A stretch of 64,000 nucleotides of DNA from the NCBI GenBank assembly GCA_019187105.1, contig JABAQM010000001.1, forward strand, positions 2,200,734 to 2,264,733, read 5' to 3'. The notes under the pieces are model-generated. The model was not told the origin of the DNA and did not search any database. It was given only the letters and a program-made list of their open reading frames with translations. This DNA is from Fimbriimonadaceae bacterium. GTDB lineage: Bacteria; Armatimonadota; Fimbriimonadia; Fimbriimonadales; Fimbriimonadaceae. The position numbers and the translations under genes are program-made. Shown in pieces: positions 1 through 64,000 of the stretch. Within the stretch, counting starts at the first letter, position 1; each line of letters opens with the position of its first letter.

Positions 1-215
1 CCTACAATCCTCCGGCCGATCCCCGATCGACGCTCGCTTAGGCTCCATTTTTGCATTTCCGAGGTCGAGTGTCAACCCGATACCCGGAGACCGGCCACAC
101 CGCCGGTTGTTGAAAGACGCACTTTGAACCTCAAATCATTCGGAACCGACGAAATGTTTTCCGGCAAATTTGCGCGAGCGGGGCTATGCTGGTAGCTTCC
201 GGAGCGTTGAATGAT

Positions 216-1490
216 ATGCCGATGCTTTCCGTTTGCCTTGGCCTCCTGATTGCCGCCGCCACCGATCGCTTGCCCTTGATGTCCTATATCGACCGAAAGG
301 ATCCATCGATCAAGTGGTCGGAAGCTGCGCCCGAAGGAGACGTGCGGCGATTCAAATTGACCAGCCAGACCTGGCAAGGTGGCGACTGGAACCATGACAT
401 CGCCCTGACGCAGCCGCCTAAGCCGGTGGGGAAGAACACGGCGGTTCTCGTTATCACAGGCGGATCGCCAAACACCCGGGACCTGGTGACGGCCGCCCTC
501 ATTTCCGGCCAGACCGGCCTTCCGGCTGCCATCCTGTTTCAGATTCCGAACCAGCCGCTTTACGATAAGACCGAGGACGACTTGATCGCCCATACGTTCG
601 AGCGCTTTCTGGCGACTGGAGACACCTCTTGGCCTCTGCTTTTCCCGATGACCAAGGCGGCGATCAAAGCGATGGACGCGATCGTGGATCTGACGAAGAA
701 AGATGCGAACCCAATCCGAAAGTTCATCATCGCCGGCGCGAGCAAGCGCGGTTGGACCACGTGGCTGGCGGCAGCGACCCAAGACCCCCGCATTATAGGC
801 ATCGCCCCGATGGTGATCGACACCCTCAACATGCCGGTGCAGCTTAAACACCAGGTGGAGCTCTGGGGAGAATTCAGCTCGGAGATTGCAGATTATACGA
901 AGCGCAATCTGCAGAACCAGCTCAACCAGCCGCGCGGTAAAGAGCTCCTGGCCATGGTCGATCCCTATGCGTACCGCTCCCGGTACCGCGTTCCTACGCT
1001 GATCGTGAACGGGGCCAACGATGAGTACTGGTCCACGGACGCGCTCAACTTCTACTGGAACGATCTTCCGCAGCCCAAATGGGCTTGCATTATCCCCAAT
1101 GTCGGCCACAGTCTCGGCAACGGGATGACGGCGATTCAATCCGTCGCCTCGTTCGCACGGTCACTCTGCGGCGAATTCGAAATGCCCAAGTTCTCTTGGC
1201 AGCATGAAGGAACTGATGCGGAACCCGCGATCAAAATCGATTACATCGGGCCATTACCGGTGACGCTTCGCATTTACTCTGCCGAGAGCGACACGATGGA
1301 CTTTCGAAAGTCGAAGTGGGAGGTGGTGGCGGAGATGAGCCGACAAGCGGGCGATAGCCAAGCCTGGAAACCGAAGATCGTCATCCCCCCGGGCAAGAAG
1401 AACCAGGCCCTTCTCGCTCAGGTGGAATGCGGCGTCATGCCAAACCGGCTGTACCTGTCTTCGCAGGTGAGGCTCATCAAGCGCAAGTAG
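216..1490 (+). CDS. PhoPQ-activated pathogenicity-related (PqaA-type) secreted alpha/beta hydrolase-like protein
   Basis: The protein matches the PhoPQ-activated pathogenicity-related family, whose members have an alpha/beta-hydrolase-like fold and no settled substrate. The recognisable core is the GASKRGWTTW nucleophile-elbow-like segment, in the first half, followed by PMVIDTLNM. A later VNGANDEYWS stretch and a GHSLGNG stretch fit the acid and histidine regions of the fold. An upstream in-frame ATG exists at 186, but a TATGCT -10-like box covers 185-190 and a GGAG sits at 201-204, so I prefer the ATG at 216. This gives about 424 residues starting with a hydrophobic export signal (MPMLSVCLGLLIAAA). 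The next gene converges on it 9 bp away. Confidence 0.78.
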   Translation: MPMLSVCLGLLIAAATDRLPLMSYIDRKDPSIKWSEAAPEGDVRRFKLTSQTWQGGDWNHDIALTQPPKPVGKNTAVLVITGGSPNTRDLVTAALISGQTGLPAAILFQIPNQPLYDKTEDDLIAHTFERFLATGDTSWPLLFPMTKAAIKAMDAIVDLTKKDANPIRKFIIAGASKRGWTTWLAAATQDPRIIGIAPMVIDTLNMPVQLKHQVELWGEFSSEIADYTKRNLQNQLNQPRGKELLAMVDPYAYRSRYRVPTLIVNGANDEYWSTDALNFYWNDLPQPKWACIIPNVGHSLGNGMTAIQSVASFARSLCGEFEMPKFSWQHEGTDAEPAIKIDYIGPLPVTLRIYSAESDTMDFRKSKWEVVAEMSRQAGDSQAWKPKIVIPPGKKNQALLAQVECGVMPNRLYLSSQVRLIKRK

Positions 1491-1499
1491 GCGCCGGAA

Positions 1500-2384
1500 C
1501 TATCCGCCGCCCTGATTGAGCCGCTGCTCAAGCTCGGCTTCAGCCTGACGGGAGAGCTGGAACTCCTTAAGCACCAAATCGATGCTGGAGACAGCGCCGG
1601 AGCCGGGAAGCGCAACCTTGCTGTGAACGATTTCGGAAGAGACCTTCTCAACCTCTTGGGCCAGCAGCTTTAGCCGTTCCGCGATATCGCGCACCGGATA
1701 AAACACCTGTTTGATGTTGGGGCTTTGGTGGGCGTATTCATGCGATTCCGCCTTGGCCACTCGACGAAAATTGTCAAGGGCATCCTCCCAGTCTAGGTCG
1801 AACAAGTCCTCGAAGGCCTCCTTGAGATCCTCCGACTTCTTCCGTTGAGGCTGCCCCACACATTGTGCGCATAAGAGTGTCGCCTCCAGCATCGCCTGGT
1901 CCGCCGCCTGGAGCGACTGCTGCCTGAGCATCGCATAATGTCCGCCCAAGTTCTCGTCACTGCCCCACGCCGGGCCGGTCAGCGACCGGTGAACCGCTGA
2001 CCAGTAGTAGGCGCAGGCTTCCAGGAGCTGGGCTGCGGATGGGTCAAGCTCCTTGTGCAGCTTCCGTGATTCGGCTCGGCTAAAGAGGTCGGTGACGACC
2101 CCGTGTTGGCGCACTTCCTCGTGTTCGATCGAGTTCCTTGGCCGCTTCATCAAGCTGTCGATCCAGGTGGTGATGCTGCCGACGAGCGGCAGACCGACGA
2201 ACACGGTAAGGAGAATTGTCGGGATGAGACTAAAGATCTGATCGACCCCGAAGTAAAAGCCGGTTATCATTCCTGCGAACGCCAAGAAGCCTGCAATGTT
2301 CGGAAGCCCTTTTCGCTTTGGAACTGTCGTCCTCAGGGCGTAATCGAGGTATGCCCCAAAGTTAGGCAGTTTGTTCGATTTCAT
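1500..2384 (-). CDS. Hypothetical membrane-anchored protein
   Basis: I do not recognise this 294-residue protein. Two hydrophobic segments lie near the N terminus (about residues 30-48 and 53-73), preceded by a basic stretch (VPKRKG). The rest is a long soluble helical region rich in Glu, Lys, Gln and Ala, with no recognisable catalytic motif and an AQCVGQP segment holding its paired cysteine region. The C terminus (FQLSRQAEAELEQRLNQ) looks coiled-coil. It is transcribed towards the PqaA-like gene and lies 40 bp downstream of the M42 peptidase, so it may be co-transcribed with that peptidase. A membrane-tethered cytoplasmic domain is the only inference I would make. Confidence 0.7.
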   Translation of the reverse strand: MKSNKLPNFGAYLDYALRTTVPKRKGLPNIAGFLAFAGMITGFYFGVDQIFSLIPTILLTVFVGLPLVGSITTWIDSLMKRPRNSIEHEEVRQHGVVTDLFSRAESRKLHKELDPSAAQLLEACAYYWSAVHRSLTGPAWGSDENLGGHYAMLRQQSLQAADQAMLEATLLCAQCVGQPQRKKSEDLKEAFEDLFDLDWEDALDNFRRVAKAESHEYAHQSPNIKQVFYPVRDIAERLKLLAQEVEKVSSEIVHSKVALPGSGAVSSIDLVLKEFQLSRQAEAELEQRLNQGGG

Positions 2385-2424
2385 TTGTGCGCCCTTCCAC
2401 TTACGTCGTCTGCTGCACCGCCGT

Positions 2425-3501
2425 TTAAGAACGAATCCTCGGCGTGAAATCGGTATCGGGTTTAACTTGTCGGCAATAGGCAGCCATTAGCCGAGCGCAG
2501 TCTTCCACGTCCTTGATGGCCAGCAACTCGCAAGGCGTGTGCATGTATCGTAGCGGCACCCCCAGAATGCCGGTCGCCATTCCTCCCATGTTGATTTGCA
2601 TGGCGTTGCCATCGGTACCGGTACCACCCGGCGCGACGTCGACTTGGTAGGGAATCTCTTCGGCCTTGGCTCCGGCCACGATCATCTCGAACACGATCGG
2701 GTTGGAGTTTGCTCCCCGCATTACGCTCGGGCCTTTTCCGACATCGAGCTGCCCGTATCGCATCTTGCTGACGCCGGGATAGTCGATCGCGTGGTTCACG
2801 TCGACGGCGAGCCCGGTTTGGGGGGCGATTCCGAAACTGGCCGTTCGGGCGCCGCGAAGGCCGATCTCTTCTTGTACCGTCGCAACCGCGTAAACGCCGA
2901 CCCCTGGATCGAGTCCGCCATCGTTCTTGAGCAGCCGCAGAGCTTCGGCCACGATAAAGCTTCCCATTTTGTTGTCGAAGCCGCGTGCGGTCGCCCGGTC
3001 CCCCATCAGCATTTGAAACTCGTACTGGATCGTGGCAACGTCGCCGAGAGAGACGACGGATTCTGCCTCCGCTCGGCTGCTCGCTCCGATGTCGATCCAT
3101 AGGTCCTTGAGCTCCGGTTTCTTCTTGCGTTCGTCCTCTTCCAACAGATGGATCGCCTTTCGCCCGATGACTCCCGGGACCCGCTCCTTGCCGTGAACCC
3201 AGACCCTTTGCCCAACCGGGATGGTGCTGTCCTGCCCACCGATTGCGGAGAAGGACAAGAACCCTTCGTCTGAGATGTAGTGGACGATAAACCCGATCTC
3301 GTCCATATGCCCGGCAAGCATGATCTTCATCTCCGCTTCTGGATTTGCGATCGCCCAAACGTTGCCGTGAACGTCGGTGTGAATGCGGTCTGCAAAATCC
3401 TTGCAGTAGGCCCGGTAGATCTCGGCGGCATGCTCCTCGTAGCCCGAAGGGGAGGGAACATTCACGATCTGCTGGAAAAAGGCGAGCGACTCTGCGCGCA
3501 T
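2425..3501 (-). CDS. M42 family metallo-aminopeptidase
   Basis: This is a cytoplasmic dinuclear zinc or cobalt aminopeptidase of family M42 (YsdC/FrvX/PepA-like tetrahedral peptidases). Metal ligands are visible in order: H65 in AGHMDE, D176 in RGFDNKMG, the catalytic pair E211-E212 in VQEEIGLRG, D234 in AVDVNH and H321 in RYMHTP. The length of 358 is normal for the family. The PDZ-like insert between the first and second ligand segments (about 75-165) is present. The family trims N-terminal residues from peptides, sometimes with a preference for acidic ones; that preference cannot be read here. An overlapping AGGATACTC element at 3512-3520 gives TATCCT for this gene and GATACT for the divergent csaA. 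Confidence 0.93.
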   Translation of the reverse strand: MRAESLAFFQQIVNVPSPSGYEEHAAEIYRAYCKDFADRIHTDVHGNVWAIANPEAEMKIMLAGHMDEIGFIVHYISDEGFLSFSAIGGQDSTIPVGQRVWVHGKERVPGVIGRKAIHLLEEDERKKKPELKDLWIDIGASSRAEAESVVSLGDVATIQYEFQMLMGDRATARGFDNKMGSFIVAEALRLLKNDGGLDPGVGVYAVATVQEEIGLRGARTASFGIAPQTGLAVDVNHAIDYPGVSKMRYGQLDVGKGPSVMRGANSNPIVFEMIVAGAKAEEIPYQVDVAPGGTGTDGNAMQINMGGMATGILGVPLRYMHTPCELLAIKDVEDCARLMAAYCRQVKPDTDFTPRIRS

Positions 3502-3565
3502 GGGTTGCTAAAGGATACTCGCGCGACTCATCTGCACCACGGAGCCAGGTATCTTCCCGACCGAA

Positions 3566-3898
3566 GTGACCGCTTACGACGCCTTCCAGCAGGTCGACAT
3601 GAGGCTAGGCCGCATCCTTCGTGCGGAACCCAATGAGGCCGCCCGCAAGCCCTCGTACAAAATGTGGATCGACTTCGGATCGGAAATCGGCGAGCGGACG
3701 AGCAGCGCTCAACTGACCGACCTGTACCAACCTGAAGACCTCGTGGGCCGACTGGTTATTGCCGCGGTGAACTTCGGCGAACGGAGCATCGCCGGCTTTC
3801 CTTCGCAGGTGCTGGTCCTTGGCGTCCCTGGGCCCAATGGAGAAGTTATCCTGCTGCAACCCGAGCGGGATGCTCCACTCGGCGCGAAGGTGTTTTGA
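3566..3898 (+). CDS. csaA: CsaA-type tRNA-binding chaperone
   Basis: At 110 residues this is the usual size for CsaA, a dimeric OB-fold protein of the tRNA-binding (Trbp111-like) family proposed to act as a chaperone for exported proteins. Conserved family stretches are VDMRLGRIL, RKPSYKMWIDFG and SSAQLTDLY, plus VIAAVNF near the C terminus. The start is a GTG, chosen because the conserved domain begins right after it and no ATG lies upstream in frame. A GATACT -10-like box at 3514-3519 would give a leader of about 40 nt. It is divergent from the M42 peptidase and followed after 25 bp by ndk. Confidence 0.93.
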   Translation: MTAYDAFQQVDMRLGRILRAEPNEAARKPSYKMWIDFGSEIGERTSSAQLTDLYQPEDLVGRLVIAAVNFGERSIAGFPSQVLVLGVPGPNGEVILLQPERDAPLGAKVF

Positions 3899-3923
3899 CC
3901 GCCGGTATCCTTGATGGCGATCC

Positions 3924-4337
3924 ATGGAGACCACCCTTGTCCTCATCAAACCCGGCGGCGTCAAAAGAAGCTTGATCGGCGAAATCACGCGCCGCATCGA
4001 GCAGCGCGACCTTCGAATCGTCGGAATGAAACTGATTCACGCCGACCGAGCTACCGTGGAGGAGCATTACGACGAGCACCGTGAGCGACCGTTTTTCAAA
4101 GACGTTTGTGATTACCTCACGAGCGGCGCCATCGTCGCCATGGCTGTGCAGGGTGTGAATGCGGTCAAAGCGATCCGCACCATGATGGGCGCAACCAATC
4201 CCCTGGAAGCCACGCCGGGCACGGTTCGGGGCGACTTCGCTCTAACGATCGACGACAATCTGACCCACTCGAGTGCCGATGCCGAAGCCGCCGAGCGCGA
4301 GCTTGGACTTTGGTTTAAAGAGGGCTTGGTTTCTTAG
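3924..4337 (+). CDS. ndk: Nucleoside diphosphate kinase
   Basis: Transfers the gamma phosphate of ATP to nucleoside diphosphates through a phosphohistidine. The 137-residue protein has the family's standard length. It begins with TLVLIKPGGVKR, contains the ATNPLEATPGTVRGDF nucleotide-site segment, and carries the catalytic His115 in DNLTHSSADA. In most family members the residue after this histidine is Gly (HGSD); here it is Ser, a mild variation next to the active site. A TATCCT -10-like box at 3906-3911 lies 12 nt before the ATG, so ndk may have its own promoter as well as reading through from csaA. Confidence 0.97.
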   Translation: METTLVLIKPGGVKRSLIGEITRRIEQRDLRIVGMKLIHADRATVEEHYDEHRERPFFKDVCDYLTSGAIVAMAVQGVNAVKAIRTMMGATNPLEATPGTVRGDFALTIDDNLTHSSADAEAAERELGLWFKEGLVS

Positions 4338-4349
4338 ATTTATAAGACC

Positions 4350-4372
4350 TATAGGACCTGCAAAGTCCTATA
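4350..4372. terminator. Bidirectional hairpin between convergent ndk and glyA
   Basis: A perfect 8-bp inverted repeat, TATAGGAC (4350-4357) and GTCCTATA (4365-4372), with a 7-nt loop, sits between the stop codons of ndk (+) and glyA (-); glyA's stop lies inside the right arm. It has no long T-run, so rho-independent termination is uncertain. The same TAGGAC/CCTATA vocabulary reappears downstream of atpD and of the GH2 gene. Confidence 0.5.
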
Positions 4373-5633
4373 CATGAATCGGGAATCTCTTGGTCAGAGC
4401 GACGACTTCTGCTCTCACGCCATTTAGCGCGGCTTCGTCCTCCCGGTTTCGCAGGGCGCGGGCGATCAGCGAGGCGATCGTTGCCATCTCCGGTTCACGC
4501 ATGCCTCTGGTCGTGACCGCCGGCGTTCCCAACCGAATGCCGGAGGTCACGAAGGGTTTCTCGGGGTCGTTGGGTATCGAATTCTTGTTCGTCGTAATGT
4601 TGACCGTGTCGAGCACGTGCTGGGCGATTTTGCCATTGACGCCGAAGGGCCGAAGGTCGACAAGCATCAGGTGCGAATCGGTGCCTCCGCTCACGATGCG
4701 GAAGCCTTCGGCGATCATGGCCTCGGCGAGGGCGTGGGCGTTCTTCCGGATCTGAGCTTGGTAGGTCTTGAATTCTGGCCGGAGGGCTTCGCCGAAGCAC
4801 ACCGCTTTCGCCGCGATGACATGCATCAGTGGGCCGCCCTGGATGCCCGGAAACACCATCATGTTGATCGGCTTGCTCAGCTCTTCGTCGTTCCAAAGGA
4901 TCATCCCGCCGCGGGGTCCGCGAATGCTCTTGTGGGTGGTGGACGTGACCACGTGGCAGTGAGGAATCGGCGAGGGATACTCTCCGGCCGCGATGAGCCC
5001 GCTGTAGTGAGCCATGTCGCACATGTGAATGGCTCCGACTTCGTCGGCGATCTCGCGAATGCGCTTGAAGTCGAACTGGCGTGAATAGGCGGTCGCGCCG
5101 CTGACGATGATCTTCGGCTTATGCTCGACGGCGAGCCGGTGGAACTCATCGTAGTCGATCAGTTCGGTTTCCGAATCGACTCCGTAGGGAACCACATTAT
5201 AAAACTGGCCGCTGAAATTGACCGGCGAACCGTGGGTGAGGTGACCGCCGTGGGCCAGGTTCATCGCCATGAGCGTATCGCCGGGTTTCATGAAGGCAAA
5301 GTAGACGGCCATGTTCGCTCCTGCTCCGCAGTGGGGCTGGACGTTGGCAAAGCTGCAACCGAAGAGCTGCTTCACACGCTCGATCGCGAGCGTCTCGGCT
5401 TCGTCGACGACCTCGCATCCGCCGTAGTAGCGCTTGCCCGGATAGCCCTCCGCGTACTTGTCGGTCAGGACCGACATCATCGCCTGGCGGACGGCGAGGC
5501 TGGCGATGTTCTCGCTTGCGATCAGCTCAAGGTTGTGCTCTTGCCGCTCCTCTTCCCGACGCAGGATGTCGGCGACGGCGGGATCGCCTTCGGCGAGGGG
5601 AATGCGGTGGGGATGAACAGTCGCGGTCGGCAT
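4368..5633 (-). CDS. glyA: Serine hydroxymethyltransferase
   Basis: PLP enzyme that interconverts serine and glycine while producing methylene-tetrahydrofolate, the main source of one-carbon units. The schiff-base lysine is K235 in [10 protein letters not shown]. Other family signatures are ELIASEN near residue 40, the [13 protein letters not shown] block at 60-72 and the CDMAHYSGL block near 205-213. The open frame extends to 5801, but the family's N terminus begins at the ATG at 5633 ([10 protein letters not shown]), giving 421 residues, the normal length. The upstream part of the frame has no homology-like content and overlaps the divergent lipoprotein gene. I saw no glycine-riboswitch-like structure upstream. 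Confidence 0.97.
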
Positions 5634-5730
5634 GGCTCTATTGTGGGCGAACAACGGTTGATGGGTTTGCCAACGATGTGCCATTTTGATCGACGAACGG
5701 CTCTTGGCGTCCAGTTGCCAACGACCAACC

Positions 5731-5760
5731 TTGGATTCTGGGTGCCCTCTCAGGTACAAA
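5731..5760 (+). promoter_or_regulatory. Putative promoter directly upstream of the 5768 lipoprotein
   Basis: TTGGAT (5731-5736), an 18-bp spacer and TACAAA (5755-5760) form a plausible sigma-70 promoter. The -10 box ends 7 nt before the GTG at 5768, so the transcript would start at or next to the start codon. Confidence 0.4.
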
Positions 5761-5767
5761 TCACCCA

Positions 5768-7054
5768 GTGAGAGCGATGATTGCCGCCATCCTCGGATCA
5801 CTCCTCCTCGCGGGATGCGGAGGGAGTGGGGTTATCAGTGCGGCGACCAACGCCAAGCTCGATGCCGCTTACGCGACCACGATTTCCGCATACATCGCCG
5901 ATCCCCTATGGGAAACTCGGGATGCTTACGACGCTGCCCACGATCTCCTGATCCCTCTCACCCACGCGTTCCAAAACGGGGAAGAAGCCAGGATCCAAGC
6001 ATTCGCCGAATTTTACGCTCGCTTTCTCAATGATGGCCAGGCGACCCTGGTTCAGGGGGGCAAGCTGACCGAGACCCAGTGGACCTATGTTCTTGGCCGG
6101 TTCATCGCTCTCGCCGCTCAATACGGCCTCACGGACAGGCTCCCTGCTGGGTTGGTCGACTACGCGTGCAGCCAGCTCAGGCGGTTCTGGCTCGACGATC
6201 CCGCATGGCAATGGGACCGTGCGCCCTTTGCAAACATGCGCGATCGCATCGCCTGGAAAATGGGATCCGGACCCTTTAAATTCGGCTACTACAAGGGCAT
6301 TATCGACGAGGACTATTTCTGCCTGGGCCTGGGAGCAGACCTTGCCGGCTATCTTAGGATCGCGGCCCCCAACGATGAGCGCCGCAAGCTGGCCGACGAG
6401 GTTTGCGCCGTTTTTGAACAGGTGGTCGAGGTCCGGGGAGAGTTTCTTCCTAACGGCGGGTGGCTCTTCGACAAAGGCACCTGGCACGAGCATCCCGTTT
6501 TCCATTTCGCCGGTTCGTCCCGGCTCGAAAAGGGGCAACCGAAAGCCCTCGTGCCCGACATCTCGGAAGACAGCGCCCATCACATGCGGTGGGCAGCGCT
6601 CCTGCATTCGCTCGAGATGGGCTTCGAGCCGGGACATCCGGCCAGAACCTTGGCCCGGCGTGCGCTTGCGGGGCTCGAGCACCAGTTTCTCGACTTCGTC
6701 GTCACGCCTCCCAGCGACGAGTTTCCGGGCTACCGGGCCACGAACTACATCGATGGTCGGAACGGTCTGTACCGCTGGGATAACGACACCGCGGTCGGGT
6801 ACGGGCCCCATGGCCTCAGCTACACGCTAACCGAGGGCTGGTGGCCCCTGTTCGGCACCTCGCGAACAAGGGACTTTTATAAGGCGCTGGCCGGCAGGGC
6901 GCCCTTCAACCCTCAGGTCGTCGAACTCTATCGCAATCCACTCGTTGTCCGAACGAGGCATCCGCTCGTGAACGACACCGCACCGCTGATCAACGATTTT
7001 CGGTGGGTTCAGCTCGAACTGGGCAGCCGCTTACGCTCCGAAAGTCCACCCTAA
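5768..7054 (+). CDS. Predicted lipoprotein of unknown function
   Basis: The N terminus is a lipoprotein signal ending in the lipobox LLAGC, so the mature protein should be lipid-anchored on the outer face of the inner membrane or on the outer membrane. The start used is the GTG at 5768; an ATG three codons in would still give a full signal. The remaining 400 or so residues are rich in Trp, Tyr and His and read like a globular helical domain (for example [46 protein letters not shown]). The pattern recalls alpha/alpha-toroid enzymes acting on polysaccharides, but I see no motif that proves it. Its stop overlaps the stop of the convergent next gene by 4 bp. Confidence 0.8.
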
Positions 7055-8106
7055 CCGGTTTGGGATGCCTGGGCGGTGTGGGCGGTGACCATTTGATAGT
7101 GATCCTGCAGCCATTCCGCTCGAATGCACATGCTAACCGCGAGCAGGCTCATCAAGCCGGGGATGTAGCAGGTATTCGGAACGAAGGAAGTAAACTCCAG
7201 CTTGCCTTCTTCCAGGCCCCACGAGCCCATGAATTGGCTGCGCCTCCACTCCGTCCTTTCCAAGCTATTGAGTTGCAGGGCGACTTCGGCTCCGTGGCGA
7301 AGGTCGAGCTCATAAGGCAGTCGAAGGACGATGTGCAGTCCATATCCCAGGTCCGGGTGCGGATGCCTCGCATCGACTTCGAGCTTCATGATCGGCTTAT
7401 GCCCGGTGTAGTTCTTGTCAGGGATCGGGAATTCCCCCTCGAGGAAGCTATGCTTGTCGGATTGCGTGTTGTGCGCCAGCCGCTCGATGTGGAAATACAG
7501 ATCCTCCCATTCGGGACCGCCCTCCCATCGGCTTGGTGGCGCACCCATCGGCTTGAAGAACTGTGCCGCTGCGTTTAGCATCGGGTGGATCTGGGGTCGC
7601 ATTCCCCGCTGGGGATGTTCGCTCACCGCGGGGACGGCATTAAGCGACCTGGCGAGGTGGTGAGCCAGGTTATTGGCCTCGATAATCTGGAGGCAGGCCG
7701 CTGCCACGAAGATGTGGGCGATCGGCTGCGAATGGTCCATGTCGAGGAGGGCGCTGCAACAAAGCCGGTATTTGTCATCCTCCGGGCTGTAGACCACGCC
7801 GCTCATCGTCTCGTGATCGATGGCGCCGAACATGGCCGCACTCAGGGTATGGCATTTGCCGCGGCCAAGCAAGAAATCGGATTCGGCGTGGACGCGGTAC
7901 GTGGTGTCGGCATGCTGATAAACGCCGTCATCCGCCCAGACCCGCTGCTTGAATTCGCCCGACCACCACGTGAAGCCCCGTGGCTCGCTTACGATCCACT
8001 CTGGCTCGATCTTCATCGTCTCGAAGAACTGAGCCACTGCGGCAATGCCGGGATCGGCCTTGGACTGCCAGGTCTGTCGTGCAGAACCTCCTAACTTTCC
8101 TACCAT
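7051..8106 (-). CDS. Hypothetical protein
   Basis: I do not recognise this 351-residue soluble protein. It has no signal peptide or membrane segment. It contains a Trp-rich start (EPRGFTWWSGEFKQRVWADDGV), a middle segment with paired cysteines (YRLCCSALLD), and a C-terminal half with alternating beta-like segments. The overall look, two similar-sized alpha/beta halves, recalls sensory or chaperone-like YbjN/T3SS-chaperone folds, but this is only an impression. The start is uncertain: a TATACT box ends 1 nt before the ATG, and an AGGAGG lies about 16 nt inside the frame with no canonical start codon at the right distance. Confidence 0.7.
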   Translation of the reverse strand: MVGKLGGSARQTWQSKADPGIAAVAQFFETMKIEPEWIVSEPRGFTWWSGEFKQRVWADDGVYQHADTTYRVHAESDFLLGRGKCHTLSAAMFGAIDHETMSGVVYSPEDDKYRLCCSALLDMDHSQPIAHIFVAAACLQIIEANNLAHHLARSLNAVPAVSEHPQRGMRPQIHPMLNAAAQFFKPMGAPPSRWEGGPEWEDLYFHIERLAHNTQSDKHSFLEGEFPIPDKNYTGHKPIMKLEVDARHPHPDLGYGLHIVLRLPYELDLRHGAEVALQLNSLERTEWRRSQFMGSWGLEEGKLEFTSFVPNTCYIPGLMSLLAVSMCIRAEWLQDHYQMVTAHTAQASQTG

Positions 8107-8180
8107 CAGTATAGGCAGGTTTGTTATGGCTACGGTTCCGAAACGTTAAACGATTCAGTTTGTTCGCGTCGGCTGGCTGG

Positions 8181-9575
8181 CTACGCCGTTCCGGGGCGCC
8201 GCTCATGCAAGATCCTCAGCGAGAGAAGCCACCCGATCGTTATGCAAAGCAGGCAGCCGGCGAAGGGGGCATAGCGCCCAAAGTCGGGGCCAAGTCCGAT
8301 CACTTCGCCCACGGGTCCGAGACGCTCGTACAGCAGCGAGCCGATCGGTGCACCGATCATCGCCCCGACACCCTGTGCGGTCATGACGGCACCGAGGTTT
8401 GCCGCACGTTTCGCGGGATCGATCTCGGCCACGCTCGCAAACCAGGCGGGAATCGCGAGCAGGAACCCGAGCCCGACCGGCATGCCCCCAATGGCGAGGA
8501 AGAGCGAATTCCGGGCTGCCGGGATAACCATGCCGGATGCAATGACGAGTAAGCCGAGGACGCAGAGTCCCATCCCAAGGTGAACCGCGCGTGCGCGGCC
8601 AATGCGGTCGCCAAGGGCCGACATCGGCGCATTGAGGAATGCCATCGCCAGGACGGCAGGCAAGACCAGCAGTCCGAAGCTCGACTCCGACATCTTGAAT
8701 TGGTCTTCGGCGAAGAGCTTGATGATGGTCATGGGGAACCCGATGCCGGCGAACGTCACGAATGCAAGCAGGAGGTACTGCGGAATCGTATGCAGAGAGG
8801 TGACCACGGTCGAAAGGTCTGGCCCCTCGCCAGCGGCCGCGGCTGCGGATCGCTGCGCCCGTTTCTCCCGCTCTGACGGCAGGGTGCGAAACGCCATGAC
8901 GGCGGCGACGAGAAACAGCCCAGCGGCAAAGTAGAGGCTTGGAGACCGGGAACCCGTCCAGGGATCGAGCCAGCGGCCGAGCAAGTCGTTGGCGATGCCG
9001 CCCAGGGGGAGCGCGAGGGCGACGCCGACCAGGTAGCAGAGGTTCAGCAGAGACATCGCCTGCTGGCGCTTGCGGTCCTCGACCGTCTCGCTCATGAGGG
9101 CAAATGCAGCGGGCCAGAGCATGGCCGCTCCCAGCCCGTCCAGAGCTCGCAGACCCATGATCGCGATCGTCTCGCCGTAACCCCAATGCCGGGGCACCGC
9201 CAGGGTGAGAACGGCGGTCAAGACCGTCATCGCCGGCCCGATGACAATGAGCCGCTTCCGCCCGACGCGATCGGCTAGATGCCCCATCGGGCTCTTGAAG
9301 AGGGCCTCCGACAGCAGAAACGAGACGACGACCAGGCCGATGACGCTCTCGCCAAATCCGCGGTCGAATTTGAGATAGACGGGCATCGCCGAGATGTTCA
9401 GCACGGCATAGCCGATTTCGGCAAGCAGGGCGATGGTTAGGAGGCGTCGAACGCCGGGAATCCGCCACAGTTTTGTGGTGACCGGACCGGGCTCCAGGGG
9501 ATTGGGCACCAATTGCGGGTTAGCGGTTGAGAGCTGGTCCAGCGATTCCTCCCGCTCGGTTCTACCCGTTGCCAT
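8181..9575 (-). CDS. Major facilitator superfamily transporter
   Basis: A 464-residue inner-membrane protein with about 12 hydrophobic segments in two halves separated by a charged cytoplasmic loop (around residues 235-255, with a run of Arg, Lys and Ala). The loop between segments 2 and 3 carries the MFS signature PMGHLADRVGRKRL, and the equivalent loop of the second half reads APMSALGDRIGRARA. This fits a drug/metabolite:H+ antiporter-like MFS protein; the substrate cannot be told. It lies just downstream of the rpsI terminator but is oriented away from it with its own upstream region, so it is probably a separate transcript. Confidence 0.92.
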   Translation of the reverse strand: MATGRTEREESLDQLSTANPQLVPNPLEPGPVTTKLWRIPGVRRLLTIALLAEIGYAVLNISAMPVYLKFDRGFGESVIGLVVVSFLLSEALFKSPMGHLADRVGRKRLIVIGPAMTVLTAVLTLAVPRHWGYGETIAIMGLRALDGLGAAMLWPAAFALMSETVEDRKRQQAMSLLNLCYLVGVALALPLGGIANDLLGRWLDPWTGSRSPSLYFAAGLFLVAAVMAFRTLPSEREKRAQRSAAAAAGEGPDLSTVVTSLHTIPQYLLLAFVTFAGIGFPMTIIKLFAEDQFKMSESSFGLLVLPAVLAMAFLNAPMSALGDRIGRARAVHLGMGLCVLGLLVIASGMVIPAARNSLFLAIGGMPVGLGFLLAIPAWFASVAEIDPAKRAANLGAVMTAQGVGAMIGAPIGSLLYERLGPVGEVIGLGPDFGRYAPFAGCLLCITIGWLLSLRILHERRPGTA

Positions 9576-9600
9576 TGTTGGTTCTTACGCTTGGGCGATG

Positions 9601-9627
9601 AAAAAGGGGTGCGCGAAGGCACCCCTT
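9601..9627 (-). terminator. Rho-independent terminator of the rpmJ-rpsI operon
   Basis: A 9-bp perfect stem, AAGGGGTGC (9604-9612) with GCACCCCTT (9619-9627), and a 6-nt loop lies 25 bp past the rpsI stop. Read on the minus strand, the stem is followed by TTTTT, the classic intrinsic terminator form. Confidence 0.85.
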
Positions 9628-9652
9628 AAATCCGCTTGACCCGAGCGTAGTC

Positions 9653-10057
9653 TTATCGCTTAACGAACTGGAAGCCGCGGCGTGCCTTCTTGCGGCCGTA
9701 CTTCTTGCGTTCCTTGACCCGCGGATCTCGGGTCAGGAAGCCGTTGCCCCGAAGGTCTTTGCGGAGGGTCTCGTCGTATTCGACCAAGGCTCTCGCAATT
9801 CCGAGGCGAACCGCTCCGGCCTGGCCGCTGATGCCGCCGCCGTGCACCTTGGCATCGACGTCGAATCGCTCTTCCATTCCGAGTTGCGTCAGCGGGCTCT
9901 TCACCAGGATTTCGAGTACCGGTCGGCCGAGGTACTCGGCATATTGGCGTCCGTTGATGGTTAGCCTGCCTTCTCCGGGCCGGAGCCACACGCGGGCGAT
10001 GGCTGACTTGCGCCGACCCGTTCCGTAATTCCTATCGTCCTTTTTCTTTAGCGCCAT
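9653..10057 (-). CDS. rpsI: 30S ribosomal protein S9
   Basis: The 134-residue protein is S9 (uS9) of the small subunit head, whose C-terminal tail reaches the P-site tRNA. It shows the family blocks [14 protein letters not shown] at the N terminus, [19 protein letters not shown] in the middle, and a basic tail ending FQFVKR. The tail's usual final lysine-arginine is intact. It is the last gene of the operon, 6 bp downstream of rplM, and is followed by a strong terminator. The S13-S11-rpoA-L17-truA-L13-S9 order resembles Firmicutes and Thermotogota rather than Proteobacteria, where L13-S9 form a separate unit. Confidence 0.98.
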
Positions 10058-10063
10058 TCAGGA

Positions 10064-10504
10064 TTAGTCTCTTGTGATTTTGAGTGGTTGTGGCTGCTGG
10101 GCGGCGTGAGGATGCTCGCTGCCGCGATAAACCTTCAGCTTCTTGATGATTTGCTTACCGAGCTTGGTCTTGGGAACCATGCCCCAGATGGCCTTGGTGA
10201 CAAGGTCCTCTGGTCGCTCGGCCAGCATTTTGCCGCGCGACACGTTTTTCAGTCCACCGGGCCAGCCGCTGTGCCAATAGATGAGATCATCGGCCTTGTG
10301 GTTGCCGGTGAGAACCGCTCGCTCGGCGTTGATGACGATGACGAAGTCGCCGCAGTCCTGGTTATAGGTGAACGTCGGCTTGTGCTTGCCCCGTAGAATC
10401 TTCGCGACCTGGGCGGCAAGACGCCCCACGGGCTGACCCGTCGCATCGACGACGTGCCACTTCCGCTCGATCGTATCCGGCTTTGCCGTTGTTGTCCTAT
10501 TCAT
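10064..10504 (-). CDS. rplM: 50S ribosomal protein L13
   Basis: The 146-residue protein is L13 (uL13), an early-assembling large-subunit protein. Diagnostic stretches are RKWHVVDATGQPVGRLAAQVA, the GDFVIVINAERAVLTGNK-like block and AIWGMVPKTKLGKQ, followed by the KLKVYRGSEHPH segment. Length matches the bacterial family. The start codon overlaps the end of truA by 8 bp, implying translational coupling. It sits between truA and rpsI, the usual L13-S9 pairing. Confidence 0.98.
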   Translation of the reverse strand: MNRTTTAKPDTIERKWHVVDATGQPVGRLAAQVAKILRGKHKPTFTYNQDCGDFVIVINAERAVLTGNHKADDLIYWHSGWPGGLKNVSRGKMLAERPEDLVTKAIWGMVPKTKLGKQIIKKLKVYRGSEHPHAAQQPQPLKITRD

Positions 10505-11312
10505 CGTTATTATCCTTTTCGTTTTCGCGGCTATTCGCCAAACTGTTTCGGAAGTCTTTCGGGTGCCTTCCGTACACCACTCTCATCAACATCAACCCGT
10601 TCGCCGGCAAAACCACCGGCCATTGGAGCTTATCGCGAAGTTTTGGGTCTAAAAGCTGTTTGATTTCGTCGGCTGGTCGGTATCCGCGGCCGACTTCGTA
10701 AAGTCCGCCGGCGATTCTCCGAATCATGCCTCTCAAGAATGCCTTTCCCGCGACCGTCAGTCTGATTTCATTTCTGATTCGCTCGATCTTCAGCCTGAGG
10801 ATTTCGCGGACGGTGTTGGCGTCGGCAGGAATTTCCTCGCTGTAGGCCCGAAAGTCGTGAACTCCGATCAAGGCTTCCGAAGCTTCGTGCATCCGTCCAA
10901 CGTCGAGGCGGTGCCACACATCGTGGCAAAACCTCCCTCGGATCGGATCCGGGTCGCCGTCGGCCATCGCATAGCGGTACTCGCGAAACGATGCGCTGAA
11001 TCGGCTGTGGAAGTCGCACGGTACCCCTTCCGACCTGCCAATCCGGATATCGGACGGCAGTCTTCGGTTCAAGGCTTGCGTCCACCGCTCCGGCGGCATG
11101 GGATTGGCCGTATCGAAGTGGCAGACCTGACCTTTGGCATGGGCGCCGCTGTCGGTTCGGCTTGCTCCAATGATCTCGTTCTCTTCGCCCGAGATCTGGC
11201 GAACGGCTTCTGTCAATGTGCTCCGGACGGTCCGTTGTCCGGGGTTTGCGGCCCAGCCGCGAAAATCGGTTCCGTCGTACGCGACGACCAGCTTGATCCG
11301 CTTAGTCGACAA
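10497..11312 (-). CDS. truA: tRNA pseudouridine(38-40) synthase TruA
   Basis: Isomerises uridines 38-40 in the anticodon arm of many tRNAs. The catalytic aspartate lies in the conserved ASRTDSGAHA block around residues 55-65, and the N terminus has the typical LVVAYDGTDFRGW start. A DVWHRLDVGRMHEA stretch and the RMIRRIAGGLYEVG block match the second half of the family. The length, 271, is normal. The gene overlaps rplQ by 11 bp upstream and rplM by 8 bp downstream, so it is embedded in the ribosomal operon. Confidence 0.96.
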   Translation of the reverse strand: MSTKRIKLVVAYDGTDFRGWAANPGQRTVRSTLTEAVRQISGEENEIIGASRTDSGAHAKGQVCHFDTANPMPPERWTQALNRRLPSDIRIGRSEGVPCDFHSRFSASFREYRYAMADGDPDPIRGRFCHDVWHRLDVGRMHEASEALIGVHDFRAYSEEIPADANTVREILRLKIERIRNEIRLTVAGKAFLRGMIRRIAGGLYEVGRGYRPADEIKQLLDPKLRDKLQWPVVLPANGLMLMRVVYGRHPKDFRNSLANSRENEKDNNDE

Positions 11313-11751
11313 GCTCCAAAACCGCGGTCACGGCCGCGTCTCCGCGCCGAAGCCCTGTCTTGGTGAGCCGGGTATAGCCTCCATTTCGGTCCCTGAATCG
11401 GGGTGCGACGTTGTCGAACAGGTGTTTGACCAGATCCTCTCCGTTCAACAGGCTGCGCTCCTGCAGGATGATCATCTTCTCAAGGTCCGTCTTGCCGGCG
11501 AGTTGCTTGGTCGGCTTGGCACTGCTTGAGGAATGGCCGACGAGTACCCGCCTTGCCTCACGCCGCGATTGCAGGCTGTCCTGCTTGCCCGCGGTGATGA
11601 GCTTCTCCACGATTCGCTGAAGCTCCTTGGCTCGGCCAAAGGTGGTGCGGACATAGCCGTGTCGGATGAACTGGCGCGCGAGGTTGGTCAGCAGCGCGCG
11701 CCGCTGATCGCTGGGCAGTCCAAGTTTGCGTCGATCTACTTTATGTCGCAT
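11302..11751 (-). CDS. rplQ: 50S ribosomal protein L17
   Basis: L17 (bL17) lies near the peptide exit tunnel. The N terminus MRHKVDRRKLGLPSDQRRALLTNLARQ is diagnostic, and the protein ends with the family's short beta segment (TAVLELVD). At 149 residues it is somewhat longer than the 120-residue short form because of an insert around residues 60-85 (QSLQSRREARRVLVGHSSSSAK). Its ATG overlaps the rpoA stop (TAATG), and its end overlaps truA by 11 bp. Confidence 0.97.
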   Translation of the reverse strand: MRHKVDRRKLGLPSDQRRALLTNLARQFIRHGYVRTTFGRAKELQRIVEKLITAGKQDSLQSRREARRVLVGHSSSSAKPTKQLAGKTDLEKMIILQERSLLNGEDLVKHLFDNVAPRFRDRNGGYTRLTKTGLRRGDAAVTAVLELVD

Positions 11752-12743
11752 TAGAAGTCCTCGTCTTCCTCATCATCGAGCAGGTCGAACGCTCGATATC
11801 CGCCCTTTGGCGGCTTGACGGCAAGGCCGTGCTCGGCGAGCTTGTCGCGGACCTCGGTCAGCGACTTCTTTCCGAAGCCACGGATGCTCGTCAGGTCACT
11901 CTCGGTGACCGCGGCCAACTGGCGCAAGTTCATAATTCCCGCGCGACGCAAACAGTTGAAGGTGCGCTGCGAGAAATCGAGCTCTTCGATCTTGATTTCC
12001 GGCACGTTCATAAGTTCGGTGCCGGCCTCGTCCACCTCGTCGACCATCAGGTCGATGCCGGCGGCTCCCAGGTCGAAGAACAGCTTGAAATACTTGTCCA
12101 GAATGTGGGCGGCCTGGGTGACGCTGTCATTCGGGGCGACGGCGCCATTGGTCCACACTTCGAGCACGAGCCGCTCATAGTCCGTTCGCTGTCCGACACG
12201 GGTCGCCTCAACGGTGTAATTCACCTTTTTGACCGGCGTGAACTGGCTGCCGTTCGGGATGATCCCGATCATGCCCTTGTACTTCTCTTGCTTGTCGGGG
12301 AGGATGTAGCCCGAGCCCCAGCCGATGTACATGTCCATGCTCAGCATCGCATTCTCGTCGCTGATGGTGGCGATGTAGCAGTCCGGATTGACGACCTCGA
12401 CGCTTTCAGGGCATTGGAGATCGGCGGCGGTGACGCGGCCCGGTCCTTTCACTTCGAGACGGACCACGCTGTCTTGGGTCGGTGCGGTCTCGGCGTGGAT
12501 CTTGAAGGCGACGTGCTTCAGGTTGAGCAGCAGTTCTGAGGTGTCTTCCTTGACGCCGGGGATGGCGGCGAACTCATGAAAGACTTTGTCGATGCGCACG
12601 GCGGTGATGGCGGCGCCGGGAATCGAGCTCAGCATCACGCGGCGCAATGCATTGCCGATGGTCTGGCCGTAGCCGCGCTCGAGCGGTTCGAGAACGAACT
12701 TGCCGTAGTCCTGCGAGATGGTGAGGGTCTGGATTTGTGGCAT
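11751..12743 (-). CDS. rpoA: DNA-directed RNA polymerase alpha subunit
   Basis: Scaffold subunit on which the polymerase core assembles. The N-terminal domain is recognised by LEPLERGYGQTIGNALRRVMLSSIPG (about residues 17-43). The C-terminal domain (about 255-315), which binds UP elements and activators, is intact: ELDFSQRTFNCLRRAGI, then ESDLTSIRGFGKKSLTEV. The acidic final residues (DLLDDEEDEDF) are a lineage detail. Length is 330. It follows rpsK directly; rpsD, which in most bacteria lies between rpsK and rpoA, is absent from this operon. Confidence 0.98.
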   Translation of the reverse strand: MPQIQTLTISQDYGKFVLEPLERGYGQTIGNALRRVMLSSIPGAAITAVRIDKVFHEFAAIPGVKEDTSELLLNLKHVAFKIHAETAPTQDSVVRLEVKGPGRVTAADLQCPESVEVVNPDCYIATISDENAMLSMDMYIGWGSGYILPDKQEKYKGMIGIIPNGSQFTPVKKVNYTVEATRVGQRTDYERLVLEVWTNGAVAPNDSVTQAAHILDKYFKLFFDLGAAGIDLMVDEVDEAGTELMNVPEIKIEELDFSQRTFNCLRRAGIMNLRQLAAVTESDLTSIRGFGKKSLTEVRDKLAEHGLAVKPPKGGYRAFDLLDDEEDEDF

Positions 12744-12763
12744 TAGGTGTAACTAAACTTCTC

Positions 12764-13156
12764 TTAAACTCTTCGCTTCTTCGGGGGGCGGCATCCGTTG
12801 TGGGGCACCGGGGTGACATCCTGGATGAGCTGCACTTCAAGCCCGTTTGCCTGGAGCGAGCGGATGGCGGTTTCGCGACCGCTACCAGGGCCTTTGACCC
12901 GAACATCGACTTTCTTCACGCCATACTCCGCAACCTTGCGTGCGGCGGTTTCAGCGGCCAACTGGGCGGCGAATGGCGTTCCCTTCCTGCTTCCCTTGAA
13001 GTTAACGTTGCCCGCGCTGCTCCATACCAGCACGTTGCCCTGCTGGTCGGTGATCGTCACGATCGTGTTGTTAAACGACGAGTGGATGTGAGCCACTCCG
13101 TGGGCCACCTGGCGCTTTTCCTTCGCCTTGCCTCGTACAACTTGCTTTCTTGCCAT
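12764..13156 (-). CDS. rpsK: 30S ribosomal protein S11
   Basis: S11 (uS11) of the 30S platform. The 130-residue protein has [19 protein letters not shown], the [23 protein letters not shown] block, and ends with the invariant [15 protein letters not shown] region. It lies 16 bp downstream of rpsM. The end of the gene is 20 bp from rpoA, leaving no room for rpsD. Confidence 0.98.
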
Positions 13157-13172
13157 AGATTCGCTCTAAACC

Positions 13173-13550
13173 TTACTTCTTCGCCTTCTTCTTTCCGGCA
13201 ACGGTCTTCTTGACACCCTTTCTCGTTCGCGCATTGGACCGGGTGTTCTGGCCGCGCGTGGGCAATCCGCGGCGATGTCGCAGGCCACGATAGGAGCCGA
13301 TTTCAATCAGGCGACGAATGTTGCTGTGGATTTCTCGGCGGAGGTCGCCTTCCACCACGTAGTTCTCGTCGATGACTTCGCGCAGGTGGCCGATCTCTGC
13401 TTCGCTCAGGTCCTTGATCTTCTTCCGCGGGTCGATACCCGCCTTTTCCAGGACCTCAATGGCATTGTGCTTTCCGATGCCATAGAGAAGGGGAATCGCG
13501 TAAAGGACCGCCTTTTCGCGGGGGAGGTCGACGCCTGCAATACGTGCCAT
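13173..13550 (-). CDS. rpsM: 30S ribosomal protein S13
   Basis: S13 (uS13) of the 30S head, contacting 50S proteins and the P-site t[16 protein letters not shown] is the canonical start; [26 protein letters not shown] is the canonical C-terminal rRNA-binding region, followed by a Lys-rich tail. The second residue block ([18 protein letters not shown]) is normal. It follows rpmJ by 20 bp. Confidence 0.98.
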
Positions 13551-13570
13551 AAACTTAGTTCAGTAGCTCC

Positions 13571-13684
13571 TTAACCCTGTCGTTGCTTGTGCTTGGGATT
13601 GACGCAAATGACTCGCACCACGCCTTCGCGCTTGATGATCTTGCACTTATCACAAATTTTCTTAACACTTGCTCGAACTTTCAT
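13571..13684 (-). CDS. rpmJ: 50S ribosomal protein L36
   Basis: A 37-codon gene found by translating the minus strand ahead of rpsM. The product starts [19 protein letters not shown] and continues with [16 protein letters not shown], ending RQG. It is the standard zinc-ribbon form: cysteines 11, 14 and 27 plus His32 are the four ligands of the C+ type of bL36. It is the first gene of the alpha operon, and infA, normally just upstream of it, is instead at about 36.9 kb. Confidence 0.96.
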
Positions 13685-15392
<1,708 letters not shown>

Positions 15393-15405
15393 AATCAGAA
15401 GAGAG

Positions 15406-15449
15406 AGGACCCGTAGGACCCTTGCGGCCTATGGGTCCTTTTGGTTTTA
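15406..15449 (+). terminator. Intrinsic terminator after atpD
   Basis: A 12-bp stem with one G-U pair, AGGACCCGTAGG (15406-15417) and CCTATGGGTCCT (15428-15439), a 10-nt loop and TTTTGGTTTT follow the atpD stop. It contains the TAGGACC/CCTATGG elements shared with the hairpin at 4350-4372. Confidence 0.8.
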
Positions 15450-16187
15450 AACAGCGACCGCGTCGGGGTCGGGCATGGTCTCCAGCACATCGAGCGCGTC
15501 AACCGGCTCGTCGACCGCTTCGTCGGAGAGAATCCGTCCGTCCTTGAAGCGGATGATCCGCTTGCAGTGTTCGGCGATGTCCTGCTCGTGGGTCACAATC
15601 ACGACCGTCTTGCCGCTGCGGTTAAGGGCCTGAAACAGGGACATGATCTCCTCGGCCGTTCGCGAGTCGAGGTTGCCGGTCGGCTCATCCCCCAAGATCA
15701 GAACCGGATCGTTAACAATCGCCCGAGCGATCGCCACGCGTTGCTGCTGGCCGCCCGACAGCTCGTTGGGTTTGTGATGGGCACGCTGAGATAGACCCAC
15801 CCGTTCGAGAGCTTTTTCGGCGAGCTTCGTTCGGTCCTTGGCGCCGGCATACATCAGCGGCAGCTCGACATTCTTGAGGGCAGACGTTCTCGGCAAGAGA
15901 TTGAAAGTCTGGAAGACGAACCCAATATATTGGTTGCGAATATCGGCGAGTTCGTTGTCGGACAGGTTGGCAACGGCCTGGCCGTTCAATTTGTAGTCGC
16001 CGTCGGTTGGCCGGTCGAGGCAGCCGATCAGATTCATAAAGGTCGACTTGCCGGAACCCGAAGGGCCCATGATTGCGACGAACTCGCCGGGATTGATGAT
16101 GGCGTCGACGGCTCGGAGGGCATGGACCACGGTGGTGCCCATCACGTAGTCCTTGCTCAGACCGTGAGTTTCGATGACTGGCTGCAT
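15447..16187 (-). CDS. ABC exporter ATPase (MacB/LolD type)
   Basis: ATP-binding subunit of 246 residues. Walker A is GPSGSGKST near residue 40, the signature is [14 protein letters not shown], and Walker B is [13 protein letters not shown], the last form being typical of the MacB/LolD/FtsE group. It is the fourth gene of a minus-strand cluster, 46 bp downstream of the FtsX-like permease gene. Together with the adaptor and the TolC-like channel it should power a tripartite exporter spanning both membranes. The C-terminal tail after residue 225 ([17 protein letters not shown]) is acidic and not part of the fold. Confidence 0.94.
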
Positions 16188-16233
16188 TAAATTTCAGGAC
16201 TCCCTACGCCTTTCGAGGAGAGATCGTTTCGAT

Positions 16234-17442
16234 TTACTCGTACCTCAATGCTTCGATCGGCTGTAGGCGGCTGGCCCGCAACGCGGGATAGATGCCGAAG
16301 AAAAGGCCGACCATAGCCGAAAAGCCGAAGGCCAGGATGATCGCTTGCGGGCTCACGGCCGGCGGCACCTTGAGCAAGCCCGCCACCCCCCAGGTCGCGA
16401 CGATGCCGAGCACGATGCCGATGACGCCTCCGACGAGGCACATCACCACGCTCTCAAGGAGAAACTGGAAGCGAATCGACTCGCTCTTCGCACCGATCGC
16501 CTTTCTCAGGCCAATCTCGCGGGTGCGCTCGGTCACCGAAACCAGCATGATGTTCATGATGCCGATCCCGCCGACAAGGAGGCTGACCGATGCGATGCCG
16601 GCGAGAAGGAAGCCGAGCAAGCGGTTCTGCGTTTCAATCTGTTCGATCCACTCACCCTGGTTCATGACTCGGAACTGGGCCTCACCCATCGCATTGGATC
16701 GGGTTCGCGCCAAAGTCTCTTCGACCTTGGCTTGGGTGTAAGGCAGGAATTCCGTATTGATCGCCTGGATGGAAATCTGATCGAGATTGGTCTTGCCGAG
16801 CAACCGTTTTTGGGCCGTCTTGAGGGGAACGTACATCTGATCATCCGGATTCATAAACCCGGAGCCGCCCTTATAATTCACGACGCCGACGACCTCGTAG
16901 TTCTGGCCCTTGATCTTGATCGTGGCCCCAACCGCATACTCGCCGGCGAAGAGCTGGTCATAAACCGTGTAGCCGAGAACCACCTTTTGTTCCATCAGCT
17001 CGTTGTCCATGGTGTTGAACCACTCGCCTTGGTACATCTTGTTGGCGTTGCGAATGATCTTCATTTGCGGCTCGCACCCAAAGACCTGGGTTTGCGAGCT
17101 GCGGTTGCCAAACTTTGCGGTCACTCCGCTACGCACCGCGCCTGAAATCAAATTCACAGTCTCAATCTGCTTAAGGGCTTTGACGTCTTCATCCTTTAGC
17201 GTCGCGGCCGAATTCTGGCCCGCGCTGGAACCGCCCCGCCTCCAGTCCGGCATCACCGTGAGCATGTTGGTGCCCATCACCTCGATGTTCTCAAGGCTCT
17301 TCTTCTTGGTGCCTTCGCCGATACCGATCATCGCAATCACGGATCCAACGCCAATCACGACGCCGAGCATGGTGAGTGCGGAACGAAGCTTGTTCGAGGC
17401 GATCGCCCTGAGGGCGCTGTTAAAGCAGTCGAGAAGCGTCAT
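16234..17442 (-). CDS. ABC exporter permease (MacB/FtsX type)
   Basis: 402-residue inner-membrane permease. One membrane helix near the N terminus (about 18-40) is followed by a large periplasmic MacB-core domain (about 45-270), then three helices. The FtsX signature GGIGIMNIMLVSVTERTREIGLRKAIGAK links helices 2 and 3. This is the topology of MacB without a fused ATPase; the ATPase is the next gene. The start codon overlaps the end of the adaptor gene by 4 bp. Substrates of such systems include macrolides, peptides and lipoprotein-like molecules; none can be chosen from sequence. Confidence 0.93.
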   Translation of the reverse strand: MTLLDCFNSALRAIASNKLRSALTMLGVVIGVGSVIAMIGIGEGTKKKSLENIEVMGTNMLTVMPDWRRGGSSAGQNSAATLKDEDVKALKQIETVNLISGAVRSGVTAKFGNRSSQTQVFGCEPQMKIIRNANKMYQGEWFNTMDNELMEQKVVLGYTVYDQLFAGEYAVGATIKIKGQNYEVVGVVNYKGGSGFMNPDDQMYVPLKTAQKRLLGKTNLDQISIQAINTEFLPYTQAKVEETLARTRSNAMGEAQFRVMNQGEWIEQIETQNRLLGFLLAGIASVSLLVGGIGIMNIMLVSVTERTREIGLRKAIGAKSESIRFQFLLESVVMCLVGGVIGIVLGIVATWGVAGLLKVPPAVSPQAIILAFGFSAMVGLFFGIYPALRASRLQPIEALRYE

Positions 17443-19196
17443 CGCGGACCGCCACCTCCGCCACCACCCCGAGGTGCACCGCCTCCGCCTCCACTGGCCC
17501 CTCGACCGGTACTGATGGCGTTGCGGTTTCGATTCGGCATGCCGCCCGCGAGGCCGCCGCCCTGCTGGGCTTCCAGCATCTTCGCTTGGGTCTCGCGGAG
17601 CTCCTTCAGGTTGATTTCGGCGACGACGACTTCCTCGCCTTCTTTAACTCCTTCCAGAATCTCCATGCCGTTGTTGCCGGTTTCGCCGATCTTCACCTCG
17701 CGAACGACCGGTCCAGTGGCCGCCTTCACCTTGATGGTCGTCTTCTCGCCTTCGCGCTGGATAGCTTGCATCGGGGCAATCAGGACATTCGGCTTGGCCA
17801 TGGTGATGAACTCGCAAGTGGCGTTCATGCCGGGTAGCAGCCGCTCCTTGAACCCGGGATCGATCTCGACCCGGACCTTGATGGCGGTGATGTTCTGATC
17901 GGTTTTGGCCGCGGGGCTGATGCGTTCGACCTTGCCTTTGAGCCTGCCGGAAGGGAAGGCCTCGACAACGAGCCGGACTTCCTGGCCCGGTTTGACGTTC
18001 GCAATGTCGGCTTCGTCGACCGCGCACTCCACGAAGAGTCGGGTGATGTCGCTCAGCTGGACGATACCGGTGCCTTGGCTAAACGCACTCTGGCCGGGAG
18101 GAATAATGGCGCCCTCTTCCAGCAGCTTGGCGGTGACAACGCCGTCGCGGGGAGCGACGACGGTCGTGCTGTCGAGCTGGACTTTGGCGTTTTCGACCGA
18201 GACACGGCTGCGGACGGCGCTCGCTTGGGCCACGCTGATGTCCTGTTGGCGAACGGTATTGTTCCTGAGCGAGTCTCGGGCTTGGTCGAGGCCGATTCGC
18301 GCGGTCTCGAGAGACTTTTCCGCCTCGGCAAGATTCCGCTTGGCAATATCGACCTGGCTTCGATTGGCGTTGGCTTCCGCGTGGCCGGCCTCGGCTCGGC
18401 GAACCGCTTCTCGCAAATTGGCCAATTCGCTGTCCAGGTCGGTCTCGATGGTGTCTGCCCGCTGCTTGGCATTGCTATGGGCCGCCTTGGCGCTCTCGAA
18501 TCGCGACCTTGCCTGCTCGACCGCCGACTTGGCCACATAGCCTTGCTGGAGGAGCTGCTCTTGGCGCGTTAGGTCGGATCTGGCGGCGTTAAGGTCGGCC
18601 TCGGTACGGGCGACTTCGTTGGCTGCGGACCGGCGCTCTTGCGGCATGGTTACGCTTTCGAACCGGCTCAGGGCGGTGCGAGCGGCATTGACCTGCGACT
18701 TCGCCGAGTCCAAAGCCGATTTGGTCAGCTCGGGCTGTCGCTGTGATTCCAGCCTTTCTCGTTCCAATCGAATCCTGGCGGTTTCGACCGCGGCCTCCGC
18801 CTGGCTCACCGCGTTCTGGCTGTTTTGAACCTGGAGCTCATAGTTGACGCGGGCTTGCGTCACTCTAGCCTGGGCCGAACTCAAGTCCGCTGCTGCCTGG
18901 TCATAGACAGCTTGGGTGTCGCTGGGGTCGATGACGGCGATCACGTCGCCCTTCCTGACGATATCCCCTTCCTCGACGCGCAGCTGGACGATTTTGCCGC
19001 CAGCCTTGGATTTAACTTCGACCGACGTCAACGCGACGAGCTGTCCGGTTGCGGTAATCGAGCTAACGAGTTCGCCCTTCTCGATCGGCGCATATCGGTA
19101 TTCGACCTCCGGAGCGGAATTACCGCCCCGCATCCACGCCCATCCGAGCACGGCAACGAGTCCCGTCACGCCAAGTATCAGCCAAGGTTTTTTCAT
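17439..19196 (-). CDS. Periplasmic adaptor subunit (MacA/HlyD family)
   Basis: 585 residues with an N-terminal signal anchor, a biotinyl-lipoyl-like half motif around residues 45-90 (KSKAGGKIVQLRVEEGDIVRKGDVIAVID), a very long alpha-helical hairpin (about 95-335), and beta-barrel and membrane-proximal domains ending near 530. The hairpin is about twice the usual MacA length, which would suit a wide periplasm or a long channel gap. The C terminus is a low-complexity Gly/Arg/Asn tail rich in GGGG and RGGGG that is not part of the family fold. It lies 3 bp downstream of the TolC-like gene and overlaps the permease gene by 4 bp. Confidence 0.92.
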   Translation of the reverse strand: MKKPWLILGVTGLVAVLGWAWMRGGNSAPEVEYRYAPIEKGELVSSITATGQLVALTSVEVKSKAGGKIVQLRVEEGDIVRKGDVIAVIDPSDTQAVYDQAAADLSSAQARVTQARVNYELQVQNSQNAVSQAEAAVETARIRLERERLESQRQPELTKSALDSAKSQVNAARTALSRFESVTMPQERRSAANEVARTEADLNAARSDLTRQEQLLQQGYVAKSAVEQARSRFESAKAAHSNAKQRADTIETDLDSELANLREAVRRAEAGHAEANANRSQVDIAKRNLAEAEKSLETARIGLDQARDSLRNNTVRQQDISVAQASAVRSRVSVENAKVQLDSTTVVAPRDGVVTAKLLEEGAIIPPGQSAFSQGTGIVQLSDITRLFVECAVDEADIANVKPGQEVRLVVEAFPSGRLKGKVERISPAAKTDQNITAIKVRVEIDPGFKERLLPGMNATCEFITMAKPNVLIAPMQAIQREGEKTTIKVKAATGPVVREVKIGETGNNGMEILEGVKEGEEVVVAEINLKELRETQAKMLEAQQGGGLAGGMPNRNRNAISTGRGASGGGGGAPRGGGGGGGPR

Positions 19197-19199
19197 GTA

Positions 19200-20510
19200 T
19201 CAGTCGGTTTCAGATGGCATCGGCTGGCCAGTCGCTAGCCGAAAGCGGAGGTCCGAAATCTGGGCATCGTAGATAGCCTCGACATAGTTAGACTCCGCCG
19301 TAACCAAACTTAGTTGTGCCGTTAACACCGTGATGACGCTGGTGCCCTGAGCTCCTTCCTGTTGAGACTCCTGTGCTGCCTGGTAGTTCAGACGGGCTGC
19401 ATCAAGAGCGAGCTTGGACGCCTCCACCCTCCGGATGTTGACGGCATATTCCTTATACGCAGCTTCGATCTCTGCCCGCGCCAACCTTTCCGACTGGAGC
19501 AGCAGGGATTCGCGCGATTCCAGATCAAATTTCTGAATCCGGACGTTCTCGCGTGACTGAAATCCGTCAAACAGGGGGTAGCTGGCCACCAGGGTTAGCG
19601 CCGCACGGTCGCTGACATCCCTTGTGAAGCGACGGGTGTAGGCGGCGTCCACTGCCCAGGTGATGCCGGCATTGAGCTGGGCCAACTTGACGGAGAATCG
19701 CTGCGATTCGATCCTCTGGCGCTGGGCAATGAGGTCGGCGCGCGACTGGACCCCAACCGCGAAGGCCTCTTCCAACGTCATCGTCTGGGCGGCCAGCTCG
19801 GGGGCGGGTGTCGCCACCAATCCAGGCAAGTCTTCGGTGGCGGTCCAGCCGATTGTCGACTTCAGGTTGGCCTGTGTGGTTGAAACCTGGGTGTCGGCGG
19901 CAAGCTTGGAGGCCAGGGCATTAAGGTAGTCCGCTTCAGCCTGCAGGATGTCCTTCTTGGGCGCATCGCCCAGCTCGACCCGCGTCTTTGTCTGCTCGAC
20001 GATCTTCTTGGTCCGTTCGACCTGCGCCTCCTGGACCTTCAACAGTTCCTGCGCGCGAAGGGCGTCGTAGTACTGGCTGATCACCTGGAACAGCACGTCG
20101 CGGAGGGTCTGGAGGGCTTCCGCCTCCTGGGCTCGGGCCCCTACGCTGGCCGAGCGATACAGCAGGTCGCGTTCCCCGGTGTCAAAAAGGCGGACGCTGG
20201 CGGTGATGCCGGTGCGGTTCTCCGCCACGCCGGATACGCCGCGGAAGGGGCCGGTTTCCGTCCGGGACCGCGAGGATTCGTATTCGAGAATCGGAGAAAC
20301 GGTCGGCAAGAACGCTCCCCAAGCCTGCCGGGTGCGGCTGCGGGCGGCCTCCACCACCAGGTAGGCGGACACGACGCTGCCGTTTCGCTGCCGGGCGAGT
20401 CTGATCGCCTCCGGCAGCGTGAGCTGGGCCGGGTCCTGTGCGGCTGCTCCCAAAGAGGCGAGCACGCCGATCCCCACGGCGAGAGAATGCCGAACTCGTA
20501 GCCTGATCAT
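19200..20510 (-). CDS. TolC-family outer membrane efflux protein
   Basis: Outer-membrane channel component of the tripartite exporter. The frame is open to 20591, but the signal peptide begins at the ATG at 20510 ([21 protein letters not shown], cleavage near AAAQ), giving 436 residues. Two repeats of the OEP fold are visible, each with the long helices typical of the family ([20 protein letters not shown] near the start of the first, [23 protein letters not shown] at the start of the second). Being first in the operon it sets the order tolC-macA-macB(permease)-macB(ATPase). Confidence 0.93.
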
Positions 20511-20676
20511 CGTTTGCGTTACGCGAATGGGGTCGACGACTGGGCCAAAAGCCTCATGCCTTCCCGCCAGATAGGGTACCGGGGAATCCACACCGGGGGT
20601 TTCTGGTTGGTCGGCCGCAATGCCAGGTGCGTCGATTCCAACCTCCGCCTCTGACTTCGGTCCAAATGCAGCCGAG

Positions 20677-20682
20677 TATCCT
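20677..20682 (+). promoter_or_regulatory. -10-like box 7 nt before the aldolase ATG
   Basis: TATCCT at 20677-20682 ends 7 nt before the ATG at 20690, the spacing expected for a leaderless transcript. No convincing -35 hexamer is visible. Confidence 0.3.
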
Positions 20683-20689
20683 AATAGGT

Positions 20690-21775
<1,086 letters not shown>

Positions 21776-21788
21776 AGAACGCAGCCGA

Positions 21789-24700
21789 TCAGATTTTCTT
21801 TCTCACCCACGCTTGGGCGTGGTCGATCCTTGATCGGAATACGGCTTGCGGGATGACGCCGACTTTGATGTATTGGGCAACGACCTGAATGCGGTTCGAG
21901 TTGCTGATGTATTTGCTGACATCGGTCGACGTCATTGCCGTCCGTGTGCGGTCAGAGTTGGCGGTCGTGAAGGTGTAGGAGTCCAGCAGCAGCAACGTCC
22001 CGTTGGTCTGATTGATCAGCGACAGCCGTTGTTCGATGTTCGCAAACTGCGACTGCGCATTGAGCGAGATCTCGATGGCTTCGGCGTCGCTCGCAACGAT
22101 GGTCGATGTGAAGTCAATCGTCACCTTTATGGGCGGGATGGACTGATTGGGCACGACCGTACTCTGGAAGGTCGCGCGGGTCCCGTCGTCTGCTGATAGG
22201 TTGGCAGCGTTATGGGCCCCAACCTCCGCTCCTTGAGGACCGACCGAGTAGTCGACGTAGTTTGCCGGAAAGTCCCGCTGCCCGACGTTGATCGTCACCA
22301 TGAATTCGTCGGACCATTGTGAGCCGTCCGACACGCGGTACCCGACCTTGTCCACTCCCACGAAGTCACGGTCACCGGTGTAGATCATATTGGGCAGGGT
22401 GCCAGAGATCGAGCCGTTCGAAGGCTGGGTGACGATTTCGTAGGTCAGCGGATCGCCGTCAGGGTCGAACCCGCCTAGGCGGATCGGCGTGGCAAGCTCC
22501 TCGTAGGTGTTCACCGTATCGATGGTCGCGCCAGAAGCTATCCAAGTGGGGCCATTTAGGAGGTTGCCATCTAATCCAACAGAACCCAGATCATTGGTGA
22601 CGAGCCCCGCGGCCTCATCGAGGCACCACATGAAGTTCAAGCCGCTCTCGGTCCCGGTTAGCTGGGAACGATAGTCGCGAAGAATTTCGGTTGCCGTCTT
22701 GGCCCGGTTCCATATCCTAACCTCGTCGATTTCGCCGTCGAAGAACGCCGAGGTCGACCCGGCCAGCAAGAGGTCTACGGCCGTGCGAACATAGGTGCTG
22801 GCGGTCGCGGACGAGCCTTCGAGGACGCCATTCTTGTACACCTCCATCTTGTCGGTGAGGACACCGTCTTCGGCAACGAAAGTCAGATGATTCCAGGATC
22901 CGGTCAGCCCGGTGATCGTGTCACTGAGGAGACCGCCCATCGAAACAGTGCCGAATTCGAACCGGACTGCGCCGGAGTTACCCGGTCCGTTGATGCCGAT
23001 TCGATTCGCGGCGTTCTGGTTCTCGGTCACCATCATGTACTGGGTCTTGCCCACATCCGCCTTAACCCACATTTCGATGGTGATGGCCGAGGTTGGCGCC
23101 ACGAGCCCGAAGTCGGGGAACTGAACTTTGTCGTTTGTGCCATCAAAGCGCAGCGCACTGCCGGCCAGACTCGCGACGGGCGCGGAGTTAACCACTGTCA
23201 GCGTCGTGGTAACGCTGCTATTGAAGTAAAGGGTGTCGCCGTCGAAACTGGCCTTGACGGAATGGGCGCCAAGGGCGAGATTCTGGGGGATCAAGTAGCT
23301 CAGCGTCGCGGTACCGGTGGAGCTGGTCACCGCACTTCCAACATTGAGACCATCGACCTCGAACTGGACCGTCTTGTTACCGAGAGGGGCCTGGCTGGAC
23401 GTTCGCTTGAGGGTCGCCGACAACTGAATCGTTTGGAGCCGTTCTCCTTGGTAGTTCCCGGCGGTCATCGAGGTTGCCGCCTTCGTGACCGTGAAATCGA
23501 CGCTGTTCGACGTTCCTCCGCCTGGTGCGATGTTCCTCACCGTGACCGGAAGCGTCGCGGGAGCGGTTAGCTGGGCGGCGGGTGCGGTTGCAATCAGCTG
23601 GGTGGAACTCGTGACCGCGGTTGGCACGGCGGCGCCGTTGAGGTAGGCCTCGCTGTCGCTCCAGTTGCCGAGGCCGACTCCGACGAACTTGGTGCCGGTG
23701 ACGGTAATGGGTGTGTCGGCAGACCCCCACTCGACCGAGCTTGGGGAGAGGCCACCGATGGTCGGCGCCGCGTTGTGTACGCGGATGGTTCCGAAGTTAC
23801 GCTGGTAGGCGTAGTCCACCGATTGTCCGTCGATTTCGAACGACACGGTCAGGATCATGCCTTCCGACCCAGGGTTGGCCGTGCAGGTGAAGGTGCCCGA
23901 CTCGCTGGTTTCATCGTTCACGCTGACCGATGAGGGGCTAACTGAGCCGCCGGGCGAGATCGAAATCGTGTTGGCTCGGTCCATACCGAGCTCGTCGGGA
24001 GAGCTGTCGTATTCGTAGGCGACGTGGGCATCGTCCTGGCCCCCGGCGGGCAGATCGAGGTCGCTGGAACCGGTTGAATCAAAAGAAACGGAGCCGATCG
24101 CCTTTCCTGACGAGCGTCCCGGACCCAATGCCAGGTGGGACCGCATGATCACGCCCTCGGTCCGACTGCCGCTTACGCCCGAACCGACGACCGTCAGCAG
24201 CCCGTTCGGCGCTGCGTTGATGTCGAAAAACGCATCGATACGACCTGGGTAACCGCCCAGCTGCACCTGGTCCGCCCGGTAAACGGCGGTTAGGCTCTCG
24301 ATCCAAACGACACCGTGATAGACTCCGCCGATGCGGGCGCGCCCGCATGCATGCCCGGAAGCGTTAATGTCCCGCGCTTCGCTTAGCTCGACGCCGCCAG
24401 GCTGAACAAGAATGCTCGCCGTCGCGCCATTGCTCGACCAAATGCAGGCCCGCTGAGGGTTCGACGGACCCGACATCCACCCGACGATGTTGCCGGCATT
24501 GTTGACCGCAAACGCATCCGAAGTGTCGTAGCCGGTTGGCAGGGCGAGCAAGGTGAGAGTGTTGTCTCCGGGCGTCCAAGAGAACGCCCGCCGTCTGGTC
24601 ACGCCGCTGACGGTCCGGAATCCGTGCCCGACAACCTCTTCGCCGTCGTTCACATCTCGCGCCATGACGTCGCCGGTGGTGACGCCGCTGCCGCCAAAAC

Positions 24701-25286
24701 CAGGGATTTGGGTGATGGTGCCCCCGCCGGCACGGTAGAAGGCTTTCCTCGCCCCACCGTCACTGATCTCGCCCCATCCCACGATTGCCGGCGGCGAATC
24801 GTTGTTAACCGCTACTGCTTCGGCGTCCCAGTTGAACGTCGTGTTGGAGATTTGGTTGGCGGTGTTCAGGCCACCGGTCGTGCTCCAAAAGACGGCTCTA
24901 TCGCGACCTTGGCCATCTCTTGATCGGCCGACCAAATAGGCTGGTGACGTGTCGTTGATATCGGCAACCCGCACATCATCGCCGCCCAACTCACCGAGAC
25001 GGACCATATTGCGGTCAGCGTCGCCACCCGACCACTCGCTGTTTATATGCTTTGCGTTGTCCCAGATGTAGCCGACAAACACGGCACTGTTACCGGGGTC
25101 CTGGTAGTAGCCGACGGTCCAACCCGCATCGTTTACCGCGAATGCTTCGGTAACCTGAACATTGGTCTCGTAAGCCGTTGGCACCTGGATACGCTGCTGC
25201 GTGAAGGAGGGCGTCGCGCCACGGGTGCCGTGGGAAATCGAGTCCTGAGTCAGTCCAATTGATGTTGCTAAGATAAGGGCAAGCAC
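21789..25286 (-). CDS. Large secreted HAF-repeat protein with Ig-like and LamG domains
   Basis: About 1,165 residues. The GTG at 25286 is preferred: it gives a clean signal peptide (LALILATSIGLTQ), whereas the ATG at 25310 overlaps the -10 box of a good promoter. Residues 40-350 contain HAF repeats, short blocks alternating AFAVNDAGWTVGYY-like and IVGWMSG-like strands. IPT/TIG-like and Big_3-type immunoglobulin folds follow (about 490-690), then a LamG/concanavalin-like domain (about 700-890) and a cadherin-like segment (about 905-990). The last 150 residues are a conserved domain (YSVGPQG, NIEQRLSLI, SRIDHAQAWV) also found at the end of the neighbouring gene's product. Probably an exported adhesive or structural protein. 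Confidence 0.88.
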   Translation of the reverse strand: MLALILATSIGLTQDSISHGTRGATPSFTQQRIQVPTAYETNVQVTEAFAVNDAGWTVGYYQDPGNSAVFVGYIWDNAKHINSEWSGGDADRNMVRLGELGGDDVRVADINDTSPAYLVGRSRDGQGRDRAVFWSTTGGLNTANQISNTTFNWDAEAVAVNNDSPPAIVGWGEISDGGARKAFYRAGGGTITQIPGFGGSGVTTGDVMARDVNDGEEVVGHGFRTVSGVTRRRAFSWTPGDNTLTLLALPTGYDTSDAFAVNNAGNIVGWMSGPSNPQRACIWSSNGATASILVQPGGVELSEARDINASGHACGRARIGGVYHGVVWIESLTAVYRADQVQLGGYPGRIDAFFDINAAPNGLLTVVGSGVSGSRTEGVIMRSHLALGPGRSSGKAIGSVSFDSTGSSDLDLPAGGQDDAHVAYEYDSSPDELGMDRANTISISPGGSVSPSSVSVNDETSESGTFTCTANPGSEGMILTVSFEIDGQSVDYAYQRNFGTIRVHNAAPTIGGLSPSSVEWGSADTPITVTGTKFVGVGLGNWSDSEAYLNGAAVPTAVTSSTQLIATAPAAQLTAPATLPVTVRNIAPGGGTSNSVDFTVTKAATSMTAGNYQGERLQTIQLSATLKRTSSQAPLGNKTVQFEVDGLNVGSAVTSSTGTATLSYLIPQNLALGAHSVKASFDGDTLYFNSSVTTTLTVVNSAPVASLAGSALRFDGTNDKVQFPDFGLVAPTSAITIEMWVKADVGKTQYMMVTENQNAANRIGINGPGNSGAVRFEFGTVSMGGLLSDTITGLTGSWNHLTFVAEDGVLTDKMEVYKNGVLEGSSATASTYVRTAVDLLLAGSTSAFFDGEIDEVRIWNRAKTATEILRDYRSQLTGTESGLNFMWCLDEAAGLVTNDLGSVGLDGNLLNGPTWIASGATIDTVNTYEELATPIRLGGFDPDGDPLTYEIVTQPSNGSISGTLPNMIYTGDRDFVGVDKVGYRVSDGSQWSDEFMVTINVGQRDFPANYVDYSVGPQGAEVGAHNAANLSADDGTRATFQSTVVPNQSIPPIKVTIDFTSTIVASDAEAIEISLNAQSQFANIEQRLSLINQTNGTLLLLDSYTFTTANSDRTRTAMTSTDVSKYISNSNRIQVVAQYIKVGVIPQAVFRSRIDHAQAWVRKKI

Positions 25287-25308
25287 AGGCGGCGGGTCCT
25301 CCGCAGAC

Positions 25309-25336
25309 ATTGTACAAAACCGCTCTCCCGATTCAA
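25309..25336 (-). promoter_or_regulatory. Promoter of the 21789-25286 secreted protein
   Basis: On the minus strand TTGAAT (25336-25331), a 16-bp spacer and TACAAT (25314-25309). The -10 box overlaps the upstream ATG at 25310, which argues that translation starts at the GTG at 25286. Confidence 0.6.
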
Positions 25337-25384
25337 TGGGACTTTAGACTGTATTTGTAACGGCAATCCCGAGTTTCTTTGGAG

Positions 25385-27652
25385 TTACTTCGTTACCGTC
25401 ACGCCAACTTGGTCGATCCGGCCTTGGAACCGCTGCGATGGAAGCAGCCCGACTCGTCGATACTGGACGACGGCAGTCACCTCGCCGTTCGGGCCGACAT
25501 AATCGGCGGCGGGCGAAACGCTTCCTGAACGCGTGACATCGGTGTTGCCTGTTGTGAAAACAAAGGTATCGAGGCGTCTAAGCGTCGTCATATCCGTTCG
25601 GTCGAGCAAGGAAAGGCGTTGCTCGATATTCGGGAACTGGGTCTGAGCGTCCACCACCACCTCGACCGAATCCACGCGCTCGGTGATGGCCGAATCGAAT
25701 TGGACGTTGTAGCGGATGCCGGGAATATTGAAATTGGCGACCGCGGTGTTCTCGGCAAAGCTCCGATTTCCGTCGTTCACGCGGAGGAGCTCAGGGTCAT
25801 GGGCACTCTTCTCCTGGCCCTGCGGACCGACTGAGTAGCCGACCAAGGCAGCTTGGTCGACAAGGGGCTCGACCCGAACCAAAGCGATTCCTGACCGGCC
25901 GCCTCCGGGCCCTACATTCAGCACTTCCAACATCACGGTGCCGGGTACGGCAAGGTCCCCTGGCATCAGGTTGACGGAAATCTCGGTCGGCGAAACCCAT
26001 ACTGAAGGCCGCCAATGGCTGTTGATCAAGACCTGGGAGTCACTCCAATCGCCCGCGCCTTCGGACACATAGCCGCTTCCGTGGAGAACCACGGTTGCTC
26101 CTTCCGAGCTCTGATCAAGGACATTCGGAACCACCGAATCGATCACGGGGACTGGATTGTGGACGCGCACCCTCCCAAACGATCGCTGATAACCGTAATC
26201 GCCGGATTGCTCGTCGATGGTGAAGCTCACCGTCAAAAGCTTGCCCTCCGAGCCCGGGTTGGCGGAGACCGTGAAAAGACTTGAGGAGGATTCGTCTTTG
26301 GCGATCGCAACCTCGTTGGTCGAGAGGGTCCCGCCCTCGGAGATTGACAACTGCTGGGTGCGCTGCCGACCCTGCTCGTCAGCTTGGCCGTTATAGCTCA
26401 GGTCGATCTTGGCGTCGCCGGAGCCGCCTGCGGGAAGGTCGAGATCGCTTGATCCCGTAGTTTGAAAGGACACCGACCCAATGGCCTTGCCGGTCCTTCC
26501 GCCACCCAATGAAGCGTGCGCTCGAACCAGAACCGCCTGAGCGTTGGGGCCGAATTCACCGATTCCGCAGGTTGCGATCGAATCGCGTAGCGTATCGGTG
26601 ACACCGTAAAGCGCCGCGATGCGGCGAGGATAACCTCCAATCGGGGCTTGCGAGACGAGGATCGGTGGGCTTACGAGGTCGTTCCAGATCGCACCATACG
26701 ATTCTCCATACAAGACAACCGCGCCCACCACGGCCGTGTCTCCCGATGAAATTCCATAGGCGACCGATCCCGCTTGCCCTGGATAAGGGGGCAGGACGAC
26801 TGCCTCACTCTGCCCGTTGGGCCAGACGCAGGCACGCAGTCCCCCGCCACCACCCTCGAGGCCACCGGCGATATCCCCGGCGTCGTTGGCTGAGTAGGCC
26901 CAGGATTTTAAGAATCCGCCGGGCAGGTGCAGCGGCGTTAGATTGGGCTCGCCCTGGCGCCATGCGAAGGCCCTGGTCGCGGTCTCGCCGAGAAACGTCC
27001 GGTCGGCATACCCGACCACCAGCGGACTCGCCCCGTTATTGACATCGCGGGCGAAGGTCTCCGAGGTCGTGGCTCCTCCGCCGAACCCGGGCAGAACTGT
27101 CATGCCGCTGGTGCGCCAGTAGAAGCCGAAGTTGTTTCCGCCGGGGGCCGGCTTGCCGCGGCCGACGACAACCAAGTTGGGGCCGACGCCATCGTTGATG
27201 CCGAACCCTACCGACTCATAGCTGAGCGGTGGCAGGGTCCAGACGCTGGGATGGTCGAGATCGTCCGTCCTCCAGATGGCAGCCCGGTGTCGGCCACCGG
27301 TGTCGACCAAGGCTCCGGTGATGACACAGGGACTCATGCCGTTGTTGAGCGCGGTCGCGTAGGAGTTCAGGAACGAGCCGTTGTAGGTGTTGCGAAGCAG
27401 GACCATGCAGTGCATGGGATCGCCACCGATCCAGTCGAAGTGCTTCTTGTTGTCCCAGATGAAGCCGAAGTACTCGTTATCCGGGCTCAGCCAATAGCCC
27501 ACGACCCAGTTCCGGGCATTCACGGCGAAGGCGTACGCCATCTTGGCCTGACCGATATCAGTTCGCGTGTCAAGCTGCTGCTGCGTGTACTGAAAGGCCG
27601 ATGATCCTACCGCCAGACACCCTAAGACCCCTGCGAATACCGAACGGAACAT
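25385..27652 (-). CDS. Secreted HAF-repeat protein, paralogue of its downstream neighbour
   Basis: 755 residues with a signal peptide ending near SSAFQ. The N-terminal half is a HAF-repeat region closely parallel to the neighbouring 1,165-residue protein (YTQQQLDTRTDIGQAKMAYAFAVNARNWVVGYW, then FGFIWDNKKHFDW). A shared block around residues 400-480 (GKAIGSVSFQTTGSSDLDLPAGG) precedes a TIG-like domain, and the same 150-residue C-terminal domain closes the protein (YSVGPQGQEKSAH, NIEQRLSLLD). The long LamG-Ig insert of the neighbour is missing, so the pair looks like a tandem duplication in which one copy gained or the other lost domains. A TATACT box lies 10 nt before the ATG. Confidence 0.87.
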   Translation of the reverse strand: MFRSVFAGVLGCLAVGSSAFQYTQQQLDTRTDIGQAKMAYAFAVNARNWVVGYWLSPDNEYFGFIWDNKKHFDWIGGDPMHCMVLLRNTYNGSFLNSYATALNNGMSPCVITGALVDTGGRHRAAIWRTDDLDHPSVWTLPPLSYESVGFGINDGVGPNLVVVGRGKPAPGGNNFGFYWRTSGMTVLPGFGGGATTSETFARDVNNGASPLVVGYADRTFLGETATRAFAWRQGEPNLTPLHLPGGFLKSWAYSANDAGDIAGGLEGGGGGLRACVWPNGQSEAVVLPPYPGQAGSVAYGISSGDTAVVGAVVLYGESYGAIWNDLVSPPILVSQAPIGGYPRRIAALYGVTDTLRDSIATCGIGEFGPNAQAVLVRAHASLGGGRTGKAIGSVSFQTTGSSDLDLPAGGSGDAKIDLSYNGQADEQGRQRTQQLSISEGGTLSTNEVAIAKDESSSSLFTVSANPGSEGKLLTVSFTIDEQSGDYGYQRSFGRVRVHNPVPVIDSVVPNVLDQSSEGATVVLHGSGYVSEGAGDWSDSQVLINSHWRPSVWVSPTEISVNLMPGDLAVPGTVMLEVLNVGPGGGRSGIALVRVEPLVDQAALVGYSVGPQGQEKSAHDPELLRVNDGNRSFAENTAVANFNIPGIRYNVQFDSAITERVDSVEVVVDAQTQFPNIEQRLSLLDRTDMTTLRRLDTFVFTTGNTDVTRSGSVSPAADYVGPNGEVTAVVQYRRVGLLPSQRFQGRIDQVGVTVTK

Positions 27653-27712
27653 TCCAAGGGCAAGTATACGAAGTAAATCCGTGCCTCCTATACCGGGTTT
27701 GGGGCGGAGGAC

Positions 27713-28255
27713 CTAGCTTAACAGCCTGCGGCCGTACCCGTCGAGCTTTACGCCGCCGCTGAGCATGATGATCCCGTCGACGACGCTCCAGATCCAGCCG
27801 AAGAAGCACATCATCGTCAGCAGCTGGAGAACCCCGTGGGCCATGTAGCCAAGGTATAACCGCCCGGCTCCGGGGATGATGAGCTGGAGGAGGCCGGCTA
27901 CGATGCGGTTGCGGTCGCTGATCGGCAGGTGGTCGATCGAGCGGTAAGCCGCCATGGGATAGCTCATCGACGACCCATATGGGATGTGCGCGGTCGGTGT
28001 TGCCACCGGAGGGGTTTGCATCGGTGCGGGCGGGATGGGTGGCGGCATGAACCCGGGAGCGGGTACCTGCATGGCCGTTGCCAGCTCGGGCATTTGGCCG
28101 GCCGGCGTCCAGTTCGACATGCCGTTGCGCCAAACATACGTGTCGCGCTCGATTACTCCGTCACGAACCAACTCCTCGATCTGAAGCAAGGTCAAGGGGC
28201 CAAGCTGGCCATAGTGACCCACGTAGTACCATTCGGCGGTTTGGTTGTCCATCAT
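27713..28255 (-). CDS. GYF_2 and TM2 domain membrane protein
   Basis: A 180-residue protein. The N-terminal GYF_2 domain (about 5-50) has the pattern WYYVGHYGQLGPLTLLQIEELVRDG and VWRNGMSNW. A Pro/Ala-rich linker (about 60-105) leads to a TM2 domain (about 120-180): two hydrophobic helices with DRNRIVAGLLQLIIPGAGRLYLG before the first and GWIWSVVDGIIML in the second. The frame extends upstream, but the domain starts at the ATG pair at 28255/28252. The combination appears in many bacteria without an assigned role. A TAGAAT box lies about 30 nt upstream. Confidence 0.85.
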   Translation of the reverse strand: MMDNQTAEWYYVGHYGQLGPLTLLQIEELVRDGVIERDTYVWRNGMSNWTPAGQMPELATAMQVPAPGFMPPPIPPAPMQTPPVATPTAHIPYGSSMSYPMAAYRSIDHLPISDRNRIVAGLLQLIIPGAGRLYLGYMAHGVLQLLTMMCFFGWIWSVVDGIIMLSGGVKLDGYGRRLLS

Positions 28256-28400
28256 GCGAGGTCGAATTGGGATGACTTGAACCTGGATTCTACTAGCTAC
28301 GGCACTCGCGCCGATCAGGATGCACTTTTTCCTTCCATACGAATCGATCCCGGTGCCGGTGCTTGAGATTCGGAGCCGTACCCGCAGGTAACGTCCTCCC

Positions 28401-30548
28401 ATGCTCCTCAGCGAAGGCTGGACCGTGGATTACGGCAACGGCCCCAAACCGTGTACGGTCCCTCACGCCTGGCGGCAGGACGTGCCGGTCAGCTGGGAGG
28501 GCCCCGCGATCTACCGAAACCGCTGCGTGGTTCCCGAGACTGCCCGGGTCATGCGGTTCGAAGGCGTTTCTTACCAAGCCCGGGTCATTATCGAGGGCCA
28601 GGAGCGGGTTCTCCATCACGGGATTTGGGATGCCTTCGACCTTCCGGTCGAGGATCTGGCTGATCGAGAGATCGAGATCGAGGTCCACGTCACCAAAAAT
28701 GGTGGCGGGAGCTTTCCCGTTCGCGAGGTTCTGAGCGGATTCCTTCCCTACGTGTTTCACACCTTTGGCGGGATCTTCCGACCCGTTCGGTGGCTGGCCA
28801 ACCCGGTCCAACATGAGCCTGGGCCGAGCAGGGTCGACGTCAGGGGCAGCCAAATTTGGGCGGATGGCAAGCCGATCTACGTTCGGGGGGTGCTTCATTG
28901 GGGCTGGTACCCGGAGCTTGGCCACCCGCACCCGTCGCGGGATGTGATCGAACGAGAGGTAACGGCGTGTAAAAGGCTTGGATTCAACCTCGTCAAGTTC
29001 TGCCTCTGGGCGCCGCCGCATGAATTTCTCGAAGTCTTGGACGAGCACGGCATGTGGGGGTGGATGGAGCTGCCCCTCTGGGACCCTTCATCCGATCCGG
29101 ATCGCCTTGCCCAAATGGCTGACGAGATCGGACGAATCGTCGACCAGTATCGTCACCATTCGAACATCCTGCTCTGGACGGCAGGATGCGAACTGAGCCA
29201 CGCAACCCCGGCCGAGTACCGGTGCAGGCTGGTCGAGATGATCAAGCAGAAGACCGGCTCGCCCCTGGTACGGGACAACTCCGGCGGCGCCGAAATGTAT
29301 GGCGGCGACCTGCGCGAGTTTGGGGACTTCTGGGACTTTCATCCTTACTGCGATACCCCGTTCTATCCCGAAGTTTTGGACTCGCTGCAGCCCGGACCCA
29401 GGCCCGGCCAACCCGTGCTTCTCGGAGAGTTCAACGATATCGACGTCCACCGCGACTTCGGCTGGCTGCAGCGGGAGCGGCCCTATTGGGCTTCGGCCGA
29501 ACCGGACCTGAACGACGTCGGCGTGCGCTGGCAGCACGACTTGCCGGGGCTGCTAGCCGACAGTCCTTTCGCTCAGGAGACCGATGCCGCCCTGATGGAG
29601 TCCTCGCGGTCCAAGGCGGCGTTCATGCGCGAATGGGTGCAGCAGGAGGTCGCCGCCCGGGATTGGGCCAGCGGCTACGTCGTGACCGGCATCCGCGATA
29701 CCCCGGTCTCGGCGAGCGGAATGTTCGATGACCAAGGGAATAGCCGGTACCTTGCCGACCTTCTCGAAAGCCCATGGAATACGGATCTGGTCCTGTTTCG
29801 GATACCCCATCGAAGGCCACCTTGGGTACGAGGTGGCAACCGTCCCGGCTGGCTCGATACCGCCAATGCGTGGGAAGGGGACGTTCTGCTACGGCTTGGC
29901 CTCCAGGCAAGAGTCGGCTTCCAAGGAGGCGTGGAGTGGTGCCTGCTGAATTCGGCGGACCGTCCGCCGCTAGAGGGCGTGATTCACTGCGAGGTCGAGG
30001 CGTTAGGGTCCCGCGAGATTGGCCAGATTGCGACAACCCTTCGACCAGGTGATGTGCTTCTGCGCGTCTCGGCCGGCTCAGCGAGCCAGAATTGGCGGCT
30101 CGGCGTCTGGCCACAGACCGACTGGCCCGATGCCGCCGAATTCAAGTCCTATGCCGGCGACTTGCCCGACCCGTGGACATTCGGGCGCCTAACCGTCTTC
30201 CGTTCCGGCGAGCTCGTTCGGCCGATGCCGTTCTGGCGCGAAGCGGCCTATGACTATCCGGTCGCCTCGACCGAGGTCGACCTGATCAAGGACCAGTGGC
30301 ACCGGCTGCTGCCGATTTCTGGCGACGTCGCGTTCGACGAGGGCGCGCTGGAAAGAGCACTCCCGTCCGGATACGAGGTGCTGATGCGCCGTATCGATAC
30401 TCGAACCTATCGCACCAACCCCGTGGTCGTCCGCCACGGCAACGGAATCTGGACGACGCTGAGGCCGTTTGGAGGGCTTGGCCGACAGCCGAGCAGTCTC
30501 GCCACGAATCCCCTTGGCGCGACCCTCGCGTTGGCTCTGGGTCGATAG
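28401..30548 (+). CDS. Glycoside hydrolase family 2-like enzyme
   Basis: 715 residues with a jelly-roll sugar-binding domain (about 1-135) running straight into a (beta/alpha)8 barrel (about 145-440); the usual immunoglobulin domain between them is missing or very short. The C terminus (about 500-715) is a beta-rich accessory region. The acid/base glutamate is E264 in WTAGCELS and the nucleophile is E343 in LGEFND. In clan GH-A the residue before the acid/base is nearly always Asn; here it is Cys263. No signal peptide is seen, so it would act in the cytoplasm on imported oligosaccharides such as beta-galactosides, beta-mannosides or glucuronides. TAACGT ends 6 nt before the ATG. Confidence 0.85.
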   Translation: MLLSEGWTVDYGNGPKPCTVPHAWRQDVPVSWEGPAIYRNRCVVPETARVMRFEGVSYQARVIIEGQERVLHHGIWDAFDLPVEDLADREIEIEVHVTKNGGGSFPVREVLSGFLPYVFHTFGGIFRPVRWLANPVQHEPGPSRVDVRGSQIWADGKPIYVRGVLHWGWYPELGHPHPSRDVIEREVTACKRLGFNLVKFCLWAPPHEFLEVLDEHGMWGWMELPLWDPSSDPDRLAQMADEIGRIVDQYRHHSNILLWTAGCELSHATPAEYRCRLVEMIKQKTGSPLVRDNSGGAEMYGGDLREFGDFWDFHPYCDTPFYPEVLDSLQPGPRPGQPVLLGEFNDIDVHRDFGWLQRERPYWASAEPDLNDVGVRWQHDLPGLLADSPFAQETDAALMESSRSKAAFMREWVQQEVAARDWASGYVVTGIRDTPVSASGMFDDQGNSRYLADLLESPWNTDLVLFRIPHRRPPWVRGGNRPGWLDTANAWEGDVLLRLGLQARVGFQGGVEWCLLNSADRPPLEGVIHCEVEALGSREIGQIATTLRPGDVLLRVSAGSASQNWRLGVWPQTDWPDAAEFKSYAGDLPDPWTFGRLTVFRSGELVRPMPFWREAAYDYPVASTEVDLIKDQWHRLLPISGDVAFDEGALERALPSGYEVLMRRIDTRTYRTNPVVVRHGNGIWTTLRPFGGLGRQPSSLATNPLGATLALALGR

Positions 30549-30566
30549 GAGCCTATGAGACCTATA
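30544..30566. repeat. TAGGA/CCTATA short palindromic element
   Basis: Just after the GH2 gene the sequence GATAGGAGCCTATGAG continues into ACCTATATG, made of the same TAGGA and CCTATA units that form the hairpins at 4350-4372 and 15406-15439. All three copies sit directly at gene ends. Confidence 0.4.
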
Positions 30567-30623
30567 TGTTACATCCAGTTGTCAAACCCTGTACATATAG
30601 CCGTCCCTGGTAAACTCCTCCCC

Positions 30624-31700
30624 ATGGAAACGGCCCTTCCCGCGCTGGTTGGGCTGACGCGGGATGAGCTCGCGGCGATCGCCGAAAGCCTCGGCCAAGA
30701 CAAGTGGCGCGGCAAGCAGCTTGCGCGCTGGCTTTACCAGGAAGCCGCATCCAGTTTCGACCAAATGTCCGATCTTCCCGCCGCCTTTCGGCAGCAGCTA
30801 GCGGAGCAGTACCGGATCGACCTCCTTGAGCAATCCGATCACCGCAAGTCGAGCGACGGGGTTGAAAAGCTCCTCCTACACGGCGGTGACGGCGAAGTCT
30901 TCGAGTGCGTGCTTCTTCCTTACAAGGATCGCGTGAGCTGTTGCATCAGCACCCAGGTCGGATGCCCGATGGGGTGCACCTTCTGCGCGACGGGACTCGG
31001 CGGATTCGACCGAAACCTCGACGTCGGCGAGATCGTCGGCCAAGTCCTCCACCTCCAGCGGCTGACGGACCGCCGCATCAGCCACGTCGTCTTCATGGGG
31101 ATGGGTGAGCCGCTCCTCAACCTCGAGAACGTGATCCGTGCCATCCGCCTTTTGAACCTTGAGGTGGGCATCGGGGCGAGGCACATCACGGTCAGCACGG
31201 TTGGCCTCGTGCCCCAGATCTTGCGACTCGCGGAGGAGGGGCTTCCCATCCACCTCGCCCTTTCGCTCCACTCGCCCTTCGATGATGTGCGCGCCCGGCT
31301 GATGCCGGTGAATAACCGCTATCCGGTGGCCGATGTCATTTCGGCGATGAAAACGTATCAGCGTAAGACGGGCCGGAAGGTCACCTTCGAATACCTGCTT
31401 ATCAAAGGTGTCAACGACACCGAAGACCAGGCAGTGGCCCTGGCGCGGCTCGTGAAGGGCTTTCCATGCTTCGTCAACCTCATTCCATTCAACTGGGTCG
31501 ACACGGGGCAGGGGTTCTCACGTCCTTCAAGAGAGAGCGTGAACGCCTTTCGCAGCATCCTGGAACGAGCCCGCGTCAATGTGACGGAACGGATTGAGCG
31601 GGGACACGATATCGCCGCTGCCTGCGGCCAACTGGCCGGACAGCATGCGGGACGCTTTGCCAGGAGGGCCCGACCATCCGATCTGCCGGTCTTCTCCTGA
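30624..31700 (+). CDS. rlmN: Dual-specificity rRNA/tRNA adenine-C2 methyltransferase RlmN
   Basis: Radical SAM enzyme methylating A2503 of 23S rRNA and A37 of some tRNAs. The iron-sulfur cluster cysteines are C114, C118 and C121 in VGCPMGCTFCATG, and the methyl-carrying cysteines correspond to C107 (SCCIST) and the C in IAAACGQLAG near the C terminus. The SAM-binding GMGEPLLN motif is present. The frame opens at 30555, but METALPALVGL at 30624 is the family start, and TAAACT at 30611-30616 lies 7 nt before it. Its last 25 bp overlap the proposed lptC start, making it the first gene of the lpt cluster. Confidence 0.97.
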   Translation: METALPALVGLTRDELAAIAESLGQDKWRGKQLARWLYQEAASSFDQMSDLPAAFRQQLAEQYRIDLLEQSDHRKSSDGVEKLLLHGGDGEVFECVLLPYKDRVSCCISTQVGCPMGCTFCATGLGGFDRNLDVGEIVGQVLHLQRLTDRRISHVVFMGMGEPLLNLENVIRAIRLLNLEVGIGARHITVSTVGLVPQILRLAEEGLPIHLALSLHSPFDDVRARLMPVNNRYPVADVISAMKTYQRKTGRKVTFEYLLIKGVNDTEDQAVALARLVKGFPCFVNLIPFNWVDTGQGFSRPSRESVNAFRSILERARVNVTERIERGHDIAAACGQLAGQHAGRFARRARPSDLPVFS

Positions 31701-32224
31701 TCGCTGCCCTCCTTCTGAGCGGCTGCGGTGGCCCGAGCGCGGAGAAGCTCCCCGAACCGGAGGTCAAGGAAGCCGACGTGCCCGATCGTCCGATTTCCAC
31801 GGGGGCGATAACGATTCAGCAGAAGAAGCCCAGTGGGGCTCCCGAGTGGGAGCTGACGGCCCAACGATCCAACGTGACTTACGGCGGAGACGGCCGTCTG
31901 AAGGGTGCTCTCGAAGACGTCGCCGGCAAGCTCTACGACAAGAAAGGCTTGGCGGCAACCGTAACGGCGGAAACCGGTGAGGCCGATCAAACGCGGAAGC
32001 GTCTGGACCTAGCCGGGCATGTCATGATTAAGTCGAAGGATGGCAAGACAACCCTCCGCACAGGACGAATGCGGTGGCTTGCCGACCTTGAGATGATCGA
32101 AGCCTGGGACGGCGTGGAAGTGGTCACGGAAGATTACAGAATGGGTCCGTTTAAGAGGGTCTGGGCGACCGCCGACTTGACCAAAATCGGGACACCCGAC
32201 CGATTCCTGAGGAGGTTTCGCTGA
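31676..32224 (+). CDS. lptC: LptC-like lipopolysaccharide export protein, apparent ATC start
   Basis: LptC bridges the inner-membrane LptBFG complex and periplasmic LptA. The product has a lipoprotein-type N terminus (RSAGLLLIAALLLSGCGG) and then a beta-rich domain with PEWELTAQRS and KDGKTTLRTGRMRWLADLEM, the jellyroll pattern of LptC/OstA proteins. The only canonical in-frame start, GTG at 31778, would remove the membrane signal. No ATG, GTG or TTG lies between that and the stop at 31595-31597. The ATC at 31676 lies 7 nt after AGGAGGG (31662-31668) and gives 182 residues with an ideal signal. It overlaps rlmN by 25 bp. Confidence 0.8.
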   Translation: MRSAGLLLIAALLLSGCGGPSAEKLPEPEVKEADVPDRPISTGAITIQQKKPSGAPEWELTAQRSNVTYGGDGRLKGALEDVAGKLYDKKGLAATVTAETGEADQTRKRLDLAGHVMIKSKDGKTTLRTGRMRWLADLEMIEAWDGVEVVTEDYRMGPFKRVWATADLTKIGTPDRFLRRFR

Positions 32225-33033
32225 AGCCCCTTCTGGTTCTGTTGGTGCTGGTCGCGGGCATGGTCGCGCACGCCCAGGACGACGTCTCCTTCCAGGACCG
32301 CAAGGGCAACATGTCGATGCGGGGCCTGAAGTCATGGGTGGTCAAGAGGGTCAACGACCGCACGATCGAATTCGAGGGATCCGGCTCGCCTTTTGTTGGC
32401 ATATGGAAGGAGCAGGGCCTTGAATTTCGGGGCCAGACCATCACCGGGACGGCGACCCTCAATTCAGCGGGCGCCTATCGGCTCTCCAAGGCCACGATCT
32501 CCGGAAATGTGATCGGCATCCGCAGGAATGAGAAAACCGGCCAGACCGTCACCATCCGGTCCGCGTCCACCAGCTTCGACGACCAATCGAATGTGGCCAA
32601 GATTCCCGGGGCGTTCAATCTGACGCTGGACGACAAGCTGAATGACCAGAACTTCAAACTGACCGGCACCAAAGCGGACATCACTTTGGCTCCAAGCGAG
32701 GAGCGGGATGCCTATCCCATCCGCGCGCTCGACGTCGCCGGGCCGGTCGTCATGACCATGTCCGGTACTCGACTGCAGGAGTCCACCAAGAAGCGCACGC
32801 CCTTTACGATCACGGCGAAGGGCTCGGCCCTCGACTACCGGGACTCAAGCCGAACTCTGACGCTGGCCGGACCGATCGACATCGACGGCGAGGACGACCT
32901 CATCGCCGGCACGGTTGGCGCCCGATCGGCGGTCATCAAGCTCGACGAGAAACGCCAACCGATCGAGATCTCCTTGAGTGGCAGTCCCGGCCGCACCACG
33001 CTAAGAAGGCCGCCCCCCAAAGCTTCCGCATGA
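32221..33033 (+). CDS. lptA: LptA/OstA-like protein, apparent CTG start
   Basis: Periplasmic bridge protein of LPS transport, a beta-jellyroll that polymerises between LptC and outer-membrane LptD. The frame from CTG at 32221 gives a classical signal peptide, KPLLVLLVLVAGMVAHAQ, and 270 residues. The CTG overlaps the lptC stop as CTGA, just as the following genes overlap as ATGA, and AGGAGGT (32210-32216) lies just ahead. A TTG at 32242 is the first conventional codon but would cut the signal to a few residues. The mature part has repeated short strands such as GQTITGTATLNSAGAYRLSKATISG and GPIDIDGEDDL, typical of OstA. Confidence 0.8.
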   Translation: MKPLLVLLVLVAGMVAHAQDDVSFQDRKGNMSMRGLKSWVVKRVNDRTIEFEGSGSPFVGIWKEQGLEFRGQTITGTATLNSAGAYRLSKATISGNVIGIRRNEKTGQTVTIRSASTSFDDQSNVAKIPGAFNLTLDDKLNDQNFKLTGTKADITLAPSEERDAYPIRALDVAGPVVMTMSGTRLQESTKKRTPFTITAKGSALDYRDSSRTLTLAGPIDIDGEDDLIAGTVGARSAVIKLDEKRQPIEISLSGSPGRTTLRRPPPKASA

Positions 33034-33797
33034 AGATCGCCGCCAACGACCTCGTCAAGACCTACCGAAAGCGCAACGTCGTCAACGGCGTCAGCATCGA
33101 AGTGCACCAAGGCGAGATTGTGGGTCTCCTCGGCCCAAACGGGGCGGGCAAAACCACGACCTTCTACATGGTGACGGGACTGGTGAAGCCCAACCGGGGA
33201 AAGGTGCTGTTCGATGACCGGAACGTCACCACGTGGCCCATGTTCCGCCGGGCCCGAGCGGGTGTAAGTTACCTCCCGCAGGAGAGCAGCGTCTTTCGCC
33301 GAATGTCGGTCGAGGACAACATTCGCCTGGTCATGGAAATGCAGAAGTCGAGCCGGGCCGAAATCCGCGCCAAGATCGACGAGCTTGCCGAAGAGCTGCA
33401 TATCCACAAGATCCTCAAGTCGCAGGGAGCGGTGCTGAGCGGCGGCGAGAGAAGGCGGGTCGAAATCGCCAGGGCTCTTGCCGTGAATCCCAAGTTCATC
33501 CTTCTCGATGAGCCGTTCACCGGCATCGATCCCGTGACGATCGAGGAGATCCAAGCGATCATTCAGCGGCTGCGCAATCGGCAAATCGGCATCCTGATAA
33601 CGGACCACAACGTTTCGGCGACCCTGCGAATCACCGATCGGAACTACATCCTGGTCGATGGACAAATCATCGCGACCGGCAATGCTGCCCAGATCGCGGG
33701 CAACGAGGTCGTTCGCAAGCACTATCTTGGAACCCAGTTCCGAGCCGACGACGACTGGACCCTTCCAGACGAGACGCCTGAGGTGCCGGCGCCATGA
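33030..33797 (+). CDS. lptB: LPS export ABC transporter ATPase LptB
   Basis: Cytoplasmic ATPase of the LptB2FG extractor. Walker A is GPNGAGKTT near residue 35, the signature motif is LSGGERRRVEIARAL, and Walker B is ILLDEPFTGIDP. The family-specific YLPQESSVFRRMSVEDN segment (Q-loop) and ITDHNV H-loop are exact LptB patterns. Length is 255; the last 20 or so residues (RADDDWTLPDETPEVPAP) are an acidic extension. It overlaps lptA and lptF/G by ATGA at both ends, so the five genes are tightly coupled. Confidence 0.97.
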   Translation: MKIAANDLVKTYRKRNVVNGVSIEVHQGEIVGLLGPNGAGKTTTFYMVTGLVKPNRGKVLFDDRNVTTWPMFRRARAGVSYLPQESSVFRRMSVEDNIRLVMEMQKSSRAEIRAKIDELAEELHIHKILKSQGAVLSGGERRRVEIARALAVNPKFILLDEPFTGIDPVTIEEIQAIIQRLRNRQIGILITDHNVSATLRITDRNYILVDGQIIATGNAAQIAGNEVVRKHYLGTQFRADDDWTLPDETPEVPAP

Positions 33798-34900
33798 GGC
33801 GGCTGGATGCGCTCGTCGTGAAGGAGCTATTCAGCCCGTGGGCGTTCGGCGTCGCCATTTTCACGGTGCTGATCATGGCCGGCACGTACCTGTTCAAGAT
33901 CACCGAGTATGTCGTTGGAGGGGTCGGCCCCTCGATCGTGATCCAACTCTCTCTGCTTCTGCTGCCGGGAGTGATGGCGAAGACGTTTCCAATGGCGATG
34001 CTGCTTGCGGCGTTGCTCGCTTTCGGCCGTTTAAGCGGCGACAGTGAGATCGTGGCCATGCGTGCGACGGGCGCCAGTCTGCCAAGAATCATGCTTCCCG
34101 TTGGCTTCTTCGGCCTGGCGGTGGCGGCGGTGGCATTCGCCTTCAACGAGCTCCTGGTGCCGGTTGCCTCCCTCCGGGCTACACATTTGCAGGAGGAAAT
34201 CAACACGCGGCTCTCCGGCGCGTCGTGGCGGGCCCTCCAATATCCGATTTTCTCCGAGGGCAAGCTGCAGGCGATTGTGGGTGCTCAGAACTTCGAATTT
34301 GGAACTCGCGAGCTGGAAGGCGCCTACGTTATCACGTACGATCCCGAGCACGAGCCGGTCTATATCCTCTTCGCCGACCGTCTCGTGTTCAGCAGCGATA
34401 CGGATTGGCGGATCAAGGGTAAGGCGAAGCTGATGGCGGCCGACGGCACCACCCAGATCACGTTGGCCGAGGGTGCGTGGCCCAGCGAGATACCCAAGCT
34501 CGATGTCGATCCCAGGGCGTTTATCGCGTCAACGCTGAGGGATCTCGATGCCCTCAGCATGCGGCAAATGAGGGAACAGATCAACGAAGCCAAGGCGAAC
34601 CCAACGTTCGATCCCGCCCAGATCGCCAACTTGGAATACGGGTACTTCAATAAGATCGCCCTGCCCGCAGCGGCCATCGTCTATGCGCTCGTTGGAGCGC
34701 CACTCGGAATCAGGAACCACCGCGCCAGCACGGCGAGCGGCTTCTGGATGTCGGTGCTGATCATCTTCTGCTACATCAGCCTGGCGAATCTCATGAACAT
34801 CTATGCGCAAGGAGGCAAAATTCACGCTTCCGTGGCCAGCTTCACCCCGCTGGTTATCGGATTGATGGTGGCGGCATTCACCATCTGGCGGAAGAACTAA
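33794..34900 (+). CDS. LptF/LptG family permease
   Basis: 368-residue permease of the YjgP/YjgQ family, part of the LPS extractor. About six hydrophobic segments: three near the N terminus (about 18-40, 55-80, 95-120) and three near the C terminus (about 285-310, 318-335, 342-360), separated by a periplasmic domain (about 125-280). LARGE-scale signatures include RLDALVVKELFSPW at the start, FGRLSGDSEIVAMRATGAS in the first cytoplasmic region and VYALVGAPLGIRN near helix 4. Only one such permease is present here, whereas LptB works with an LptF-LptG pair; the partner may be elsewhere or this copy may dimerise. Confidence 0.93.
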   Translation: MRRLDALVVKELFSPWAFGVAIFTVLIMAGTYLFKITEYVVGGVGPSIVIQLSLLLLPGVMAKTFPMAMLLAALLAFGRLSGDSEIVAMRATGASLPRIMLPVGFFGLAVAAVAFAFNELLVPVASLRATHLQEEINTRLSGASWRALQYPIFSEGKLQAIVGAQNFEFGTRELEGAYVITYDPEHEPVYILFADRLVFSSDTDWRIKGKAKLMAADGTTQITLAEGAWPSEIPKLDVDPRAFIASTLRDLDALSMRQMREQINEAKANPTFDPAQIANLEYGYFNKIALPAAAIVYALVGAPLGIRNHRASTASGFWMSVLIIFCYISLANLMNIYAQGGKIHASVASFTPLVIGLMVAAFTIWRKN

Positions 34901-34904
34901 GACC

Positions 34905-36425
34905 GTGGACGGCGTCAGCTTCTGGTTCATTGCCCTCATCGTCGTGCTCTCGGGAGTCGTGAGCTTTCTTGCCGACATCCTCGGCCGCAAGTTGGGCAAA
35001 AAGCGTCTCTCCCTGTTTGGCCTCCGGCCCCGTACGGTCGCCGCGCTCACCGTCGCCGTGGTCGGCATGCTGATTCCCCTCGTGACCATCCTCATTCTCG
35101 CCAGCGCCAGCAGAGACGTGAGCGAATGGCTGACCCGGGGAAGCCGCGCCCTCGAAGACCTGCGGATGCGGGACTCGCAACTCAAAAAGTCGACCGAGGA
35201 GCTCCAGCGGCTCACCGAAGATATCAAGCGTCTCGAAGAGCAGCAGAAGACCGAATCCCTGAATATCGCGAGAATCCAGCGGGAAAAAACCAAGACCGAA
35301 GGCGATCTGAAGGGTCTGACGGAGAACTACCGCAGGCTTGAACAAGACTCGCGCGAGGTCCGGGCCAAGCTCCAAAAAGAGCAGGCTGGTCTGTCGACCG
35401 CTCGCAAGGAGCTGCAGGCGTTAACCAGATCGCGGAAGGAGGTTGAAGACCGGTTCAACCAGTTGGAGCGAATCAGCAACACGCTTAGCCAACACAACCT
35501 TGAGCTCGACCGCCAACTGCAGGAGAAGGATCGCCAGATCGCGTCCAAAGAAAAGGAAATCGGCGAGCGGACCAAGCGGGTCGAGGAGCTGACGAAAAAC
35601 TCAGGCGAACTGGAGCGAGAGTTGGCCGACCTCCAGGGCAGGCTGAAGACAATCCAGCAGGACCTCGACAACCGCCAACGAGAGCTCGAAACCGCCAACC
35701 TCGCAATCGATGGCGCGAGGGCAGAGGTCTCCCGCCTGGAAATGATCGGCCAGCAACTTGCTGCCGGCCTAGGTGCGGCACGAACGCGGCCGATGATCTA
35801 CCGATTTGGCGACGAGGTTTCCCGGCTGCCCGTACCGGAGCGGCTGAAGCCGGACGATGCGGCATCGCATCTCACCACGATCATGCGGGGCGTTCGGGTC
35901 GTCGCCGAGCAGCGCGGCGCCAAGGCCTCGGAAACCGAACCCGTCGCCGGGATGCGCAGCGTGCAGCTCGACAACGGCAAGACGCTGACGGTTGAAGAGC
36001 AGGAAGCCCAGATTATTCGTAGCCTCAGCAACAAGGCCGATCCGTTCGTGCTCATCGCGTATTCGGTGTGGAACTCCTTCGAGGGTGAACCCCTTTGGGT
36101 GCGGGTGGAGACGTTCCCGAACCCCTTGGTCTTCAAGCAGGGCCAGATCGTGGCGGAAATGCGCATCGACGGCAGCCAAGGTGAGGAGGCGATTTTGGAG
36201 AACCTCCGCACGCTCATCACCGAGCGCGTACGACAGGCGGCGATCAAGGCGAAGATGATCGGCGCAACCGGGCGCGACGTGCAATTCGGCGAGGTGCCCA
36301 ACGATCGGATTATCGCTCTCATGAGGGAGATCCGTACCGCCGCGAGAAACGTCCGCGTCGTTGCGCTTGCCGCTGCCGATACGCGAGCCGCCGACCGCCT
36401 TGAGCTGGACTTCCGGTTGCGATAG
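34905..36425 (+). CDS. DUF3084 protein with long coiled coil
   Basis: The N terminus matches DUF3084: a first membrane helix, then GRKLGKKRLSLFGLRPRTVAALT and a second membrane helix (about 46-66). Residues about 75-295 are almost continuous coiled coil rich in Glu, Lys, Arg and Gln. The C-terminal globular domain (about 300-506) includes VRVETFPNPLVFKQGQIVAEMRIDG. In cyanobacteria DUF3084 genes sit next to a YqgF-like nuclease gene, as here. The start is GTG at 34905, 4 bp after the permease stop. Its place at the end of the lpt cluster suggests an envelope-related scaffolding role, but that is inference. Confidence 0.88.
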   Translation: MDGVSFWFIALIVVLSGVVSFLADILGRKLGKKRLSLFGLRPRTVAALTVAVVGMLIPLVTILILASASRDVSEWLTRGSRALEDLRMRDSQLKKSTEELQRLTEDIKRLEEQQKTESLNIARIQREKTKTEGDLKGLTENYRRLEQDSREVRAKLQKEQAGLSTARKELQALTRSRKEVEDRFNQLERISNTLSQHNLELDRQLQEKDRQIASKEKEIGERTKRVEELTKNSGELERELADLQGRLKTIQQDLDNRQRELETANLAIDGARAEVSRLEMIGQQLAAGLGAARTRPMIYRFGDEVSRLPVPERLKPDDAASHLTTIMRGVRVVAEQRGAKASETEPVAGMRSVQLDNGKTLTVEEQEAQIIRSLSNKADPFVLIAYSVWNSFEGEPLWVRVETFPNPLVFKQGQIVAEMRIDGSQGEEAILENLRTLITERVRQAAIKAKMIGATGRDVQFGEVPNDRIIALMREIRTAARNVRVVALAAADTRAADRLELDFRLR

Positions 36426-36428
36426 CTC

Positions 36429-36845
36429 ATGCCAGACAAGATCGTCCTCGCCATCGACCCCGGCCGCAACAAGTGCGGCTTGGCCCTGGTTCGCCGGGAC
36501 GATGCCGGTCACGTCCACCTCATGTGGCGAAAGATCGTCCCGACCGAAGCCATCGCGAGCGCGTTGATCGAGGCCGCCGATGTCGCCTACTACAGCATGC
36601 TTGTGGTGGGGGGCGGCACCACGTCGCGGGAGCTGGTCCATCGGCTGCGGGATGCGATGCCTTCGGTCGGCATCCTCGTGGTTGACGAGAAGGAGACCAC
36701 CATCCAAGCCAGGGAGCGCTACTGGGAGCATAATCCACGCCGGGGCTGGCGACGCATTCTGCCGGCTTCGCTCCAGGTGCCGCCAGATCCGATCGACGAT
36801 TTTGCCGCCCTCGTGATCGCCGAGCGCGTTATTGGCGACGCGTAA
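36429..36845 (+). CDS. YqgF/RuvC-like RNase H-fold protein
   Basis: 138 residues with an RNase H-like nuclease pattern: D10 in LAIDPGRNKCGLAL, a VVGGGTTSREL middle strand, D86-E87 in VVDEKETT, and D123-D124 in DPIDDFAALVIAE. This is the order of acidic residues of the YqgF/RuvX family (pre-16S rRNA nuclease) and of RuvC. It differs from standard YqgF in having GRNKCGLAL where most have KRIGVA. It lies 3 bp downstream of the DUF3084 gene and 28 bp upstream of infA. A role in rRNA maturation or in DNA junction cleavage are both possible; I favour the former because of infA. Confidence 0.8.
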   Translation: MPDKIVLAIDPGRNKCGLALVRRDDAGHVHLMWRKIVPTEAIASALIEAADVAYYSMLVVGGGTTSRELVHRLRDAMPSVGILVVDEKETTIQARERYWEHNPRRGWRRILPASLQVPPDPIDDFAALVIAERVIGDA

Positions 36846-36847
36846 GC

Positions 36848-36853
36848 CATAAT
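36848..36853 (+). promoter_or_regulatory. -10-like box upstream of infA
   Basis: CATAAT at 36848-36853, 20 nt before the infA start, could give infA its own short-leader transcript. No -35 at a suitable distance is convincing. Confidence 0.3.
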
Positions 36854-36873
36854 AGCTTCGGATCCACCACTTT

Positions 36874-37131
36874 ATGCCCAGACGCAGATACGATCATTCC
36901 AAGCAGGGACCGCCGAAAGAGGACGGCATCGAGGTTGAAGGCACGGTCATCGAGACCCTGCCCAATGCCCGTTTTCGCGTCAAGCTGGATGAGGGAGACG
37001 TGGAGCTGCTGGCCCACGTAAGCGGCAAGATGCGAATGCACTATATCCGTATCCTCCCTGGCGACCGGGTCAAGGTCGAGCTGTCGCCCTATGACCTCAC
37101 CATGGGCCGGATCGTCTATCGCTACAAGTAA
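36874..37131 (+). CDS. infA: Translation initiation factor IF-1 (detached from the ribosomal cluster)
   Basis: IF-1 is an OB-fold protein that blocks the ribosomal A site during initiation. The core from [20 protein letters not shown] to [13 protein letters not shown] is unmistakable. At 85 residues it carries a 13-residue basic N-terminal extension ([17 protein letters not shown]) compared with the usual 72; a shorter start is not available because the residues before IEVEG have no other start codon. In most bacteria infA sits between map and rpmJ; here it stands 23 kb away from rpmJ, next to a YqgF-like gene. Confidence 0.97.
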
Positions 37132-37179
37132 GCGCCGCGCGCGCTGACTTCAGTCCGGAGCGGGTCCTGCAGCAGGGCA

Positions 37180-38205
37180 ATGAAAGTGCTCGTCGTCAAC
37201 CGCGACATGACCGTAGGCGGAGGCGTCACCTACATCCTCAAGCTTGCCGCCGCCATGAACCCTTTGGGTGTGGAAACCCACCTCATCGCCGCCGGCGGCG
37301 CGTCTGAACCGGCCCTTCGAGAAGTCTGTGCCTCGGTCAGCCGCACTCCGATCCTCCATCCCATCCAAGCTCCATGGCTCGCAGCCCGCATTCGAGCGCT
37401 ACGGCCTGACGTCGTTGTCGCCCACGCCTACACGCAGGCGAAAGTGGCCGCCGTAGCTTGCGGGTGGACGAAAACCCCGCTCGTGATTACCATGCACGGC
37501 TTTATTGGCGGTCGGCGCGTCGGTCAATTCAAGAAGTTGTTCCTCAAAGCCAGGCGGGTTGTCGTAATGAACGAAAACCTGATGAGGGTTTATACGATCG
37601 ACCAGGATGTGGCCGACCGCTTTGTGATGAGCCGGTTGCCGGTTACGTGGCCGGCCAACGCCCGCCACGAACCCCGCAAAGCCCAGGTCTTCGGATACTG
37701 CTCGCGCCTGAGCACACGCAAGGCGCCACGTTGCGAGGCTTGGCTCCACGCAATTGCCAGAATCCGCCCCGCGCGAGCGGTCGTTATCGGAGACGGCGAC
37801 GAAGCTCCACGCCTGCGGAGGGTCGCCGAGGACCTTGGAATCGGCGTGGAGTGGTGGGGAGAGGTTCCGAATGCGTCGGCGAGGTTTGTGGAGCTCGATG
37901 TGGTCGCCGGCGCCGGCTATGTCGCGGTGGAGGCGATCGCCGCCGGTGCCGCAGTGGTCGGTTTGGGATTCGAGGGATGCTTCGGGGCGGTTACGACCGC
38001 GACGCTGAGCGATGCGATGGCCTGGAACTATGGCGACCAGTCGCCGGAACCCCTGCCGGATGACGCCGCAACCGTTGAACGGGAACTGAGAAAGGCTGCC
38101 GCCGCGCTTGAGAGCGGGGCAGCAGCAGAGGTCGCAAAGCTATGCGAGCTGGAATATCGAGATGAGATCGTGGCCAGGAAGATGGTCGAAATCTACTCGG
38201 GTTGA
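37180..38205 (+). CDS. Glycosyltransferase, GT4-like (GT-B fold)
   Basis: 341 residues. The N-terminal half (about 1-165) starts MKVLVVNRDMTVGGGVTYIL and contains LRPDVVVAHAYTQAKV and the acceptor-side TMHGFIGG; the C-terminal half has a VIGDGDEAPRLRRVAEDLG donor-domain strand and a VAVEAIAAGAAVVGLG region with the family's EAIAAG motif. This fits a cytoplasmic GT4 enzyme building surface polysaccharide or lipid-linked sugar. It is the shorter side for GT4 (usual 350-400) and its donor and acceptor are unknown. Its stop overlaps the convergent HAF-like gene by 13 bp. Confidence 0.85.
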   Translation: MKVLVVNRDMTVGGGVTYILKLAAAMNPLGVETHLIAAGGASEPALREVCASVSRTPILHPIQAPWLAARIRALRPDVVVAHAYTQAKVAAVACGWTKTPLVITMHGFIGGRRVGQFKKLFLKARRVVVMNENLMRVYTIDQDVADRFVMSRLPVTWPANARHEPRKAQVFGYCSRLSTRKAPRCEAWLHAIARIRPARAVVIGDGDEAPRLRRVAEDLGIGVEWWGEVPNASARFVELDVVAGAGYVAVEAIAAGAAVVGLGFEGCFGAVTTATLSDAMAWNYGDQSPEPLPDDAATVERELRKAAAALESGAAAEVAKLCELEYRDEIVARKMVEIYSG

Positions 38206-39515
38206 TGTTCCTTGGGCTTCTTTTTCTTGAGCTTGTAGGAAAAGATGCCGCGAAGTTTGGTTCGCTCGTCATCTTCGTACTCATAGCCCCACCCGACGAT
38301 CTCGCCGGCAGGAGAGATGGAGCGGGCTTCGGCAAGGACAAACTTCTTCCCGTAAGCGCCAAAGTCTGTGAGCTCGTTGAGGTCCTCTCCCTTCTCGAAC
38401 GTGTCGTCCTTCTTGCGCTTCCAGCGCACGGCTATTTCCTTGGTGAATTTGCCACCGGCCACGTCGTATGCCTTGCCCACGACGATCGCCTTTTGAGGAT
38501 CGCCGACGGTGTTGACACCGTACGCGTAGGTGCTCGCCCTACCCCCGACTTTTTCCAGCGCGACGGCGGGGCCGGTGTTGTCGGTGGTCTTCGCGTTCCA
38601 AACCACGGCTTGGACGATGGCGTTGCGCTTGTCAACGGTCTCGCCGCCGACCGCGAGCTTGTGTTCGTTCACATCTTGGGCGTAGGTATCTTTCCCGCCG
38701 CCGTCTCGTAGCTTGCCGGCCGTATCTTTGAGCGGGGTGACCTGCACGAGCTTCCCTTTCCCCGTGCTCCAAATGAAGGCGTTGGAATCGACGTAGCCGA
38801 TGTTCCGCTGGCCGAATCGATCCTGGTCCGAAGCCCGGCCAAAACTCATGAACTCCGATCCGACGACGTGACCCTGGTTGTTCACGGATGCGGCGATAAC
38901 GTGGGTGTAGGGAACTTCCTTCTTCTGACCCATCCCGACCTGGAACCGGCTCGCCAGCATCTCTTCGAAGTTGTTCTTGCCGAGTTCGTGATAGAACCCC
39001 CGGACGACGTCGGCTTTCAGCTCCGCATTGCGCTGAAGGTAGCCGCCGACCACGAAGTTCTTGTCGTTGATCCCGTACGCGGTGCTGATCTTATTGCCGA
39101 AAACCGCGCCCAGGTCAACGCGCTCCCACTCCTTATCCTTGGGCCGCCAGACCACCGCGACGGGATTGTTGCCAGTCTTGCTCTTGTCGCCGGAGCCACA
39201 GATGTACAGGTCCTTGTTGATGCCATAGGCGTCGCTGTACTCATAGTCGGCGGGGACCTCCTTGATGCGGTCGATCTGGTCCTTGTCACCGCTCAAATCT
39301 CCGCCGTAGGCGCGCCGCTTGCCTTTGTCCTTCTTGGGATCCACTCGGAAGAAGCCCGACGCGTATCCGCCCGGGCTGATCCGCATCGCCTTGCTCTCCG
39401 CGCCCTGAATGCCGGAGACGAGAACAACCAGCGTAAACTCCTTTTCCTCAAGGGCCGGCGCTAAGGACGAAAGTCCTAGCGTCGGTACCAACGCACACAG
39501 CAATCCGAAGGTCAT
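38193..39515 (-). CDS. Secreted HAF-repeat-like protein
   Basis: 440 residues with a signal peptide (FGLLCALVPTLGLSSLAPA). The mature part is made of repeated strands of the HAF type, for example SDAYGINKDLYICG, STAYGINDKNFVVGGYL, SVNNQGHVVGSEF and YAQDVNEHKLAVGGE, spaced 35-70 residues apart, and is unusually rich in Lys and Asp (KKDKGKRRAYGG). It is the third HAF-type protein here but lacks the C-terminal domain of the two at 21.8-27.7 kb. A strong GGGAGGAGGAG Shine-Dalgarno region precedes the ATG and TAGGAT upstream can serve as -10. Confidence 0.85.
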   Translation of the reverse strand: MTFGLLCALVPTLGLSSLAPALEEKEFTLVVLVSGIQGAESKAMRISPGGYASGFFRVDPKKDKGKRRAYGGDLSGDKDQIDRIKEVPADYEYSDAYGINKDLYICGSGDKSKTGNNPVAVVWRPKDKEWERVDLGAVFGNKISTAYGINDKNFVVGGYLQRNAELKADVVRGFYHELGKNNFEEMLASRFQVGMGQKKEVPYTHVIAASVNNQGHVVGSEFMSFGRASDQDRFGQRNIGYVDSNAFIWSTGKGKLVQVTPLKDTAGKLRDGGGKDTYAQDVNEHKLAVGGETVDKRNAIVQAVVWNAKTTDNTGPAVALEKVGGRASTYAYGVNTVGDPQKAIVVGKAYDVAGGKFTKEIAVRWKRKKDDTFEKGEDLNELTDFGAYGKKFVLAEARSISPAGEIVGWGYEYEDDERTKLRGIFSYKLKKKKPKEHQPE

Positions 39516-39584
39516 ATTGTGCTCCTCCTCCCGTTATCCTACAACAGCTTTCGGGAAGTTCGAAACTTAAACTCGTCCTTGACG

Positions 39585-39590
39585 TATACT
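39585..39590 (+). promoter_or_regulatory. -10 box of the PspA/IM30 gene
   Basis: TATACT at 39585-39590 inside CGTATACTCTCGG, 43 nt upstream of the ATG. The same TATACTCT core occurs before atpD and before the 44094 gene. Confidence 0.45.
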
Positions 39591-39633
39591 CTCGGCGAAT
39601 CAGACCTGGTCGGGTTTGAAGGACTAAAGATAC

Positions 39634-40413
39634 ATGCTGAAGCGGTTTTGGAACTGGTTGCGAGCGATTTTCAATCGGGGGATGGACAAGCTCGAGGATC
39701 CGGAGATCATGCTGGATCAGGCGCGGCGCGACATGCAGCAGGCCCTGATTGCGAATCGGGAAAAGGCGGTCCAGGCGATCACCCAAAAAAACCGCCTGCA
39801 GCAAATGATGGACGAGGCTGTTCGAAAGTCGGCCCAGTTGGAGCAGCAGGCTACCGCCGCCCTTAAGACCAATAACCGGGAGCTCGCTCGCCAGTTCCTG
39901 CGCGAGAAGGCTCAGTCGGACGCTACCATGGAGACCCTCAAGGGCACCCTTGCCGCTGCCCAGGAAACCGTCGAATCGGTTAAGGTCGCCATCAAGCGCC
40001 AGGAAGAGGAAGTTCGGCGAAAGACCGCCGAAGCCCTCGCCATGAAAGCGCAGTGGAAGCAGGCCCAGATCCAGACTTCGATCAGCCGCGCGCTCGAAGG
40101 CCTGACGTTCGAAAACGAATACGAAGGGTCTTTTGCCGCCGCCCGCGACAAGATTCGCGATAAGCAGGCCGAGGCCAACGCGCGCCAGGAGATGATGGCC
40201 GGCAGCTTGCAGGGAAAGATGATGGACATGGAAGATCAAGCCATGGACATCGCCGCCGATGAAGAACTGCGCAAGCTGGAAGAGCGTCTGGGCATGGCCG
40301 GTGCACCGGCCACCACAGAGACCCCGCTCAATCAGGATGCGGTGTCGGACGTTGATTCCGAGCTCGCGGAGCTGGAGAAGCGAATCAACCAGGGCCAATC
40401 GCCAAACGGCTAG
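39634..40413 (+). CDS. PspA/IM30 (Vipp1) family membrane-maintenance protein
   Basis: 259 residues, nearly all helical with long coiled coils, the ESCRT-III-like architecture of PspA/Vipp1. The amphipathic N-terminal helix MLKRFWNWLRAIFNRGMDKLEDPEIMLDQ binds membrane, and the ITQKNRLQQM and AVQAITQKN segments match the family. Such proteins assemble on the inner membrane to limit damage and keep the proton gradient. The last 40 residues (GAPATTETPLNQDAVSD, then ELEKRINQGQ) are a flexible link and a short terminal helix like that of Vipp1. No PspF- or PspC-like partner is nearby. Confidence 0.92.
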   Translation: MLKRFWNWLRAIFNRGMDKLEDPEIMLDQARRDMQQALIANREKAVQAITQKNRLQQMMDEAVRKSAQLEQQATAALKTNNRELARQFLREKAQSDATMETLKGTLAAAQETVESVKVAIKRQEEEVRRKTAEALAMKAQWKQAQIQTSISRALEGLTFENEYEGSFAAARDKIRDKQAEANARQEMMAGSLQGKMMDMEDQAMDIAADEELRKLEERLGMAGAPATTETPLNQDAVSDVDSELAELEKRINQGQSPNG

Positions 40414-40451
40414 GGTGTGGCCGCGCCGGCGCGGATTAAGCCAAGCCTAGC
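40409..40451. terminator. Hairpin between convergent pspA-like and DASS genes
   Basis: Outer arms GCTAGG (40409-40414) and CCTAGC (40446-40451) enclose the 14-bp palindrome CCGCGCCGGCGCGG (40421-40434). It separates two convergent stop codons, consistent with bidirectional termination, though no T-run follows. Confidence 0.4.
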
Positions 40452-41908
40452 AACGGCAGGAAGATCCGCAGGCACAGCATCGTCACCAGGAATCCGGCAA
40501 CGTCGAACCAGACTCCTGCCCGGAGCATGACGTTGGCGGGCACGATCCCGCTGGAGTAAACGATCGCGTTCGGGGCTGTGCTGATCGGCAGCATGAAGCC
40601 GAGATTCGCCCCGATCGTCGCCCCCAGGGCGGGAGGCACGATATCGACGCCCGAGCCCTGCGCAAGGGCGATCGCAACTGGCACCACGATATTCGCCGAC
40701 GCCGTGTTCGAGGCCAATTCGCTCAGAATGATCGCGAGCGCCGTGGCGATGCCGGTGATCGTCCAAACGCTTCCGCTGCCCACCGTTTGGGCGACACTGT
40801 CGCCGATTGCCTTGGCAAGGCCGCTGTCCAGGGTCGCCTTCCCCAGCGCCAAACCGCCGGCAAAGAGCAGAATGGTGCCCCACTCGATCCGCGTTGCCTG
40901 GCGCCACGAGAGTGCGCGGGTGCCATCCTTGCAGGGCAAGATGAACAGGACCGCCGCCCCAAGCAGGGCCGCAATCGCCTCCGGGAATCGATCGGTCCAC
41001 CACTTTGTCGTGGGTGAAGCTGGGCCAAAGATGTACTCGATCGACCCCGGCAGCAGCCAGAACACGATGGCAACGGCAAAGGCAATCAGGGTGATCCGTT
41101 CCCCATCTCGCAGTCGACCAAGCCCTCGCAGCTGTTCTCGGGCATACTCATGGGCTTCATCGGTGTTGGGTACGTACGTGTCCATCTTCCAGCGCGAAAG
41201 CTGGAACCACGCGAATAGGAGCATCAGGATGGTGATCGGCATCGCGAACACCGCCCAGGTGACAAAATTGATGTTCACTCCCGCCGCGTCGCGGATCATG
41301 CCGACACCGATCACATTGGGCGGCGTGCCAATGATCGTCCCGACCGCGATGCTCGAGCCCCAGGTGAGCATGAGCAGGTAGCTGTTGGCAATCGGATTGC
41401 CTCGATGAAGGACGCCAATCTCTCTCAGAATCGTGAGCCCGATCGGCAACAGCATCGCGGTGGTGGCGGTGTTGCTGACGAAGAGACTAATCAGGCACGC
41501 CACGATGCCCAAAACCAGCAATGTGCTGGAGGCAGAGCGTGTCGCCCGGGGCTTGGCGAGCAGCCAAAAGGCGATGCGGCGGTCGAGGCCGTTCTCCTCC
41601 ATCGATTTGGCGATAATGAAACTCCCGACGAAAAGCAGGATGATCTGGTCGCCATAGGCGCCAAAGGCTTCCTTGGTGGAAAGTCCTCCTGTGACAACCA
41701 GAGCCGCCGTGCTTAACATCGCCGTCATCGCGAGAGGCAGCGCTTCCGTCATCCAGAGGATGACGGCACCGGCGAAGGTGGCGGCGACCATCCGCTGCCG
41801 GTCCTCAAGGCCGGAGGCAAGGAAGTAGACGGCCAAAAACACGCCCAAACCGGCAACGAATCCGGCAAGAGAAGGACTTGATGTTGAGTCGTCTTCTGCG
41901 TACGCCAT
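40436..41908 (-). CDS. DASS/SLC13 family anion:sodium symporter
   Basis: 490 residues with at least 11 hydrophobic segments. The family signature is visible in both repeats: SIAVGTIIGTPPNVIGVG in the first, with the sodium-site TPPN, and IVVPVAIALAQGSG followed by GATIGANLGFMLPISTAPNAIVYSSG in the second. DASS proteins take up dicarboxylates, citrate or sulfate with sodium; the Ser-Asn-Thr details here do not let me choose. No other sulfate or C4-dicarboxylate gene is adjacent. A TATGAT -10-like box sits about 20 nt upstream of the ATG on the minus strand. Confidence 0.93.
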   Translation of the reverse strand: MAYAEDDSTSSPSLAGFVAGLGVFLAVYFLASGLEDRQRMVAATFAGAVILWMTEALPLAMTAMLSTAALVVTGGLSTKEAFGAYGDQIILLFVGSFIIAKSMEENGLDRRIAFWLLAKPRATRSASSTLLVLGIVACLISLFVSNTATTAMLLPIGLTILREIGVLHRGNPIANSYLLMLTWGSSIAVGTIIGTPPNVIGVGMIRDAAGVNINFVTWAVFAMPITILMLLFAWFQLSRWKMDTYVPNTDEAHEYAREQLRGLGRLRDGERITLIAFAVAIVFWLLPGSIEYIFGPASPTTKWWTDRFPEAIAALLGAAVLFILPCKDGTRALSWRQATRIEWGTILLFAGGLALGKATLDSGLAKAIGDSVAQTVGSGSVWTITGIATALAIILSELASNTASANIVVPVAIALAQGSGVDIVPPALGATIGANLGFMLPISTAPNAIVYSSGIVPANVMLRAGVWFDVAGFLVTMLCLRIFLPLLGLA

Positions 41909-42046
41909 CTTAGGTTACGGACGAGCATCATACCCGGCACGATTTGAAGTAAAACCGCTCGCCCATGGCAAGGGCCAACGTTGGGGTCTCACTTCCCAAT
42001 CGTAAGTTCACCGACTTGAACGTAGGTCCCTCGAACGCAACCAGGC

Positions 42047-42075
42047 TTTACAAGTTCCCGTAGCGGGTGTAACCT
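42047..42075 (+). promoter_or_regulatory. Promoter of the AI-2E family gene
   Basis: TTTACA (42047-42052), a 17-bp spacer and TAACCT (42070-42075); the -10 box ends 9 nt before the ATG at 42085, so the leader would be only a few nucleotides. Confidence 0.6.
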
Positions 42076-42084
42076 CGCAAATCC

Positions 42085-43155
42085 ATGCAAACCGAGTCAG
42101 GATTCGACCGCCAGTATCGCTACATCCTCTTCTGGTGCGCCGCGGCCGTCGTGGCAGTTCTCTCCTGGCTCGTACTTCAGCCGCTGTTGCCTGCGCTGCT
42201 CTGGGCGATCGTGCTCAGCGTGCTGCTGCAGCCGGTCTACCGTCGATTCCGAGACAGGTGGAGCGAGAACGCGAGCGCGCTGATGGCCGTCTTTACGGCC
42301 CTGGCCGCCATCATCGTCCCGCTCGGCCTGGTCGGGGCCTTGATGTTCATTCAGATCAACGAGCTGAGCCACACCCTGACCAGCACGGCCGCTCCGGGGG
42401 AAAACGCCTTTACGATCGAGCATATCGCCGCCCGGGTCGACGAGATGGCTCGCCCGCTCCTGGAGCGGGTGGGCAGCAACTTCAGTGTCGCCTCCTATGT
42501 CGAGAAGAACAGGGAGGAGCTGATCCGGTCGGTGAGAGGACCAATCACCAGCGCGACGATCGGTTTTGCGACCGGCGTTTTCCAGGTCGTCATCGCCTTG
42601 CTGACGATGTTTTTCATGCTGCGCGACTCGCATGGTCTCAAGGCGGTGGCACTCGATGTCATTCCGTTGCCCAGAGAGCGTTCCGAGGCCATACTCGATC
42701 GCATCGTAGGCACGATGCGGGCGGTCTTCGTCGGCATCATTCTGGTTGCTGTGGCACAGGGAACGCTGGCCGGACTTGCCTACTGGGGCGCGGGCGTTCC
42801 TGAGCCCCTGATCTGGACGGTCGCAACGATGATCCTTTGCGCCATCCCCCTGCTCGGCTCGCCGATCATCTATATCCCGATGTCCTTGCTGCTCATGTCG
42901 CAGGGGAAGGTCTGGAATGGTTTATTCCTACTCGCGTTCGGGTTGATCGTCGTCAGCAATCTCGACAACATTCTCCGGCCGTTCGTGATCGGCGCCCGCA
43001 CGGGTATTCACCCGATCGCGCTGTTCTTCAGCCTGCTTGGCGGCATTTTCGTGATGGGACCGATCGGCATCATGGGTGGTCCCGTGCTGCTTACCTTCGC
43101 CTTGGCGATGATCGAAATCGTTCGCGAACGCCGGGCGGCCCTTGCTGCCGTTTAG
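42085..43155 (+). CDS. AI-2E family transporter
   Basis: 356-residue polytopic protein of the PF01594 family (YdiK/YhhT/TqsA-like), about eight membrane helices. Two N-terminal helices (AAVVAVLSWLVLQPLLPALLWAIVLSVLLQP) are followed by a soluble region (about 90-155) and the C-terminal membrane block carrying LFFSLLGGIFVMGPIGIMGGPVLL, which is the family's most conserved segment. Members export or take up small molecules, autoinducer-2 being only one suggested substrate, and some are sodium:proton antiporters. It converges on the Usp gene with a 4-bp overlap. Confidence 0.93.
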   Translation: MQTESGFDRQYRYILFWCAAAVVAVLSWLVLQPLLPALLWAIVLSVLLQPVYRRFRDRWSENASALMAVFTALAAIIVPLGLVGALMFIQINELSHTLTSTAAPGENAFTIEHIAARVDEMARPLLERVGSNFSVASYVEKNREELIRSVRGPITSATIGFATGVFQVVIALLTMFFMLRDSHGLKAVALDVIPLPRERSEAILDRIVGTMRAVFVGIILVAVAQGTLAGLAYWGAGVPEPLIWTVATMILCAIPLLGSPIIYIPMSLLLMSQGKVWNGLFLLAFGLIVVSNLDNILRPFVIGARTGIHPIALFFSLLGGIFVMGPIGIMGGPVLLTFALAMIEIVRERRAALAAV

Positions 43156-44045
43156 GTCCCCGGCGGGCGGAGGATAAGGATCGAATGCGGTTCGTTCATC
43201 GCTTGATGGAACGACTTGCTTCCTAGGCGAAGGCGCTCGAAAAAGCCATGGCCCTGCGCACCCATGATCAGCAGGTCGGCGCTAGACTCCGCCATCGCCT
43301 TCTTGATCGCCACGTTGGGATGGCCCTCGATAACTTGCGAGCCGCACTGCGGCGAGAGGGCCTGCAACTTGCGGCATATCGCCTCGTTGTACTCGTGCAG
43401 TTTCTCGGCAATCCATGCCGGTGCCTTGTCTTGCATGGCGGGGACGTCATTGACGAGCAAAGCCGCCAGACCGGGCGTAATCTCGTTGGCGGTCACGACA
43501 ATGAACTTCTCGATGCCCTTGGGGGCGAGCTTCAGTAAGAGGTCCAGACACCGGGTCGCGTAGGGGGAGTGATCCGTCGCGAATACCGCGGTGAGCTTCC
43601 TCGCTGGATCGCAGTCGTGCTTCGCGATTAGCACGCTTTGATGGGCGCCGACGACTAAGCCCTTCGCCACGCTGCCCAGGAATAGCGATCCGTAGTAGCT
43701 TTTCGTTTCGGTACGAGCGCACAGCAGGTCGGCATGAACCTCGTCAGCATGCTCGATCATCTGTCGGGCCACGTCGCCATAGCGTTGGAAGCTGCGGGCG
43801 GTGACGCCTGCGGCGGTGAGGCGTGCCTCGGCATCCTGAAGAACGCTTTCGCCCTGACTCTTCGCCAGTTCCAACAGCTCGGCGACCGCATTGGCCTGGC
43901 TCAGCTCAGGAAAGGTGCCGTCGGGCAGCACCGGCTCGATGGCGTGGACTAAATCGATCTCGCAGTCGGGAAACCGGAGTGCTTGCAGCAAGTTGGCGAC
44001 TGGCCAGAACGCATTCCTGACATCGACTCCGACAACGGCGCGCAT
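43152..44045 (-). CDS. Tandem universal stress protein
   Basis: 297 residues made of two Usp domains. The first (about 1-145) starts MRAVVGVDVRN and ends HQSVLIAKHD; the second (about 148-297) starts KLTAVFATDHSPYATRCL and has the nucleotide-binding glycine motif near GAQGHGFFERLRLGS, in the ATP-binding G-2x-G-9x-G(S/T) spacing, ending SILIL. The first domain's equivalent (GSLFLGSVAKGLVVG) is weaker. ATP-binding Usp proteins respond to starvation or envelope stress. TAGACT lies 6 nt before the ATG on the minus strand (44057-44052). Confidence 0.88.
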   Translation of the reverse strand: MRAVVGVDVRNAFWPVANLLQALRFPDCEIDLVHAIEPVLPDGTFPELSQANAVAELLELAKSQGESVLQDAEARLTAAGVTARSFQRYGDVARQMIEHADEVHADLLCARTETKSYYGSLFLGSVAKGLVVGAHQSVLIAKHDCDPARKLTAVFATDHSPYATRCLDLLLKLAPKGIEKFIVVTANEITPGLAALLVNDVPAMQDKAPAWIAEKLHEYNEAICRKLQALSPQCGSQVIEGHPNVAIKKAMAESSADLLIMGAQGHGFFERLRLGSKSFHQAMNEPHSILILRPPGT

Positions 44046-44080
44046 GGCGTGAGTCTACCGAGGGGAGGGAGGTGGCGACG

Positions 44081-44086
44081 TATACT
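44081..44086 (+). promoter_or_regulatory. -10 box directly upstream of the 44094 gene
   Basis: TATACT at 44081-44086 ends 7 nt before the GTG at 44094. It is part of the divergent control region shared with the Usp gene, whose TAGACT box is only 24 bp away on the other strand. Confidence 0.45.
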
Positions 44087-44093
44087 CTGGACG

Positions 44094-44804
44094 GTGCCGA
44101 CGACCGTTCTCCGCCGGGCCTTGGTCGTCGGCTTGAGCTCATTGCGGGAGACCTGGGCGCCATTCGTGCTGATCCAGCTTGCGGCTGTGGGCCTCCTTGT
44201 CGCGTACTTCCAAATGCCGACATTCCGAGAATGGTGCGATGCGATTGGCATCGCCAAGCGGGAGGCAGGCTTGCCGGCAGCGTTCATCGCCGGCGCGATT
44301 GCCGGTGGGCTGATCCCGGAAGTGGCGAAACTGATCTCGGGCAAGCTCCGCCGCCTCGACCGCCGCTGGTTTGCCGCCATGCTCTACGTGGCCGCGGTTT
44401 ATGGCGTGATCGGCATCAGCGTCGACCTGCTCTACACCGGCCAGGCCCAGCTCTTCGGCCACGACAACCGGTTTTGGACGGTCGTGAAGAAGGTCCTCGT
44501 CGACATGCTGCTGTTCAGCCCGCTGTTTTCGATTCCCCTCGCGACCGTTCTCTTCACCTTCCAACGGCTCGGCTATCGCCACGATCGCCTTCGTATCGAC
44601 GTGCGCAACACCTTCTACATGCGGCGCGTCATGCCGGGCCTCATCCTGTGCTGGGCGTTCTGGATTCCGATCCTGGCACTGACCTACTCCCTCCCGACCG
44701 GGGTGCAGTTCCCCTTCGCGATGCTGGCGGAGTCGGCGTGGAGCGTGGTGTTCGTGTTCCAGGCGGTGCATCTGGAGGTTGAAGAAGCGGAGGCTTGGGG
44801 GTAG
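44094..44804 (+). CDS. Integral membrane protein, possibly Mpv17/PMP22-like
   Basis: About 236 residues with four or five hydrophobic segments (starting near residues 20, 58, 97, 145 and 188). The end of the protein, with RVMPGLILCWAFWIPILALTYSLPTG and SAWSVVFVFQAVHLEVE, faintly resembles the C-terminal half of the Mpv17/PMP22 family, which has a W-x-P-x(5)-Y-x(2)-P pattern. The resemblance is weak and could be chance. The start is unsure: the frame is open far upstream into the Usp gene, but the position of TATACT at 44081-44086 makes the GTG at 44094 the best choice. No function is claimed. Confidence 0.65.
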   Translation: MPTTVLRRALVVGLSSLRETWAPFVLIQLAAVGLLVAYFQMPTFREWCDAIGIAKREAGLPAAFIAGAIAGGLIPEVAKLISGKLRRLDRRWFAAMLYVAAVYGVIGISVDLLYTGQAQLFGHDNRFWTVVKKVLVDMLLFSPLFSIPLATVLFTFQRLGYRHDRLRIDVRNTFYMRRVMPGLILCWAFWIPILALTYSLPTGVQFPFAMLAESAWSVVFVFQAVHLEVEEAEAWG

Positions 44805-44871
44805 CCGGGAATAGCAGATGCTAATCGAACTGAAACTGGCGACCCCCCGCAAGATCGGTTCCGGTACCCCG

Positions 44872-46866
44872 CTACTTCGCCATCTGCTTGGCGAGGATCG
44901 GCATCCAGAGGCCCCCGACGACGGACCGGGCGCGGAAACCCACGACCTTTCCGGTGACGGTGTCGTACCAGTCGCTGATCGGAATCCGGTCCGGTCCCTC
45001 GTTCACCCACTTGACCACCGGATCGACAAGCGCCTTGAAATCTTCGGCAGAAGACGTCAGCGAGGCAGTCCAGAGGATCCAGTCGATCTTCGTGTAGGTC
45101 GCTCGGTTGTCGAGCGGCAAGCCAAACGGGCCGTTCAGCTTCCGGTACGCCGCCATCTCGCTGGCGGCGAGGCTCGCCGGAAAGAGCCTGAGGTCCAGCA
45201 GCCGATCCCAAACGAGGTTGTACTTCTGGCTCCATGTCCCCGGCTTACCGAAGGCGAGTACGGTGCGTCCTTCTCCTTTCGCCATTTCCATCCAGGTGGC
45301 GGCCATATCTGCCGCCCGCTTTCGCCACTGGGCGGCATCAGGCTTCTTGAGGGAAGTCGCCAGCTGGGCGTAGGCTCCTATGCCGACGATCCCCTTCAGC
45401 GATAGATTCGCATTGCGTGCGAGGTGGCCGGCAAAGTCGTCCGTGCAAAGCTGGTGGGCGGGGTCCTGGGCATGGTTGGCGAGGTAATTCGCCCACTTGG
45501 TAAGCACCGGCCAGTAGGTTTCGGCAAGCTTCGTCGAGCCGGTTCTGGCCGCGTGTCCGGCCACCAGGCAAAGCATGTTGCCGCATTCCTCGACCGGCAT
45601 CTGGTCTTCTTCGGTGGATTCGCCGCCGCCATAGACCTGGCCGTTCGCCTTCGGATAGGTCCCCAGGTCGTGGGGAGCAAAGTCCCACTTCCATCGCGGC
45701 AGGCTGGCGTAGTCCAGTATCGGGCGAATCTGGGCCTCCAGCAGAACCGGATTGTAGATCAGGAACAGCGGTGAACCGGGGTAGGTGACGTCGACCGTGC
45801 AGATGCAGCCGTTCGAGAAGTTCTCCTTGCTGAACATCATCGGCCGGCCGTCGAGGTCGGCCACGATCTTGTGGGCGCCCATCGCCTGTCGATAGGCGAT
45901 CGCCAGTATCGCGGCATAACCCTCCCCGAAAGGCTTGGCATCATCCATCAGCCGCTTTTCGAGCGCGGTTACCCGGTCGTGAAGGGTCTGGCGGTTACGC
46001 CAGGTGTCGCCGAGCATTCGACCAAACGAGCGCTCCTTCGTTGTCCAGAATGCGGGAAGGGGCCTCCCAAAGTACTCGATCGAGCGCAGGTCGTCGTAGG
46101 CAACTGCGATGGTCGCGGTTTGCCCGGCCTTCAGCGGGGTCGTAGCCGCGAGAACCGGCCAGTTGTCGGAGCCGGAACGGGGCATCCGCACATCGTCCGA
46201 TTCGGGCAGGCGCCCGTTTGCGATGAAAGCCATTCGGCTCTCGTGGTGGCTGTTCGCCCCGACCTCGCCGGCTTCCGTCGCCAAAGTGACATAGCCCCAA
46301 TCGATGCGTCGGTCGTCTCCGACATGTCCGAGCACCGCCTGCTCGGCGGTCCCCATCCGCGCCGCCTCCAAGCCGCCCAAGCGGTATCGGCCCCAAGTCA
46401 CCCGCTGTCCGGGTTCGTTGGTGCACCATTCGGCCGAAAGGTCGAGATAAACCGCTGCCGGCTTACTCGTCCCGGAGAGTCGAAAATCGACGAATCCCAC
46501 CGGGCGCGAGGCGACCTCGATATCGTCGACAAGGGTCGGGCTCCAAAACTCGACTTCGAGCTGGAAATCGGGACCCGCGAAGACGTAGGTGGTTCGGCAT
46601 GCGTCGACAGTGAGGGACTTCTGTTCGAGTGCCGCTGCTTCGTTCGGGAACGGTCCACAGAAGCGGTAGGCCTTGTCGCCGACTCGAAGCAATCCCGACA
46701 TACCAAATGGCTTGCCCGTCCAGTGCCGTGGCCAATCATCGGTCAGGCGGTCGTTCATCGACCATGCTGACAGGAAGGGGTCGTGAACGATCAGCGGAAC
46801 GGCAGGGGGACGTAAGTTGACCATGGTGGAACTGAGGGCTACGGCAGCCAGCGAAAGCATCCTCAC
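44872..46866 (-). CDS. Secreted glutaminase-A-like protein (DUF4965/DUF1793 family)
   Basis: 664 residues with a short signal peptide (MLSLAAVALSSTM). The N-terminal beta-sandwich (about 20-280) contains PPAVPLIVHDPFLSAWSMNDRLTDDWPRHWTG, the hallmark of the family related to fungal glutaminase GtaA. An alpha/alpha-barrel (about 300-660) follows, with MFSKENFSNGCICTVDVTYPGSPLFLIYNP and VYGGGESTEEDQMPVEECGNMLCLV as the most conserved parts. Fungal members hydrolyse glutamine; most bacterial ones are uncharacterised. It starts at GTG 46866; the ATG at 46860 with TATCCC 6 nt before it is an alternative. Confidence 0.88.
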   Translation of the reverse strand: MRMLSLAAVALSSTMVNLRPPAVPLIVHDPFLSAWSMNDRLTDDWPRHWTGKPFGMSGLLRVGDKAYRFCGPFPNEAAALEQKSLTVDACRTTYVFAGPDFQLEVEFWSPTLVDDIEVASRPVGFVDFRLSGTSKPAAVYLDLSAEWCTNEPGQRVTWGRYRLGGLEAARMGTAEQAVLGHVGDDRRIDWGYVTLATEAGEVGANSHHESRMAFIANGRLPESDDVRMPRSGSDNWPVLAATTPLKAGQTATIAVAYDDLRSIEYFGRPLPAFWTTKERSFGRMLGDTWRNRQTLHDRVTALEKRLMDDAKPFGEGYAAILAIAYRQAMGAHKIVADLDGRPMMFSKENFSNGCICTVDVTYPGSPLFLIYNPVLLEAQIRPILDYASLPRWKWDFAPHDLGTYPKANGQVYGGGESTEEDQMPVEECGNMLCLVAGHAARTGSTKLAETYWPVLTKWANYLANHAQDPAHQLCTDDFAGHLARNANLSLKGIVGIGAYAQLATSLKKPDAAQWRKRAADMAATWMEMAKGEGRTVLAFGKPGTWSQKYNLVWDRLLDLRLFPASLAASEMAAYRKLNGPFGLPLDNRATYTKIDWILWTASLTSSAEDFKALVDPVVKWVNEGPDRIPISDWYDTVTGKVVGFRARSVVGGLWMPILAKQMAK

Positions 46867-46912
46867 GGGATACCCGAACTAGGGAGGCGACGGCCCGGCT
46901 CGGCGGGAGCCG

Positions 46913-48310
46913 CTACTTCACCGTCTCGACGAGGATCAGGTTCGTATGGCCGGCGGTGCCCGGAGGGATGCCCGCGGTCACGACGACGGTATCCCCGACG
47001 CGCAGCTTCTTATGCCTCAGGAACGCGTCGATCGCTGCCGCGACGGCATCGTCCGTACTGCGCGGGGCGGCAATGGTGAGGCTCTCGACCCCCCAGACCA
47101 AAGCCATCTGGGCCTGAGTGCGCGGATTCCAGGCCGCACAGAGTACCGGTACACGGGGCCGGAATTTCGACACCATCCGCGGCGTCGTTCCCGAAGTCGT
47201 GGTCGTCACGATCGCCTTTGCACGGATCGAGGCGGCAAGTTGCGCCGCGGAGCGAGCCACCGCCTGAGTCGTGTTGAGGTTCGTCTGGGGAGTGGCGTCG
47301 AGGTCGTGATGGTCGAGCAGGGTTTCCGCCTTCTCGGCGATCCGGGCCATCGTCTTCACCGCTTCCACCGGATATTGTCCGGTTGCGGTTTCGCCGCTCA
47401 GCATGATCGCATCGGTGCCGTCGAGGATCGCGTTTGCGACGTCGCTGGCTTCGGCCCTCGTCGGCCGGGGGGCGACGATCATAGATTCCAGCATTTGGGT
47501 CGCGGTGATGACGGGGACACCGGCAGCCACCGCCTTTCCGATAATGCGCTTCTGGGCCAGCGGCACATCCTCGGTGTCCATCTGGAGTCCGAGATCTCCG
47601 CGGGCGACCATCACCACATCCGACACCTTGAGAATGTCGTCGATCTCGCGCAAGGCTTCGCGGGTTTCAATTTTCGCGCAAAGGCGAACGGTCGGATCGT
47701 ATTGGTCGACGAGCCGCCGCAAGTCGCGGATATCCACCGGTTCTCGCACGTAGCTCAGGGCGATGAAGTCGGCGCCCGCCTTGCACGCTTCAAAAACATC
47801 ATGGCGATCTTGGTCGGTGATCGCCGGCACCGAGAATGCCTTTCCGACGAGCGTGAGCCCCTTGCGGCTCTTCACCGGTCCGCCGCAAAGGGCCTTGGCG
47901 TCAAACGTGCACCCGCATCGGCCACCGACCTTGATCTCGACCTCGCCGTCGCCGATCAGGATGCGGTCGCCGGGCTCGATCCGCTCAAAGATCTCATGTT
48001 GCGGGATCGGAAGGGTGACGCCTTCGTTCTGCCCGATCGTGATCGATTGGCCGGCCTGAAGGACGATCTCGCCGCCCTCGACCGTTCCCAGTCTGAACTT
48101 CGGTCCTTGAAGGTCGACCAAGATGCCGACGGGGGAGATCTCCGGCGAAAGCTCGCGGACCCACTCGATCCATCGGTGCCGGTCGTCCCAGTTGCCGTGG
48201 CTGCAATTGATGCGCACGACGTTCGTGCCCGCCCGGATGAGCGCGCCGATCTTTTCACGGCTGCCAGTTGCCGGCCCCAGCGTGGCCACGATCTTCGTCC
48301 GGCGCTTCAA
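46913..48310 (-). CDS. pyk: Pyruvate kinase
   Basis: Converts PEP and ADP to pyruvate and ATP. The start KRRTKIVATLGPATGSREKI, the INCSHGNWDDR substrate-loop, the active-site AKIETREALREIDDIL (catalytic Lys) and VMVARGDLGLQMDTEDVPLAQK are all canonical, as is the VITATQMLESMI block. The B domain is present and the C-terminal allosteric domain (about 340-465) completes the fold. The start is TTG at 48310, 1 nt after the pepF stop codon, so translation is likely coupled to pepF. The length, 465, is normal. Confidence 0.97.
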   Translation of the reverse strand: MKRRTKIVATLGPATGSREKIGALIRAGTNVVRINCSHGNWDDRHRWIEWVRELSPEISPVGILVDLQGPKFRLGTVEGGEIVLQAGQSITIGQNEGVTLPIPQHEIFERIEPGDRILIGDGEVEIKVGGRCGCTFDAKALCGGPVKSRKGLTLVGKAFSVPAITDQDRHDVFEACKAGADFIALSYVREPVDIRDLRRLVDQYDPTVRLCAKIETREALREIDDILKVSDVVMVARGDLGLQMDTEDVPLAQKRIIGKAVAAGVPVITATQMLESMIVAPRPTRAEASDVANAILDGTDAIMLSGETATGQYPVEAVKTMARIAEKAETLLDHHDLDATPQTNLNTTQAVARSAAQLAASIRAKAIVTTTTSGTTPRMVSKFRPRVPVLCAAWNPRTQAQMALVWGVESLTIAAPRSTDDAVAAAIDAFLRHKKLRVGDTVVVTAGIPPGTAGHTNLILVETVK

Positions 48311-48311
48311 G

Positions 48312-50123
48312 TTACTTTAACGCCGTCCACAGCTCTTCGAATGTTTGCACCAGGTTCTCGATCGCATGGAATCCGCCCATCCAAAATGATCGGGAGTCCA
48401 GGTCGACACCAACAGTGGCCATCAGCTCGTGCGGCGACTTCGATCCGCCGAGTTCGAGGAGGGCGATGTACTTCTCCTCGAACTCCGGACCTTCGCGCTT
48501 CGCCATGTCATAAAGCGACAAGGTCAATAGTTCGCCGAACGAATAGGCATACACATAGAACGGCGACATGACGAAGTGGCTGACATAGCTCCACCAGTGC
48601 CGATGCTGCTCGCCCAGTTTGACGCTGTCGCCGAACATCGACTGCATCTCGGTCTGCCAAAACTCGCCGATCCGATCCGCGGTCAGCTCACCTTCCTCGG
48701 CTCTCGCATGGTGGCACGTCCGCTCGAACCGGAACATCGCCGCCTGGCGAAAGACGGTCGCGAACGTATCTTCTATCTTCCGGGCATACATCGCGAGCCG
48801 GTCTTTTGCGGATGCTTTGGAAACCAAACGTTCGAAGACGATCTGTTCCGCGAAGACCGAGGCCAGTTCCGCCATCGGCAGCGTGCCTTGGTAGTTGAAG
48901 TAGGATTGACCGCGACTCAACGAGGCATGGACCCCGTGGCCGAGCTCATGCGCGAGCGTCTGGACGTTGTCCATCTGGCCCAGGTAGGTCATCATGATCA
49001 CCGGGTGGGTGTCCGGCGTGTTGAAGCTGCAGAAGGCACCGCCCGTTTTTCCTTGGCGCGGCTCCGCGTCGATCCACTCCTGGTCGAAAAATTCCTCGGC
49101 CCGGTCCCGGATGGTCGGGCTGAAAACTCCAAAGGCATCGAGGATCATCTTGCGGGCTTGGTCCCAAGGGATCCGCTCCTCTGCTTCGGCAAGAGGCGCG
49201 TAGCGGTCGATATGGGTGAGCTCGCTTAACCCCAGAATCTCCTTCTTGATGCGGTAATAGCGGGAGACGAGGCCGTAATGCTCGCGGCAAAGATCGACGA
49301 CGAGATCGACCGTTCCCTTCTTGAGCTCGTTGCTGAGGTGGCGGGATTGCTCCGGAAACTCATAGCGCCGCAGCCGGTCCTCGACCCGCTTGTCCTGAAG
49401 CAAGTTGTTGAAGATGAAGGTCAGTACCCGCTGCATGGAGACAAGCCCATCGGTGAGCGATTGTGCAGCGGCGTTTCGGGTCGCCCGATTGGGATCGCGA
49501 AGCAAGTCGAGAACCTCCTGCTCGGAAAGCTCCTCGGTCTCCTTGGTCTCGGGATCCGTGAATCGATAGGTTTGGGTAGCGGTGAGTTCGTCGAAGAGCC
49601 GTTGCCAAGCTCTTGAGCCGGTGTTCGCGGTTTCCTCGAGGATCACTTCTTCGGCTTCGGTGAGCCGATGGTCGCTGTAGGCCCGCACCAGCCCGACATA
49701 ATGGCGGTAATCGGCCAGCTTCGGTTCGGCCAGCAAGCCCTCGATGTAAGCGCCCTCGGCTGCCTGCAACTCCAGCTCGAAGAACATGAGCTTGACGCGA
49801 ACGGCGGTGCCCTGCTCCATCTGTTGCTGAAGGAACGCACCGTTCGCAGGGTCCGCAGCATCGGCGGCGAAGAGCAGATTGGCGTAGATCACCGGCTTCA
49901 CGCCGAGAATCGAAATGGACTCAAGCTCCTGGAGCGCGGCGAGCATGGAGTCGGCGTCGAGAGCGGCGCCCTCCACCTTCCCGCGATAGCGCTCGGCAAA
50001 GGCGTCGGACATCGCGTGGACCTCTCGCCAGGTTGCCTCGATTTTGGAGTCCTCCCGTCCTGAGAACAGGGCGGACAAGTTCCATCTGATGGCAGGGGAT
50101 TCGGCGGAGAGGGCGGCGGTCAT
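48312..50123 (-). CDS. pepF: Oligoendopeptidase F (M3 metallopeptidase)
   Basis: 603 residues of an M3B family zinc peptidase that cleaves oligopeptides in the cytoplasm. The zinc site is HELGHGVHA (about residue 391-399), with the third ligand glutamate about 25 residues on in MAELASVFAEQIVFE, as in PepF. Other conserved parts are RPEQSRHLSN-like LRRYEFPEQSRHLSNEL and the FCSFNTPDTHPVIMMTYLG segment before the zinc motif. A CATAAT box lies 5 nt before the ATG. It is followed immediately by pyk; the two share a strand and 1-nt junction. Confidence 0.96.
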   Translation of the reverse strand: MTAALSAESPAIRWNLSALFSGREDSKIEATWREVHAMSDAFAERYRGKVEGAALDADSMLAALQELESISILGVKPVIYANLLFAADAADPANGAFLQQQMEQGTAVRVKLMFFELELQAAEGAYIEGLLAEPKLADYRHYVGLVRAYSDHRLTEAEEVILEETANTGSRAWQRLFDELTATQTYRFTDPETKETEELSEQEVLDLLRDPNRATRNAAAQSLTDGLVSMQRVLTFIFNNLLQDKRVEDRLRRYEFPEQSRHLSNELKKGTVDLVVDLCREHYGLVSRYYRIKKEILGLSELTHIDRYAPLAEAEERIPWDQARKMILDAFGVFSPTIRDRAEEFFDQEWIDAEPRQGKTGGAFCSFNTPDTHPVIMMTYLGQMDNVQTLAHELGHGVHASLSRGQSYFNYQGTLPMAELASVFAEQIVFERLVSKASAKDRLAMYARKIEDTFATVFRQAAMFRFERTCHHARAEEGELTADRIGEFWQTEMQSMFGDSVKLGEQHRHWWSYVSHFVMSPFYVYAYSFGELLTLSLYDMAKREGPEFEEKYIALLELGGSKSPHELMATVGVDLDSRSFWMGGFHAIENLVQTFEELWTALK

Positions 50124-50267
50124 GAAACATTATGCGCACGGATTCGGCTTCTGGCGGAGTACGGACTTTCGGCGACGACCGCGCGGTGTCCCAGCCAAAG
50201 GATGAGCATCCCTGATGGCCCAAGCGTCGTATCTAGGCGTACATGTCCATAATGAGGGCGAACTAAC

Positions 50268-51020
50268 ATGGCTTACCGACCGGGTTACACGTCCCGACCC
50301 CATCCAACCTTGACGGTGAGCGCGATCATCGGCATCTTGCTGATCCTTGGGTTCCTGATCTGCTGGATGTCGCCGGGAACGTTCGAGGCGCTGGCACTTT
50401 TCACCGGCGATGTTTCCCAACAGCCTTGGACGGTGTTGACCTACCAGCTTGCCAACGCCTCGATCCTTTCGATCATCTTTGGCGTTTGGTGGCTCTTTGG
50501 AATCGGCAACTCCATCGAGGCCGAGTTAGGCAAGCAGCGCTTCCTGGCCTTCTGGACGATCATGTCCGTGCTGGCCGGCGTCATGGTGTGGGTTGGCTCA
50601 CTCCTTACGGGAGTGCCTGGCATGCTGTGGTCGGCCTGGGTGCCGCTATCCGCTCTGACCGTCGCGTGGGGAACCCGCAACCCGAACGCTCAGGTGACCT
50701 TTATGTTCATTCTGCCGCTCACGGGCAAATGGCTGGCCTGGCTTTCCGCGATCCTCGTGTTCTTTGGAACGACCCCGCAACTGGCGCCTTTCGCCGCCCT
50801 GCCCCTGCTGCTGTCGTACTTGTTCGCTGCGAACAGGCTGGCCTTTGCGCCATGGTCGGGACCCTCGCGCATCGATGCGTGGGAGAAGCGGCGTGACAAG
50901 CGACTGCTCGACCTCGTCGACGATTCCATCGAGAGGAAGAAGGAAAGAGAGGAGCGCGAGCGGCTCCGAAGGCTCTTCGAGGGTTCGATATCGGACGACG
51001 ACGAGCGGAAAGAGGGCTAG
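50268..51020 (+). CDS. Rhomboid-fold membrane protein lacking the catalytic residues
   Basis: 250 residues with six hydrophobic segments, then a charged helical tail (KRRDKRLLDLVDDSIERKKEREERERLRRLFEG). The fold is recognised by PWTVLTYQLANASILSIIFGVWWLFGIGNSIEAELGKQRFLAFW, which matches the PWRLLTYMFLHGSLLHLLFN and G-x-xLE-x-ELG pattern of rhomboid proteases. The expected GxSG serine motif is replaced by GMLWSAW, and the histidine helix 2 positions are Ala/Asn/Ser. No catalytic histidine remains at the sixth helix. It should therefore be an inactive (iRhom- or Derlin-like) protein, perhaps a membrane-protein binding factor. Confidence 0.75.
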   Translation: MAYRPGYTSRPHPTLTVSAIIGILLILGFLICWMSPGTFEALALFTGDVSQQPWTVLTYQLANASILSIIFGVWWLFGIGNSIEAELGKQRFLAFWTIMSVLAGVMVWVGSLLTGVPGMLWSAWVPLSALTVAWGTRNPNAQVTFMFILPLTGKWLAWLSAILVFFGTTPQLAPFAALPLLLSYLFAANRLAFAPWSGPSRIDAWEKRRDKRLLDLVDDSIERKKEREERERLRRLFEGSISDDDERKEG

Positions 51021-51045
51021 CCGCCTCCGGCAGTCCCAGTCAGAA

Positions 51046-52494
51046 TCATCGGCCGCCCAGCTTGTGGAGCATCGTAAGGTCCACGTCGTTGACGTCGGAA
51101 CCGGTGTTTCCTTCGGCATCGCGGGCAACGACCTGGATGCGCAGCCGCTTTCCAGCTATTCCCGGAATCGTCACGATCTGGGAACCGTCATGGGCGGTGT
51201 TGCCGGCGAGGATAATCGGGAAGGTCTCGCCCCCGTTAGGAGAAAGACGGATATCGACCCCGGTGACCTTGACGTCGTCGTCGGCAATCCACTTAACCTC
51301 GAGCTGTTGCCCCGCCTGCAGGTTCTGGCGCTCGTTGAGGTTGAGCACATAGGCGACCGGATTGCTGCCGCCGGCGTTGGCCGGTACGTGCATCATCACG
51401 CAGTGCATCACGCCCGCGCTGGTGACCAGCGACTGGCAGTTGATTTGCTTGATTGTGTAGCCCGGCATCGCCGTCTGATACACCTGCAGCGCCTGCGTCT
51501 CGTACTGGTCGGCGACGGAGTTGGAGTACACCGGAATCAAGACGAGGTTGTTGCAGATCGTCACGTTCGTGAACGTGTAATGGACCCCTCCGTTCGTCAC
51601 TGCCGGAATGCGATAGACCGTCCAGCCTCGTGAAGCCAGCAAGTTCGCGGCCCCGTCACAAATCTGGTCATGAGTTGAACCTGATGCGAGCGGCCAATCG
51701 CTGATGATGACCTTCCGATCCGCGATCACCTGCATCCACATGTCGATGTGCTGGGTCAGGTCGATGTTTGTGCTAAACGGGTTGAAGAACGTGGTGTCGA
51801 TGTTCTGGAAGTCGCGCCACAGGTCGTGGATGACCTGCTCGCTCTTGCCCGGATTCTCGTTGTTGATCAGCCTCGTGACAAACGACTCGCCGATCCCATT
51901 GAGGTGCATGTTGCCGCCACCGTGAATGAGCGGGATATCGTATTTGGGATGCGTTTTGTAGGTGCGAAAGAAACTGGGAAAGGCGTCGTCGTTCGGTCGA
52001 GGCCGATTGTAGATGTGGTCGACGATCGCGCGGCAGCCGCCCTGGAACATGTAGCGGGGGCCGTAATCCCGAATCCAGATCGTGTCGGTCGTTACCGTGC
52101 AGTACTCGACCTTCGCCATGTTGACCCCGGCGCTGCTCAAGGTTGAGTTGACGCTGGTCCGTTCACTGGAAGAGTCGACGACCATGTACACCTTGGCGTT
52201 GCCAACAGTCGTGATCTCCTTGGCCATCTGCGTGAGAATGTTGTTCTGGCCCGTCGATCCTTCCCAAGCCATCAGCACGCCGTCCATCGGCTCGTATTCG
52301 GAAGCGCAACGGACGGGGCCGGTCGGTGGCTCGTTGGCGGTAGGAAACTGAAGGCTGTCCAGGTAGTAAGGCCAGATTCGCTGTTCCCATGGCGTCATGT
52401 TGCGGGGAATGTCGACTCCGTCCGGGTAAAGGCCCTGCCCGATCGCTCCCGATGCCAATGCAATCCAACCCAAACCAACCACGCAACGCCGCAT
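51046..52494 (-). CDS. Secreted agmatine/peptidylarginine deiminase family protein
   Basis: 482 residues starting at the ATG at 52494 with signal peptide MRRCVVGLGWIALASGAIG. The pentein fold of PF04371 is clear: CASEYEPMDGVLMAWEG, the substrate-site IWIRDYGPRYM (Asp), IHGGGNM, TQHIDMWMQV (His and Asp), and the nucleophile Cys in MHCVMMHVP. These are the catalytic residues for guanidine hydrolysis, so agmatine, arginine or peptidyl-arginine is the likely substrate, outside the cytoplasm. A C-terminal Ig-like domain (about 390-482) follows. A perfect TATAAT (52507-52502) lies 7 nt before the ATG, so a leaderless mRNA is likely. Confidence 0.9.
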   Translation of the reverse strand: MRRCVVGLGWIALASGAIGQGLYPDGVDIPRNMTPWEQRIWPYYLDSLQFPTANEPPTGPVRCASEYEPMDGVLMAWEGSTGQNNILTQMAKEITTVGNAKVYMVVDSSSERTSVNSTLSSAGVNMAKVEYCTVTTDTIWIRDYGPRYMFQGGCRAIVDHIYNRPRPNDDAFPSFFRTYKTHPKYDIPLIHGGGNMHLNGIGESFVTRLINNENPGKSEQVIHDLWRDFQNIDTTFFNPFSTNIDLTQHIDMWMQVIADRKVIISDWPLASGSTHDQICDGAANLLASRGWTVYRIPAVTNGGVHYTFTNVTICNNLVLIPVYSNSVADQYETQALQVYQTAMPGYTIKQINCQSLVTSAGVMHCVMMHVPANAGGSNPVAYVLNLNERQNLQAGQQLEVKWIADDDVKVTGVDIRLSPNGGETFPIILAGNTAHDGSQIVTIPGIAGKRLRIQVVARDAEGNTGSDVNDVDLTMLHKLGGR

Positions 52495-52501
52495 GGTTTC
52501 T

Positions 52502-52507
52502 ATTATA
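52502..52507 (-). promoter_or_regulatory. Perfect -10 box of the secreted deiminase
   Basis: TATAAT on the minus strand (52507-52502), 7 nt upstream of the ATG at 52494. Confidence 0.6.
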
Positions 52508-52569
52508 TGGGAGGGTGAGGCGTGGCAAGGCAATCCCGGACCTTTTCCGAACCCCGCTACCCCGTACCC

Positions 52570-53667
52570 CTAAACAATCCGTCCTTCCGCAAACGCTTCC
52601 AGCCTCACCGGCTTGAACCGATAACGGGGAACCGGCGCGGACCCAAAGTTCCATTCGACCAGAGGCCGAATCACCTGTTCGGTCATGAGCGTATCGGAAA
52701 GCTCCCGGCGAATCGCCTCGATCTGCAGCAGCAAGACCTGCAGATGGACCCTTCCGAGCGCCATCGATCCGACGCGGCGGCCCTCGTCGGTGGTGAGGGT
52801 CTGCCCCAGGACCGCCCTCGCAATTTCGCGGTTATGGAATTCGATGGCTTCGGCAAATCCAGTCGAGAACGACCGATCCGCGCCAAGCATCGCGACTTCG
52901 ATCTGGTTGGGCACCAGTAAGGCGGTGTGCTCATTCAAGCGGCTTAGGGCATCGAGCGCCGAAGCTTGTTCCTCGAACGGAGTACCGCGATCGTAGCGCC
53001 CGAGCACTGTCGGCGAGGCGTAACGCTCCAGGTGCAGCCGCCAAGACTTGAGCAGCGCCTGCTTGGCCGACCAATGCGGATACGCGGCTTCCAGATCGCT
53101 GCGGCCGCGGGGGAACCCAAACGAGCGCCGGTGCACGTGCACGACGAACTTCTGTCGGGGAAGGTCAACCGCCGGTTCGCCCGGAACCTCAAGCACGAGG
53201 CCGCTGACGTTTCCATATCGGTCGACGCGCAGGCCGAAGAGCGACGGGTCTTTTGGCTTGCAGGCAACCAATCGGACCTCGCCGCCCGCCCGGTCTAAGA
53301 CCATCTCCTGGACCGACCACCCGCGGCCAAACGCCGACATCCCCTGTCGCAGGATGTCGTCCGCCGACCCAGCCATGGTCGCGAACTGGTTCTCGATCCA
53401 CCTCGCGACCCGGTTTCCGAAGGGACTGTCTTCGCCGGGGACGATCTCACCCGGAGTCGCGAGCACGGCAAGCGACTTGATGGTCAAGGCGGTCTGAACC
53501 ATTGCGTCGCCTTCCATCGCTTGCAGGGTTGCCGGCGGCAATCCGGTGGGCAGGGGCGGTCGCTCAAAGGACCGCAGATCGAATCGCGAGAGCTGTGGCG
53601 CCGATTCGCCGCTCGGAGGCTGCTTCCGCAGCAGTTTTCGAAAGAAGTTTAAGGATCTCATGGTCAT
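52570..53667 (-). CDS. Phage portal protein (DUF935, Mu gp29-like)
   Basis: 365 residues beginning at the ATG at 53667 (MTMRSLNFFRKLL); the frame's upstream part is low-complexity Arg/Pro readthrough of the terminase gene. The DUF935 portal family is recognised by VQEMVLDRAGGEVRLVACKPKDPSLFGL, the LHLERYASPTVLGRYDRGTPFEE segment, ALSRLNEHTALLVPNQIEVAML and AVLGQTLTTDEGRRVGS. Portals form the dodecameric ring through which DNA is pumped. It overlaps the terminase gene by ATGA. No capsid, protease or tail gene follows: the next gene on the strand is the deiminase, 75 bp away and with its own promoter. Confidence 0.88.
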   Translation of the reverse strand: MTMRSLNFFRKLLRKQPPSGESAPQLSRFDLRSFERPPLPTGLPPATLQAMEGDAMVQTALTIKSLAVLATPGEIVPGEDSPFGNRVARWIENQFATMAGSADDILRQGMSAFGRGWSVQEMVLDRAGGEVRLVACKPKDPSLFGLRVDRYGNVSGLVLEVPGEPAVDLPRQKFVVHVHRRSFGFPRGRSDLEAAYPHWSAKQALLKSWRLHLERYASPTVLGRYDRGTPFEEQASALDALSRLNEHTALLVPNQIEVAMLGADRSFSTGFAEAIEFHNREIARAVLGQTLTTDEGRRVGSMALGRVHLQVLLLQIEAIRRELSDTLMTEQVIRPLVEWNFGSAPVPRYRFKPVRLEAFAEGRIV

Positions 53668-54914
53668 TTGCGAAGGTCGCCGAGGAGGATACGTCCGGTG
53701 ATTGCCGACCCGAGTCCGCTCACGGCCAGGGCGAGGGCGATCACGAGGTCGTCGTGGTAGCCGTTGCGGGCGTTGTAACGGGTGTTCCCGGCATCGGTGG
53801 TGGTTTGTTCGAAGTGCTGAAGCTCCTTGATCAGCTCGATGTGGGGCGTCATGGCGAGGTGCCGCCGTTCGAACGCCCACGACAGGTTCTGAATAAGCTC
53901 TTGTTTGACGGCGTTGGTGAACTGGAGTCCGCGCGCTGCCCGCAGCTCGGGTCGCTGTTCCATCAGCTCGAACACGGGATTCCCGACGCCGGTTGCGTCG
54001 ACGATAACCGAGGCGTCAGGGTATGGCTCGACGAGATCGGCAATCCGACTGACGGTGGTATCCCAGCACACGCGGTGCCAGCGATCGACACGGTGGACGG
54101 CGAACCCCTCACGCTTGCCCACGACCACGACAACCGCGGTGAAGTCGAAATCCCTCCCCAAATCGATCCCAACCGCGGCTCGACCTTCGATCGGCGGCAG
54201 GGTCTCGAAGAGGCAGGCGTCGATGTCTTCCGTCTTGAACACGCGTCCCGCCGAGTCTTCGAACGACGCCTCGTACTCGACCCGATAGGCGCGTGGCGAG
54301 ATGAGTTCCTGCTGAATGCCCAGAAACCGGCGCGAGACAAGTGGCGACTCTTCGCTGGGCCCCGTGCGGCTCCAGATACCGTGCTCGCCTCGCTGGCCAA
54401 GATCGAAGAACCGGTGAAAGTGGTTCAGGCCGTTCGGGGTACTGATCAAGGTCATCGTGCCGTCGTTCGTTGCCAGCATCGGCATGGCGACTTCGGTGAT
54501 GACCGATTCGGGCAGGAACGCGGCTTCGTCGATGACGATCGAGCTGGCTTCACGGCCTCGGAGGGTGTACTCCAGGTGCCCTGAGCGCGCGGTCAGCTCG
54601 TTGCCGCCGATCTCCAATCGCGGATAGGGCGACGACCGGACATTCTCCACCCGCTTGGGGCCGAGTACGGTTCTGGCAAGGGCGACGACGCGATCGAAGA
54701 GGATGTTGGCTTGGTCTTGCGTGGGTGCGATGACGACGCATCGATGGCCGTTGCTTCGCGTCAGGCGGTAGAGCGTTTCCACCGCGCAGACGTCGGTCTT
54801 GCCCCACCTTCGGCCGCAGGCGAGTACCTTGATTGGGCTCGGATGAACCAGAAACTCCCGCTGTCCGGGATGGGGCCGCCAGTGCTCCGCGATCGATTGC
54901 AGGAACGCATCCAC
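53664..54914 (-). CDS. Phage terminase large subunit (ATPase/nuclease)
   Basis: 416 residues. Walker A is CGRRWGKT (33-40), the usual terminase variant, Walker B is SIVIDEA (125-131), and LISTPNG near 157-163 is motif III. The RNase H-like nuclease domain has D251 in GIDLGRDFDFTAV, D306 in VDATGVGNPV and H387-D388-D389 in YHDDLVIAL. All catalytic parts are intact and the frame is uninterrupted, so the gene is probably still functional or only recently isolated. The start is GTG at 54914. It heads a two-gene operon with the portal; no small terminase, integrase or structural gene lies nearby. Confidence 0.92.
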   Translation of the reverse strand: MDAFLQSIAEHWRPHPGQREFLVHPSPIKVLACGRRWGKTDVCAVETLYRLTRSNGHRCVVIAPTQDQANILFDRVVALARTVLGPKRVENVRSSPYPRLEIGGNELTARSGHLEYTLRGREASSIVIDEAAFLPESVITEVAMPMLATNDGTMTLISTPNGLNHFHRFFDLGQRGEHGIWSRTGPSEESPLVSRRFLGIQQELISPRAYRVEYEASFEDSAGRVFKTEDIDACLFETLPPIEGRAAVGIDLGRDFDFTAVVVVVGKREGFAVHRVDRWHRVCWDTTVSRIADLVEPYPDASVIVDATGVGNPVFELMEQRPELRAARGLQFTNAVKQELIQNLSWAFERRHLAMTPHIELIKELQHFEQTTTDAGNTRYNARNGYHDDLVIALALAVSGLGSAITGRILLGDLRK

Positions 54915-54921
54915 GCTCTGC

Positions 54922-54949
54922 AGTAGGCACTAGCCGAGGCTTTTGTCAA
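54922..54949 (-). promoter_or_regulatory. Promoter of the terminase-portal pair
   Basis: On the minus strand a perfect TTGACA (54949-54944), a 16-bp spacer and CCTACT (54927-54922); the -10 box ends 7 nt before the GTG at 54914, so the mRNA would be leaderless. The -10 match is weak (3 of 6). Confidence 0.45.
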
Positions 54950-55016
54950 CCACCTATGGAATTTTGGAAACCACCCTCACGATCCGCAAGCGGGAAGGTG
55001 CGCCCCAAAAAGCTAA

Positions 55017-55044
55017 AGAGCGCCCCGGCGAACCGGGGCGCTCT
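55017..55044 (-). terminator. Strong hairpin ending the candidate small gene
   Basis: A perfect 12-bp stem, AGAGCGCCCCGG (55017-55028) and CCGGGGCGCTCT (55033-55044), with a 4-nt loop. On the minus strand it is followed by TTTAGCTTTTT, so it acts as an intrinsic terminator for transcripts coming from the right. It lies 17 bp after the stop of the 65-codon ORF and before the terminase promoter. Confidence 0.7.
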
Positions 55045-55061
55045 CTCCTCATTAGTCTCGG

Positions 55062-55259
55062 TCAGGGCCGGTTCGTCCGGCCATGAGATTGACTTGAGGC
55101 GCGCGTTCCACTTAGCCTGCTGGTCTCCCTCTGGAATGGTGTCGTTCCAAGGTCCGCAATCTCCGCCAACAGGTCCAACATGGCTTCGACCCTGACCGTT
55201 GACTTTGGAATGTTGACTTGCCCATCCTCCGAAGGGTGCTGTAGCTCCTTAGTGGGCAT
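55062..55259 (-). CDS. Candidate small protein of 65 residues, divergent from the AfsR-like gene
   Basis: A 65-codon ORF starting at ATG 55259. The product begins MPTKELQHPSEDGQ and continues with NIPKSTVRVEAMLDLLAEIADL, which reads like a short strand plus a helix, before a Ser/Thr/Arg-rich tail. I recognise no family. What supports it as a gene is its setting: a TATTAC -10-like box (55274-55269) 9 nt before the ATG, two direct heptamers just upstream of that box, and the strong minus-strand terminator 17 bp after the stop. It could instead be part of a non-coding RNA or chance. Confidence 0.4.
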   Translation of the reverse strand: MPTKELQHPSEDGQVNIPKSTVRVEAMLDLLAEIADLGTTPFQRETSRLSGTRASSQSHGRTNRP

Positions 55260-55281
55260 GTGTGGATGGTAATAATTCTGG

Positions 55282-55299
55282 TCTTAAACGACTCTTAAA
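55282..55299 (-). promoter_or_regulatory. Two direct heptamers with 11-bp period, SARP-type operator candidate
   Basis: TCTTAAA at 55282-55288 and again at 55293-55299, separated by CGAC: two identical heptamers 11 bp apart on the plus strand (TTTAAGA on the minus). The nearer one lies 7 bp upstream of TATTAC on the minus strand and the other covers the -35 position. SARP activators bind direct heptamers with this period next to the -10 of target promoters. Confidence 0.5.
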
Positions 55300-55311
55300 T
55301 GGGGTGAACGT

Positions 55312-55346
55312 GCGCGATTCTTACAGCGCGATATAATGGATCGCGC
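55312..55346 (+). promoter_or_regulatory. Three GCGCGAT heptamers and TATAAT at the AfsR-like gene promoter
   Basis: GCGCGAT occurs at 55312-55318 and 55326-55332, and its inverse ATCGCGC at 55340-55346, an exact 14-bp period. The last pair forms a perfect 7-bp inverted repeat around the -10 box TATAAT (55332-55337), and the last copy abuts the ATG at 55347. This looks like an operator for negative or autogenous control of the gene. The gene's start is 9 nt after the -10 box, so its mRNA has almost no leader. Confidence 0.55.
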
Positions 55347-58151
55347 ATGCCAGATGCTGTATGCCGAGTCGAGCTGTTCGGCAATCTCAGACTGTTCCTT
55401 AGCGGCCGCCCGATGCCAATCAAGTCTCAGCGATTGGGCTCGCTGCTCGGGTTGATGGCGCTTGAGTTGCCGGCGCGCTTACCAAGGTCCCACGTGATCG
55501 AGATTCTTTGGCCAGAAAGCCTGCCGGAATCGGGCCGCAACAGCTTGAGCGTGGCAGTGCATGGGTTGCGGCAGTTGCTCGAACCGACAAAAGAGGACCA
55601 GGGAACGATTCTAGTCGCTGAATCCACCGATATAGGTTTAAACCCACTAGCCGTTTCGACGGATGTACAGGATTTCCAGCAGGCTATTGCAGAAGGGCGC
55701 CTTGGCGAGGCTATTGCCCTCTATCGACCGAACCTTGCCCAAGGCCACCATCTTGACGCCTTGCACGATGCACAGGCGAAGTATCACCTGGTAGCCATCA
55801 AGGCCTATGAAGAGCTGGTCAAGAGCTTGCGTGAGGCAAAAAAGGTTCGCGAAGCCATCGTGGTGAACACGCAGCTCATCGCCCTCGACCCCTTCAATGA
55901 GCGCGCACACATTCGGGCGATAAAACTCAATCTGGAGTCCGGTAACCGTAATAGCGCTCTCGAAGCCTACGAGGTTTTTCGGCGAATGCTAAAGACAAAT
56001 TGTGGCGCCGAGCCAGACCCAACCGTCGACGCATTGGTTAGAGATATCGCGCCTGCTTTTGGAAACGTCTTTGTTGCCCCTGAAGTCGACACTTCTGATG
56101 ACATACAGGCCACTCAAATTCCTGTTCGTCTAACAAAATTCTTTGGTAGGGCCAGAGAATTGGAATTGCTCGACAATCTCATTAATGGCGGGGCAAAGTT
56201 GATAACGATTACTGGAATGGGGGGTATCGGCAAGACGAGGCTTGTCGAAGAGGCTCTAAAACTTCAGGCTGCCAAGAACAACCCTCCTGCCCTTTACTTC
56301 GTTTCTCTTGCCGGCCGCAAGTCTGCATCCGAGGCCCTTAGCGAGATAGTGCAGGGCGTCCTGCCCTCCGGTTATCAAGCTCCCAACCTGACCGCCCAGA
56401 TCGCAGCGGTGTTATCGAATCGGCGATCGATCCTCGTGCTCGACAACATCGAGGACCTCTTGAATCACGACGGCTTAGAAGGGGCGACGATGGTCGAAAG
56501 CCTCGCCGGCTCGGTGGAGTGCTTGACCGTGCTCTGCACTTCTCGAGTTGCCATTGCAATCGACGGAGAGGTGGATTTCCGCCTGGATCCTTTGCCCGAT
56601 CTAGGCAAGGGCCATGCCTTCGATGCCGTCAAGGCAAACCCTCGGGTTCAGCTTTATGTCGATCGAGCAAAGAACGTTAACCCGGAGTTCGAACTGTCGG
56701 AGAAGAACTACAAGTCGGTTGCCGAGATTTCAACCTGGCTTGAGGGCGTTCCGCTGGCAATCGAGCTAGCGGCGGCCTGTGCTCGCTCCATCCCCCCCAA
56801 ACTGCTTCTAACTCGACTCAAGGCGCGACTCGATCTGCCCGACTCCCGGCTGAGAAAGGGCGTTGCCCGACATCGCAGCATCCGCGCCGTACTCGATAGC
56901 AGCTTCGAGCTCCTTAATGCAAGCGAAAGACTAGTCATCTGCACGTGCGCAACATTTAGAGGCGGGATTTTCCAAGACTCATTGGATCGGATCCTCGGCT
57001 CAGATACCGGGCAGTGTCTTGCGCAGTTGACCCGTTGCAGTCTGCTACGGGCCGAGTCCACATCACACGGCATGCAGTGGAAGATGCTCGAAATGGTCCG
57101 TGAGTTTGCGGAAGCCCGGCTAGCCGAGGAAGAGGAACCCTCAAAGATCGAAACCGCTTTCGCGATGACATTCTTGACCCAGGCCGAAGCGCTTCGGCAG
57201 CTGCTCACGGGGCACCAGCAACGCGACACGCTCTCCCGCATGCATTTGGACCGAAATAACTACTTGCGTGCCCTCGACCTCATGCTGGACAGAACCGACA
57301 TGTTGGAAGACGCTGTCCGTATGGTTGCGGCGCTATGGCGATTCTGGAGTATTGCCGGAACTCTCAACATCGGGCGCACTCGGCTTGATAGGCTGCTCAC
57401 GCAGTGCGAATCGAGGCCGATCGATAGCGGCTTAATGGCTCAGGCGTCCAACTTCGCCGGTAACCTTGCCTATTCGGCTGGGGAGTATAGCAAGGCGAGG
57501 CGATACCACGAACGCGCGGTTCTTCACTACCGGCAAGAGTTCAATGCTGAAGGTTTGGCATCCGCACTCAACAATATCGCCTTAGCTGGGATGCGGCTGG
57601 GTCAGTATGCAGCCGCAAAGCACAGTGCCGCGGAGGCGGTTGCCACCGCTGATGAGCACGGGTTGCATGACCTCCATGCGACGGCTCTGGGAACCTTGGG
57701 CCTGACCAACTACTGCAACGGCGACTTTTGTGCCGCGGCAACCGAGCTCGAGGCTGCTGCGGTCAAATTTCGCGCACTGGGCAACATCTACGCGACGGCG
57801 AACAACCTACGCCACCTCGCACGGGCACGATTTAACCTTGCCGATCAACGCTTTGCCGGGCTTGTTTTCGAAGCACTCGAACTGGCGGAAGGTGTCAACT
57901 CCTTGGCCCTGGCACTCAGCATCGTGATGGTCATCGCAGAGATGTGCGCCAACCTGGGGAACAAGAAGCTCGCCAGTACGCTCTTTGCCACGGTCAAGGC
58001 CATTCGGGCAGCGGATTCCGTAAGTTTTGTTGCGGGCGATGCAGCCCTGGAAATCGAAGTCGGAAGGTTGGTTGAGCCCGCAGATCCAGTTGACTTCCGA
58101 TCTGCAGTCGACCTGGCTCGCGAATTTCTGATCGGCGCCTCCCGGTCCTAA
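55347..58151 (+). CDS. AfsR-like regulator: SARP/BTAD DNA-binding, NB-ARC ATPase and TPR domains
   Basis: 934 residues. Residues 1-100 are an OmpR-type winged helix (RVELFGNLRLFLSGRP, ARLPRSHVIEILWP, RNSLSVAVHGLRQLL), and about 105-240 the bacterial transcriptional activation domain with DPFNERAHIRAIKLNLESGN. An NB-ARC-like ATPase follows: Walker A GMGGIGKT at 290-297, Walker B SILVLDN at 361-367, and GVPLAIELAAACAR near 475. TPR repeats fill about 700-900 (ASALNNIALAGMRLGQYAAAKHS, ATALGTLGLTNYCNGDF). This is the build of Streptomyces AfsR, and such proteins activate promoters by binding heptamer repeats. The STAND ATPase suggests switching on a ligand or phosphorylation. Confidence 0.93.
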   Translation: MPDAVCRVELFGNLRLFLSGRPMPIKSQRLGSLLGLMALELPARLPRSHVIEILWPESLPESGRNSLSVAVHGLRQLLEPTKEDQGTILVAESTDIGLNPLAVSTDVQDFQQAIAEGRLGEAIALYRPNLAQGHHLDALHDAQAKYHLVAIKAYEELVKSLREAKKVREAIVVNTQLIALDPFNERAHIRAIKLNLESGNRNSALEAYEVFRRMLKTNCGAEPDPTVDALVRDIAPAFGNVFVAPEVDTSDDIQATQIPVRLTKFFGRARELELLDNLINGGAKLITITGMGGIGKTRLVEEALKLQAAKNNPPALYFVSLAGRKSASEALSEIVQGVLPSGYQAPNLTAQIAAVLSNRRSILVLDNIEDLLNHDGLEGATMVESLAGSVECLTVLCTSRVAIAIDGEVDFRLDPLPDLGKGHAFDAVKANPRVQLYVDRAKNVNPEFELSEKNYKSVAEISTWLEGVPLAIELAAACARSIPPKLLLTRLKARLDLPDSRLRKGVARHRSIRAVLDSSFELLNASERLVICTCATFRGGIFQDSLDRILGSDTGQCLAQLTRCSLLRAESTSHGMQWKMLEMVREFAEARLAEEEEPSKIETAFAMTFLTQAEALRQLLTGHQQRDTLSRMHLDRNNYLRALDLMLDRTDMLEDAVRMVAALWRFWSIAGTLNIGRTRLDRLLTQCESRPIDSGLMAQASNFAGNLAYSAGEYSKARRYHERAVLHYRQEFNAEGLASALNNIALAGMRLGQYAAAKHSAAEAVATADEHGLHDLHATALGTLGLTNYCNGDFCAAATELEAAAVKFRALGNIYATANNLRHLARARFNLADQRFAGLVFEALELAEGVNSLALALSIVMVIAEMCANLGNKKLASTLFATVKAIRAADSVSFVAGDAALEIEVGRLVEPADPVDFRSAVDLAREFLIGASRS

Positions 58152-58206
58152 TGTCGGCCTGGTCCGTCACTGCCGGCGATGGCTTTCCCAAGGGGGGTCG
58201 ACCATG

Positions 58207-59253
58207 CTAGCCGGTCGGTGCAACTCCCTTGCTCGTGAGCTCCGACAAATTCAAGGCATTGGCCTCATTCATGGCATCTAGCAATCCGAGAAGCAGCTTC
58301 GGCACGAATCCAGGGCCGTTATAGACCCAGCCGCTATAGATCTGGACCAGGCTTGCGCCGAGGCGTAGCTTGTCGAGCACGTCCTGGGCGCTGAAGATCC
58401 CGCCGACACCGATCAGGGTCATCTCCCCATTGACCATCTCTGAAAGCAGCTGAAGATTGTCATCGGCGAGCGGCTTCAGCGGACGGCCGGATAGGCCGCC
58501 GACCTCTTGTGTCGGGCGGCTGAGTCCGTCCCGACTTACCGTCGTGTTGGTTGCGATAAACCCGGCGATGCGCTGCTGCCACCCAACTTCAACCACGTCT
58601 TCGAGCTGTCCTACCGTGAGGTCGGGAGAGATCTTGACAAAAATTCGCTCGCCCTCCTTGACGGTGCGCATCGCGGTCAGGATGTCGCTCAGCGCCTGCT
58701 TGTCTTGCAGGCTGCGAAGGTCGGGCGTGTTGGGCGACGACACGTTGACGACCACGTAATCGCCAAGTTTCCAAGCTATTTCGTAAATCTTCGCGTACTC
58801 GGCGGCGGCGTCCTCGATAGGGGTGACCTTCGATTTGCCGATGTTGACCCCGATCGGAATGCCGGCCCCTCGGGAAGCCAGGCGGGGAGCGGCGGCGCTG
58901 ATCCCGCCGTTGTTGAACCCCATTCGATTGATGATCGCCTTGTCTTCGGGAATGCGAATCAGCCTCGGCTTGGGATTGCCCGGCTGGCCGTGATAGGTGA
59001 GGGTCCCCACTTCGGCGAATCCAAATCCCAGACTGGACCAGCGCGAAACCGCCGTCGCGTCTTTGTCGACGCCGGCAGCCAGACCCACGGGATTTGAAAA
59101 GTAAAGATTATTGGCGGAAACCTGCAGCCGATCGTCCTTGACCAAGCGCGTTCTAATGAGTCCGCGAGCGACCGCCCACAAGGCGAGGTTGTGCGCACGC
59201 TCGGCATCGAGTCGAAACAGAATCGGCCGAAGCACGCGCTCGTAGGCAGACAT
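58207..59253 (-). CDS. pyrD: Dihydroorotate dehydrogenase (quinone), class 2
   Basis: Oxidises dihydroorotate to orotate with FMN and passes electrons to quinone, the fourth step of UMP synthesis. The class 2 N-terminal helical extension (YERVLRPILFRLDAERAHNLALWAVARG) that reaches the membrane is present, and the catalytic base is the Ser in VVNVSSPNTPDLRSLQ (class 1 has Cys). FMN-binding SGRPLKPLADDNLQL and LIGVGGI regions are canonical. The ATG at 59253 is chosen over TTG 59259 because CATAAT lies 8 nt before it. Its start region faces the ribosomal operon. Confidence 0.96.
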   Translation of the reverse strand: MSAYERVLRPILFRLDAERAHNLALWAVARGLIRTRLVKDDRLQVSANNLYFSNPVGLAAGVDKDATAVSRWSSLGFGFAEVGTLTYHGQPGNPKPRLIRIPEDKAIINRMGFNNGGISAAAPRLASRGAGIPIGVNIGKSKVTPIEDAAAEYAKIYEIAWKLGDYVVVNVSSPNTPDLRSLQDKQALSDILTAMRTVKEGERIFVKISPDLTVGQLEDVVEVGWQQRIAGFIATNTTVSRDGLSRPTQEVGGLSGRPLKPLADDNLQLLSEMVNGEMTLIGVGGIFSAQDVLDKLRLGASLVQIYSGWVYNGPGFVPKLLLGLLDAMNEANALNLSELTSKGVAPTG

Positions 59254-59383
59254 CGGCAACGATTATGCGGCCTTGCCCCCGACCGCATGAATCGGGTACC
59301 TTATTGGGTCTGAACAACTTGGCCACGCGAACGGTCCAGGCAGAAGCCGGATACCGTCGCGGGAACGGCGGGGAACAGAAACT

Positions 59384-59677
59384 ATGGCAAAAAAGTGTTT
59401 AATCGAGAAGCAAGCCAAGCTCCAGGCAACCTGGGAGCGCTTGCGTAAGGAAGAGCAAGAGATCAAGGCTCTTCCGCTAGAGCAGCGCCAAGAGGCGATG
59501 GAAGCCTTCAAGACTCGGCGAGTCAGGAATCGCCAGTTCAAGGCGCGCTTCTACAATCGCTCGGCGATTGGCGGCCGTGCTCGCGGCTACATCCGATTTT
59601 TCGGCATCAGCCGGCAAGTTTTCCGGGAGATGGCCCACCGTGGCCAGATTCCTGGCGTGACCAAGTCGAGCTGGTAG
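59384..59677 (+). CDS. rpsN: 30S ribosomal protein S14, zinc-independent form
   Basis: 97 residues of uS14. The C-terminal half ([40 protein letters not shown]) is diagnostic. The four zinc cysteines of the C+ type are replaced (NRSAIGG for NRCRLCG), so this is the C- form. It opens the operon; in most bacteria rplE, rplX and rplN precede rpsN in the spc operon, but here pyrD is divergent 124 bp upstream. GGCGGGGAACAGAAACT precedes the ATG. Bacteria often hold the C- form in reserve for zinc starvation, but here it sits in the main operon. Confidence 0.97.
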
Positions 59678-59696
59678 CTCGAGAGGAGCCTCAGAT

Positions 59697-60092
59697 ATGC
59701 ATAGCGATCCCATCGCGGACCTGCTGACCCGCATTCGCAACGGTTCCCGAGCCAAGCTCAGCGCCGTCGAAGTGCCCCACAGCCGCATCAAATTAGAACT
59801 CGTCAAGCTCTTGGAAGCCGAAGGCTTCGTCAAGGGCCACGAAATCACGACCGAGTCGAAGTTCCCTTCGATTCGTGTCCACTTGAAGTACGACAACCGC
59901 AGAAACCCGATCATTCACAGCCTTAAGCGCGTGAGCAAGCCGGGTCTGCGCGTTTACAAAGGGTCGGAATCGTTGAAGCCGCTTCGAAGCGGGCTCACGA
60001 CTCAGATCCTTTCGACCAGCCAGGGGTTGATGACCGACCGAGAAGCGCGACGCAAGCACATCGGCGGCGAGATCCTCTGCGAGGTTTGGTAA
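59697..60092 (+). CDS. rpsH: 30S ribosomal protein S8
   Basis: uS8, a primary binder of the central domain of 16S rRNA. MHSDPIADLLTRIRNG at the N terminus and GLTTQILSTSQGLMTDREARRKHIGGEILCEVW at the C terminus are diagnostic. Its length, 131, is normal. Shine-Dalgarno GAGAGGAG precedes the ATG. It lies 19 bp after rpsN and 15 bp before rplF. Confidence 0.98.
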   Translation: MHSDPIADLLTRIRNGSRAKLSAVEVPHSRIKLELVKLLEAEGFVKGHEITTESKFPSIRVHLKYDNRRNPIIHSLKRVSKPGLRVYKGSESLKPLRSGLTTQILSTSQGLMTDREARRKHIGGEILCEVW

Positions 60093-60107
60093 GGAGGCCA
60101 AAGAGAC

Positions 60108-60671
60108 ATGTCGCGAATTGGATTGAGACCGATCGAGGTTCCCAACGGCGTCACCGTCGAAGTGGAAGCCGACAACCTCGTCAAGGTGAAGGGGCCCAAG
60201 GGCCAGCTTGAAATGCGCGTTGCCCGCGAACTGACGCTGAAGCAGGAAGACGGAACGATTGCGATTGAGCGGCCGAACAACCAGGCCCGGATGCGGAGTC
60301 AGCACGGCCTCGCTCGCACGCTCGTCAGCAATATGGTCGAAGGGGTTACCAAGGGCCACAAGCGGGAACTGGAGATTATCGGCGTGGGCTATCGTGCCCA
60401 ACTGTCCGGCAAGAACCTTATCCTCAATATGGGCTACAGCCACCCGGTTACGATCGAGGCGGACGAAGGCGTGACCTTCGAGCTGCCCCAAGAAGAAAAG
60501 GGCCGCGCCCAGCGAATCATCGTCAGTGGCATCGACAAGGCCATGGTCGGCCAGTTTGCCGCCGACATCCGAAAGGTGCGAAAGCCGGATCCCTACAAGG
60601 GCAAGGGCATTCGCTACGTCGGCGAGGTCGTCAAGCTCAAGGCCGGTAAGCGAGCGGCGGCGAAGAAGTAA
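60108..60671 (+). CDS. rplF: 50S ribosomal protein L6
   Basis: uL6, two-domain protein near the factor-binding centre. MSRIGLRPIEVPNGVTVEV and the C-terminal DKAMVGQFAADIRKVRKPDPYKGKGIRYVGEVVKLKAGK are canonical. The 187-residue length has a short basic tail (RAAAKK). It is preceded by AAGGAGG just before the ATG. Confidence 0.98.
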   Translation: MSRIGLRPIEVPNGVTVEVEADNLVKVKGPKGQLEMRVARELTLKQEDGTIAIERPNNQARMRSQHGLARTLVSNMVEGVTKGHKRELEIIGVGYRAQLSGKNLILNMGYSHPVTIEADEGVTFELPQEEKGRAQRIIVSGIDKAMVGQFAADIRKVRKPDPYKGKGIRYVGEVVKLKAGKRAAAKK

Positions 60672-60688
60672 GGAGGATTTGAACCCAA

Positions 60689-61042
60689 ATGGCTAAAACA
60701 ACCCAACATCAGGCTCGAATCGTCCGCCACAAGCGGGTCCGCAAGAATGTGGTCGGCACCACCGAGCGGCCGCGCCTCGCGGTCTTTCGCAGCCTCAAGC
60801 ACATTTCCGTCCAGCTGATCGACGACACCAACGGGGTGACGATCTGCAGTGCCAGCAGTCTGGAGAAGGACCTGAAGGCACCGGGCAACGTCGATGGCGC
60901 CAAGAAGGTCGGCGAGGCAATCGCCAAGCGGGCTAAGGCTGCGGGCGTCGAGAGAGTCGTTTTCGACCGGGGCGGTTTCCGCTACCACGGTCGTGTAGCA
61001 AGCCTCGCCAGCGGAGCTCGCGAGGGCGGTCTGGAGTTCTAA
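60689..61042 (+). CDS. rplR: 50S ribosomal protein L18
   Basis: uL18, which binds 5S rRNA together with L5. The sequence starts with [39 protein letters not shown] and ends with the invariant [28 protein letters not shown]. Length 117. Note that rplE (L5) is not in this operon. TAAGGAGGATTTGAACC provides the Shine-Dalgarno. Confidence 0.98.
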
Positions 61043-61046
61043 AAGC

Positions 61047-61625
61047 ATGAGAATGATGAACCGAATGACCGGCCGGCGAGACAATCGGCAGCAGCAGACC
61101 GAGGGTCCGCAGCTCGATGTTCGCGTGGTGCGGTCGAATAAAGTGTTCAAGACCCACAAGGGCGGCAAGACGGCCTCTTGGTCGATCCTCGTCGTCGTGG
61201 GCGACAACAAGGGTAGCGTGGGCGTCGGCCTTGGCAAGGCGCGCGGCATTCCCGATGCGATCCGCAAGGCGGAAGAGTCGGCGCGAAAGAACATGTTCCG
61301 CGTGCCGATGATCGGCGACACGATCCCGCATGAGGTCCGCGCCAAGTGCGGTACCGCAACCGTTCTGCTCCGGCCGGCTTCGCCCGGTACGGGCGTGAAG
61401 GCAGGCAGCGCCGTCCGCGCCTGCCTGGAAGCAGCCGGGATCCACAACGTGCTCGCCAAGAGCCTCGGCAGCCGCAATGCGGTGAACATGGCTTATGCGA
61501 CCATCGATGCCTTTAAGCGGCTTGCCGCGCCGGAAGATGCGGCGGCCAAGCGCGGCCTCGATGCCAACGAGCTCGTACCGTGGCTCAGCAAGGCGCGCAA
61601 GGAGGAAGAGGATGCTGCGCATTAG
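61047..61625 (+). CDS. rpsE: 30S ribosomal protein S5
   Basis: uS5, acting in decoding fidelity. KTASWSILVVVGDNKGSVGVGLGKARGIPDAIRKAEESARKNM and GTATVLLRPASPGTGVKAGSAVRACLEAAGI are diagnostic. At 192 residues it is longer than the 165-residue typical form, with an extra C-terminal acidic helix (RGLDANELVPWLSKARKEEEDAAH). Its end overlaps the rpmD start by 14 bp. The start used is ATG 61047; ATGs at 61053 and 61056 are alternatives. Confidence 0.97.
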   Translation: MRMMNRMTGRRDNRQQQTEGPQLDVRVVRSNKVFKTHKGGKTASWSILVVVGDNKGSVGVGLGKARGIPDAIRKAEESARKNMFRVPMIGDTIPHEVRAKCGTATVLLRPASPGTGVKAGSAVRACLEAAGIHNVLAKSLGSRNAVNMAYATIDAFKRLAAPEDAAAKRGLDANELVPWLSKARKEEEDAAH

Positions 61626-61998
61626 GCTCGTCAAGAGCATCATTGCCCAGACACCCAGGAACCGCGCCACCGTGCACGGACTCGGCCTGCGCAAGATGCA
61701 TCAGGTCGTGCTGCAGCCGGATAACCCGGCCATCCGCGGCATGATCCACCACGTCAAGCACATGCTCGAGGTGGAAGTGGTCGAAGGCGAGGTGACCAAG
61801 AAGAAGGTCGTGAAGACCTCGAAGCCGGCGGAATCCAAGCCGAGGGCCGAAAGGAAAGCGGCTTCCGTGAAACCGACTGCGGCCCCGACGGCGGAGAAGC
61901 CAAAGGCTGCCGCCAAGCCCAAGGCAGCGGCAAAGCCTGCCGCCGCAAAACCGGCTGCGGCAAAGAAGCCTGCTGCAAAGAAGAAGGCGGAGGAATAA
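61612..61998 (+). CDS. rpmD: 50S ribosomal protein L30 with a long Lys/Ala-rich tail
   Basis: Residues 1-60 are ordinary uL30: MLRIRLVKSIIAQTPRNRATVHGLGLRKMHQVV, then IRGMIHHVKHMLEVEVVE. Normal L30 stops at about 60. Here another 68 residues follow, made of Lys, Ala and Pro with repeats such as KPKAAAKPAAAKPAAAKKPAAKK, the composition of a histone H1 tail. The frame is open upstream to 61495 in the wrong context; the ATG at 61612, after GGAGGAAGAGG, is the family start. It overlaps rpsE by 14 bp and precedes rplO by 3 bp. Confidence 0.95.
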   Translation: MLRIRLVKSIIAQTPRNRATVHGLGLRKMHQVVLQPDNPAIRGMIHHVKHMLEVEVVEGEVTKKKVVKTSKPAESKPRAERKAASVKPTAAPTAEKPKAAAKPKAAAKPAAAKPAAAKKPAAKKKAEE

Positions 61999-62001
61999 CC
62001 G

Positions 62002-62445
62002 ATGAAATTACACGAACTCAAGCCGGCCAAGGGCAGCAAGCGGCCACGCCGACGCGTAGCCCGAGGTATCGGCAGTGGTCTGGGCAAGACCGCTGGACGC
62101 GGCACCAAGGGCCAGAAGGCACGGCGTCAGATCCACCCTCGCTTCGAGGGCGGCCAGACCCCGATTCAGCGCCGACTGCCCGTCAAGAAGGGCTTTCGCA
62201 ACGTGAATCACAAGGTCTTCTCGGTGGTTAATCTCGACGACCTCGAAAGGCTGTTCAGCGCCGGCGACGAAGTGACGCCGGAGAAACTCGTGGCGGCCGG
62301 TGTCATCTCGGCGAACAAAGATGGCGTAAAGATCCTTGGGTTTGGTGAATTGACCAAGAAACTCAAGGTGTCCGCGCACGCCTTCAGCAAATCGGCTGAA
62401 GCGGCGATCACGGGCAAAGGCGGAGCAATCACTCGAATCGAATAG
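62002..62445 (+). CDS. rplO: 50S ribosomal protein L15
   Basis: uL15, 147 residues. [41 protein letters not shown] at the N terminus and [18 protein letters not shown] are diagnostic of the RNA-binding extension. The C-terminal domain is complete ([24 protein letters not shown]). It lies 3 bp after rpmD and 7 bp before secY. Confidence 0.98.
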
Positions 62446-62452
62446 GAAGTAA

Positions 62453-63805
62453 ATGGGAACGGCACTAGGGGCAGGCGGATACGGCGGCAGAGGCGATAAG
62501 GGCCTCCGCATGCCGCTGATGGAAACATTGAAGCTGGCTTGGGCCGATCCCGACATCCGGGACCGGCTCAAGTTCGTGCTTTTCTGCTTCGGCGTCTTCG
62601 CCTTGGGCATCCACATCCCGATTCCTATTCCGGGCATCGATCCGGGCCGGTTCGAGGCCATGCTCGAAAAGAACGTGTTCTTCCAGATGCTCAACACGTT
62701 TGGCGGCGGCGGCCTGCGCCGGATATCGATCTTTGCGCTCGGTCTCAATCCCTATATCACGGCCTCGATCATCATGCAGATCCTAACCACGGCCATGCCG
62801 CAGTGGAAGAAGGAAATGCAGGAGGGTGGCGAATACGCCCGTCGTCAGCAGAACAAGCGAACGCGATTGCTCACCGTGTTCCTGGCCTACGCCCAGGGAT
62901 GGGGTCTCCTTCAGATGATGGGAGATGCGATTGGAGTTCAATCACCGATGTCGAAGTTCATCATCCTTACCTTCTGGATGACGGGCTCAATGTTCATGCT
63001 GTGGCTGGGTGAGCAGGTCAGTGAGCGAGGCATCGGCAACGGCGTTTCGCTATTGATCTTCGCCGGTATCGTCATCTCTTTGCCGAACATCACTTCGCAG
63101 ATCGGCAAAGGCATCGCAGATGGAATCGTCAACTGGGGCAGCGTGATCGTCCTGATCGCCTTTTTCCTTGCGACGACGTGGTTCATCGTTCACTTTACAA
63201 TTGCTCAGCGACGGATTGCGATCCAACACATGAGGCGGCAAGTGGGGACGAAGGTCGTGGGTGGCGCAAGCAGCTACCTGCCGTTTTCGATCGCCCTCGC
63301 CGGCGTCATCCCCATTATCTTCGCGATTTCGCTCATCTACATGCCCGCCCAGTTTGCGAGCTTCTCGCCTCCGGGATCGGTGTGGCACGATTCGCTGATG
63401 AAGGTTGCGGACTTTTTCAGTCCGAATTTCAGAAAGTGGGAAGGATGGGTCGGCGCTCTGGTTTACACCGGCCTGATTTTCTTCTTCACCTATTTCTACA
63501 CGGCGATCCAGTACAACGTCGAAGACATCGCAAACAACCTCAAGCGGGGCGGCTCCTTCATTCCGGGCGTCAGGCCGGGAAAGCAGACTAAGGACTTTCT
63601 CGACCAGGTCATCTCGCGACTGACGTTTGTCGGCGCCGGCTTCCTTGCTCTCGTTGCGTTGACCCAGTTCATCGTGCCTCTCATCATCCCGGTGGCGCAG
63701 GTTGGCCTCATCGGCGGTACGTCCTTGCTGATCATGGTTAGCGTTGCGTTGGAGACGATGCGGCAGATCGAGGCCAACCTGCTGATGAAGCAGTACGGCG
63801 GTTAG
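62453..63805 (+). CDS. secY: Protein translocase subunit SecY
   Basis: The channel of the Sec translocon. 450 residues with ten hydrophobic helices. Signatures include LFALGLNPYITASIIMQIL (helix 2 with the lateral gate), the RRQNKRTRL loop, GERGIGNGVSLLIFAGIV (the second SecY signature, with SERGIGNG), KRGGSFIPGVRPGKQT and the last helix ahead of the YGG tail. The loop between helix 6 and 7 (ISQ RRIAIQHMRRQVG-like) is normal. It starts at ATG 62453, 7 bp after rplO; the short residue stretch ALGAGGYGGRG before helix 1 is Gly-rich. Confidence 0.97.
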   Translation: MGTALGAGGYGGRGDKGLRMPLMETLKLAWADPDIRDRLKFVLFCFGVFALGIHIPIPIPGIDPGRFEAMLEKNVFFQMLNTFGGGGLRRISIFALGLNPYITASIIMQILTTAMPQWKKEMQEGGEYARRQQNKRTRLLTVFLAYAQGWGLLQMMGDAIGVQSPMSKFIILTFWMTGSMFMLWLGEQVSERGIGNGVSLLIFAGIVISLPNITSQIGKGIADGIVNWGSVIVLIAFFLATTWFIVHFTIAQRRIAIQHMRRQVGTKVVGGASSYLPFSIALAGVIPIIFAISLIYMPAQFASFSPPGSVWHDSLMKVADFFSPNFRKWEGWVGALVYTGLIFFFTYFYTAIQYNVEDIANNLKRGGSFIPGVRPGKQTKDFLDQVISRLTFVGAGFLALVALTQFIVPLIIPVAQVGLIGGTSLLIMVSVALETMRQIEANLLMKQYGG

Positions 63806-63808
63806 ACC

Positions 63809-64000
63809 TTGAGCGGGTTGCGGATCATCCTGATCGGACCTCCCGGTGTCGGGAAGGGAACGCAAGCGGCTCTTCTGGAACAGCAGCTCCGCGCCAAGCC
63901 CCTTTCCTCGGGGGTTATCTTTCGATCCGAAATCGAGGCCGAAACGGACCTCGGGCGACTCGCCAAGAGCTATATCGACCGTGGAGAACTGGTGCCAAAC
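63809..64000 (+). CDS. adk: Adenylate kinase, cut by the window end
   Basis: Sixty-four codons from a TTG at 63809 to the window edge read SGLRIILIGPPGVGKGTQAALLE and SYIDRGELVPN. The P-loop GPPGVGKGTQA (residues about 9-19) and the RG(E/D)LVP-type segment are those of adenylate kinase, which balances ATP, ADP and AMP. It begins 3 bp after the secY stop, the usual secY-adk order. The rest lies outside the window. Confidence 0.92.
   Translation, partial: MSGLRIILIGPPGVGKGTQAALLEQQLRAKPLSSGVIFRSEIEAETDLGRLAKSYIDRGELVPN

Follow-up and report, generated by a model that had tools for sequence, protein, structure and literature searches.

Promoters controlled by SARP-type activators carry repeats at a distance of 11 or 22 bp; 8 bp separate the 3' one from the -10 box, and the -35 element is poor (PMC10936776). 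AfsR, the best match to the regulator described here among those of known structure, acts as a side-by-side dimer touching RNA polymerase (PMC10936776; PMC5930380). In the AfsR-afsS system of Streptomyces coelicolor, a protein composed of SARP, NOD/NB-ARC and TPR parts is combined with two 11-bp repeats near a -10 box, a poor -35 and a short ORF behind the operator (PMC10936776). The locus described here is alike in all these points, but its heptamer is TTTAAGA, the target is divergent, and the real target appears to be an operon for secreted proteins, while the short ORF arose here as a chimera by deletion and matches no known family. PimR and other SARP-LAL regulators (PMC5930380) also use operators of heptamers with 4-nt spacers; PimR differs by its guanylate-cyclase/LAL C-terminal half and by its role in the control of a polyene cluster in Streptomyces. 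The literature searched yielded no publication describing SARP operators outside Actinomycetota, by which their absence is not proven.

The locus and its regulator

The window, that is the whole stretch of 64 kb that was analysed, contains the following elements.

55347..58151, plus strand: SARP-NB-ARC-TPR (AfsR-like) regulator of 934 aa (Pfam domains, profile match to AfsR and EmbR)
55332..55337, plus strand: TATAAT box, probable promoter of the regulator without a good -35 (direct reading)
55278..55299, minus strand: predicted 22-bp operator, two 11-bp direct repeats TTTAAGAGTCG TTTAAGACCAG (reading, alignment with the copies in UBA6659 and at G000:C1:219848, composite pattern)
55266..55271, minus strand: probable -10 box TACCAT of a predicted leaderless transcript (alignment with two other sites)
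55062..55259, minus strand: 65-codon ORF, a chimera in which the 5' part of a short ORF runs into the 3' end of a secreted-protein gene, read out of frame (tblastn, blastn)
55158..55259, minus strand: the ~34 codons kept from the start of the short ORF (protein and DNA comparison)
55084..55152, minus strand: remnant of the secreted-gene 3' end, PWNDTIPEGDQQAKWNARLKSIS, not in the frame of the ORF (tblastn, blastn)
55015..55046, minus strand: intrinsic terminator, probably of the lost secreted-protein gene (folding; comparison with UBA6659)

The flanking divergent gene had been called AfsR-like in a sequence-only reading, and the Pfam and profile matches bear this out for a SARP-STAND regulator. 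Its BTAD domain (PF03704) is found at 8e-14 with 52.6 bits against a cut-off of 22.1, followed downstream of the SARP domain by an NB-ARC domain (2.8e-8). TPR_12 is weak in the window regulator (0.001) and reaches 2e-7 in the UBA6659 orthologue introduced below; Trans_reg_C on its own is weak (0.015 and 0.0017, below the Pfam cut-off). A profile made from the SARP region of the window regulator and 14 homologues matches AfsR chain 8hvr at 1e-20 over the entire SARP domain and EmbR at 8e-18, and these two are the closest relatives among solved structures. It aligns to the AfsR SARP chains from position 4, placing an OmpR-type winged helix at the N-terminus, and the wHTH part also fits the wHTH of ToxR over 25-76. 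EmbR of Mycobacterium tuberculosis shares the SARP (wHTH + BTAD) domain, but has an FHA domain and lacks NB-ARC and TPR. An assignment as AfsR orthologue was rejected, the score with the NCBIfam AfsR equivalog model being 48.9 bits against a cut-off of 1430. The TATAAT box lies 9 nt upstream of the regulator ATG.

Among 101 relatives a single close orthologue of the regulator was found, in the MAG Chthonomonas sp. UBA6659 (contig DKKT01000042.1), with 64% identity over 925 residues (63% in the full alignment); the next-best homologues have about 30%. No further orthologue appeared in 85 family genomes, 291 Armatimonadota genomes and a GTDB 220 contig scan. The predicted recognition helices of the two orthologues are nearly identical (RNSLSVAVHGLRQ / RNSLSVALHGLRQ), in agreement with the heptamer that both loci share. 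The backbone contacts W74, P79 and R94 of AfsR align with W55, P60 and R75 of the window regulator, whereas the base contacts T88 and R92 are replaced by V69 and G73. Therefore, the DNA specificity must differ from that of AfsR, which fits the different heptamer.

Two other gene pairs in the window deserve mention on their own. At 52573-54914 (minus strand) a terminase large subunit lies next to a Mu-type portal protein, without other recognised phage genes. Portal homologues occur in 49 of the 85 family genomes (22 of 32 genera), mostly as one good copy each and with 45-58% identity, and the pair is kept in the further loci examined, two of which lie among apparently ordinary chromosomal genes; it is a conserved module, possibly domesticated or gene-transfer-agent-like. 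At 21789-27652 (minus strand) neighbouring proteins of 1173 and 755 aa share a segment near GKAIGSVSF.TTGSSDLDLPAGG and are apparently paralogous surface or secreted proteins.

The predicted operator and the intact operons

Direct reading confirms the pair of TCTTAAA heptamers at 55282-55288 and 55293-55299 that the sequence-only reading had described; the period is exactly 11 bp, and on the minus strand the pair reads TTTAAGAGTCG-TTTAAGACCAG. The TATTAC box named there is also in place: it lies at 55274-55269, 7 bp beyond the nearer copy, and the ATG at 55259 follows 9 nt on. As a -10 box it was nevertheless set aside, since it does not align to the other two sites described below. TACCAT (55271-55266), 6 bp past the 22-bp repeat box and 6 nt ahead of the ATG, aligns with TATCCT and TACCCT of these sites and fits better. 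With -10 boxes 6 nt before the ATG, the transcript is predicted to start at or beside the start codon. Across the window, TANNNT boxes show a roughly fourfold enrichment 6-10 nt ahead of predicted starts (7 in 5 positions) over positions further upstream (12 in 39), which lends modest support to leaderless genes in this organism. A sigma-70 scan gave no promoter at the window site, which is what its poor -35 would lead one to expect.

The 64-kb window holds five cases of an exact 7-mer repeated with period 11, about one per 13 kb, so that a match within a given promoter of ~100 bp is an event of about 1%. The main weight of the evidence, and strong evidence by sequence comparison, is the conservation of the operator in the same place at two other loci. 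A search for the heptamers together with a divergent short ORF in related genomes had been set beforehand as a test, and both are kept in UBA6659: its intergenic region holds a divergent short ORF of 61 codons and GGTCTTAAGCAGGTCTTAAAC, with the identical heptamer at 11-bp period. From the heptamer to the regulator start there are 47 bp in the window and 42 bp in UBA6659. The second locus lies in the own genome. The exact pattern TTAAGANNNNNTTAAGA is present twice there (in the window and at C1:219,848) and once in UBA6659, each time 20-25 bp upstream of the ATG of a short ORF; at C1:219,848 the distance is 21 bp and the ORF, of 53 codons, is related to the other two.

With the predicted boxes, all three sites show the arrangement described for SARP promoters, in which direct repeats are spaced at 11 or 22 bp and about 8 bp lie between the 3' one and the -10 box; here the period is 11 bp, and TTAAGACC and the -10 box are separated by 8, 8 and 7 bp. 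A composite of TTAAGACC-N6-9-TANCNT-N5-7-ATG matches exactly these three sites across the two genomes, against 0 in the reversed control. The base pattern alone gives 45 matches in 85 genomes against about 27 in the control, i.e. about 0.3-0.5 by chance per family genome. As it is not rare by itself, the case rests on the combination of elements. That the 11-bp repeats behave like the operator of the AfsR-like regulator is supported by their conservation in the orthologue and by their recurrence in the own genome at a second, unlinked target, equally far from the start codon.

At both intact loci the short ORF overlaps by ATGA a gene for a secreted-type protein, of 582 aa at C1, where two more such genes follow, and of 550 aa in UBA6659, where a terminator stands immediately 3' of the secreted-gene stop. 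The 582-aa copy has a hydrophobic, signal-like segment at its N-terminus, and the C-terminal region of the product matches the phage tail-related families PHROG 17490, 28536 and 6616. It differs from phage tail proteins by the signal-like segment, by its location in chromosomal operons and by the lack of adjoining phage genes. The three tandem proteins of the own genome (C1:220,044-225,442; L059:1045-6443) share an N-terminal TPG..Q.GH.N(I/V)SG motif besides the phage-tail-like C-terminal region, and relatives of them are found in 14 of the 85 family genomes, with up to 31 matches per genome.

The short ORFs form a small family. A single-sequence search in 101 relatives yielded noise apart from the own-genome copy at 219,886 (E 0.04), a match which is convincing only once that of the operator is added; a profile of the three members found no others in 85 genomes, and no Pfam or NCBIfam family is matched. 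Whether the short ORF is functional itself in the intact operons, either as a leader cistron for translational coupling or as a partner of the secreted protein, we judge to be nearly an even question, leaning slightly towards the negative. At both intact loci an AAGGA Shine-Dalgarno sequence ahead of the secreted gene lies within the short ORF, next to the ATGA overlap, the family has a conserved (A/V)(D/E)A..xLL.E(I/M) helix segment, and differences between the two intact copies are biased to the third codon position (11/12/21). However, this bias is drawn from just 44 differences, and three members are all that is known.

The 65-codon ORF and the fate of the adjacent operon

The minus-strand ORF at 55062-55259 has indeed 65 codons, as the sequence-only reading had it, and is followed by a terminator hairpin (55046-55015, 12-14 bp with a T tract, about 16 nt 3' of the stop) whose folding beats all 200 shuffles (z = -3.7). 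Its first part matches its relatives of 53 aa (own genome) and 61 aa (UBA6659) with 39% identity over 41 residues (E 3e-5). At the DNA level, a first block from the operator to codon ~34 matches the intact own-genome operon (64% of 141 bp, E 1e-8), and a second one, 55152-55087, matches the 3' end of the secreted gene in the same copy (blastn, 68%, E 8e-5); against UBA6659 this 3' remnant gives 66% of 95 bp (blastn, E 6e-7). In a tblastn search of the whole window, PWNDTIPEGDQQAKWNARLKSIS matched the ends of the secreted proteins with 61-65% over 23 residues (E 1e-7 and 2e-8). Both blocks are colinear with the intact operon, their junction is at 55152-55159, about 1.7 kb is absent from the window relative to the own-genome copy, and the hairpin occupies the place of the secreted-gene terminator, as in UBA6659. 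On these alignments, the 65-codon ORF is the scar of an internally deleted secreted-protein operon, and the residual ORF presumably has no function.

We consider it probable, with good though not full confidence, that we have here, outside Actinomycetota, an AfsR-like activator whose targets are operons encoding secreted proteins like tail fibres, the adjacent target having decayed and a live one lying elsewhere. In the ancestral layout, still to be seen in UBA6659, two SARP protomers would occupy the two 11-bp repeats just 5' of the -10 box and turn on a leaderless transcript beginning at a short ORF of 53-61 codons, itself overlapping by ATGA the gene of a 550-582 aa secreted protein with phage-tail-like C-terminal region. 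In the window the operon body, about 1.7 kb judging from the paralogous copy, has been deleted. What is left consists of the operator with its -10 box, ~34 codons of the short ORF, the final ~30 codons from the secreted gene, now out of frame, and the terminator. The regulator, itself intact, would probably act now on the operator at C1:219,848, ahead of the short ORF and the three tandem secreted-protein genes. What the sequences show is the architecture of the regulator, the conservation of operator and short ORF, the deletion and the second site; we infer binding, leaderless start and the action of the window regulator on this second site, and we take activation rather than repression from the family and the box position. 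Several facts limit or oppose this explanation: the operator copies total three, in two genomes only, a further orthologue is absent from the genomes searched, the base pattern by itself also arises by chance, the base-contacting residues of AfsR are replaced, and the own genome carries other BTAD regulators, one of which could serve the 0.22-Mb site.

The retained operator might also be kept for autoregulation of the regulator only, or for titrating the regulator off the 0.22-Mb operon. Operator and -10 box are preserved despite the loss of the operon, the regulator gene is intact, and the distance to its start is alike in the two species. Nevertheless we regard this as rather unlikely, as the preserved -10 box still points to the minus strand and the UBA6659 site has an intact minus-strand target, so that preservation may only reflect a recent deletion.

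The sequence-only reading had proposed an AfsR-AfsS-like circuit of two parts, with the 65-residue protein serving as a small effector dedicated to relaying the signal of the regulator, as AfsS does in Streptomyces. Of this proposal the AfsR-like regulator stands, together with an operator that is kept in the orthologue and at a second, unlinked site; the effector does not, and we think it very improbable. Size of the ORF, period of the operator and position do resemble afsS, and the N-terminal ~34 codons come from a short-ORF family conserved in position. However, the C-terminal half of the ORF derives from the end of a different gene, read in a shifted frame, the intact relatives stand as first cistrons in operons for secreted proteins, family matches in Pfam or NCBIfam are missing, and the differences between the window short ORF and its paralogue over the three codon positions (13/12/18) speak for little coding constraint. 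Since the length of the ORF results from the deletion, its agreement with the 63-residue AfsS is accidental. That the repeats are due to chance and the divergent ORF is unrelated noise is scarcely credible: period-11 7-mers and the base pattern do arise by chance at the rates given above, but repeats, spacing, -10 box and ORF start are common to three loci in two genera and the composite occurs at no other site of the two genomes.

Related regulators and significance

Upstream regions of 77 related regulators were surveyed for exact 7-mers at fixed period. Period 11 was seen in 10 of them against 2.4 expected from resampled sequences, and is the sole clear peak, no other period between 8 and 34 exceeding 5. 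The count excludes L095, where a run of N accounts for the match (1 of 11), and becomes 8 without the two cases that prompted the test. Beyond the present pair, such repeats are found in L020 and L103 (TGTGACG), L025 (CGTCTCGAAA) and L026 (CTCTGACAA), whereas the matches in L009 and L130 look like chance. Repeat-bearing regions are a minority of those surveyed. These counts suggest that private 11-bp operators are common for AfsR-like regulators in Armatimonadota.

A general link of 11-bp repeats to the secreted-protein family was rejected, the repeats being present in 4 of 43 upstream regions where 1.2 were expected, and other periods being equally high. A suggestive single case is contig G014:C5 (L144), where a secreted-protein gene lies just downstream of a regulator homologue (L007, 9765-12758, minus strand), in the same orientation, and has a TGTCATAGATC-TGTCATAGACG 11-bp repeat just 5' of it. 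The tandem order resembles that of afsR and afsS, a secreted protein taking the place of the target. One may tentatively picture, with more doubt than confidence, that AfsR-like activators of the SARP-STAND type form an enlarged set in Armatimonadota. They would have private operators of 11-bp repeats and leaderless promoters and be directed to surface or secreted fibre-like targets instead of antibiotic clusters, some of the operons beginning with a short coupling ORF.

When a short ORF follows a good promoter, its length, as this locus teaches, should not be taken to indicate a small-protein gene. From the comparison of two genera, a defined, predicted SARP operator and its regulon would be available outside Actinomycetota, with a target that is not an antibiotic cluster. 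The window may further represent a natural loss of function, in which one target operon is reduced to a scar while regulator, operator and second target remain. With the scar on one side and the surviving second target on the other, how the operator affects the regulator itself would become separable from how it affects the operon.
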